Below, piece by piece: positions 1-32,566 of a DNA stretch of 32,566 nucleotides. The translations under genes were made by a program, and so were the position numbers. The DNA is taken from the NCBI RefSeq assembly GCF_011043775.1, contig NZ_JAAKXY010000010.1:1-32566 (forward strand). Reading direction: 5' to 3'. Positions within the stretch are counted from its first letter, which is position 1. Every line of letters starts with the position of its first letter. The notes below the pieces were generated by a model, which was given only the letters and a program-made list of their open reading frames with translations, made no database searches and was not told where the DNA came from. Origin of the DNA: Natronolimnobius sp. AArcel1 (GTDB lineage Archaea > Halobacteriota > Halobacteria > Halobacteriales > Natrialbaceae).

Positions 1-127
1 AATTGACTTCTGAATTCGACCCCACCGACGAACCGTACGACATCGGGGATATCGTTCACATCCATGCACCAGAACCCGAGTATGAGCACCGATTCGGGTG
101 CGAGGTACTCGAAGTACATCGCAACGA
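1..127. repeat. Terminal redundancy of a circular contig
   Basis: Bases 1-127 are identical to 32440-32566. An exact overlap of odd length 127 is what a k=127 de Bruijn assembly leaves at the ends of a closed circle. The real molecule is then a 32,439-bp circle, and one copy should be removed before annotation. Confidence 0.95.
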
Positions 128-926
128 TGAACCGACTGCGACGGCCGAAGACCACTCTTACACACTGTACGCGTACGGTATCAAGCGTGTGTTAGATTCG
201 AAATACCCTCACGAGCACCTAATCCCGTCACCGCGTGGGTACCCGAACATCAACAACCTACTCGGTGAGTCCCCAATTGATGGAGAGAAACTTTTCGGGA
301 AGTTCAGACGTCCCGATCTCCAGCTAATAGACAAGTACCTCACCGCAGTGGACGTTAAATCAGACCCGACGTTGGATTGGCTGAACGAAATCAGGAAGGG
401 TGACGTAGATCGAATCAATTCCGTGTTTGCCGAACTGTACCTTCTGTACTACCTGCGGGAAGTGTACGGCTCGGAGCAGGTGTCAATGAACGCAACGCTT
501 TCTGACGAGGGTGACTCGAAGGATTTTGACCTTCGACTCATCACTGACAATCAGGATATCTGGATCGAAGTTACGAAACCTGATCATGCCGCAGAATTAG
601 AAGGCGGATTCGGGTTCGGAATGGGGACACGAACGACGAATTCGATTGATAGGAAACTCAAAAACAAGTTTGGACCCGCACGTGATGCGGTTAACGACGA
701 CGTGGTCTTGATGCTCGCGGTGTATCAGGAGGAGCGGATAACGCAAGGCTTCGAAATCGGGCGGTGGCTTGACGAGGACTACTACGATGTCGGTGAGTTC
801 TCAGATGGGTGGGTGACGTTCACGTATCTTGGCGATCCGGACTTCAAGTACCACGAATTCACTGAGAACGGCGCGTGTTGCAGCGACGTATTCGAGGCGT
901 TGACCGAAGTTGAGGAACCTCGATAA
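3..926 (+). CDS. SH3-like domain plus possible PD-(D/E)XK nuclease
   Basis: This 307-aa acidic protein starts at TTG. On the closed circle the codon before it is open back to a TAG at 32430, so TTG is the only credible start; a GGAG lies about 20 nt upstream. Residues 13-75 look like a small beta-barrel (GDIVHI, then a Y/F-G-CEV block, then a His-x-Leu ending), like the 88-aa protein at 24217-24483. The second half has features of a PD-(D/E)XK fold: a helix with E144 (FAELYLLYYL), D174/D176 (KDFDL), then a strand ending in E189-V-T-K192. E-x-x-K is not the classical ExK spacing, so activity is uncertain. On the circle it lies 32 nt after the ParA-partner gene and is probably read with the partition operon. 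Its role is unknown. Confidence 0.75.
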   Translation: MTSEFDPTDEPYDIGDIVHIHAPEPEYEHRFGCEVLEVHRNDEPTATAEDHSYTLYAYGIKRVLDSKYPHEHLIPSPRGYPNINNLLGESPIDGEKLFGKFRRPDLQLIDKYLTAVDVKSDPTLDWLNEIRKGDVDRINSVFAELYLLYYLREVYGSEQVSMNATLSDEGDSKDFDLRLITDNQDIWIEVTKPDHAAELEGGFGFGMGTRTTNSIDRKLKNKFGPARDAVNDDVVLMLAVYQEERITQGFEIGRWLDEDYYDVGEFSDGWVTFTYLGDPDFKYHEFTENGACCSDVFEALTEVEEPR

Positions 927-934
927 TACTGTCT

Positions 935-947
935 GGCTCTGTTGAAA
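935..947 (+). repeat. Solo insertion-sequence end motif
   Basis: GGCTCTGTTGAAA occurs here and at 7060-7072, and near-identically at 14402-14413 (inverted) and 14422-14433. It looks like the terminal inverted repeat of a haloarchaeal insertion sequence. Here it directly abuts a transposase remnant. Confidence 0.6.
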
Positions 948-1355
948 TCCTCACCGGCTAACAAATTATCGGTCGCCAAGCACCGTCCAAACGAAGAGTT
1001 CGCGGCGAGCCGCAAGCGGATCGTGCGAACGACCGGGCGTATAGAGAAAACAGCGTGGCAGTTGGATCAGTACGGATCAGAGAAGGCTGCGGGGTATCTC
1101 CGACGGTGGTTGCCGTCAATCGTGACATTTGCAGAGGCAGCCATCGAGCGGCTGATGGGAGAAGTCAGCAAGCGCTATAAGAACCAGTGGATGCGCTGGA
1201 CAGCAGAAGGATTGGAGGCGTTGTTCCAGCTTCGAATCGTGAAGTATGCTGATCCATTGTACTACAAGTCATTCCTCGACGAACTGTTCCAGCGATCGAC
1301 CAAAACAGCAATGAGCTGTGAACTTTCAATTGAGAGCACTGGAGGCAAACTCTAG
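942..1355 (+). pseudogene. Transposase C-terminal remnant
   Basis: A 137-codon open frame begins at a TTG inside the insertion-sequence end motif, so the apparent start is an accident of the junction. The product is basic, unlike its neighbours. The RRWLP segment, then RYKNQWMRWTAEGLEAL, then a Leu/Arg-rich stretch, recall the C-terminal end of large ISH6/UPF0236-type transposases (from memory, not searched). No DDE core is present, so the fragment cannot transpose. The family could be different, but a truncated transposase is the best reading. It sits between the nuclease-like gene and a long non-coding stretch. Confidence 0.5.
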
Positions 1356-1964
1356 ACCGCTTTGCGACGCGACCAGTAAATTACTAGGAACCGCCCGACA
1401 GCAACCGATTTTCATTTGGAATCCGCGCACCCTGATTAAACAGGAAGAAGCAGAATGCGGTCGGATAGAGATAGTCAAATATCTCTCTATGGTAAATTCG
1501 AATCGTTTTCTATCTAGCGGGCTCACTCCAAACGAGGGATCCCCGCATAACCAAAGAGGAGATAGAGTATTTACGCACAACAGGGGTAGGTCCGGGGAGA
1601 TTACTGATTTCCTGTTTAATAAATACTCCTCAACTAGTACTCTGTTTGTTGTAGAACGGGAGACCATCGGCTCAAAGCAGTTGAATTGGCGGCAAGAAAC
1701 AGACGTTCCTCGCCGCACACTAAGGATTGCAATTGACCTTAGTACACTCACAGCATTAAAGAATGTGCTTTCTGAAACCTGGTTTCTAACTCATTACCCC
1801 AGGGGTTCAACTACGTCAGACACCCTTCGAAGCCCCTGAGTTACCCTCAAATAAATGTAAATATTGTTAGTATATAATCGGGATCCTTTATAACAGATTG
1901 AAGTCCAAAATTCATTACCTCAAAAGTCGCTTCCGTATTGCGATTTTCGTAGCTGTCTGGGCGG
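1356..1964. other. Non-coding stretch with one copy of a 23-bp repeat
   Basis: Open frames here (about 1318-1839 on + and 1326-1751 on -) have no haloarchaeal amino-acid bias and look spurious. The segment is locally AT-rich around 1846-1900. It holds the first copy of a 23-bp direct repeat (1709-1731), whose second copy begins the structured leader at 2017. I see nothing else. Confidence 0.6.
1709..1731 (+). repeat. 23-bp direct repeat, copy 1
   Basis: CTCGCCGCACACTAAGGATT continues with GCA. The same string recurs at 2017-2039 with one substitution (C to T at the fifth base), 308 bp downstream. In this copy CTAAGG can pair with a following CCTTAG, giving a small hairpin. Confidence 0.8.
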
Positions 1965-1979
1965 CGAAACACTTATATT
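1965..1979 (+). promoter_or_regulatory. Archaeal promoter (BRE + TATA) for the CBASS leader
   Basis: CGAAAC (BRE-like) is followed by ACTTATATTG, a good haloarchaeal TATA box. Initiation about 26 nt downstream would fall near 2000-2004 (AGGGTCC), some 300 nt before the first start codon of the CBASS operon. That is unusual in a group where mRNAs are mostly leaderless. Confidence 0.6.
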
Positions 1980-1999
1980 GTGAAAGTCCCATTATCTGA

Positions 2000-2297
2000 T
2001 AGGGTCCGAAATGACTCTCGTCGCACACTAAGGATTGCACCCTCGCCTACGAGGGCGAGGAAGTGTGGACGATCAAAACTACCGCGAGATGGGTAGCCGA
2101 GTGATACGAAACACCGGCTTCTCGTGGGGTTAGCGTCTACCGACTAGCTCTCGGAACAGCCCGGTAAACGGGCTGCTCCATTAGCTGGTGAGCCACCGCC
2201 CTGGTCGGTTTCAGAGCAGTGGCCACTGGTTGCATTGAGTGTCGGAAGCTATGGCGCTATTCTACCCGTGATGGCCTGCTCGGGCCGAAACCGAGCA
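2000..2297 (+). ncRNA. Structured leader or small RNA upstream of CBASS operon
   Basis: No reading frame is convincing here, but the strand folds strongly. Hairpins seen by eye: 2041-2047 with 2054-2060 (CCTCGCC/GGCGAGG); 2153-2163 with 2169-2179 (11-bp stem, one mismatch, loop GTAAA); 2277-2283 with 2291-2297 (TGCTCGG/CCGAGCA, perfect). A 12-bp perfect palindrome (CAGTGGCCACTG) lies near 2217-2228. A long-range helix joins 2025-2041 to 2228-2242. The last hairpin ends 12 nt before the ATG at 2310. It could be a regulatory 5' leader, an independent small RNA, or an RNA ligand of the CD-NTase. I could not match it to RNase P, SRP or another known family. Confidence 0.5.
2017..2039 (+). repeat. 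23-bp direct repeat, copy 2
   Basis: Matches 1709-1731 at 22 of 23 positions. In this copy the repeat supplies the 5' strand of the long-range helix of the CBASS leader. Confidence 0.8.
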
Positions 2298-2309
2298 TGA
2301 TCGCCACAT

Positions 2310-2666
2310 ATGAACGGTAGAAATCAGCGTTCGACGGTATCACACTCACCCTCGATTAGCGAGGATGACGAACTAGCACAGATCGCCCAGCAGATCGCAT
2401 GTCCCAACTGCGGAGACCTTCCGGTTTCCCTCGTCGAAGTACTTTCACCAGACGAAGTCTCCGATGAGAGTGTCAAAGCGTTCAAAAATGGTCTCAAGGG
2501 AGCGCTCGTCGGCGGGATCACCGGTGCCCCACTCGGTCCAGGAGGGATCGGCCTCGGAATGGCTGGTGGCGCACTCATCGGGAGTGATCAAGGACGCAAA
2601 CAGGCAAAGAAAGAGCGTCTGGTTGTCTCCTGTCCGTGCTGCGGGTACCATGGGAGGTGTGACTGA
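2310..2666 (+). CDS. Zinc-ribbon / glycine-zipper protein of CBASS operon
   Basis: A 118-aa protein with two cysteine clusters flanking a glycine-rich hydrophobic stretch. C31-P-N-C34 pairs with a C-terminal cluster (C108, C110, C111, H114, C117) to make a split zinc ribbon. Residues 61-92 (GALVGG, GAPLGPGG, GMAGGALIG) form a glycine zipper able to insert in or oligomerise at a membrane. Its TGA overlaps the next ATG by one base (TGATG), so it is translationally coupled to the CD-NTase. It is not one of the standard CBASS ancillary proteins (Cap2/Cap3, HORMA/TRIP13). It may be a membrane-associated accessory, a second effector or a ligand sensor; these are inferences. The leader hairpin lies just upstream and I see no ribosome-binding site. 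Confidence 0.75.
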   Translation: MNGRNQRSTVSHSPSISEDDELAQIAQQIACPNCGDLPVSLVEVLSPDEVSDESVKAFKNGLKGALVGGITGAPLGPGGIGLGMAGGALIGSDQGRKQAKKERLVVSCPCCGYHGRCD

Positions 2667-3613
2667 TGGCGATCCCCGAAAGCCAGTTTGAAGGCTGGTA
2701 CAAGACAGGGGCTGATGCTGGTTCTGCCACTGCTCGCGGACGAATAAAGCGAATACTCGAAATGGACCGGTCTCCGATCCAGCAAAATGAGGACTGCTCA
2801 TTCAAAGTGTTCCTTCAGGGATCCTATAAGAATCACACCCACACCAGGGGATCTAGCGACGTGGACATCGTCGTGAAGCTAACCTCTGCATGGCGGCGTG
2901 ACCTGTCGAATCTAACTTCGACTGAGCGGGACCGGTACCACAACAACTCGGGGTCAGCGGATTACAGCTACACTGAGTTCAGTGACGACGTGTGGAACTG
3001 GCTCCGGCGGCAATTCAATAATCCAGGTGACCGGATCTCTCGTGGGAACAAGGCGATCGCCATCGAAAGCGACCGCCTTCCGGTTGACGTCGATGTCGTT
3101 CCGTGTGCGGATTACCGGATCTACAACAGTTACCCGCCGACCGAGTCCAATACAGAACCCGATATCGACCACGGGATGTACTTCGACGCGCAGAGAACAG
3201 GCGAACGGATCATCAACTATCCACAGATCCACTACACAAACGGGTGCCAGAAGCACTCGAAATACAAAGAGACCGTCCGTATCTTCAAAAACGCGCGTGA
3301 CTACTACAACGATCACTTCAGCACCTGGCAAACGATCGACGCGCACTCCTACGGCATCGAATGTCTCATCTACAACGTTCCAGATGAGATTCTACAACGG
3401 TCACGCCGACGTGACCGCTTCATCGAAGTCCTAGATCATCTCCAAGACGAGAGCACCGATCTCAGCGGATTCGATCAAGTGTCGGAAGAGGAGTTGCTAT
3501 TCGGAGACAGTAACACCCAGTGGGACCTCACCAACGCAGAACAGTTACTCAGCCGGCTCCGCGAGATGTGGAACGAGTGGTACGATAAACAGAATGCACA
3601 GCTACTCCACTGA
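2666..3613 (+). CDS. CBASS CD-NTase (cGAS/DncV-like cyclase)
   Basis: A 315-aa nucleotidyltransferase that should join nucleotides into a cyclic di- or trinucleotide alarm signal on infection. The polymerase-beta-like active site is clear: G52-S-Y, then R61-G-S-S-D65-V-D67 for metal binding, and the third carboxylate in the strand LPVDVDVVP (D141/D143). The C-terminal helical half (HSYGIECLIY) fits the SMODS architecture, and the length is usual for the family. It overlaps the preceding zinc-ribbon gene by one base and the Cap15-like effector by 20 bases, so the three form one operon. The signal produced cannot be read from sequence. No Cap2/Cap3 genes are present, so this is a minimal type I-like CBASS. 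Confidence 0.9.
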   Translation: MAIPESQFEGWYKTGADAGSATARGRIKRILEMDRSPIQQNEDCSFKVFLQGSYKNHTHTRGSSDVDIVVKLTSAWRRDLSNLTSTERDRYHNNSGSADYSYTEFSDDVWNWLRRQFNNPGDRISRGNKAIAIESDRLPVDVDVVPCADYRIYNSYPPTESNTEPDIDHGMYFDAQRTGERIINYPQIHYTNGCQKHSKYKETVRIFKNARDYYNDHFSTWQTIDAHSYGIECLIYNVPDEILQRSRRRDRFIEVLDHLQDESTDLSGFDQVSEEELLFGDSNTQWDLTNAEQLLSRLREMWNEWYDKQNAQLLH

Positions 3614-4211
3614 TCAGCCTCGACGCCACCAGTGGTACATCTGGATAGGCGTCATCGCAGCCTCAGTAGCATTTCTGCCGCTAGCGGCAGGGAGCCTAAA
3701 GGGAATTCCCCTTGGAGTCCTCGTCGGAGGGCTCTATTACGGTTTCACACGCTGGCTGTGGAAATGGAGCGTTCTCCGGGCGTACAACATCGTTGAGGTT
3801 CCAGTTTTGGACGGCGAGTGGGAGGGGTATCTCTACACATCGAAAGACCCTGCGGAGATAGATGACGAGCTCATCGTCAAAACGGGAAAACAACGAGATG
3901 GACTCACCAAAATGGAAACCTCGCTCAGGATCGAACAAACCTGGGATAAGGTCTTAGTGTCGTTAGACGGGCCAGAGTCCAACTCTGGCAGCCAAGGAGC
4001 GACGATCCTCGTGAAGGAGAACGCTTGGCCCACGATCGCGTACAACTACGTCAATGATGGCGGTTACGCGAACGATGATTTGGACATGCACTATGGGACA
4101 ACGACGCTCCAGTACGATGCTGACGAGGATAAACTCGAAGGTCCCTACTACACTCGCCCGGACCAAAGAGGGAATCATGGAATCCTAGAGCTGTACCGAA
4201 AAAGCCAGTGA
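3594..4211 (+). CDS. cap15: Cap15-like CBASS effector (2TM + beta-barrel)
   Basis: A 205-aa membrane protein. Residues 14-33 and about 38-56 are hydrophobic and form two transmembrane helices. The rest is beta-strand-rich and opens with LDGEWEGYL, matching the G-x-W-x-G start of the SMODS-associated 2TM beta-strand effector domain. In characterised Cap15 proteins the barrel binds the cyclic nucleotide and the protein assembles in the inner membrane and disrupts it, killing or arresting the infected cell. The gene starts inside the 3' end of the CD-NTase gene (20-base overlap), the expected position for its effector. No downstream partner follows. Confidence 0.85.
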   Translation: MHSYSTDQPRRHQWYIWIGVIAASVAFLPLAAGSLKGIPLGVLVGGLYYGFTRWLWKWSVLRAYNIVEVPVLDGEWEGYLYTSKDPAEIDDELIVKTGKQRDGLTKMETSLRIEQTWDKVLVSLDGPESNSGSQGATILVKENAWPTIAYNYVNDGGYANDDLDMHYGTTTLQYDADEDKLEGPYYTRPDQRGNHGILELYRKSQ

Positions 4212-4637
4212 CGGATGAATCAAACCCTTAGTGTTGAAGGGGTGTGTATGGATCAGATCCGTAATTCAGCGGTTCTGAACAAGTGTTCCTTCTGCTACTT
4301 TGGTCAAATGAGGCTACACTCGGTCTTTTTGTGCTCTGGCTTACTGAGAACCGATTCTCCGTTTAAGTCATTCTCGTCACAAGGGGTAGATATGACGGGA
4401 GACGGATTGTTCTGATGCGCGTCGTACTCTTGAGAGACGTTTCTCTCGAATGAATTGAGGTGAGTCGAGAGCAGAGGCCCATCTGTATCTCAAATGTAGA
4501 GTGCGAAGATTTAAGCCAGCACAAGCTCCTGTCGACAGTGCCGGAACCTCACTTCCTTGTGTGGTGATCCCGCGCAGTGGGGGCTGCGCGGGGTTTGAAT
4601 CCGTTCATTCATAGACCAATCCATCCCTGTCATAGCG
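4212..4637. other. Intergenic region after CBASS, with GC-rich hairpin
   Basis: No convincing gene; the 66-codon frame at 4215-4415 is cysteine- and phenylalanine-rich and lacks acidic bias. At 4569-4577 and 4584-4592, CCCGCGCAG pairs perfectly with CTGCGCGGG around a six-base loop. It lies between the convergent CBASS operon and the gene at 4638-4931 and may end transcription of either, although neither side has a clear poly-U tract. Confidence 0.5.
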
Positions 4638-4931
4638 CTACTGAGGGTCGTGATCGGTGGACTCAGTCTCGGTGACCTTCTTCCCTTGTAACGGCCATTC
4701 CCGGTCTATCTGTCTAATTAGTTCTGACGCGGGCATCCGTTGCTCTACTGCGATTTTATCGATTAGTTCCCACGCTCGCTCTTCTCTGGGACTATTGACC
4801 TCGTTCGGATTTCCAGCCCACGTCGAGAGTGCTTCAATGATTATCGCTGCGTCTTGGGGGTGTAGGCCATGTGTCGGCATACGCCGGTTGGAGGCCCTTT
4901 CATTGATAAAATCTCGGATCAGAAAGAACAC
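4638..4931 (-). CDS. Hypothetical acidic haloarchaeal protein
   Basis: A 97-aa helical protein with no zinc site or membrane segment. The block LHPQDAAIIIEALSTWAG followed by SPREERAWELIDKIAVEQ and a final IDREW segment has the amphipathic pattern and acidic bias of a real haloarchaeal protein. The start taken is GTG at 4931; an ATG 17 codons in (residue M18, at 4880) is a good alternative because the first residues (MFFLIRDFINERASNRR) are untypically basic. It is divergent from the MCM-nuclease gene and shares its 77-bp upstream region. I do not recognise the family. Confidence 0.6.
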   Translation of the reverse strand: MFFLIRDFINERASNRRMPTHGLHPQDAAIIIEALSTWAGNPNEVNSPREERAWELIDKIAVEQRMPASELIRQIDREWPLQGKKVTETESTDHDPQ

Positions 4932-5008
4932 TTCGGCATTAGTGTGTTATCGGCGCGATTGAACATGGTATACGGAAAGGACATGTACCCATCATTAGAT
5001 GTAAGAGT

Positions 5009-6253
5009 ATGGCTCAGGCGGGAAACTCCGAACTGGTAGATGCGTTCACTCAATTCTTCGAAAGCTACTACGATACCGGAATTAAAGAACTCGCTAAGCG
5101 ATACCCAAACAAACAGCGGTCACTCCACATCGACTGGGAGGACATCTACCGGTTCGATCCCGACCTTGCGGACGACTTCCTGAACCATCCCGAGCCACTC
5201 CAGCGCTACGCCGAGGAGGCGCTACGACTGTACGACCTTCCGATTGACGTCAGCCTCGGCCAGACCCACGTCCGCGTCCGGAATCTGCCCGATACCGAGT
5301 CGCCCGAGATCTGCGAGCTACGTGCACGCGACATGAACAGTCTCGTCCAACTCCGCGGAATCGTCATCGAATCAACCGACGTAAAACCGAAAGTCGTAGA
5401 CGGTGCCTTTGAATGCCAGCTCTGCGGAACACTCTCCAGAGTTCCACAATCAAGCAGTGACCTACAGGAACCACACGAGTGCCAAGGCTGCGAACGCAAA
5501 GGACCGTTTCGACTGAACTTCGATCAGTCCGAATTCATCGACTCGCAAAAGATCGTGATAGAGGACGAAGCAACAACATCGCCAGAACCACCAGGATCCA
5601 TCGAAGTAGAACTGGAGGATGATATCACAAATGAGGTCTCTAACGGTGATTTCGTCGATGTGACCGGTGTTCTTCGACTCGCGGATGATAATTCTGGTAA
5701 TACGTTTGAAACACACTTAGAGGGAATGTCCATTGAACTCGTAGATTATGACGAACGTGAACACTGGCCAACTATCGAACCGACTACAGATAGCGAGGGC
5801 TTCAAGATGGACCTGGAAGCGTTCGTGGAACGCTCTCGTCGGGTGTTGCAATCACACGAGTATCTGGATGAGACGAGTGCGAAAGCGAAGATCATCACAC
5901 CGTTCATCAAGTTGCTCGGATGGAATATCTATAGCACGGACGTTCTCATGGAGTATCCTCGCGGGGATTCGGATATCACTGATCGTGTCGATTATGCGTT
6001 GATAGAAAATGGTGATCTGAAGGTATGCATTGAGGCGAAGCGTCCGACTGTGAATTTGGATGCGAAGACAGGGCAATTGAAGCGGTATATGCGTCTTCAC
6101 CGGTGTAACTGGGGGTTGCTCACAAATGGAGATCGGTACATTATTCTTCGAGACGAGAAGGAGTTCGAGCTTGACGATATTATTCGAGAGGTGGATTGCG
6201 AACTAGAGCACTTAGTCAAGCGAGAATCCGCGTTGGCTCCGCTTCGACGATAG
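5009..6253 (+). CDS. MCM N-terminal domain fused to HsdR-type nuclease
   Basis: A 414-aa fusion. Residues 1 to about 250 follow the haloarchaeal MCM N-terminus closely: the helical A-domain (SELVDAFTQFFESYY; YRFDPDLADDF; YAEEALRLYDLP), an OB fold (VRNLPDTES; LVQLRGIVIESTDVKP) and a zinc ribbon (C136, C139, C158, C161). The AAA+ ATPase that should follow is absent. Residues about 268-395 instead form a PD-(D/E)XK nuclease of the HsdR N-terminal type: a helix ending at LLGW304, D328 in RVDYAL, E342-A-K344, then Q356-L and the characteristic LLTNG at 370-374. Such a protein should sit on DNA or in an MCM-like ring and cut it, but cannot unwind it. Base composition is GC-rich at the 5' end and more AT-rich in the nuclease part, which suggests a joined gene. 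A tyrosine recombinase gene follows 145 bp downstream. Confidence 0.88.
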   Translation: MAQAGNSELVDAFTQFFESYYDTGIKELAKRYPNKQRSLHIDWEDIYRFDPDLADDFLNHPEPLQRYAEEALRLYDLPIDVSLGQTHVRVRNLPDTESPEICELRARDMNSLVQLRGIVIESTDVKPKVVDGAFECQLCGTLSRVPQSSSDLQEPHECQGCERKGPFRLNFDQSEFIDSQKIVIEDEATTSPEPPGSIEVELEDDITNEVSNGDFVDVTGVLRLADDNSGNTFETHLEGMSIELVDYDEREHWPTIEPTTDSEGFKMDLEAFVERSRRVLQSHEYLDETSAKAKIITPFIKLLGWNIYSTDVLMEYPRGDSDITDRVDYALIENGDLKVCIEAKRPTVNLDAKTGQLKRYMRLHRCNWGLLTNGDRYIILRDEKEFELDDIIREVDCELEHLVKRESALAPLRR

Positions 6254-6330
6254 AACACATCGAAGACAGTGTCCCCCTGGGAACCATTTAGGGAGAAGTT
6301 ATTCAGCAGACAGAATCTCGGGCGACTGTT

Positions 6331-6350
6331 GGAATCTGTTAATAGATTCC
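6331..6350. repeat. Inverted repeat upstream of recombinase gene
   Basis: GGAATCT and AGATTCC are perfect 7-bp arms around a 6-bp AT-rich spacer, 49 bp before the recombinase ATG and about 28 bp before a TATA-like stretch (6379-6388). Spaced arms of this size suit either an operator or a tyrosine-recombinase core site. Confidence 0.5.
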
Positions 6351-6398
6351 CACACTCGGTACGACTAAGTAGACTTCTATTTATATACTATCCAGAAC

Positions 6399-7046
6399 AT
6401 GACAACGCCATCTGCAAATTCCCACGCTCACCAAGCAGCAGCCTGGCTCAAACCTCGCCAAGTCCGCGAACTCCGAACCGCAGCTCAAAGCACTAACTCA
6501 CTCTCTTACCTCCGCGATCGAAACGAGGCAATCGTCACTTTGCTATATGACACTGGCCTTCGAGTTGGCGAACTCGTCGCGCTTGACGTCGAGAATCTGC
6601 ACTTCAATGACGATCCAGCGTATCTTGCGCTTCCAGCATCGATTCAAAAAGAGTATCCGACAGATCGCTCGCCACGGTACCAAGAGATGAACTTGAGTGT
6701 CGATGAAACAACCTATGACACGGTTCCGCGGCTCCAGTCATACCTCAATAATCGCTGGAAGGACAGCGATGCTCTCTTCCCGAGTCGGCAAGCCGATCGC
6801 ATGACTACCGAAAGTGTTCGTCGAGTGCTTCGTGCCCTCGCTGAGACAGCCGATGTGCGACCGCACACGATCGAAGGGGTCCAAGGTTATCCCACAGATG
6901 TAACGCCGCATACGCTCCGTCACAGCGTCGCGTATCGAATGTTGCATGCAGAGGACGGATACTCACTATACGACGTCCGGAATCGTCTCCGACATGCGAC
7001 CATTCAAACAACCGAACGAGTCTATGATCACTTCGATCGCATCTAA
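6399..7046 (+). CDS. Short XerC/D-like tyrosine recombinase
   Basis: A 215-aa site-specific recombinase with the catalytic set in order: R55 in DTGLRVGEL, H171-x-x-R174 in HTLRHS, H199 in RLRHAT, and nucleophile Y209 in ERVYDHF. A normal Xer protein has about 300 residues with an N-terminal core-binding domain; here only about 40 residues precede the catalytic domain, so this is a compact or N-terminally reduced form. The ATG start is the first available, and a TATA-like stretch lies 11-20 bp upstream, slightly too close for a leaderless start. It could resolve plasmid multimers or move a cassette. An insertion-sequence end lies 14 bp after the stop. Confidence 0.85.
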   Translation: MTTPSANSHAHQAAAWLKPRQVRELRTAAQSTNSLSYLRDRNEAIVTLLYDTGLRVGELVALDVENLHFNDDPAYLALPASIQKEYPTDRSPRYQEMNLSVDETTYDTVPRLQSYLNNRWKDSDALFPSRQADRMTTESVRRVLRALAETADVRPHTIEGVQGYPTDVTPHTLRHSVAYRMLHAEDGYSLYDVRNRLRHATIQTTERVYDHFDRI

Positions 7047-7059
7047 GTTACAGCAACAC

Positions 7060-7078
7060 GGCTCTGTTGAAACCCTCA
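7060..7078 (+). repeat. Solo insertion-sequence end
   Basis: GGCTCTGTTGAAACCCTC matches the inverted sequence at 14396-14413 (GAGGGTTCAACAGAGCC) apart from one missing A. The two face each other 7.3 kb apart and bound the most disturbed part of the plasmid. Flanking 8-mers differ, so no target duplication is visible. Confidence 0.55.
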
Positions 7079-7166
7079 AATAGGTAGGAACTGCGTCGGG
7101 ATCATAGTGCCGTGAGTACGTTCGACACAGCGGTAAACTGAAGTGAACCAAGGTATCTGTCGACAT

Positions 7167-7493
7167 ATGCTCCGACGCTCATACCTCAAAATCCTCACCG
7201 GTCTCTCGACACTCCCATTTATTCCTAACTTCACTCCAGAGCCACGTCTCCCCGCAGATGGTCACCTCATGTATTGGTTCCATTTTCGAGGTGCTATCGA
7301 GCGAGAAATACCGATGAGTACCGAACGGTCCCGAGAACACGTCGTTAACGAGATGACTTTCAAAAAGACCACCGAGCAAGAGGCAATACAAGCATTGGAG
7401 TTGGCGGACGCTGGGTATTACACCTTGGAGGATATACCCGAAAACTGGCGGTCCTATTTCGAGGATATAGAGCAGTCTTTAGAGCGTTTGTGA
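7167..7493 (+). CDS. Small protein with Tat-like signal sequence
   Basis: A 108-aa product. The ATG at 7167 is preferred to GTG at 7143 because it places a twin-arginine motif (LRRSYLK) at the N-terminus, followed by a hydrophobic stretch (ILTGLSTLPFI). That is the Tat export signature favoured by haloarchaea. The mature part is short and acidic, and ends in a helical segment around residues 60-108. Its TGA overlaps the ATG of the following broken frame (TGATG), so the two were an operon. I do not recognise the family. It lies just downstream of an insertion-sequence scar, so it may itself be a remnant fused to a new 5' end. Confidence 0.5.
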   Translation: MLRRSYLKILTGLSTLPFIPNFTPEPRLPADGHLMYWFHFRGAIEREIPMSTERSREHVVNEMTFKKTTEQEAIQALELADAGYYTLEDIPENWRSYFEDIEQSLERL

Positions 7494-7779
7494 TGTCGCT
7501 GCATCGGGAAATTGTTTTGATTTACACTGTTTCGGAGACATAGGCGTTCTCTTCACCGAATTCAGTGAAACGAGCACCATATGGTTTTTCGAGGCGTCAC
7601 ACTGGGACGAATTTGACTGTGACATCGAGGCTTCCGGCAGTGGCGAAGCGGGTGGGCGCTCTCACAACTTCATCGAAATAGTAGAACCCGACGCTATATG
7701 GCGATTCACCATAGCCCACAGGTTGAAAGATCGGAGCGCGACAAATCTGATCGATTCTGTTGGCGATTACTCAGTGTAG
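7493..7779 (+). pseudogene. Frameshifted gene cut by IS630
   Basis: An ATG overlapping the preceding stop opens 16 codons (MSLHREIVLIYTVSET). A -1/+2 shift near 7530-7545 then continues in a clearly haloarchaeal, acidic frame (FTEFSETSTIWFFEASHWD, then a Gly-Ser-rich turn, then VEPDAIWRFTIAH) to 7779. The final Val and TAG come from the end of the IS630 element, so the true C-terminus is lost. No family is recognised. Confidence 0.45.
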
Positions 7780-8985
7780 CTTCAAGCGTGAATCTGTAGA
7801 TCCTCTTCGGTCTCAATTGGGTAGAGTTGGCGTAGTTTGATCCGGGCATCGTCAGTAGTAAACTGCCAGTCAATGGGACGATTGGTCGTGTTTCGACGCC
7901 TCTGCCACGCAGCGACCTCCGCTCGGAGGGTCGCTGCGTGGTAGATTCGCCGATCGAGACACTGCCGTTTGAGGACGCCTATTTCGATTTCGGCCATATT
8001 CAGCCAACTTCCTCTCTTGGGCGTGTAATGAAACTCGAACCGATCAAGATACGCTTGAGCATACTCTGGCGGGAAAAACTGATAGAAGGCAGCAGGCTTG
8101 TGTGTGTTGAGCTGATCCATCACAACCCGGATGCAGTCCGCATCCGGGTAGTGAACATCTGCGAGTTCGACCATTCGGTCGATCCATTCTATTGTTCGCC
8201 TCTTCTCGGTGATTTCGACGTTTACCCAGCCAGTTAGCGGCTCTGTCGAGAGATGTATTCGTTGTTTCCCATTGCGTTTGTAGCGGTGATCGGATCGGGC
8301 GACCGCTCCCGGTCGGGCCGGGAGCGGGTCGCGTTCGTGTCCTCGTAGAGCCTTGCTAGATTCGTCAAAACAGATGACTGGACGGGTTTCGTCGTACGGT
8401 TCGTGGTAGAGATTGAGAACATCTTCCATGTAGTAGACGAAGTCAGCGTCCTGTTCTGGAGGTATCTCCCAGTAGCTGGAGAGATGAGGTTTCAGGGCGT
8501 TTTTTTAACCGCTGTCGGACGGCCTCGTGAGAGATCGACTCGAAGTCGATCTCGTCAAGGGTAACGAGTTCGTCGGCAAGGAGGTGTAGTGTCCACCGAG
8601 AGTGTCCTTCTGGTGGTTCGCTGCAGGCGAGTTTGATGAGGTGGGCTTCGGCGTTTCCGTCAAGCTTGCGTTCGTACTCACGGTCGGGTTTGCGGCGATG
8701 AATCGCCGCAATCCCTCGTTCAGTGTAGTCTTTGCGTGTGTTGTGGACGGTTTGGGGGTGACAGCCGACGTGCTCACTGATTGTCGCATCAGTGAGCCCG
8801 TCGTCAGCTTTCAGAAGGATACGTGCGCGTGTGTTGGCTTGCGCCCTCTGTTCACCGGCGGACGTGAACCATTCGAGCGTCTTGCGATCTTCGTCGCTGA
8901 GCTCAACAATGTACTTCTTCGCTCCCATTTGGTAAGAGACGCGCTCAGAGAAGATACGTTAGACGTTCACTGTTGAAGCTACACT
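7773..8985 (-). mobile_element. IS630-family insertion sequence
   Basis: A 1,213-bp element bounded by inverted repeats AGTGTAGCTTCAA (7773-7785) and its complement (8973-8985), with similarity extending past a two-base mismatch into GTGAA. It carries a DDE transposase in two frames on the minus strand. The TA target duplication expected of IS630 is not obvious at the edges (CTC on the left, CAG on the right). Its ends supply the stop codons of both flanking genes. Confidence 0.85.
7782..8928 (-). pseudogene. IS630 transposase, frameshifted
   Basis: The 5' part (8928 to about 8500) encodes the helix-turn-helix region (DATISEHVGCHPQTVHNTRKD). The 3' part (about 8499 to 7782) encodes the catalytic domain with all three acidic residues: ICFDE, VVMDQLNTH, and SWLNMAEIEIG. 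The frames meet at a run of seven A on the minus strand (T at 8500-8506). With six A the product would read through as RLKNALKPHLSSYW, which is the usual family sequence. So this is a one-base expansion, a sequencing or assembly error in a homopolymer, or programmed +1 slippage. With the shift the transposase would be intact; without it the element is dead. Confidence 0.8.
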
Positions 8986-9263
8986 CAGCCACTGTTTGTG
9001 GTCTCACGGGGGTCCGAAACAAATTCGTAGCAACCAGAGTCGTATTTGTTTTCTAAGTGACCGGCAAGGGCGAGTCGTTGAATCCGGTTCTGCACGGTTT
9101 GACGGACCGGATTATCTAATTCTGAGAGGACGCCGCGCTCGTCGAGAGCCCGGTATACCTCAGTCGGAGTTGCTTTGCCCCAAGGTTCACCGGATCTGCC
9201 TTCAAGGAAGTAATCCAAGATGGCAGAGTCCAGCTCATCGATAGCATCAGGGCTAAGCGGCAC
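8985..9263 (-). CDS. Winged-helix DNA-binding protein, IS-truncated end
   Basis: A 92-aa protein starting at GTG 9263 (MPLSPDAIDELDSAILDYFL). A winged helix is clear: TPTEVYRAL, then VRQTVQNRIQRLALAGHLE as recognition helix and wing, ending GCYEFVSD. It is likely a transcription regulator. The TGA stop is created at the junction with the IS630 end (its A is the first base of the element), so a few C-terminal residues may be lost. Upstream, several TTTGCTAATA-type repeats surround a TATA box, which suggests autoregulation. Codons upstream of the GTG lack acidic bias and are not counted. Confidence 0.7.
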   Translation of the reverse strand: MPLSPDAIDELDSAILDYFLEGRSGEPWGKATPTEVYRALDERGVLSELDNPVRQTVQNRIQRLALAGHLENKYDSGCYEFVSDPRETTNSG

Positions 9264-9284
9264 GATTTTGACTATGCATATCGC

Positions 9285-9359
9285 TTTGCTAATAACTGTC
9301 GGATTAATTTTGCTAAAACAATTATATATAGCATTGCTAATAGCTTGGCGAATAGCAAA
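9285..9359 (-). promoter_or_regulatory. Promoter with repeated TTGCTA operators
   Basis: TTTGCTAATA (9285-9294), TTTGCTAAAA (9309-9318), ATTGCTAATA (9333-9342) and inverted GAATAGCAAA (9350-9359) surround an ATTATATATA TATA box (9321-9330). The first three are spaced exactly 24 bp apart, so they present the same face of the helix at about two-turn intervals. Leftward initiation near 9300 would serve the winged-helix gene. Confidence 0.6.
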
Positions 9360-9512
9360 GTCATAAGTAATCCTGATCAATACACTCTGTTGCCGTCTCG
9401 AACGGCAGGCAAGCACAGGATGGATTCGTCCCAAAACCCCCTGATGGTCAATACGGGATACCGTGGTGGGTGCCTTGTGAGAGACCCCGACGTCTTCCCA
9501 TGTGGGCGAATC

Positions 9513-9537
9513 CCGGGTTCGACTCCCGGCTTGTCCT
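9513..9537 (+). other. tRNA 3'-end fragment (T-arm + acceptor), possible att site
   Basis: CCGGG TTCGACT CCCGG is a perfect T-arm (5-bp stem with canonical T54-T55-C56, A58 and C61), followed by CTTGTCC as a 3' acceptor strand and a discriminator T. No matching GGACAAG, D-arm or anticodon arm lies upstream, so this is not a working tRNA. Integrating elements often carry the 3' end of the tRNA gene they insert into, and two tyrosine recombinases are encoded here. Confidence 0.45.
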
Positions 9538-9568
9538 TTGGGTGGCGACCAACGCCGGTCAAAAACAG

Positions 9569-9763
9569 ATGCCTATAAAATTTCAGTACACCTGTCCTGA
9601 CTGCGTCCGAACAGTCGAGTGGATATTCAATGAGGAGGAGGGACGGCTTGAGCCGGACGGACTCACTGGATGCTTGGGGAAAAATTGCATGAAGATTCAC
9701 CGTGCATCAGCGATAGTAGTTAGTGAAGAAGAAGCAGAGAAAGTCAAACAATCAGGACTGTAA
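9569..9763 (+). CDS. Small zinc-ribbon protein
   Basis: A 64-aa protein starting at ATG 9569 (MPIKFQYTCPDC). C9-x2-C12 and C35-x4-C40, with H44 nearby, make a compact zinc ribbon around an aromatic WIFNEEE strand; an acidic helical tail follows. Codons upstream of this ATG are read from the tRNA fragment and are not credible. It is followed 20 nt later by a truncated paralogue. Small orphan zinc ribbons are common in haloarchaea and usually lack a known role; a nucleic-acid or protein-binding adaptor is the most that can be inferred. Confidence 0.65.
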   Translation: MPIKFQYTCPDCVRTVEWIFNEEEGRLEPDGLTGCLGKNCMKIHRASAIVVSEEEAEKVKQSGL

Positions 9764-9783
9764 TACCACGCACCAAAATAACG

Positions 9784-9918
9784 ATGCCAACCGAACTCAA
9801 ATACAAATGCCCTGACTGTGGTTGGATAATTAAGTGGATCTACGACGAGGAAGAAGAGAGCTTCAAGTCTGATGGATTAATGCGATATCCAATACCACTA
9901 CACGTTCTTCCGTATTGA
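9784..9918 (+). pseudogene. Truncated tandem paralogue of the zinc-ribbon protein
   Basis: A 44-aa frame (MPTELKYKCPDCGWIIKWIYDEEE, shown here in short) aligns with the preceding gene: Y-x-CPDC, an aromatic W-I strand, EEE, then SDGL matching PDGL. After DGL the sequence departs and the second cysteine pair is lost, so it cannot form the same zinc site. It looks like a tandem duplication with a decayed 3' half, though a small working protein is not excluded. Confidence 0.5.
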
Positions 9919-10044
9919 TGAGGATCTGGACCAGGAATTAGAGCGTTTGACGGCGAGGTCAATCGGGGACAATCCCCGTTCTTCATTACCTGTACAGTAT
10001 ACCGATTCACTGAAACCAAAAGTTCCGAAAGGAGATCGTTAGAG

Positions 10045-10719
10045 TTACTCTTTAATATCAGAGGGAATTTTTTTCGAGATCCATTGAAGGATTTCGGATT
10101 TAGCACGCTCCTTCTTGTCCTTGATAGCAGGAATGACCCCTTTGTCATCGAGAAATTGACCAAGTTTAGCGATGCTAATCGGGACAAAGCTGGATATGAT
10201 GACAACGAATCCACCACCGAGGAAAATCAGACCCCAGAACTCAAAATCAGGACCGATATCGATGGAAAAGTACTGATCAAAAAGTAATACAACGAATCCT
10301 ACAATAACAATAAAAGCTGCACCTCCAATTACACTATTCCATTTGCTTATCATACCCTCCCAGTAAGATGAGTCCTCAACTTCAGGCCGCTCCAGTACGA
10401 GTTCGTCGGGTATCTTCTCGGCATCGACACGAGACCACTCTATCACAGAAACGTCAACCTCCCCTCCAGATTGTTCCTCATCTGGAACCCACCAGACAGC
10501 TCCCCGACCAACCGAAATGCTACTCACCTCACCTCTTTCCTGGAGTTTCTGGAGATGGTTATTGACAGTCTGCTTTCCGACGGAGACCCAGTCAAGATCG
10601 ACGATATCTCGTGGCCGTACGACGGGTGTACCACGTTTATCACAGAGTTCAATGACTGCGGCCTTCACCTCCTCACTGCTAATCTTTTGATTTGGAGCCT
10701 GTGAATCTGCCCGGGTCAT
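10045..10719 (-). CDS. Membrane-anchored winged-helix regulator
   Basis: A 224-aa protein starting at ATG 10719 (MTRADSQAPNQ), ten nucleotides after the predicted initiation from a good TATA box (10751-10760). Residues about 15-85 form a winged helix (SEEVKAAVIELCDKRG, then KQTVNNHLQKLQERGEV, then a GRGAVWWVPD wing). After an acidic linker, two hydrophobic segments follow (VIGGAAFIVIVGFVVLLF and GLIFLGGGFVVIISSFV), and then a basic cytoplasmic tail rich in Lys. This layout suggests a DNA-binding protein tethered to the membrane that senses an envelope signal or holds plasmid DNA at the membrane. No partner gene is adjacent. Confidence 0.75.
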   Translation of the reverse strand: MTRADSQAPNQKISSEEVKAAVIELCDKRGTPVVRPRDIVDLDWVSVGKQTVNNHLQKLQERGEVSSISVGRGAVWWVPDEEQSGGEVDVSVIEWSRVDAEKIPDELVLERPEVEDSSYWEGMISKWNSVIGGAAFIVIVGFVVLLFDQYFSIDIGPDFEFWGLIFLGGGFVVIISSFVPISIAKLGQFLDDKGVIPAIKDKKERAKSEILQWISKKIPSDIKE

Positions 10720-10750
10720 CACGGTATATCGCCAAATTAGTGTTAACTCT

Positions 10751-10760
10751 ATATAAATTA
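10751..10760 (-). promoter_or_regulatory. TATA box of membrane winged-helix gene
   Basis: ATATAAATTA centred at about 10755, 36 bp upstream of the ATG, predicts initiation near 10729 and a leader of about ten nucleotides. Confidence 0.55.
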
Positions 10761-10832
10761 TAGATGAACCAAATACCACGATATCGGCTTACACTCAACC
10801 GTAGGCAAACTACAGTTGAGCCAATAATGGCG

Positions 10833-11040
10833 TTTATATCGGTCGAGAATGACAAGGAGAATAGAGAAACATGATAGAATGACAGATTTGCGCTGGTTGG
10901 CCGCAGTGCTGGCTAATCAGTTCTGAGATACCCGACTGGGTCCGGCCCAGCCGAGGCGTCTGTGGGAGGATGCTCGGTTTGGCCGTCCCAGTGGAATAGG
11001 ACGGGCACTTGCAGTATAGCCCGTGCATGGAGGATAGTAC
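10833..11040 (+). ncRNA. Second candidate structured RNA
   Basis: A TATA box (TTTATATC, 10833-10840) predicts initiation near 10862, but no gene starts until 11141. In between are consecutive hairpins: ACCC/GGGT (10930-10941); GGCC plus GCCGAG pairing with CTCGGT plus GGCC (10944-10955 with 10973-10984); CCGTCC/GGACGG (10983-10988 with 10999-11004); and GGGC/GCCC (11003-11006 with 11019-11022). The second and third share two bases and compete, as in a switch. A 15-codon frame (MTDLRWLAAVLANQF) lies at its 5' end. It may be an independent small RNA or a leader for the next operon. Confidence 0.4.
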
Positions 11041-11140
11041 CTATTCACCTAAGATTACCGATTGAGGGGGGTGGGTGCTCTGCACGAGTTGTTCTGTGGG
11101 TGCCGGAATTACACCTCACCATACAATACAGACAGCAATA

Positions 11141-11851
11141 ATGAAATCCGGCGCAATCGGTGTCATCACAACTGACTCCGGCTCACCAACGATCAACACG
11201 AACCCGTTCCCGGCGATCAAAACAAACGGGGAACACGATCTGCGATCGACAGTCGTAGAAGAGTGGACGCAACAGGCGTTTGATGGAACAACCCTGAACA
11301 AGGGAAGAGCAGCGACAGAAACGACGGAGCGAATCAAAACAATACGCGTTACCGCAGACGGACAGATCGAGCAGGGCGAAGAGAAAGTCGAAGTCGCTAC
11401 CCACATAACAGACTTTCTCCGTTCGCCCGGTGAATTCGTCATCACTGAGAGCACCAAAGACGAATTTGCACATCAGCTCCTGAAGGAGGCTACAGGAGAA
11501 GCGATTCACCCTGCGCTTGTAGATCTTGGAAGCTTCGTTAAGGCAACACCAGGTGCTAAACCCTGGATGAGCTGGTTCCGTAGCGAGGGTGGTCCAATCA
11601 GTGCGGGGTCAGCCTACGGCGACATCAACAGTGCTCCAGAGTTGGCCCAGTATGTCGAAGAACACCAGAACACACAACTCGGGCTCCGGAACGTGGAATT
11701 CAACGGCCGACAGCTGAAACTCGTGCTGTCACGAAGCGGCTGGGTCGCTATCTACGAACCAAAAGATATGGACACCATCGAATTCGCCCGGTTTGTCCGA
11801 CAAAAAGTGCTTCCACACGCAAATCCGAAACTGGTGAATCTCAATGATTGA
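11141..11851 (+). CDS. Hypothetical soluble protein paired with a small membrane protein
   Basis: A 236-aa acidic to neutral protein starting at ATG 11141; the earlier in-frame ATG at 11075 would add a cysteine-rich stretch of poor character. No catalytic motif is evident. The first 100 residues are Thr-rich and strand-rich (IGVITTDSGSPTINTNPF; ERIKTIRVTADGQIE). The remainder has alternating strands and helices (LGLRNVEFNGRQLKLVL; SGWVAIYEPKD). Its stop overlaps the start of a 64-aa membrane protein by 8 bp, so the two act together. A soluble sensor with a tiny membrane partner is a layout seen in abortive-infection and toxin modules, but nothing here proves that. Confidence 0.65.
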   Translation: MKSGAIGVITTDSGSPTINTNPFPAIKTNGEHDLRSTVVEEWTQQAFDGTTLNKGRAATETTERIKTIRVTADGQIEQGEEKVEVATHITDFLRSPGEFVITESTKDEFAHQLLKEATGEAIHPALVDLGSFVKATPGAKPWMSWFRSEGGPISAGSAYGDINSAPELAQYVEEHQNTQLGLRNVEFNGRQLKLVLSRSGWVAIYEPKDMDTIEFARFVRQKVLPHANPKLVNLND

Positions 11852-12038
11852 GTCAATCGTCCCCCTGTTGGCGCTGCTGGCAGGTGTCTATCTTATTGCC
11901 GCGGTTGCTGATGCGATGCTAGGACAACCTCGAACCCGCAGTGGACAGTTCGCACCGCATCGAACGACGAGCATTGAGACCGGGTTCAAACTCGCATGCT
12001 TCCTGTCTCTCGGGATTGTGCTGCTTATTCTGCTCTAA
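11844..12038 (+). CDS. Small two-helix membrane protein
   Basis: A 64-aa protein with two hydrophobic helices: residues 3-25 (IVPLLALLAGVYLIAAVADA) and 46-64 (GFKLACFLSLGIVLLILL), joined by a basic, Arg-rich loop (QPRTRSGQFAPHRTT). The second helix runs to the last residue. It overlaps the preceding gene by 8 bp and is surely co-translated. It could be a membrane anchor or pore partner of that protein. A perfect AT-rich hairpin, probably a terminator, lies 69 bp after the stop. Confidence 0.65.
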   Translation: MIESIVPLLALLAGVYLIAAVADAMLGQPRTRSGQFAPHRTTSIETGFKLACFLSLGIVLLILL

Positions 12039-12107
12039 TCTCACTAATCTCTGTGTCACCCATCCAGGGAGACATATTCTGTTCTGGTTATACGATTTCC
12101 TATATCG

Positions 12108-12133
12108 AACCATATATTCAAAAATATATGGTT
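12108..12133. terminator. AT-rich perfect hairpin between convergent genes
   Basis: AACCATATATT and AATATATGGTT form a perfect 11-bp stem with loop CAAA. It sits between the convergent genes ending at 12038 (+) and 12220 (-), where a bidirectional terminator would be expected. Confidence 0.5.
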
Positions 12134-12219
12134 AGCTATAGGCCGAGAGCGCTAAATCTGATTTGGAATCCCATCGGTCAACGGCACGGGAATCCCCGGC
12201 GTTTACGCTGGAGAGGCTG

Positions 12220-12567
12220 TCACTTCGCGTAGTCTTCGTGTACCTTCTCTTCGATACGCTCTTCCGAGTAGTCACAGGCGTAGTCGTGGACGTCGTCCAT
12301 CACGTGTTCGAACTCCTCGTCGTCTGCGTACGCCTCATCCCGCTTGATCACCCACCCTTCTCCACGTTCTCGGGACAGGTACCGAACGTGCTCGTCGGTA
12401 ATAATGATGAGATCCTCGGTATACTCACCATCTCCCTGAATTGGCGTCTGCCAAGTCGGTGAGATGGCCCGTCGTATGTTATCAATGCCGTCAATCGCTT
12501 CAACAGCAGATCTACTGAGTGGTTTATCAGGAATCGACGAAACGAGACCGGATTCTTTCGACATGGT
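12220..12567 (-). CDS. Hypothetical acidic protein
   Basis: A 115-aa protein starting at ATG 12567 (MSKESGLVSSIPDKP); the open frame extends further upstream but loses haloarchaeal bias. Strong strand pattern in the middle (EDLIIITDEHVRYLSRERG, then WVIKRDEA), followed by a highly acidic helical C-terminus (DDEEFEHVMDDVHDYACD, then EERIEEKVHEDYAK). No zinc site or membrane segment. The family is not recognised. The acidic helical tail could act as a DNA mimic, but that is only a guess. Confidence 0.6.
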   Translation of the reverse strand, partial: TMSKESGLVSSIPDKPLSRSAVEAIDGIDNIRRAISPTWQTPIQGDGEYTEDLIIITDEHVRYLSRERGEGWVIKRDEAYADDEEFEHVMDDVHDYACDYSEERIEEKVHEDYAK

Positions 12568-12592
12568 AGTTCCCTCGCAGACACAACATATG

Positions 12593-12869
12593 AAGATTTC
12601 CCGAAGAGTCCGGGCACCTTTTTGTCGTTGAGATACCTCGTCGGACGCATATACCCAAGCTTTCCGACCGTCTTTACAGCGTGAGAGAGTTCCCGGAGCT
12701 GCGAGAGATCGACGACCCCAATAACCCAACTCCAGACGAGGCTCCGGTCAAACTCAAGGGATCGAGGTCATTCAGCCAAGCTCTCGGGAACTACCTGGCA
12801 GAACCAACAGCGCCGGAAAAGACGCAAATCCCGACATCGTCCTCCAGTACGGGCAAAACCCGGAGTTGA
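12593..12869 (+). pseudogene. Fragment of an unidentified gene
   Basis: An open frame of about 91 codons, bounded upstream by an in-frame TGA and lacking a good start, reads HLFVVEIPRR, then KLSDRLYSVREFPELREIDD, then a Pro-rich linker and LGNYLAEPT. The acidic Asp/Pro composition looks protein-coding, but both ends appear cut. Its internal GTG at 12681 would give 62 aa. No family was recognised, and it may be chance. Confidence 0.3.
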
Positions 12870-12986
12870 CCGTCTGAATTGCGAGGTACCGTACCACTCA
12901 CGAGTGCCGAAAATCGGCGTAGAACGATAGAGGAGCGAGTCGGTGACAAAGAATTCGATTAAAGCTGTAGTGGGTGGGGAAATCCT

Positions 12987-13005
12987 AAAAAAGCTCAAAA
13001 AAAAA
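12987..13005 (-). terminator. Poly-U terminator of the HTH gene
   Basis: On the minus strand, nine T (13005-12997) then GAGC then six T (12992-12987) lie 57-75 nt after the stop of the regulator gene. Poly-U tracts are the main archaeal termination signal. Confidence 0.6.
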
Positions 13006-13061
13006 CGATTTCGGGACGTGAAGTAGGGTGTAGGCCAAGAAGATTGGTCCCATAGCAAAAT

Positions 13062-13448
13062 TCAGACAACTGGTTCGATGACGACGTGGTTGTGCTTGAG
13101 CCGTGGAGCTTTCGCACGACCTTCTTCGACATACTCGACGACATCGATGGTGGCGAGCTTCTGTAGATCGCGGCTGACGACACCTTTGTCGTAGTCCAGT
13201 TCATCAGCGAGCGCGCGAACCGAGTGGGGATTATGTTCCTTCAGGTAGTCGAGAATCTCCAAGCGCCGGTCGTGGAAGACGTCTTCAGCTCGTTCACGAG
13301 CGAGTACGAGTGTGTCCGGGAAACCGTGCTGCGTCAGCGCTTCCGAGAAAGAATTCCGGAATTCCAGGCGAGAATCTACTTCGGCCTCCCCAGGATCGAA
13401 CTCGTTCGGATCAGGGATCGAAGCGTGGCGGTCTTCAAATTCAGGCAT
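13062..13448 (-). CDS. HVO_A0114-like winged-helix DNA-binding protein
   Basis: A 128-aa protein starting at ATG 13448 (MPEFEDRHASIPDPNE). After an acidic N-terminal arm, residues about 55-128 form a winged helix: ARERAEDVFHDRRLEILDYLKEH, then SVRALADELDYDKGVVSRDLQKL as helix-turn-helix, then a wing ending HNHVVIEPVV. This is the pattern of the haloarchaeal HVO_A0114 family (from memory), which is often paired with small TumE-like or DUF7718-like proteins and proposed to be an antitoxin-type repressor. A candidate partner lies divergently at 13782-14138. Poly-U tracts follow the gene. Confidence 0.75.
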   Translation of the reverse strand: MPEFEDRHASIPDPNEFDPGEAEVDSRLEFRNSFSEALTQHGFPDTLVLARERAEDVFHDRRLEILDYLKEHNPHSVRALADELDYDKGVVSRDLQKLATIDVVEYVEEGRAKAPRLKHNHVVIEPVV

Positions 13449-13732
13449 TATTATATCCTCCTGACCGTTGTTAGGATTGCAACGGTAAAAAAGGCTTCGT
13501 TCATTTGCTAGTCGCCCATAATAACGATATTTCAATGGTGGCCAATACATTCCGAAATTTTTAAGTGTCTGGAAAATAAAGGAAATAGTGAGGACAGTAT
13601 CTGTCTCGCTCTCCGCAGCAATTTTGCGAGAACGTTCGAGAGCGTAGGTCTGCGTCGTGATATCGTCACCTGAAGATGAGCGCGCACGATAGCGGAGTTG
13701 CAGGAGATAGAGAACCCCGACAGAATTTAAGC

Positions 13733-13740
13733 CAATATAT
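13733..13740 (+). promoter_or_regulatory. TATA box of the gene at 13782
   Basis: AATATATG predicts initiation about 26 bp downstream (near 13763), about 20 nt before the ATG. The intergenic region from 13449 carries no other gene. Confidence 0.45.
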
Positions 13741-13781
13741 GATGTCTAATCGAACTCTTACGAACGCACAGGTGAACAGAG

Positions 13782-14138
13782 ATGTATAGTTTCGAATCAA
13801 TCGACCTCGGTACATACCGTGGTGACGACTACTTTTTGACGGGCTTCGTCGAGCCCGAACCATCCGAAGGAGAAGACTACAACCCGGACAAAAATGCGGA
13901 GAACTACGGTGTGACGGTGGTACGAGAGGGAGCGCATCCTCTTGAGGATAACATCGAGATTGTCCGTATGGATACCAAACATGGACAACCGCATATGGAT
14001 TTGGTCTACCTCCCACCAGACACAGATGAGGAGCGAAAGGTGTGGCTGGATGACGAGTACACGTACAAACGGATGAAACAGTATCTACTGGCGAACTGGG
14101 AGATATTTGTTGACCGCTACATCCAGCACAATGAGTAG
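13782..14138 (+). CDS. Possible toxin-like partner of the HTH protein
   Basis: A 118-aa acidic protein. The pattern SFESIDLGTYRGDDYFLTGF, then YGVTVVRE, then NIEIVRMDTKHGQPHMDLVYL, and a C-terminal helix (RMKQYLLANWEIFVDRYIQ) resembles small haloarchaeal DUF7718/TumE-like proteins that accompany HVO_A0114-type regulators. The central strand with MDTKHGQPHMD is the most family-like part. Usually the two genes are in tandem; here they are divergent with a 333-bp gap, perhaps through rearrangement. Toxicity is inferred from context only. Confidence 0.55.
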   Translation: MYSFESIDLGTYRGDDYFLTGFVEPEPSEGEDYNPDKNAENYGVTVVREGAHPLEDNIEIVRMDTKHGQPHMDLVYLPPDTDEERKVWLDDEYTYKRMKQYLLANWEIFVDRYIQHNE

Positions 14139-14395
14139 GAGGCTGAAGTAGGAGGCTGAGGCGGCGTCCTACACAACCAGGTCGAACATCAGCGACCACG
14201 AAGCGAGGACGATACACGCGTAGTAGGCTCTGTACTGACCAGTCTCTGCTCTTTGCAAATCGGCTCTCAGCCTGTACTACGTTCGTGCCCGTATCTTGCA
14301 CGACGGTGGGAACATCATCTGTAGCTGGAAGGCACTGCAGTGGTCAGTTCGCACGTGTGGTGTATAGTAGATTTGCATGAATGAAGCTACAAAAA

Positions 14396-14433
14396 AGAGG
14401 GTTCAACAGAGCCACCTCGTTGGCTCTATTGAA
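14396..14433. repeat. Two insertion-sequence ends back to back
   Basis: GAGGGTTCAACAGAGCC (14397-14413), an 8-bp spacer ACCTCGTT, then GGCTCTATTGAA (14422-14433). Outward-facing ends with one 8-bp spacer are what remains when two copies insert next to each other or recombine at a shared 8-bp target. About 260 bp to the left (from 14139) holds no intact gene; a minus-strand frame there may be a transposase scrap but is not supported. Confidence 0.55.
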
Positions 14434-14519
14434 ATACTATTCACTGATCGAGGTTTCTACAAAGACTAACACACCAGTTTTGGTGTATTCTCGAAGGCTA
14501 GTCAGTGAATATGTGGACT

Positions 14520-14602
14520 GATAAGTATACTAACAAGTATGCTGACGAGTATACTGATGAGTATACTAACGAGTATACTGGCCTGTAAACTGATTCGTTA
14601 AC
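14520..14602 (+). repeat. 12-bp iteron array with AGTATACT core
   Basis: Five in-phase 12-mers: GATAAGTATACT, AACAAGTATGCT, GACGAGTATACT, GATGAGTATACT and AACGAGTATACT (14520-14579), then two degraded units (14580-14602). Consensus RAYRAGTATACT. The core is palindromic and recurs at 27940-27947, upstream of the putative replication gene. Such arrays serve as replication origins or centromeres. They also read as (T-D/N-E/K-Y) repeats after an ATG at 14511, a 23-codon frame that could be the tail of a lost protein. Confidence 0.7.
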
Positions 14603-14737
14603 AAGAAAGAAGACAGCCAAGAAAAAACAGAGTCGCATTTACTTGTTTATAAGAGATATAGGTTCACGCTGTACACAGTGTCTGGGTGTAATGAGAGCAA
14701 GATATTTCATGTTACAACTGTGTCGACAACCTGGACA

Positions 14738-15034
14738 ATGGTAGATGATGACGATATTCCCGAGCTTGAACGAAGTAGCAGCAAGGACACGACCGACCAT
14801 ACACGAACAAACAACGAAGAAGCAGAAATTAAGGATGGATCGGTTCCCCACGGTTACGAAGATGGAACTGACGACTGGGACCTATCTGATCGTGACTATC
14901 AAATCCCAGGTATCAATAATACGGTGTACTGCCGAGGCAAAGAACATGACAGCGAAGTTGAAATGCAGCGAATTGAATCCACAAATGGAGTGTTCGAATG
15001 TAGTGTGTGCAAAAGTGTTGTTCGTATTGATTAA
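14738..15034 (+). CDS. Small acidic zinc-binding protein
   Basis: A 98-aa protein from ATG 14738 (MVDDDDIPELERSS). The first 55 residues are very acidic and low-complexity; the C-terminus has C65-x4-H70 and C88-x2-C91 (VYCRGKEH; FECSVC), a zinc ribbon. A TATA box at 14646-14653 predicts initiation near 14676, next to a GTG at 14678 that would give a leaderless 118-aa form, so the start is uncertain. It is followed 53 bp later by a small gene with its own promoter. The role is unknown. Confidence 0.6.
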   Translation: MVDDDDIPELERSSSKDTTDHTRTNNEEAEIKDGSVPHGYEDGTDDWDLSDRDYQIPGINNTVYCRGKEHDSEVEMQRIESTNGVFECSVCKSVVRID

Positions 15035-15087
15035 TTTTCTGAGGTGACAGTTTATATGGATGTTTTCAAGTATCGTTCGGTGAAGCA

Positions 15088-15219
15088 ATGAAGGTTGCAG
15101 AACTCGCTGAATCTTACGGCTGCGATATCACGGAGAGTGAATACATCCGGAAAGCGGAGATGGACGAGGAAACCAAGCAATCCCAGCATAGTTCATCCAA
15201 CCACAATGAAACTGGATAG
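15088..15219 (+). CDS. Tiny hypothetical protein with its own promoter
   Basis: A 43-aa product (MKVAELAESYGCDITESEYI, then a hydrophilic Ser/His/Asn-rich tail). A good TATA box (TTTATATG, 15051-15058) places initiation near 15080, eight nucleotides before the ATG. This near-leaderless arrangement argues that the short frame is real. It converges with the gene ending at 15224, with 4 bp between. No family recognised. Confidence 0.45.
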   Translation: MKVAELAESYGCDITESEYIRKAEMDEETKQSQHSSSNHNETG

Positions 15220-15223
15220 GTGA

Positions 15224-15757
15224 CTACGGTTGCTCTTCAAGCGAGACATCCCACCCCTCGTGTACATCATCGTCCATGTAGGCAAAGTGATTCTGAGCTT
15301 GCTCGTAGGTGTCCATCCCTCGAAATTGGAAGAAGGGGGCATCACAGGCAGGGCAGGTCTCAGCATCGGAGACTCGACCAGATGATCCTCTTGTCGTCTG
15401 CTGACCCATTGTTGCGCTCATAGCCCGAGAAACGTAGTCTGTATCTCCAGGCTCGAATTGCTGTTCAATCTGAGCCAATAAGGCTAACGTCCAGTCCCTA
15501 GCATCGTCTTGGGTTATGATCTCTCCTGGGCCATCGAAGAAGTCCTCAACCACACCGACCACATCAGCTGCCCACCGAAGACTAATACTGTAGCTGTATT
15601 CTGCATCCAGCTCAGGATCAATTTCCTCCGCGTCCATCGCAAGCACGCTAACCTCGACGTCCAAGTACTGATGGCGGTAAGTATAGGTCGGATTCGGATT
15701 CTCCGAGACACGGTCCCGTTCCCAATCACCCGGAAGATCTTCGATAAGCTCCGTCAT
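15224..15757 (-). CDS. Hypothetical acidic protein with CPAC motif
   Basis: A 177-aa protein. A strand-rich first half (YTYRHQYLDVEVSVLAMD, then YSYSISLRWA) is followed by helices (DARDWTLALLAQIEQQF). Near the C-terminus a CPAC pair is followed by His in NHFAYMDDDVH, possibly a zinc site. No enzyme motif is evident. It converges with the tiny gene at 15088-15219. Immunity or regulatory proteins can look like this, but I cannot assign a family. Confidence 0.6.
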   Translation of the reverse strand: MTELIEDLPGDWERDRVSENPNPTYTYRHQYLDVEVSVLAMDAEEIDPELDAEYSYSISLRWAADVVGVVEDFFDGPGEIITQDDARDWTLALLAQIEQQFEPGDTDYVSRAMSATMGQQTTRGSSGRVSDAETCPACDAPFFQFRGMDTYEQAQNHFAYMDDDVHEGWDVSLEEQP

Positions 15758-16071
15758 ATACTATGCTCTGAAAAGTCAATAGACTCACTTAGCAATACCG
15801 GAGCGTATCATAGAACCGTCCCCAAAGAATTCATTCACCCTAAATTTCGCCGAATTGGCCTGTTAGATTGAGCTTGCTCAACAACCATTACGACACACCG
15901 ACCTACGAATAGGCGGCAGAGTATCGCAAGCAAGAGCTACTGAATCCCGTCGAACCACGCATATGGGTTCTAAATCACTACATTATCGGTTCTAAGACTG
16001 TATAGCCAAACTAGTGTCAAAATTCAAAATGAGTCAAAGGGCATAAGTAGTTTTGAAATAGATATGTGAGT
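15758..16071. other. Intergenic region
   Basis: No gene seen. GGTTCTAA occurs twice (near 15965 and 15990), and a GAGCTTGCTC palindrome lies near 15868-15880. GCATAAGTAG at 16041-16050 is a plausible TATA element about 27 bp before the ATG at 16072, consistent with leaderless transcription of that gene. Confidence 0.4.
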
Positions 16072-16482
16072 ATGGTGCGCGAGATACGGTTCGAACTCGA
16101 CGACGACCAGTTTGAAAAAATGAAAGAAATCAAAGAAGAACAAGGCAGGACTTGGGCGGGTTTGTTCGTTTCAGGTGTCAGAGAGTTAGAAGGGTCTGGC
16201 TCCAGCGGCGAACGACTCGACGGACTGAAACACGATTGGAATAAGGACAAGCGAGTGTTTCCCGAACCTGGAAATGACCGAGTTGGGTCTTTCAAGGCCG
16301 GTTGGACCAAAGCAGAAAATGGCGAGGAATTTGGTCCAAGGGCGCTCGAAGGGCTCTCGTGGCATAACCTCGGATGGCGGTTCGGGATGATATTCGACGA
16401 TACCCCTACCGACCTGAAAGAAGAATTCTACCAGTGGTGTGTTAAGCAACAAAGGGAGACACAGAAGGAAGGGGAAGAGTAG
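16072..16482 (+). CDS. Small protein with RHH-like N-terminus
   Basis: A 136-aa protein from ATG 16072 (a GTG two codons earlier is possible). The start MVREIRFELDDDQFEKMKEI, with LFVSGVREL, has the strand-helix-helix rhythm of a ribbon-helix-helix or a coiled coil. The second half (LSWHNLGWRFGMIFDDTP, then EEFYQWCVKQQ) is aromatic and compact and recurs, from memory, in small haloarchaeal proteins of unknown function. It lies about 200 bp upstream of the PLD-helicase gene in the same direction, so it may regulate that module. Confidence 0.6.
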   Translation: MVREIRFELDDDQFEKMKEIKEEQGRTWAGLFVSGVRELEGSGSSGERLDGLKHDWNKDKRVFPEPGNDRVGSFKAGWTKAENGEEFGPRALEGLSWHNLGWRFGMIFDDTPTDLKEEFYQWCVKQQRETQKEGEE

Positions 16483-16691
16483 GGCCCGTATCGGTCTTCT
16501 CTAGTCGGCCGGTAACTCGTCTTTTCTATCACTTTGATAAGTTCGAAAAGCGTTCTATGACATGTTGATACCGCTCTAACCACCGGAGAGTCCATCTCAT
16601 CTACGGGAGTAACCCAAGAGGAGAATACAGGGCTGGACAGCAATGTATAACTAAACACTAAGTTAGCGTATTGGGTACATTCGGTAACAAG

Positions 16692-19600
16692 ATGCTTTCT
16701 CTCCCTCCGCTTGTCGATAACGCTAACCGGACGGTCGAAGACGTCTACAAGAAAATCATCCCGGAGATCGAAGAAGCGCGCATCGCAACCGGCTACTTCT
16801 ACCTGTCTGGGTTCGACCTGTACCGCGAAGATCTCGAACAACTTGCTGATCCAGGCGAACTCGGTCACGCCCCGATCCGCATCCTAATGGGACGGCAAAC
16901 AAACCGCAGCACAGCAGATGAAATCGGTGAGGGCCAAAGCCTACGCGACGAACTCAGAGACGAGGTCGAAGAGAGTATTGAGGACCTTAACAACGCGCAA
17001 CTAGACCGGTTAGATCGGCTGCGAGACTTCATAGCCGAAGACAAGGTTAGCATCCGTGTGCGAAACCCAAAAAACGGCTACTTCCACGCCAAAGGAGCCT
17101 CGTTCAGAGCCCCGCAAGACGATGACGACTGGGAGACTGACAACGATACGGATACGCGTCCGTGTGCGACTATTGTCGGGTCCTCAAACTTCACCGCGAG
17201 TGGCCATCGGAACAACATCGAACTGAATCTCACAAGCCAAGACCGGCCTGAAGCAGAGGCATTCGAAGACTGGTACGATAACCAGTGGGCGAATGCTGAG
17301 GACTTCAGCGAGGAGATCATCCGAATCATCGAGAACAGCGGGAAGTACCAAGATTGGCAGGAACAACAAGAAGACGAAACAGAGGACGAAGACACGCCTG
17401 ATAACTTAGGGACATACATTGAGCCGTTCGAGCTGTACAAACTCCTTGCGTACGACGAGCTAAGCGGAAACGTCAACATCCGCGACAGCCCACTATACTA
17501 CTTCCAGACACTCGGATACGAAAGCGCGAAGGAGAAACTCTCCCGGTTCAACGGCTGCATCATCTCCGACTCAGTCGGTCTCGGGAAATCATTCATCGGC
17601 GGTGAACTCCTGCATGACTACCGCCAACGCGGAGATCGTTGTCTCCTGATCGTGCCTGCGAACCTCACCGAACAGTGGGCAGACCTCCTCGAAGACGACA
17701 CAGACGAAGACGGAAACCCGTACTTCGGGCTCGAAATCGATGGTAAACACCTGGACGTGATGAGTATCAGCAAGTTCCAGAATCTCACGTACGATGAGGT
17801 TCAGGGCCTCAAAGACGCGTTCAACGTCGTTTTGATTGACGAAGCGCATCGCTTCCGGAATCACGGGAAATGGCGACCGAACCCAGACGACGAAGACGAC
17901 TACAAAGGAACTCGCCGGCACGCAAACTTGCGTCAGCTCCGTGGGAAAACAATGATAATGCTGACGGCGACGCCGATCAACAACTCAGCAACCGACCTAG
18001 AGAACCTCATCAGCCTATTCACCAGTCCAGAAGAACTGCGGAACAAGGCATCACTGGACTTCGACGCCTTCGAGGAATATATCGAGCTTTCAGAGACGCG
18101 GAAGCAGATCGCTGCCGGGAAGGAGGAAGCCACCGAAGAGGAGCAGCGAAAGATTACCGAACAGCTCCAGCGACATTCGGAAGAAATCTCGAAGATCCTG
18201 AATGAGGTAATGGTACTCCGGACGCGGAAGCACGTGAAAGACCAAATTCAGGATGAAGAGGACTTCGAGATGAGTTTCAAGCCGCCAACCCTCAGCAAGG
18301 AGCAGTACTCGCTCCCGGCGGCATACCAACCAGTATACGGGATGCTTCCGGACGTGATGGACGCGCTCCACCTTCCGCACATCACGGTGAAGAACCCGAA
18401 AGCTGGTGGGACGCTAAAGGCGCTGTATAAGCTGAACTTGCTCAAGCGGCTGGAGTCATCGACGTACGCATTCGTGCAGTCCATCGAGACACTACACCGG
18501 AGTGAACGGCAACTCCTCGGCCTTCTCGATGGGCTCCCAGAAGACGAGCAAATCGACATGCTGCGAGCGGCACAGGACGACGAAGAATCCGAAACGCTCG
18601 ATGACTTCGTGGAGGGGGATGACGCTGCTGAAGACCTCGAACAGACGCTGGAAGAGTTCGGGTTCGATACGACCGCGGTCCGTGCCGACGAAGACACAGA
18701 GAGTGACAGTACGGACGAATTGGTGGATGCGACAATTGGAGAGGTGAAAACGTACATCCGGGAGGACCTGACGCTGCTGGCGTACTTCCTGTCACAGTTC
18801 ATCGGTGATATCGCCCAGGACTCCGGCGATGTGAGTGACCAGGCCGTTTCAACACGGCAGTGGCTTCACGATCATAATGCCGGTGTCCTTCCGGACGTTC
18901 CAGAAGAGGAGTTGAACCCGATTCTTTACCCGCGAAGTGACCTGGGTGACGTTGATGAGGAGACACGAGAGTTCTACGAGGCGGTGTTCTCGTTACGAGA
19001 GTTCCGTGACCCGAAGGTTGAGCGGCTTGCAGACGTCCTCAACGGATATGATGACGAGAAGGTCCTCGCCTTCACCCAGTACCGTGCCACGGCAGACTAC
19101 GTTTATCGAACGCTTCTCAAGGATCCTGATTCGCCCCTTACAGAGGTAAATAGTGCTGTTGTCAAAGGCGGTGACGACAACAAGCAAGACGTTATTCAGC
19201 GGTTTGCACCGGAAGCCTCGGGGTACCAGCAAACACTGGCTGAATCCGGTGAATCAGAGCTACAGTACGTCATAGCAACCGACACCCTGTCGGAAGGGGT
19301 CAACCTTCAGGACGTCTCAGTCCAGGTGTCATTTGATTTACCGTGGAATCCTATGCGTATCGTTCAGCGAGTGGGTCGTATCGACCGGATCGGGAGTACG
19401 GAAAAAAAGTACGTCCACAACTTCTACCCAGACGGTGACATCGAAGCAGCGATTAAGCTCCTGAAACGGCTACAGGCGAAGATCAACGACATCGCACTCA
19501 TCGTCGGAAAGGAAAACAACATCCTCGACCCGAACGAGGACCGACTTCTAGAGAAAACTGGTGTGGAGACGGAGAAGACGATTGGCGAGTTACAGGTGGA

Positions 19601-20504
19601 CGAGATTGAAAACTCGTTACAGAAGTCGCGCGAGATCGATGACGTAAACGAGCTCGATGACACGAGCAAGAACCCGCTCCTGCGGAACGCAGGGAGTAAC
19701 GAGCACGCGGCGTACGAACGCTTCCTATTGAAGAAGGAACTGAATGAGGACTTCGGACTCACGGAAGATGACTTCGAATACGCAGCGGATTACTTTGATG
19801 AAGTACCGGAAGAACGTGAGTTCTTGTATACGAACGTCACCGATCACGATGCCGGGCCCCGACCCGGTGTATTCGCCTTAGCCCACCTCTGGTTTGATGA
19901 TGCCGGCCACGAATCACCACTTGGACGTGTCCGTCGGGCGTTCTACTACAAACCGTTCACGGACGATGTCAAAGAGCGTCCGGTTGGAACGCTCAAGATC
20001 AATCCGTCAGTGAGTGGTGAGCCAATCACGGAGAACGCTGAAAGCGTGTTGGCAAACCGTGAATCAGTAGCAGACGTCCTTGATGACCGATTGGAGGCGA
20101 TTCGGGAAGGTCAGGTGGAAGGTGCGTTCAAGCAGGGCGAATCGTTCTCGAAGGAACAAGAGACAATTCTGGATTTTATTTCCCACTACCTCCAGCCAAA
20201 CCACGGTGAGGTGCCCGTCTCAGTCGATGACTACGATACTCTTGGCGACTGGGCTGTTGATCTCCGGGAACGTCTCCAAGACGTGAAGTTAGCCGGCACG
20301 GATGAGGATCGTATCCTTCGAGATACATTCCGACATAATGAACAGTATGACTCGTTCCCGGAATGGCCCCCTGTCAAATTCTTAGAAGAGCTTGAGAGGT
20401 TCTTGGAAGAGAATGTCGAAGAATCCACCGAATATCAAGCGAAGCTCGTGGGAGAAAGTGAGGTTCGGGCCCAGCTGATGTGTTGGGGCGTGATAGGCAC
20501 GTAA
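16692..20504 (+). CDS. PLD nuclease - SNF2 helicase fusion (DrmC/DrmD-like)
   Basis: A 1,270-aa protein from ATG 16692. Residues 1 to about 200 form a phospholipase-D-type nuclease half: H132-A-K134 followed by VGSSNFTASG and an N-x-E motif, without the Asp of classical HKD. An acidic linker leads to a SNF2/HepA-type helicase: Walker A G296-L-G-K-S300, DEAH 383-386, LTATPINN near 424-431, and in the second lobe LAFTQYRATADYVYRTLL, TLSEGVNLQD and QRVGRIDRIGS. The last 350 residues are not assigned. It should translocate on and cut foreign DNA. It converges with the adenine methylase gene, ending 26 bp from its stop. DISARM uses separate DrmC and DrmD proteins with DrmMI; here the first two are joined and DrmA/DrmB are missing. 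Confidence 0.85.
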   Translation: MLSLPPLVDNANRTVEDVYKKIIPEIEEARIATGYFYLSGFDLYREDLEQLADPGELGHAPIRILMGRQTNRSTADEIGEGQSLRDELRDEVEESIEDLNNAQLDRLDRLRDFIAEDKVSIRVRNPKNGYFHAKGASFRAPQDDDDWETDNDTDTRPCATIVGSSNFTASGHRNNIELNLTSQDRPEAEAFEDWYDNQWANAEDFSEEIIRIIENSGKYQDWQEQQEDETEDEDTPDNLGTYIEPFELYKLLAYDELSGNVNIRDSPLYYFQTLGYESAKEKLSRFNGCIISDSVGLGKSFIGGELLHDYRQRGDRCLLIVPANLTEQWADLLEDDTDEDGNPYFGLEIDGKHLDVMSISKFQNLTYDEVQGLKDAFNVVLIDEAHRFRNHGKWRPNPDDEDDYKGTRRHANLRQLRGKTMIMLTATPINNSATDLENLISLFTSPEELRNKASLDFDAFEEYIELSETRKQIAAGKEEATEEEQRKITEQLQRHSEEISKILNEVMVLRTRKHVKDQIQDEEDFEMSFKPPTLSKEQYSLPAAYQPVYGMLPDVMDALHLPHITVKNPKAGGTLKALYKLNLLKRLESSTYAFVQSIETLHRSERQLLGLLDGLPEDEQIDMLRAAQDDEESETLDDFVEGDDAAEDLEQTLEEFGFDTTAVRADEDTESDSTDELVDATIGEVKTYIREDLTLLAYFLSQFIGDIAQDSGDVSDQAVSTRQWLHDHNAGVLPDVPEEELNPILYPRSDLGDVDEETREFYEAVFSLREFRDPKVERLADVLNGYDDEKVLAFTQYRATADYVYRTLLKDPDSPLTEVNSAVVKGGDDNKQDVIQRFAPEASGYQQTLAESGESELQYVIATDTLSEGVNLQDVSVQVSFDLPWNPMRIVQRVGRIDRIGSTEKKYVHNFYPDGDIEAAIKLLKRLQAKINDIALIVGKENNILDPNEDRLLEKTGVETEKTIGELQVDEIENSLQKSREIDDVNELDDTSKNPLLRNAGSNEHAAYERFLLKKELNEDFGLTEDDFEYAADYFDEVPEEREFLYTNVTDHDAGPRPGVFALAHLWFDDAGHESPLGRVRRAFYYKPFTDDVKERPVGTLKINPSVSGEPITENAESVLANRESVADVLDDRLEAIREGQVEGAFKQGESFSKEQETILDFISHYLQPNHGEVPVSVDDYDTLGDWAVDLRERLQDVKLAGTDEDRILRDTFRHNEQYDSFPEWPPVKFLEELERFLEENVEESTEYQAKLVGESEVRAQLMCWGVIGT

Positions 20505-20530
20505 GATCGGTCTTGACCAATCACCCAAGA

Positions 20531-23500
20531 TTACGGCTTGGGTCCGGTTTCCTCAAACTCGTCGTACTTCTCAAGTACGAGGTTGAAGTATGCTTCTGTC
20601 ATAACCCGGGGATTCTGTGTTCGGTGAAAGTCCTCTAAAACGAATTTTGCCTCTTCCCGTTCGAGATCGTACGCGTGGAATGCAGCTGCATCAAGTTCAG
20701 CCTGTGTCCTTCTACGTTCATCAGGAGAAGTGGCAGGATCGATATCGCCCAATCGGTCACGCATTTCAGCAAAGTCCTCCCCGTAGCAATTCAACTGTGC
20801 GGCTCTGTCAGAGATGAGGTGGAACCAGTCATCACCTTCTGCAAGCCGGGGTACCTGAGTTTCTTCAACCTTGTATTTCACCATATTGGTCTCAATCTTC
20901 GTTCGCATCAAGAAGTCGAATGGGATGCTGTTGATCAATCCCACCGCGCAGAACAATTCACGGTCGGTGAAAATCCGCTCATACGCGTTATGTAGATTCC
21001 CTTGTTCTAAGTGCTCTTCTTTTGGGTTGAGTTCGTACGATCTGAAGAGTTGTACTGACTCAATGCACACTGCTCCCTTGGGAATCACCGATGCGACCAT
21101 TGTTCGTTCGTTGGTCGAATTAGAGATTTTTCGGTACCCAATCCGGTATTCTGTATAATCCGGAAGTACATCTGACTCAGAAAGCCCCTCGCCCCGATTT
21201 TCTTCGAGTAGTTCATCAACGAACTGGACTTGAGACTTGCTGGTGGTTCCACCCCCGAATGATTCGTAAAGAGCCTTCTTGAGGTATCCTTTATTGAATG
21301 CTTTTTGTCGCACACGAGCGCGAGCGCTTTCTTCAGGATTGTCTGTATCTTTGCTCCAGTAACGTGGGGAGGCTAAGTCATCGATGAAACGGGGGGTGTG
21401 GCTAAACTGATAGATGTTCTCACCCTCAAGCACCGGGTAATCTCCTTCATCAGGTGATTCGACGAACCGCCCTCGATCAGTCGGTTCGTGAAGTTCCTTC
21501 GTCATCAAATCAGCCCACCAGTCGTGCCCATCTTCATTTCCAATTGGAGGGTGAGATAGGATCTTGTACAAAACGTCGGCTTCTCGTTGGGATGTTACGC
21601 CTGGGAAGATTCCAGCTTCAGGAGAATAATTCGCTAAAACACGTTTAGGTATTTCAACTGCGTCCGAGTCAATCGTCTTTAGAATGTCCAAATGATTTTG
21701 GCCGAACAAACCGCGCACGTAGTCAGTACTTCCACTGTTTTTGAATGTGAGGACGCCAAACCGATATCGGTCATCGATATTGTCAAATATTCCCTTGTTT
21801 TCGAATCCGACGATTGTTCCCAGCGACGTGTTCTCAAGCATCCAGTTGCGCAGATCTTTCGCAATGGCTCCATTAAAAACGAAACCTGGGAGAATAAGGC
21901 TCACATGGCTGTCCGTTGACGCTAACTCAAATGCCCGCTCAAGAAATAGGGCAGACAGGTCATTCTCGCTTGCAACGGTTCTACCTGCTACCTTTGGAGA
22001 TTGTAGCGTATACTGTTGTGACTTGTTGAAATAGTCTGCACGCCTCTCCATTGTCTCTTTGTGTTTGTTCCATTTATTGGCAATCTCGGGATCCTCTAGC
22101 AGATTCTCTTCGACAGCATCCTTCTGATTGGCATTATACTGCCGGAAGGTCTCGTCATACTGAGAAAAGAAGTCGTGTCTGTTCGGGCTCAAGACCTCCC
22201 AAGGTGGATTTCCAATTACAACATCGAATCCGCCGTCACGGTAAACAGGAGCAAACTCCAAAACCCAATGGAACGGATAGTACTGTTCTAAAGTCTCTCC
22301 ATCAACATCCTCAACACCGGCATCATGGAATTGTTCTAGGACCTTTTGATCTAGTCTCTCACTATGTGTTTCAATTCTGGATTCAGCTAACCGTCTTGCG
22401 TTCGTAGCGACTTTCGAACTTGTTGCAGTCTGATGACGCTCGATGACCTCGATAACATCTTCATATAGTTCCTTAATACCTGTTCCGGCACCTTCCCCAT
22501 AATTTGAGAGAGAAGCGTCGCCTTTCTCCGTCGCTACCTCGTCAACCTTTGTGAACCCGATTAGTGAATTACCGTGTCGAATATTGAAGTCGATGTTGGG
22601 GAGTGGTTCCACCTCGTTCGGTTCGTCTTCTATGTCAGCGACCATCGACAGCCAAAGACGAAGTTTACAGATTTCAACTGCGCCTTCATCGATGTCAACA
22701 CCGTAGAGATTATTCAGGATGACCGTGCGTTTCGCGTAAAGCGATGCACCACCCTGTCCTTTGTTGATTTCTTCTAACTCATCGCGGGTTCGGGATTCTA
22801 ACTCCCAACCCTTGCCTACCTGTTCGAGTTGCTGGAAGTATTCAATGCACTGGATGTAAATGTCCAACAGCACGTCCTGAGCAGCGAGAAGGAACGCACC
22901 ACTCCCCACTGCCGGATCAAGAATATGTGCTTCCTTCAGGATGTTGTGATACAGGGTTTCAACGTGGCCCGTCTCTACGTTCTCTGTAGGGACCTGCTGG
23001 GTCATCGCTCCGCCATCCGCGACTACTTTTTCACCACTGCTGGCTTCTACACCAGGGAACCCGAATACGTCGTCAATTTCGTCGTATTCAGCATCGACAG
23101 CCTCGTTGAGTTGGTCAAGCAGGTACGGGTGGACCGTCCGGCGGGACATGAACCCGGTGATCTCTTCGGGCGTATAGTACGCGCCCATCTCTTTCTGGTT
23201 GACGGTCTGCTCGAAGATGTGGCCGAGAATCGCGGGTGAGAGGTTCTTCGGGTCAACGATGTCCAGACGCTCGTCCACGTTCCAGTTCCACCCCGACAGG
23301 AAGTCCAGAAGGTCATCGAAGAGCTCGTTCGTTTCTTCGGCGGATTCACCCAACTTTGCGTTCGGGAAGTCTTCTTCGACAGGGTTCTTGGCGAACAGCC
23401 CACCATTCAGGTACGGAAGACTGCCGAATTCCGGGTTCTGCTTGTCCTCTGCGAGGTAGTCGAAGAACAGTGGCCGATAAAAGTTCTCGTACCAATCTTC

Positions 23501-24160
23501 ATCATCATCCACGACGTCGCTGGGCTGTTCATGCAGGTAGTTCGGATTCCGGTCAAGCAGTCGCTTTTCCTGGATGAAGTACAGGAAGATCATCCGATCA
23601 AGGATGACCTGCACATACCGTTGCTTTGCGTCACCACGGTCATCCGGAATACCGGAGACCTCCTGAACGAGATTGGTTCGGAGTTCTTCGAACTCTTCAT
23701 AGAACTCTTTGACCACCTGTTGTGTGTCGTACAGCGTGTCATAAATCGCCGCAGAGGAACCATACTCAATCGAGTTGAGTTTCTTCAGAACAGTATTCTT
23801 CTCCCCGCTGTCGCGCGTGAACTGGTCTTTGCTGAACGAGATTTTCTGGTGCTTGATGCGGCCGTGCTGCTGTCCTTCCCAGCTACGCATCCGCGTCAGG
23901 AAGGTGAACTCATCGAAATCGTTCGTGGCGACCAGATTGGTATGCCGGGAGCGGTTATCTGGCTTGAAGTCAGTGGCTGATTCTCCCGGCCCAGCATTGA
24001 CGATCACGACGAATTCGTCGTCACCGAGCTGAAGAACAAGTTCATTATCCTCTCCGAGATTCGGGCGGGGTTTCAGCCCGCGTTTCTCGAAGGAGTTAGC
24101 AATATCCTGTAGAGAGTCCCAGCCCGCGATATCGTCCGCGGTAATCTGCTGGAGAGTCAT
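20531..24160 (-). CDS. Eco57I-type N6-adenine DNA methyltransferase (DrmMI/PglX-like)
   Basis: A 1,209-aa methylase that should mark host DNA on adenine. An N-terminal helical domain leads to MGAYYTPEEITGFM (326-339), the SAM-binding motif I D415-PAVGSGAF, and the catalytic NPPW at 651-654 (FDVVIGNPPWEV). The long C-terminal half should contain target recognition. The first 200 residues include a short strand region (DEFVVIVNAG) and RMIFLYFIQEKRLL typical of large PglX-like enzymes; no PD-(D/E)XK motif stands out, so cleavage probably lies with the PLD-helicase. It follows the SH3-like gene by 56 bp and converges with the helicase gene. Opposed transcription of methylase and nuclease/helicase would allow the methylase to be made first. 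Confidence 0.88.
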   Translation of the reverse strand: MTLQQITADDIAGWDSLQDIANSFEKRGLKPRPNLGEDNELVLQLGDDEFVVIVNAGPGESATDFKPDNRSRHTNLVATNDFDEFTFLTRMRSWEGQQHGRIKHQKISFSKDQFTRDSGEKNTVLKKLNSIEYGSSAAIYDTLYDTQQVVKEFYEEFEELRTNLVQEVSGIPDDRGDAKQRYVQVILDRMIFLYFIQEKRLLDRNPNYLHEQPSDVVDDDEDWYENFYRPLFFDYLAEDKQNPEFGSLPYLNGGLFAKNPVEEDFPNAKLGESAEETNELFDDLLDFLSGWNWNVDERLDIVDPKNLSPAILGHIFEQTVNQKEMGAYYTPEEITGFMSRRTVHPYLLDQLNEAVDAEYDEIDDVFGFPGVEASSGEKVVADGGAMTQQVPTENVETGHVETLYHNILKEAHILDPAVGSGAFLLAAQDVLLDIYIQCIEYFQQLEQVGKGWELESRTRDELEEINKGQGGASLYAKRTVILNNLYGVDIDEGAVEICKLRLWLSMVADIEDEPNEVEPLPNIDFNIRHGNSLIGFTKVDEVATEKGDASLSNYGEGAGTGIKELYEDVIEVIERHQTATSSKVATNARRLAESRIETHSERLDQKVLEQFHDAGVEDVDGETLEQYYPFHWVLEFAPVYRDGGFDVVIGNPPWEVLSPNRHDFFSQYDETFRQYNANQKDAVEENLLEDPEIANKWNKHKETMERRADYFNKSQQYTLQSPKVAGRTVASENDLSALFLERAFELASTDSHVSLILPGFVFNGAIAKDLRNWMLENTSLGTIVGFENKGIFDNIDDRYRFGVLTFKNSGSTDYVRGLFGQNHLDILKTIDSDAVEIPKRVLANYSPEAGIFPGVTSQREADVLYKILSHPPIGNEDGHDWWADLMTKELHEPTDRGRFVESPDEGDYPVLEGENIYQFSHTPRFIDDLASPRYWSKDTDNPEESARARVRQKAFNKGYLKKALYESFGGGTTSKSQVQFVDELLEENRGEGLSESDVLPDYTEYRIGYRKISNSTNERTMVASVIPKGAVCIESVQLFRSYELNPKEEHLEQGNLHNAYERIFTDRELFCAVGLINSIPFDFLMRTKIETNMVKYKVEETQVPRLAEGDDWFHLISDRAAQLNCYGEDFAEMRDRLGDIDPATSPDERRRTQAELDAAAFHAYDLEREEAKFVLEDFHRTQNPRVMTEAYFNLVLEKYDEFEETGPKP

Positions 24161-24216
24161 ACTACTTGAAATCCGCCTTACTCTTATGAAGGTATGGAAA
24201 ACTTATCACCACGGAG

Positions 24217-24483
24217 TCATCCGATTATTCTTCGGATGCTGTCATGGACAAGGTCACGGTGGCGGAAATCCACGGGGATGACTTTGCCCGTTGACTGTCT
24301 TTTTACGCGATAGAGGTACTGGTCAAAGTCACGGCCGGTCTCAGTGTTCAGATCATCCGCCAGTCTGTCAGTAATGGTACACTCTACGCCGTAGTATGGA
24401 ACATCGGCGTCATCTTCTCCCAAATATACGGTTACTTCGTCGCCTTTCGAATACGACTCTGATGCAGGTTGTGGAGGTTTCAT
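24217..24483 (-). CDS. Small SH3-like beta-barrel protein
   Basis: An 88-aa protein: SKGDEVTVYLGEDD, then YYGVECTITDRL, then YLYRVKR and VDFRHRDLV. The pattern is a small barrel and matches the N-terminal domain of the nuclease-like protein at position 3 (G-D-x-V, G-x-x-C-x-V/I, Y-x-hydrophobic, then H/R-x-D/H-L). It lies between the putative replication gene and the methylase, all on the minus strand, with 79 and 56 bp gaps. It may be a specificity or antirestriction partner of the methylase, or a DNA-end adaptor. Function not known. Confidence 0.65.
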   Translation of the reverse strand: MKPPQPASESYSKGDEVTVYLGEDDADVPYYGVECTITDRLADDLNTETGRDFDQYLYRVKRQSTGKVIPVDFRHRDLVHDSIRRIIG

Positions 24484-24562
24484 AACAGGATATCAGTCTT
24501 ACTCTGTCTGTTCTTCGATCCTTCCTTGATTTGCGGATTTTGTGGCATTTGGTCCGGTCAGT

Positions 24563-27500
24563 TCACGACGGTGCAGCGGTTCGTGTTTCGGTGAGTTGTT
24601 GTATCGATACCTGTTCAAGTGTAGGTCCGAACGTCATGATGTGTGGTCGTCGCTTCGGAGCGCCGGTCGCCGCCCTGATCGGATCGATCCAAGATGCCCC
24701 CCACGACCACGATCGTCTCAATCGGTCGATGTTGATGGGGGCGTCGAAGAACACCCCAAAAACGGGATCATCGGGATCGACAATGCGTTCGGTGTCGACA
24801 AGGATCTCAGCCGCCTCCCAGAGGACATCCTGTAAAAGAACAGAATCATCATCTCCGATGTACCACGGAACAACATCGCCGCTGGTGTGATGCTCGTCAT
24901 CCCGGAATATTATAGCCAGTCGCCAACCACCGTCGTCTTCGGTGAGAAGGCCAGTCGCTTTGAGTTCATCCACGTAATCGTACCACGTGGACCGGTCACG
25001 ACCTGCTCGATTACAAATCTCGGTGACTGACAATGGTTCAGTCGCTTCGAGCAGCACCTTCACAAAGTCCTGGCCAGCAGCTCCCAGCCATGGACAGATA
25101 CGATTAGCTGAGAACGTCTCCTTCGCCAAGGCGAAGCGGATTTCGTCAACTCGAATGGAGCGACCAGGATGTTTCGTTTCGGTTTTCAACCCGTCTAACG
25201 CTTCAACAGCGTCGTACGGTGTCTCTGAGAATAGACAGAGCAACGAAACCGGATCGGCGGTCGGTGAGAGATTCTTCTCTGATAAGATGAGGTCCGCGGC
25301 TTGCTCAAACTGTTTGCGTTCGAATTCGAATGCCCATAGTGTGATCTTCACATTGAATTCTGGGGCATCATCTCTCGAATCACGTGGGTTCCTAAGCTCC
25401 GAGCGGAGATCCTCGACAAACTGGCTGTACTTTTCGCCGTTCTGATAGGCGAAGTCGCCGACCAGAACGAACGAGCCAATTAGTTCACCGAACGGATCGT
25501 CAGCGTCCACGTCAGCGAAGATCGTCCAGTCCAACTTCTCCTGACGCGTCTCGAACAGTTGTCGAAACGCAGAAAACTGAGCGTACTTCGATTGGATGGC
25601 CGAGCCGACAGCCATCGTTTTGACAAGGGCGTCCCAGCGCTCGGAGTCGAAATCTTGCGAGAAAGTTGGAAGACGAACCTCTCGAACGATGTCTACGTCA
25701 ACGAGGTCCATGATGTGGACAACCGTTCCGACCAAGCCAAGAGCGTTACAGACGATCGTCCCGCGGAACGACGCTTCGTCATCGAAGTTATCGTTGTGGA
25801 GCCGTGTCGTCAGCTTCGTGAGTTCATCCCGAGCGTCCATCAACGCATCAGCGTAGTCCGACGTTGTCTTGATCTTGTCTGGGAGCTCACCAAGACAGCG
25901 CGAACTGCGGAGGACCTGGCGATGTTCATAGAACAGGTTCGAGAAGTCGTGATCTGAAGACTCCAAGCGATCCTCGCTGAGTAACCACTCAAAGATACGT
26001 GGGTCGGTTAAGGCTCGGGCGGTGGACACCCAATACTGGAGTGGATTCACGTATTCAGCTGACGTGACTACGCGATCACCGCTTGGATCGATCCAGATTT
26101 GTGGGCAGCGGTAGTCGTCGGCCTTCTCAACCGGATAGTCAGCCAGTGAGAAAGCATTTGACCGGCTCGATGAGAGGGCTCCGAAGGCACGACGCCGGCT
26201 AAGGCTACCAACCGACGCATAGCCAGTGCCCTTTCGACGAGGGTCCCCGTCTGGGGGGGCCTCGTGTGCGGGCGGGTTTTCACGGCCATGGTCGGGGGAA
26301 TCCGACACATCGCTAAAGAAGTCATCAAGTCGTTGCTGTCGTGCGGTTTCCGCGTCAATAGTTTCGATTGTCTCTCGACCGGCAGCGGTCAACTCGACAT
26401 GGAGCCTCCCGTGCGCTCGGAACGCGTCCACCATCGAGAGATCAATCAGTGAGTCCTCCCGAGTGGTAATCCATTGACTAATCGCACCCTTCGTTGTGAC
26501 CGAAGGAATGGTGCTAATGAGCTCATCGTACGTGAGTGCACCGCCGGCGTCTGTGTGAAGCGTTCGGAGGATCGCCTTCGCTGTGGGTTGCTCATCGTAC
26601 GCGTCCATCGCGCGTTTGACGACATCCTCAATCTCTCCAGACCAGCGACGTCCAGTCCATCGCTCGCTAAAGTCAGTTGGCTCCAGACCGTGGTCTTTCT
26701 GAAACCATCGAAGGTCGATCGGCTTGCTGACAATGACGACCTCGCAGTGATGAGAGATTGCTTGAACTAACTTCACGACGGTCTCACGTCGTTTCCGATC
26801 TTTTTCCTCGAACGACCGGTTAAATCTAAACGCAAGTGTCGGCGTTTCCGATTGCTCATTGTCACTCCAGCCAAGAAGTCGCGCTGTTCCTAGCAACTGC
26901 TCAGTCAGCGCCCTCTGAGTTCCAAGTCGATGAGCTAGATACAGTAATCCCTTTGGCTCTTGTTGACTGAATAATAACTCTCGAAGGGCGGAGTCCAGTT
27001 CACTTTCATCCTCGTGTTCGAGTCCACGCGCATACCGCTGGATGACCGCTCGAAGATCGTATGCGACGTTATACTGCTCAAGCTTCTCTCCAAGTTCAGT
27101 CATAGAAAGTCCTGTGGCAAACTGACGGATACCGTCGATGAACGCAGTTTGAACACGCGGTCGCTTCAGTAATTCTGACCAGAGCTTGGTTGCGGTGGTT
27201 TCTTCATCGATGTCCAGATCAACAATCGCATTGACTGGGTAGTCACTATCAAGTACGAGTTCGCCAGTCGGCGGATCAACACTCTCAGGGGCTTCACCGA
27301 ACTCTTCAAGCATCTGATCAACTTGCTCTTCGCAGACATCCCAGTCTCTTGATGTACGCTTATCACCGTCTGCGAACGCGTCGATCCACCAGTCACTGGT
27401 TTGTTCGGCAAGTTCTTCCAGTGCCTCACGTTCCTGCTCACGTTTCTCGTCAAGGACCTTCACCCAGTGTTCAAACCGGTCGTAAGCGTCTGGACGAAGG

Positions 27501-27829
27501 TCTTCCTCGTTTGCCCCTCCAGTTAATTGCTCGATTTGACGGTCGATTTCTTGCTGTTGTTCGTAGTATTGTCCGTGGCCCTTTTTTTCAACGAATTGCT
27601 GATAGACGTCACCTTCACCAGCTTCTTTCGCACAAATCCGAGATCGTGCCTCTGCGGCTGCTTCTCGGGTTTGCCACGACCCCTTGTTCTTAACCTTCTT
27701 TACGGGTTGCTTGGTGTCGCAAAGCGGACACGTGATTGACGTCTGATACTCAAGCTTGTACGTGGGAGTGATCCAATACTGCTGGCACGTACAACATCCG
27801 GCCACGCTGTATTCGTGGTCAGACGTCAT
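24563..27829 (-). CDS. Large zinc-ribbon / winged-helix protein, candidate replication initiator
   Basis: A 1,088-aa acidic protein. The N-terminus has a zinc ribbon (C12-x2-C15 and C34-x2-C37) followed by KKVKNKGSW, resembling the haloarchaeal DUF5817 domain (from memory). Next is a coiled coil (about 85-150; QQQEIDRQIEQL, EKREQEREALEELAEQ). A winged helix lies at about 430-500 (TYDELISTIPSVTTKGAISQW) and another near 980-1020 (SVTEICNRAGRDRSTWYDYVDELKATG). No polymerase, helicase or nuclease motif was seen. It is the only large candidate for a replication protein on the plasmid, and its upstream region is rich in palindromes, so I infer an initiator. A component of the neighbouring restriction-like module is the alternative. 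Confidence 0.6.
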   Translation of the reverse strand: MTSDHEYSVAGCCTCQQYWITPTYKLEYQTSITCPLCDTKQPVKKVKNKGSWQTREAAAEARSRICAKEAGEGDVYQQFVEKKGHGQYYEQQQEIDRQIEQLTGGANEEDLRPDAYDRFEHWVKVLDEKREQEREALEELAEQTSDWWIDAFADGDKRTSRDWDVCEEQVDQMLEEFGEAPESVDPPTGELVLDSDYPVNAIVDLDIDEETTATKLWSELLKRPRVQTAFIDGIRQFATGLSMTELGEKLEQYNVAYDLRAVIQRYARGLEHEDESELDSALRELLFSQQEPKGLLYLAHRLGTQRALTEQLLGTARLLGWSDNEQSETPTLAFRFNRSFEEKDRKRRETVVKLVQAISHHCEVVIVSKPIDLRWFQKDHGLEPTDFSERWTGRRWSGEIEDVVKRAMDAYDEQPTAKAILRTLHTDAGGALTYDELISTIPSVTTKGAISQWITTREDSLIDLSMVDAFRAHGRLHVELTAAGRETIETIDAETARQQRLDDFFSDVSDSPDHGRENPPAHEAPPDGDPRRKGTGYASVGSLSRRRAFGALSSSRSNAFSLADYPVEKADDYRCPQIWIDPSGDRVVTSAEYVNPLQYWVSTARALTDPRIFEWLLSEDRLESSDHDFSNLFYEHRQVLRSSRCLGELPDKIKTTSDYADALMDARDELTKLTTRLHNDNFDDEASFRGTIVCNALGLVGTVVHIMDLVDVDIVREVRLPTFSQDFDSERWDALVKTMAVGSAIQSKYAQFSAFRQLFETRQEKLDWTIFADVDADDPFGELIGSFVLVGDFAYQNGEKYSQFVEDLRSELRNPRDSRDDAPEFNVKITLWAFEFERKQFEQAADLILSEKNLSPTADPVSLLCLFSETPYDAVEALDGLKTETKHPGRSIRVDEIRFALAKETFSANRICPWLGAAGQDFVKVLLEATEPLSVTEICNRAGRDRSTWYDYVDELKATGLLTEDDGGWRLAIIFRDDEHHTSGDVVPWYIGDDDSVLLQDVLWEAAEILVDTERIVDPDDPVFGVFFDAPINIDRLRRSWSWGASWIDPIRAATGAPKRRPHIMTFGPTLEQVSIQQLTETRTAAPS

Positions 27830-28498
27830 GCAGACGCACCTCTATTCCTCTCGCTAACGCTGACGTAGTGTGCTAACATGATTTCAGTTGTCGAGGTTGA
27901 TTTCGACACTGAGAAGGCTCTGTTTGCCTGGAAATCAGCAGTATACTGCTCAGAGCAGTCGCTGATCGAGAGGCAAACATTTATCAAGATCTGGGTCGCA
28001 AGAACAGGTAGCCAGCCTTTGGGGCAGGTTAAAGCCCCACTTTCTTGCGATCCACACCTATTACCTCCTGGTGTGTCTCTATCCCTACTTTTGATATGAG
28101 GAATGTCTGGGCGGTTTATAAAACCTTCCGCTGTTGGATTCCATCTCTTCAGAACCGTCTGATAATCATCAAACAGTGCCGCATCTAACACATTGACGAG
28201 AACCAGATACAGTTTGGAAACTGTGAAACGATGCCTCGAACCTCGGGTCTTTGCCTCCAAAGAAGTGTTACTACGGAGACTAAGATCTATAGAGAGATTT
28301 GTAGAACCGTTAGTACCAGATTTTGTGGTACTCACTGCTTATTACCTACGGAATTGGAGATCGTTCGAGTCGCGTCGGTTGACGAAATACCTAAAGCGCT
28401 CGACGGTGTAGAACTAGCCGGACACGCCACCCATACAGCGAGTCCGGTTTTGGGGTCGTTGGCGCGACCCCAGTCCTTCACCGTTCTCAGCGTCAGCT
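27830..28498. other. Palindrome-rich, origin-like region upstream of the large protein
   Basis: No gene. Perfect palindrome AGCAGTATACTGCT (27937-27950) overlaps ACTGCTC-A-GAGCAGT (27945-27959). GGGTCGCAAGAA (27993-28004) pairs with TTCTTGCGATCC (28042-28053; one G-T wobble), enclosing GGGGC/GCCCC (28021-28025 with 28034-28038). CACACC/GGTGTG lies at 28053-28058 and 28070-28075. A minus-strand TATA box (TTTATAAA, 28115-28122) would start a 260-nt leader through these hairpins into the large gene. GGGGTCG/CGACCCC (28452-28458 with 28465-28471) lies 28 nt after the stop of the AbrB-like gene. Confidence 0.55.
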
Positions 28499-28720
28499 CT
28501 ACTCGTCACCTCCAAGATCCTTTGTATAGACCTCTTCAACAGTCAATTCAGCTGTAACAACGACCTTCTCTATTTTTTCGCCCTTTTCGTACTCTAATTC
28601 CTCATCCGTTGCTCCGAGGATTCGTCGAGCGCGTTCGGGAATTGTGGCCACATACTTTGGTGGGCCAAACTCTAGTTGAGTCGTTGTTGTTTTCCCGACT
28701 CGACTGTCTTCTTCGGTCAT
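28499..28720 (-). CDS. Small AbrB/MazE-like protein
   Basis: A 73-aa protein: TTTTQLEFGPPKYVATIPERARRILG, then a Glu/Lys-rich segment and VVVTAELTVEEVYTKDL. The strand then P-x-x-A/R-R-x-L-G pattern recalls SpoVT/AbrB swapped-hairpin DNA-binding proteins, as in antitoxins and transcription factors. No toxin gene follows. The promoter lies in an inverted repeat CCAGTA-N10-TACTGG (28737-28758), a natural operator for a dimer. It is divergent from the RHH-recombinase operon and may regulate both. Confidence 0.55.
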   Translation of the reverse strand: MTEEDSRVGKTTTTQLEFGPPKYVATIPERARRILGATDEELEYEKGEKIEKVVVTAELTVEEVYTKDLGGDE

Positions 28721-28736
28721 ACGCGGCCCTATGAAT

Positions 28737-28758
28737 CCAGTATACTTAGTATTACTGG
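28737..28758. promoter_or_regulatory. Operator-like inverted repeat over the AbrB-like gene promoter
   Basis: CCAGTA, ten bases, TACTGG. It overlaps AGTATACT (28739-28746), which is also the probable leftward TATA element for a leaderless mRNA starting at 28720. GTATTACTGG (28749-28758) recurs exactly inverted at 28980-28989, in front of the divergent operon. Confidence 0.5.
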
Positions 28759-28890
28759 GGGCGCTCTAAGTATGCCTCAGTGAGTGAAGTATTTGCATTA
28801 GACAGACACTTGTCTCGAAATGATTATTGAACTCGAATCTCCATCCCTCCGCAGTCTTGCGTTTTTGATTGTTGACAGGAAAATACCGGC

Positions 28891-28992
28891 AGAAGTGTTG
28901 CTCTGTCTCGAACTTTATTTGCTATGGATTGTAACTCTATAGAAGTGTTGGTAAATCACGAACTTTTATAATACCGGGGCCAGTAATACCGA
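28891..28992 (+). promoter_or_regulatory. Promoter region of RHH-recombinase operon with repeats
   Basis: AGAAGTGTTG-N8-CGAACTTT occurs at 28891-28916 and again at 28941-28966, exactly 50 bp apart. The second copy runs into a TATA box (TTTTATAATA). Next come TAATACCG twice (28970-28977 and 28985-28992) and CCAGTAATAC (28980-28989). Initiation near 28994 would make the gene at 28995 leaderless, with operators covering the start site. Confidence 0.55.
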
Positions 28993-28994
28993 GT

Positions 28995-29393
28995 ATGACT
29001 GAGAGCGAGAAAATAATCGCGTTTAACCTCCAGAGTGATGCAGACTCAGAACCGCTTGATGATACCCTTCACTTTTACACGAATCCTGCTACCAAGGCAG
29101 AAGTCAAAGAGAGAGCAGAAGAGCTTGGTTTCAGCTCAATGTCCGAAGCGGCTCGTTATTTCCTTACCCTCGGAATGCATGCCTTCCCTGAGACCGATCC
29201 ACGGAAAAAAACAGCCGATTCTTCAGATAGAGACTATAAGCCACTCACAATCCGGGAGATTATTCCGGAAGGCGAAGAAAATGCGTTGAGTCTTAGAAAC
29301 GGAGAAGTCCTTGACAAGATCGACAAGCACCTCGCTGACGAGTTAACGAGAGATCCCAAAATCAACCGAGACGGGTGGGAGGTGTGGCGATGA
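28995..29393 (+). CDS. Ribbon-helix-helix regulator coupled to recombinase
   Basis: A 132-aa protein with an RHH (CopG/MetJ-like) core at about residues 25-63: strand LHFYTN, then helix KAEVKERAEELG and helix SMSEAARYFLTLGMHA. A Lys/Asp-rich C-terminal half follows. Its TGA overlaps the recombinase ATG (ATGA), so the two are co-translated. In SNJ2-type pleolipovirus modules small DNA-binding proteins accompany the integrase and tune recombination, so an excisionase or directionality role is plausible here. The upstream direct and inverted repeats are candidate binding sites. Confidence 0.75.
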   Translation: MTESEKIIAFNLQSDADSEPLDDTLHFYTNPATKAEVKERAEELGFSSMSEAARYFLTLGMHAFPETDPRKKTADSSDRDYKPLTIREIIPEGEENALSLRNGEVLDKIDKHLADELTRDPKINRDGWEVWR

Positions 29394-30505
29394 CGCTAGC
29401 GGATTTTGCAGACGACATACGAGAGAAGAGAGAAGACGAAACCATCCGAGAATACTACGTTGATCTCCGTAGTGACTCGCTCAGTCCTGCGTCAAAAGAT
29501 AGCGTCAAAACATCCTGGAATCGCCTCCAAGACTACTTAGATGAGGTCAATGCCTCTAGAAAGCCTAAAGAAAAAATCGGATTTGAGGATCTCACAAAAT
29601 CACGGGTCTTGCATTTCATTGATTGGCTGGACGTGAAAGATAGCACTGCTAACAATTATATTAATGATTTGTCTGCTATGGTTGCATGGTTCAACAACAA
29701 AGGGATGATGAGTGGGAATCCATTTCAGGAGGCTCTTGCTACTGATCCGTTCGAGAACACTGGAAAAACACCCAAGATGGAGGTCGGAATCGATAAGCTA
29801 AGAAGTGCTATTTCAGACATTGATGCCCCTCTTGCATTAGCAGTCATCGTTCTACTTCTGAAAACAGGAATTCGAATTGCTGAACTTGCAAATTTGGACG
29901 AAAGGGATCTTCATATCGATCATCCAATCAGTGGACGCCTCGATGACCCTCGCCCTGAGATCAAGAACAAGCCTGATACCATCTACATTGATTCCTCAAT
30001 CAACGAAGGGGAGTGTGTCAACGGAGAAGTCAGACCCGACTCAAATAAGCCTAATTCGACTCGGGTGGTTCCCATCGATAGCGAAGTCAAGAGCGTTCTC
30101 GCTTGGTATCTATCTATGAAGCCTCAGTCCAATTCACCTGCCAACCCACTGCTTGTGATCAACAATAGGGGTGGAAAAGGAATCGGTCAGAGAATGGGGA
30201 CTGAAGCTGCTCGACGGATAGTTAACGAGTGGTCTGATGATCATGGCTGGTACACTCCGAACAGTAGCTTTGGAGTGAAGCCTCACTGGTGTCGACACTG
30301 GTTCAGCACGATGATCCAGTCTAATGTTGATGGAGATCTGATCCAGGTGGGGGGCAAGGATGATTACGAAGATTTCCTGAGAGGTGATCAGTCAAGTTCG
30401 ACAAAAAGCGACTATCTGCAAATGAGTTGGGGTGGAAACGACTGGATGCACAAAGCACTGGAAGACGCTTTGCCGAGTCTGCTCACGGGTTCAGAGAATG
30501 AGTAG
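29390..30505 (+). CDS. SNJ2-like tyrosine recombinase/integrase
   Basis: A 371-aa integrase from ATG 29390, chosen over the upstream GTG at 29375 because it makes the ATGA overlap with the RHH gene. An N-terminal SAM-like binding domain (about 35-115; TANNYINDLSAMVAWF) precedes the catalytic domain: R162 in KTGIRIAELANL, a strand Arg/Lys in NSTRVVPID (220-230), H299-W-C-R302-H, then FLRGD (329-333) and Tyr342 (SDYLQMSW). The C-R-H-W and LRGD features recall the pleolipovirus SNJ2 integrase family. It would integrate or excise the plasmid, or resolve dimers. A tRNA 3' fragment at 9513-9537 is a possible attP. Confidence 0.8.
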   Translation: MTLADFADDIREKREDETIREYYVDLRSDSLSPASKDSVKTSWNRLQDYLDEVNASRKPKEKIGFEDLTKSRVLHFIDWLDVKDSTANNYINDLSAMVAWFNNKGMMSGNPFQEALATDPFENTGKTPKMEVGIDKLRSAISDIDAPLALAVIVLLLKTGIRIAELANLDERDLHIDHPISGRLDDPRPEIKNKPDTIYIDSSINEGECVNGEVRPDSNKPNSTRVVPIDSEVKSVLAWYLSMKPQSNSPANPLLVINNRGGKGIGQRMGTEAARRIVNEWSDDHGWYTPNSSFGVKPHWCRHWFSTMIQSNVDGDLIQVGGKDDYEDFLRGDQSSSTKSDYLQMSWGGNDWMHKALEDALPSLLTGSENE

Positions 30506-30520
30506 CACTCTTGACCAACT

Positions 30521-31090
30521 ATGACAGACCACAGTAATAAATCAAACAAGGACTGGCCGACGCCAGGTCCGAACGAACCCGTTCCGGCATGGGAAGAGTA
30601 TCGCCAGTTACGCGAGGCCGTTCACGACTACCTCGATCACGAACCAGATGACCCAGCCTGGAACGACATCTGGCGAGCACTCGGTGCGATTATGGGTAAA
30701 TACCAGCGGGATGCATTCCTCGAAGCCTTTGATCTCGACGAGCCAGCTGAGACGGCCTGTATTCGCCGCCTCATCACAGGCGAGGACAAGTGTATCCACT
30801 CACCTTTAGAAGCCGATGATGACCCGCAGGGGCCGCCTCACAAGCCACCTGCCAGTGATCACGCGACACTCTGGCTCGATGACGGTAAACCAGCTGTGTA
30901 CTCGATGCACGTCTATCCCGGAAACATCGAGCAGCTTGATGCTCGTGAACCACCCTACAACTTGTGGTTCGATCTCTTTGAGTTCGCCGCGGAGTGGGGG
31001 CTGGAGGTGTCTATTCTCCCGAAGTCGTGGTACAATCTCAGTAGTACTGTGCACGTCATTTTCTACCCGCCAGAACGCTTCCGGTCGTAG
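30521..31090 (+). CDS. Hypothetical acidic protein
   Basis: A 189-aa protein starting 15 bp after the recombinase stop and in the same direction. A Pro-rich N-terminus leads to helices (YRQLREAVHDYLDHEPDD; WRALGAIMGKYQRDAFLEAFD). An aromatic strand-rich second half follows (ATLWLDDGKPAVYSMHVYP; YNLWFDLFEFAAEWGLEV; TVHVIFYPPERF). No catalytic or binding motif is recognised. Its position suggests co-transcription with the recombinase operon. Confidence 0.65.
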   Translation: MTDHSNKSNKDWPTPGPNEPVPAWEEYRQLREAVHDYLDHEPDDPAWNDIWRALGAIMGKYQRDAFLEAFDLDEPAETACIRRLITGEDKCIHSPLEADDDPQGPPHKPPASDHATLWLDDGKPAVYSMHVYPGNIEQLDAREPPYNLWFDLFEFAAEWGLEVSILPKSWYNLSSTVHVIFYPPERFRS

Positions 31091-31117
31091 CTCAACTCGA
31101 ACCCGGTGTCTGACGTA

Positions 31118-31151
31118 AATTTATATTACCTGAGACACCTGTATTACCCGA
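31118..31151 (+). promoter_or_regulatory. parA promoter with direct-repeat operator
   Basis: TATA box AATTTATATT (31118-31127) merges with TATTACCTGA (31124-31133), repeated as TATTACCCGA at 31142-31151, 18 bp apart and around the expected start site. Partition operons are often repressed by their own small DNA-binding partner. The ribosome-binding-like GGTGG lies about 11 nt before the ATG at 31202. Confidence 0.5.
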
Positions 31152-31201
31152 ATGGCTCGAAAAACCCGCATTATACATGATACACATAAGGTGGAGCACA
31201 G

Positions 31202-32002
31202 ATGAGAATCGATGTAGGGATGCAGAAAGGGGGCGTCGGAAAGACGACAACCAGTATCAACCTCGCTGGAGCGCTCGCTAACCGCGGCCACAATGTGCTC
31301 GCTGTCGATGCTGATCCACAGGGCGGACTAACACTCAAACTCGGCCACCGCAGCCAGTACCGAGAAAGCGAGTATGCACTCTACGATGTCCTGTCCGAGA
31401 TGGGGCAGCTCACTCTGGATGACCTTGACGAACTGATTATTTCCGGTGACGAGTTCGATATCGTCCCATCCCATTTGCGGAATTTCCGGTTGGAAAAACA
31501 CCTGTACTCAGAAGCCCGTGGGGTCGAAGCGCTGAAACTTGCCCTCGATCGGCTCACAGTAGACTACGACTATATCGTGATTGATTCCCCACCAAACCTC
31601 GGACCACTCGCCGACGGAGCACTACTCGCCGCGGAGAACGTGGTCTTCCCCAGTCATGCCAACACGATTGCGAAGGATTCGCTTGAAATCCTCTTTGACG
31701 AGATCGACACTCTGGAGGACAAGTTCGACGACATCAACATCTCCACCGTCGCAGCTGTTCTCAACGAGGTTGGTCGTGATGGCGTGAGCAGCGAAATGCA
31801 GGACTGGTTCGTCAGCACGTTCGGTGAAGAGTACGTCTTCGAGATACCAGATTGGGCTGTCGTTGAACACGCCATCGAATATCGGATGTCGGTGTTTGCG
31901 TATAACCCAGATGATGCGGGTTATTCGTGGGATGCAGAAAAGGCAGAGGTACTCCGCGACAAGTATGATGCAATCGCGGCACATGTGGAGGACCTCTCAT
32001 GA
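31202..32002 (+). CDS. parA: ParA partition ATPase
   Basis: A 266-aa Walker-type ATPase for plasmid segregation. The deviant Walker A motif K9-G-G-V-G-K14-T-T is at the N-terminus, the Walker A' motif is in LAVDADPQGGLT, and the Walker B strand is DYIVIDSPPNLG. There is no N-terminal DNA-binding extension, so it is the short ParA/Soj type, which needs a separate centromere-binding partner. Its stop overlaps the next start by 4 bp (ATGA). Gene order and overlap define a par operon. Confidence 0.92.
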   Translation: MRIDVGMQKGGVGKTTTSINLAGALANRGHNVLAVDADPQGGLTLKLGHRSQYRESEYALYDVLSEMGQLTLDDLDELIISGDEFDIVPSHLRNFRLEKHLYSEARGVEALKLALDRLTVDYDYIVIDSPPNLGPLADGALLAAENVVFPSHANTIAKDSLEILFDEIDTLEDKFDDINISTVAAVLNEVGRDGVSSEMQDWFVSTFGEEYVFEIPDWAVVEHAIEYRMSVFAYNPDDAGYSWDAEKAEVLRDKYDAIAAHVEDLS

Positions 32003-32409
32003 GCGATCCCAAGGACGAACTCGGGCAGCGATTTGAGGACCGACGGCCAGATAGTGAAGATGACCCAGACCCTACGGCCAACACGAGTAATACGGATAAC
32101 CTGAATAATCCAAGTAACTCGGATAATACGAGTTCTTCGAGGGAGGGAGGTTCCAGTAAGAAACCGGGTCCGGATCCAAGTCCAGACTCAACCAGGAACC
32201 GCCGTCAAGTCCCGATGTACCTGCCTGATGAGCAAGCAGACCAGTTGAACTCGCTTTACGAGCAGTTGGACGGACGGTCGAAAGTGGCCGGCAAAGGAGG
32301 GATCGAGAAGCACGCAGACTTCATGGAGGCAGTCGTAGACTTCGCTATAGAACACGAGGAGGACTTAGCAGCCCGACTTGACATCGAAATGGATTCAGAG
32401 CACAGTTAG
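31999..32409 (+). CDS. ParA partner, putative centromere-binding protein
   Basis: A 136-aa protein with a long disordered N-terminus rich in Asn, Ser, Asp and Pro (about residues 20-68) and a folded C-terminal part: RNRRQVPMYLPDEQADQLNSLY, then LDGRSKVAGKGG, then KHADFMEAVVDFAIEHEEDL. The strand followed by two helices is RHH-like. In position and size it is the usual second gene of haloarchaeal parA operons and should bind the plasmid centromere. The linker-coding DNA contains repeated TAATACG motifs resembling the operator upstream of parA in inverse orientation. Confidence 0.7.
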   Translation: MSDPKDELGQRFEDRRPDSEDDPDPTANTSNTDNLNNPSNSDNTSSSREGGSSKKPGPDPSPDSTRNRRQVPMYLPDEQADQLNSLYEQLDGRSKVAGKGGIEKHADFMEAVVDFAIEHEEDLAARLDIEMDSEHS

Positions 32410-32439
32410 TGATAGAAATGGAGTTTGAATAGGATGCCA

Positions 32440-32566
32440 AATTGACTTCTGAATTCGACCCCACCGACGAACCGTACGACATCGGGGATATCGTTCACAT
32501 CCATGCACCAGAACCCGAGTATGAGCACCGATTCGGGTGCGAGGTACTCGAAGTACATCGCAACGA
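32440..32566. repeat. Terminal redundancy (second copy of 1-127)
   Basis: Identical to 1-127. It joins the end of the par operon to the gene at position 3 and closes the circle. Confidence 0.95.
32442..32566 (+). CDS. 5' part of the SH3/nuclease-like gene (duplicate of 3-127)
   Basis: The first 41 codons of the gene at 3-926, repeated only because the contig overlaps itself. It shows the true upstream context: a TAG in frame at 32430 and the par partner gene ending at 32409, so the TTG start is right and the gene is the third of the par operon. Confidence 0.9.
   Translation, partial: MTSEFDPTDEPYDIGDIVHIHAPEPEYEHRFGCEVLEVHRN

Follow-up and report, generated by a model that had tools for sequence, protein, structure and literature searches.

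A recurrent haloarchaeal fusion of a motor-less, host-lineage MCM N-terminal domain and a PD-(D/E)XK nuclease

The haloarchaeon Natronolimnobius sp. AArcel1 encodes a protein, P0001, in which an HsdR-type PD-(D/E)XK nuclease directly follows an entire MCM N-terminal domain, with its helical bundle, zinc ribbon and OB fold. Related fusions recur among haloarchaea, and their MCM parts appear to have been captured repeatedly from the replicative MCM of the host lineage, a pattern suggesting that the MCM piece may serve to address the nuclease to replication complexes. The gene lies in the 32,566-nucleotide contig that was analysed here as a whole and is called the window (Table 1). A sequence-only reading of this DNA had described the same protein as an MCM ring domain with a nuclease in place of the helicase motor; the observation is confirmed, and its interpretation is partly supported.

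P0001 is a single open reading frame from an ATG to a stop codon, with exactly the boundaries proposed earlier, and Pfam, AlphaFold and Foldseek bear out the architecture in which the motor is gone. Profile matches, structure prediction and structure comparison agree on both the MCM half and the nuclease half. All Pfam matches lie above the gathering cut-offs, including the two MCM domains in Table 1, HSDR_N_2 at residues 321-382 (8e-7) and HSDR_N at residues 324-383 (1e-6). In a phmmer search of the PDB, residues 6-249 align with the N-domain of Methanothermobacter MCM (3.8e-32), and Foldseek matches the first ~240 residues to archaeal MCM N-domains (1ltl, TM 0.87 normalised by target); together with the zinc cysteines, these matches cover the helical, zinc and OB domains. 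The AlphaFold model of the whole protein, based on a 71-row alignment, has a mean pLDDT of 89.7 and a pTM of 0.73, and that of the nuclease domain alone has a pLDDT of 90.1 and a pTM of 0.86.

Table 1. Features of the window discussed in the text (residue numbers refer to P0001)
Feature	Position	Strand	Evidence or source
CBASS cyclase (cGAS/DncV-like nucleotidyltransferase)	2666..3613	+	PADLOC Cyclase, 5.6e-94
CBASS Cap15-like 2TM effector	3594..4211	+	Pfam Cap15_CD_rec, 6e-19; PADLOC Effector, 4.7e-90
MCM N-domain / PD-(D/E)XK nuclease fusion P0001, 414 aa	5009..6253	+	ORF, Pfam, AlphaFold
MCM N-terminal helical domain, residues 13-73	5045..5227	+	Pfam MCM_N (PF14551), 1.3e-6
MCM OB domain, residues 102-224	5312..5680	+	Pfam MCM_OB (PF17207), 5.5e-25; Foldseek 1ltl
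Residue 121 (E), site of PfMCM R124	5369..5371	+	mapping from PMC3970758
Zinc ribbon C136-C139...C158-C161	5414..5491	+	Cys conservation counts
F176, site of PfMCM F179, centre of the subunit interface	5534..5536	+	role from PMC4627082
Residue 183 (V), site of ssDNA-binding PfMCM R186	5555..5557	+	alignment
Degenerate allosteric communication loop, residues 184-197	5558..5599	+	column conservation, weak evidence
HsdR-type PD-(D/E)XK nuclease domain, residues about 262-414	5792..6250	+	Pfam HSDR_N_2/HSDR_N, AlphaFold, Foldseek DrdV and HsdR
Catalytic motif D328, E342-A-K344, Q356	5990..6076	+	38-sequence alignment
Tyrosine recombinase, downstream neighbour	6399..7046	+	Pfam Phage_integrase, 6e-24
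ParA partition ATPase, end of 32.6-kb contig, as on plasmids	31202..32002	+	Pfam AAA_31, 1.3e-36

The nuclease domain has the alpha-beta-beta-beta-alpha-beta fold of PD-(D/E)XK enzymes (AlphaFold, Foldseek) and matches DrdV, HsdR (3h1t), BpuSI and Cas4 in Foldseek. The possibility, raised in the sequence-only reading, that no nuclease fold follows residue 268 is excluded by Pfam, AlphaFold and Foldseek alike. The zinc ribbon and the catalytic residues were found by alignment and Pfam at the places it had given. E288, D328, E342, A343 and K344 are invariant across 38 aligned nucleases and Q356 is nearly so; the active site is apparently intact, and DNA cleavage is a putative activity of the protein. 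Scans with Pfam and profiles detected no AAA+ motor in P0001 or in the other fusions with an MCM N-domain. The shift in GC content that had been proposed between the two halves was not found, since GC3 is 57.6% in codons 1-250 and 57.0% in codons 266-414, with no break at the junction; a GC-rich stretch (GC3 74-82%, about codons 26-125) falls within the MCM part.

About 500 haloarchaeal genomes, as well as IMG/VR, phages and plasmids, were searched, using nuclease, full-length and junction-spanning alignments as queries for the haloarchaeal genomes. Ten MCM-N/nuclease fusions, including that of the window, were recovered from several haloarchaeal families, roughly 2% of the haloarchaeal genomes searched. 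Eight of them constitute type A, namely the window protein (G000, f1) and those of Salinigranum salinum (G424, f4), a Haloglomus halophilum plasmid (G462, f3), G339 (f8), G168 (f3), G002 (f3), G217 (f11) and G128 (f10), while type B is a divergent pair from the Haloplanus rubicundus plasmid pCBA1112-02 (G405) and G239, both f4. In a scan of genome contigs, the Salinigranum protein matches P0001 over residues 1-410. Because the domain pair is found in nine other haloarchaeal genomes, the observation is far beyond chance, an assembly chimera is ruled out, and the earlier concern that the fusion might be confined to one assembly is removed.

A winged-helix-like C-terminus of the MCM kind ends four of the ten fusions (type A G424, G339, G462 and G128), and the tail of the fusion profile picks up the C-termini of genuine MCM genes (7e-9 and 8e-9). 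It is missing from the window protein, G168, G002, G217 and type B. The retention of this element after the nuclease in four fusions indicates that the motor was replaced in the middle by the nuclease. Nine of the ten fusions have a conserved nuclease motif; G128, which lies outside the 38-sequence alignment, has EVE where the others have EAK, so that its nuclease, judged by this motif, may be inactive or carry a variant site.

Several other candidates were set aside during the search. Stand-alone HsdR_N proteins were considered as hidden fusions, and the stand-alone nuclease ORFs that were checked have no match to an MCM N-domain. For G160 (L154), a candidate with a mid-frame nuclease, Pfam finds no MCM domain. 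A viral origin was also rejected: IMG/VR and the phage records yield plain MCMs only, and viral MCMs stand apart from the fusions in the tree.

A mirror chimera was found in G080 (L207:8230-10146), in which an HsdR-type nuclease with conserved motif is joined to a motor-dead C-terminal half of MCM. In place of the Walker A sequence GDPGTGKS it has VHDSGTLT, Walker B (DELD) is missing and the SRF of the arginine finger has changed to SQF; the lid and winged helix are still recognisable. The MCM nearest to this half is the one that its own genome encodes (51% vs 39-47%). The gene adjoins ParA, with an Orc1/Cdc6 gene near. A DUF499/DUF1156/helicase operon with an empty slot starts about 5 kb from the chimera.

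The MCM parts of the type-A fusions follow their hosts. In a maximum-likelihood tree of 59 MCM N-domains, the sister of each of the G339, G462, G168, G002 and G217 domains is the replicative MCM encoded by the same genome (bootstrap 100). The G128 domain belongs to a group of four rows that also contains its own host and the G217 pair (99/96), that of G424 lies within its own genus and that of the window protein within its own family. All eight type-A members therefore group with the replicative MCM of the host lineage at the level of species, genus or family, and forcing their MCM parts into one clade is rejected (dlnL 290, p-AU 5e-10). In a larger, quick tree, too, the distance of the type-A fusions from host core MCM is smaller than that from viral MCMs.

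Identity comparisons with 117 MCMs give the same picture: the best match is the own host for six of the eight type-A members and, for the remaining two, an MCM from the own genus or family. The lead of the own host is marginal for G128 (45.0% vs 44.2%), and the top three matches of G424 are congeners of its host. The top five matches of the window MCM part (70-71%) are all Natrialbaceae; as its own host ranks only 41st of 117 (67%), it matches the family and not the species. Host-conserved columns are only moderately kept in type-A MCM parts (0.56-0.82), and the MCM part of type B is highly divergent (22% to hosts). In 25-codon blocks, DNA identity to the host mcm is at most 84% for the window gene and 89% for G168; these values rule out recent gene conversion for both and, since no recent tract is present, the capture is not recent in either.

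The history of the nuclease differs in that the data do not reject one clade for all eleven nucleases joined to MCM parts (p-AU 0.33, tree with bacterial outgroups). An earlier nuclease tree had given a 100/99 split, the support for which dropped after bacterial outgroups were added. Most simply read, the nucleases form one lineage, and host MCM was acquired separately, by capture or replacement, at least six times.

The residues kept and lost in the MCM part were mapped to PfMCM by alignment spacing rather than by structure superposition. The four zinc cysteines are kept in all ten fusions, as in 117/117 host MCMs and 24/24 viral or outlier MCMs, and cannot be mutated in Haloferax volcanii, which means that they are essential (PMC3972481). 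The F176 site is phenylalanine in 8/8 type-A fusions and is lost in type B. Its PfMCM counterpart, F179, is at the heart of the subunit interface, and its mutation leaves only monomers (PMC4627082). At residue level, this conservation gives some support to a possible hexamer formation by the type-A fusions. The proposal in the sequence-only reading of a protein that might enter the ring of the host, or imitate it, is also supported by the kept zinc cysteines and by the grouping of all eight type-A MCM parts with the host lineage.

The basic residues that hold ssDNA in PfMCM, R124 and R186 (PMC3970758), show the opposite trend. Position 121 is lysine in 117/117 hosts and is non-basic in 7/8 type-A members, compared with 4/24 viral or outlier MCMs, and position 183, arginine in all hosts, is lost in 6/8 type-A members, compared with 7/24 (Fisher p 0.0007 and 0.04, respectively, uncorrected for relatedness). 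With E121 and V183, P0001 lacks the MSSB basic residues of a replicative MCM. Of the known properties of this region invoked in the earlier reading, the hexamer interface keeps its phenylalanine, whereas canonical DNA binding is weakened by the loss of most ssDNA residues. In the communication loop (residues 184-197), host-conserved columns are kept at 0.21 vs 0.81 elsewhere; this divergence is weak evidence and was demoted as proof of motor loss, because viral MCMs with motors diverge there too. Taken with the trees, these patterns indicate that selection has kept the structure and contact surfaces of the MCM N-domain together with the nuclease motif, has drawn the domain more than once from the lineage of the local host, and has removed the motor and the grip on ssDNA.

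The window carries defence and mobility genes around P0001. The overlapping genes of a CBASS cyclase and a Cap15-like effector (2666-4211) end about 800 bp upstream, an opposite-strand ORF lies between them and P0001, and Pfam finds no nucleotide-sensing effector domain in P0001, which is thus not placed in the CBASS system. Assignment to a type I restriction-modification system does not hold either, as the chain is without a motor and no type I M/S genes occur among the neighbours scanned. No DUF499-type operon is present among the genes scanned on the contig, so that the window gene is not embedded in an Hma system, and no PADLOC or NCBIfam model spans the MCM-nuclease fusion as a unit. The window ParA is 36% identical to the ParA of the fusion-bearing Haloglomus plasmid. 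At 16671-24160, a PLD/SNF2 helicase gene (+ strand, PADLOC C3a139 HKD+Snf2) is convergent with an Eco57I-type methylase gene (- strand), possibly a further restriction system.

The other type-A genes lie in varied settings. Their neighbours include ApeA (HEPN) and HNH in G168, SRA-HNH and an HFX_2341-type protein in G424, and Cas4-helicase and Piwi in G462, while the G339 fusion adjoins a chromosomal gene, histidinol dehydrogenase, and the surroundings of G128 contain no clear defence gene. In G002 (L203:9172-11189), the next gene after the fusion, in the same orientation, encodes an SRAP protein; the called frames overlap by a few bases, and GmrSD is nearby. SRAP proteins are a family of abasic-site sensors, and the two genes of G002 possibly constitute an operon acting at replication forks. 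Genes for a serine recombinase (55%) and for a TFIIB-like protein (33%) are shared by the loci of G424 (L059) and G217 (L225), which come from distant haloarchaea. This indicates that some carriers are related mobile elements; these two probably represent one family of integrative element. No conserved operon partner was found across the type-A loci, and no neighbour gene is common to all.

The type-B genes, by contrast with the window gene, are embedded in a DUF499 operon matching Hma models, where the DUF1156 methylase and PLD/SNF2 helicase genes flank them (Haloplanus rubicundus L115, G239 L148). The slot between methylase and helicase is empty in Haloplanus rallus, Halorubrum ezzemoulense and Salinirubellus, and in two other relatives it holds either a 323-aa protein without assigned function or an SF1 helicase. 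Among the loci with this variable slot (L115, L148, L212-L216), the 323-aa protein is a candidate defence gene in its own right. In other cases cited in PMC12988326, genes embedded in Hma operons proved antiviral. Carriage on plasmids and islands and embedding in defence operons favour a role of the fusions in genetic conflict.

Motor-less or truncated MCM genes were also seen separately from the fusions. Two Halorussus plasmids (L116:5989-6726 and L117:5989-6723) encode hypothetical proteins of about 245 aa that consist of an MCM N-domain only, from genes that lie upstream of one for a PadR regulator and close to ParA. About 4 kb from its fusion, G217 encodes a second, divergent MCM protein (L225:15-992, about 326 aa) with an N-domain and the start of a P-loop domain.

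The explanation that we tentatively prefer, at slightly less than an even chance of being right, is a host-matched MCM mimic that addresses a nuclease to replication complexes, encoded by a conflict gene of haloarchaeal plasmids and islands in which the nuclease was joined, several times, to a helicase-null piece of host MCM. The MCM piece would be the address, its likeness to the host allowing the protein to enter or cap MCM rings; alternatively, the protein could be taken up by whatever loads or hijacks MCM, for example the loader of a foreign replicon. The nuclease would thereby reach the replication complexes of viruses or rival plasmids as these complexes form, and would cut there. Against this explanation, the repeated capture of host MCM could reflect the availability of the donor gene and not a need to match, and self-toxicity has no account in the model as such; self-damage would probably be avoided if the protein became active solely on replication intermediates of foreign origin or in response to a hijacker.

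Self-tolerance is better explained if the MCM part stays out of rings and acts as an integrated decoy that baits viral or plasmid MCM recruiters, with binding of the hijacker freeing the nuclease, so that DNA is degraded or the cell is killed. Many haloviruses and plasmids encode their own MCM, and those without one presumably use that of the host. Such a decoy accounts for host-lineage capture, for the loss of the motor and of the ssDNA residues and for the avoidance of self-damage, and it fits almost as well as entry into MCM rings, but we consider it rather unlikely: a decoy alone gives no reason for F176 and the zinc ribbon in all eight type-A members, unless these are needed for the fold or form the hijacked surface, and no candidate hijacker was identified. 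The same residues bear on the proposal that the fusions are ordinary accessory nucleases working with restriction systems on plasmids. The MCM part would then be a mere DNA-binding OB/zinc module, close to the host only because an abundant donor recombines easily. For a module free of constraint there would be no need of F176 and four cysteines in eight captures, the ssDNA-binding residues are precisely those lost, and type-A genes lie outside methylase/helicase operons. The position of type B within such an Hma-like operon, the divergence of its MCM part and the closeness of the nuclease domain to restriction nucleases in Foldseek agree with an accessory role, which is possible mainly for type B and, for the family as a whole, is improbable to much the same degree as the decoy.

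A role in plasmid housekeeping, with MCM-like recruitment of the nuclease to the element's own origin or forks for copy control, fork processing or incompatibility, would suit the replicons with ParA (window, G462), the mirror chimera with its ParA and Orc1/Cdc6 genes and the SRAP gene that follows the G002 fusion. It is nonetheless quite improbable, given that the fusions are rare, patchy and also found on chromosome-sized contigs (G128, G002, G424), that their surroundings are mostly defence genes and that no replication gene is common across the loci. Least probable by far is a dominant-negative MCM that poisons MCM rings with the nuclease being dispensable. The missing motor, the kept interface residue and the mirror chimera, motor-dead yet otherwise MCM-like, would be expected from it, but the conservation of the nuclease motif in nine fusions and in the mirror chimera indicates that cutting is likely under selection.

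Viruses and plasmids without their own helicase must use host MCM, and a nuclease that mimics host MCM would thus strike at a step that is hard to escape. Whether the fusions are immune or inter-element weapons, arising from repeated capture of a motor-dead piece of host helicase along with a nuclease and delivered to, or triggered by, users of host MCM, is in our estimate evenly balanced; such weapons would be a prokaryotic counterpart of integrated decoys or Trojan subunits, aimed at the step of replication initiation. The family makes testable the idea that captured self-proteins serve as address labels or decoys in prokaryotic immunity. In addition, natural motor-less MCM domains with a nuclease as surrogate reporter could help to map the MCM surfaces needed by archaeal loaders and hijackers.

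The sequence-only reading had named no described system of this form, and this agrees with a search of open-access papers, preprints aside, in which neither an MCM-nuclease fusion nor repeated capture of the host replicative helicase by defence proteins was found described. Motor-less MCM N-domains and MCM genes on haloviruses and plasmids were already known (PMC3972481); what appears new is the architecture and its evolutionary pattern, while the function is putative. Among the closest known systems are the haloarchaeal core-group MCMs, such as Haloferax volcanii MCM (PMC3972481): between the window N-domain and the MCM of its own genome identity is about 67%, the zinc cysteines and inter-subunit phenylalanine are shared and four of the ten fusions have the winged helix, but the fusion carries a nuclease instead of the AAA+ domain and lacks the ssDNA residues and the communication loop. 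Haloarchaeal outlier MCMs, which include N-domain-only proteins of 312-315 aa (PMC3972481), resemble the fusions in having a motor-less MCM N-domain and differ in the lack of a nuclease, and type-A fusions are nearer to host core MCM. The nuclease domains of HsdR_N, type IIG and type IIL enzymes (DrdV, HsdR, BpuSI) share the PD-(D/E)XK fold and motif, whereas the fusion chain has an MCM part and no motor, methylase or specificity domain. Among the Hma (PADLOC) and DUF499 BREX-related systems (PMC8565338, PMC12839542, PMC12988326), type B occupies the embedded slot, while the window gene and the other type-A genes lie outside such an operon. BrxL of BREX (PMC10164562) likewise brings an MCM-like fold into phage restriction, with a proposed action on the initiation of phage replication, but unlike the fusions it has an active AAA+ domain, no nuclease and no specific kinship to the host's own MCM.
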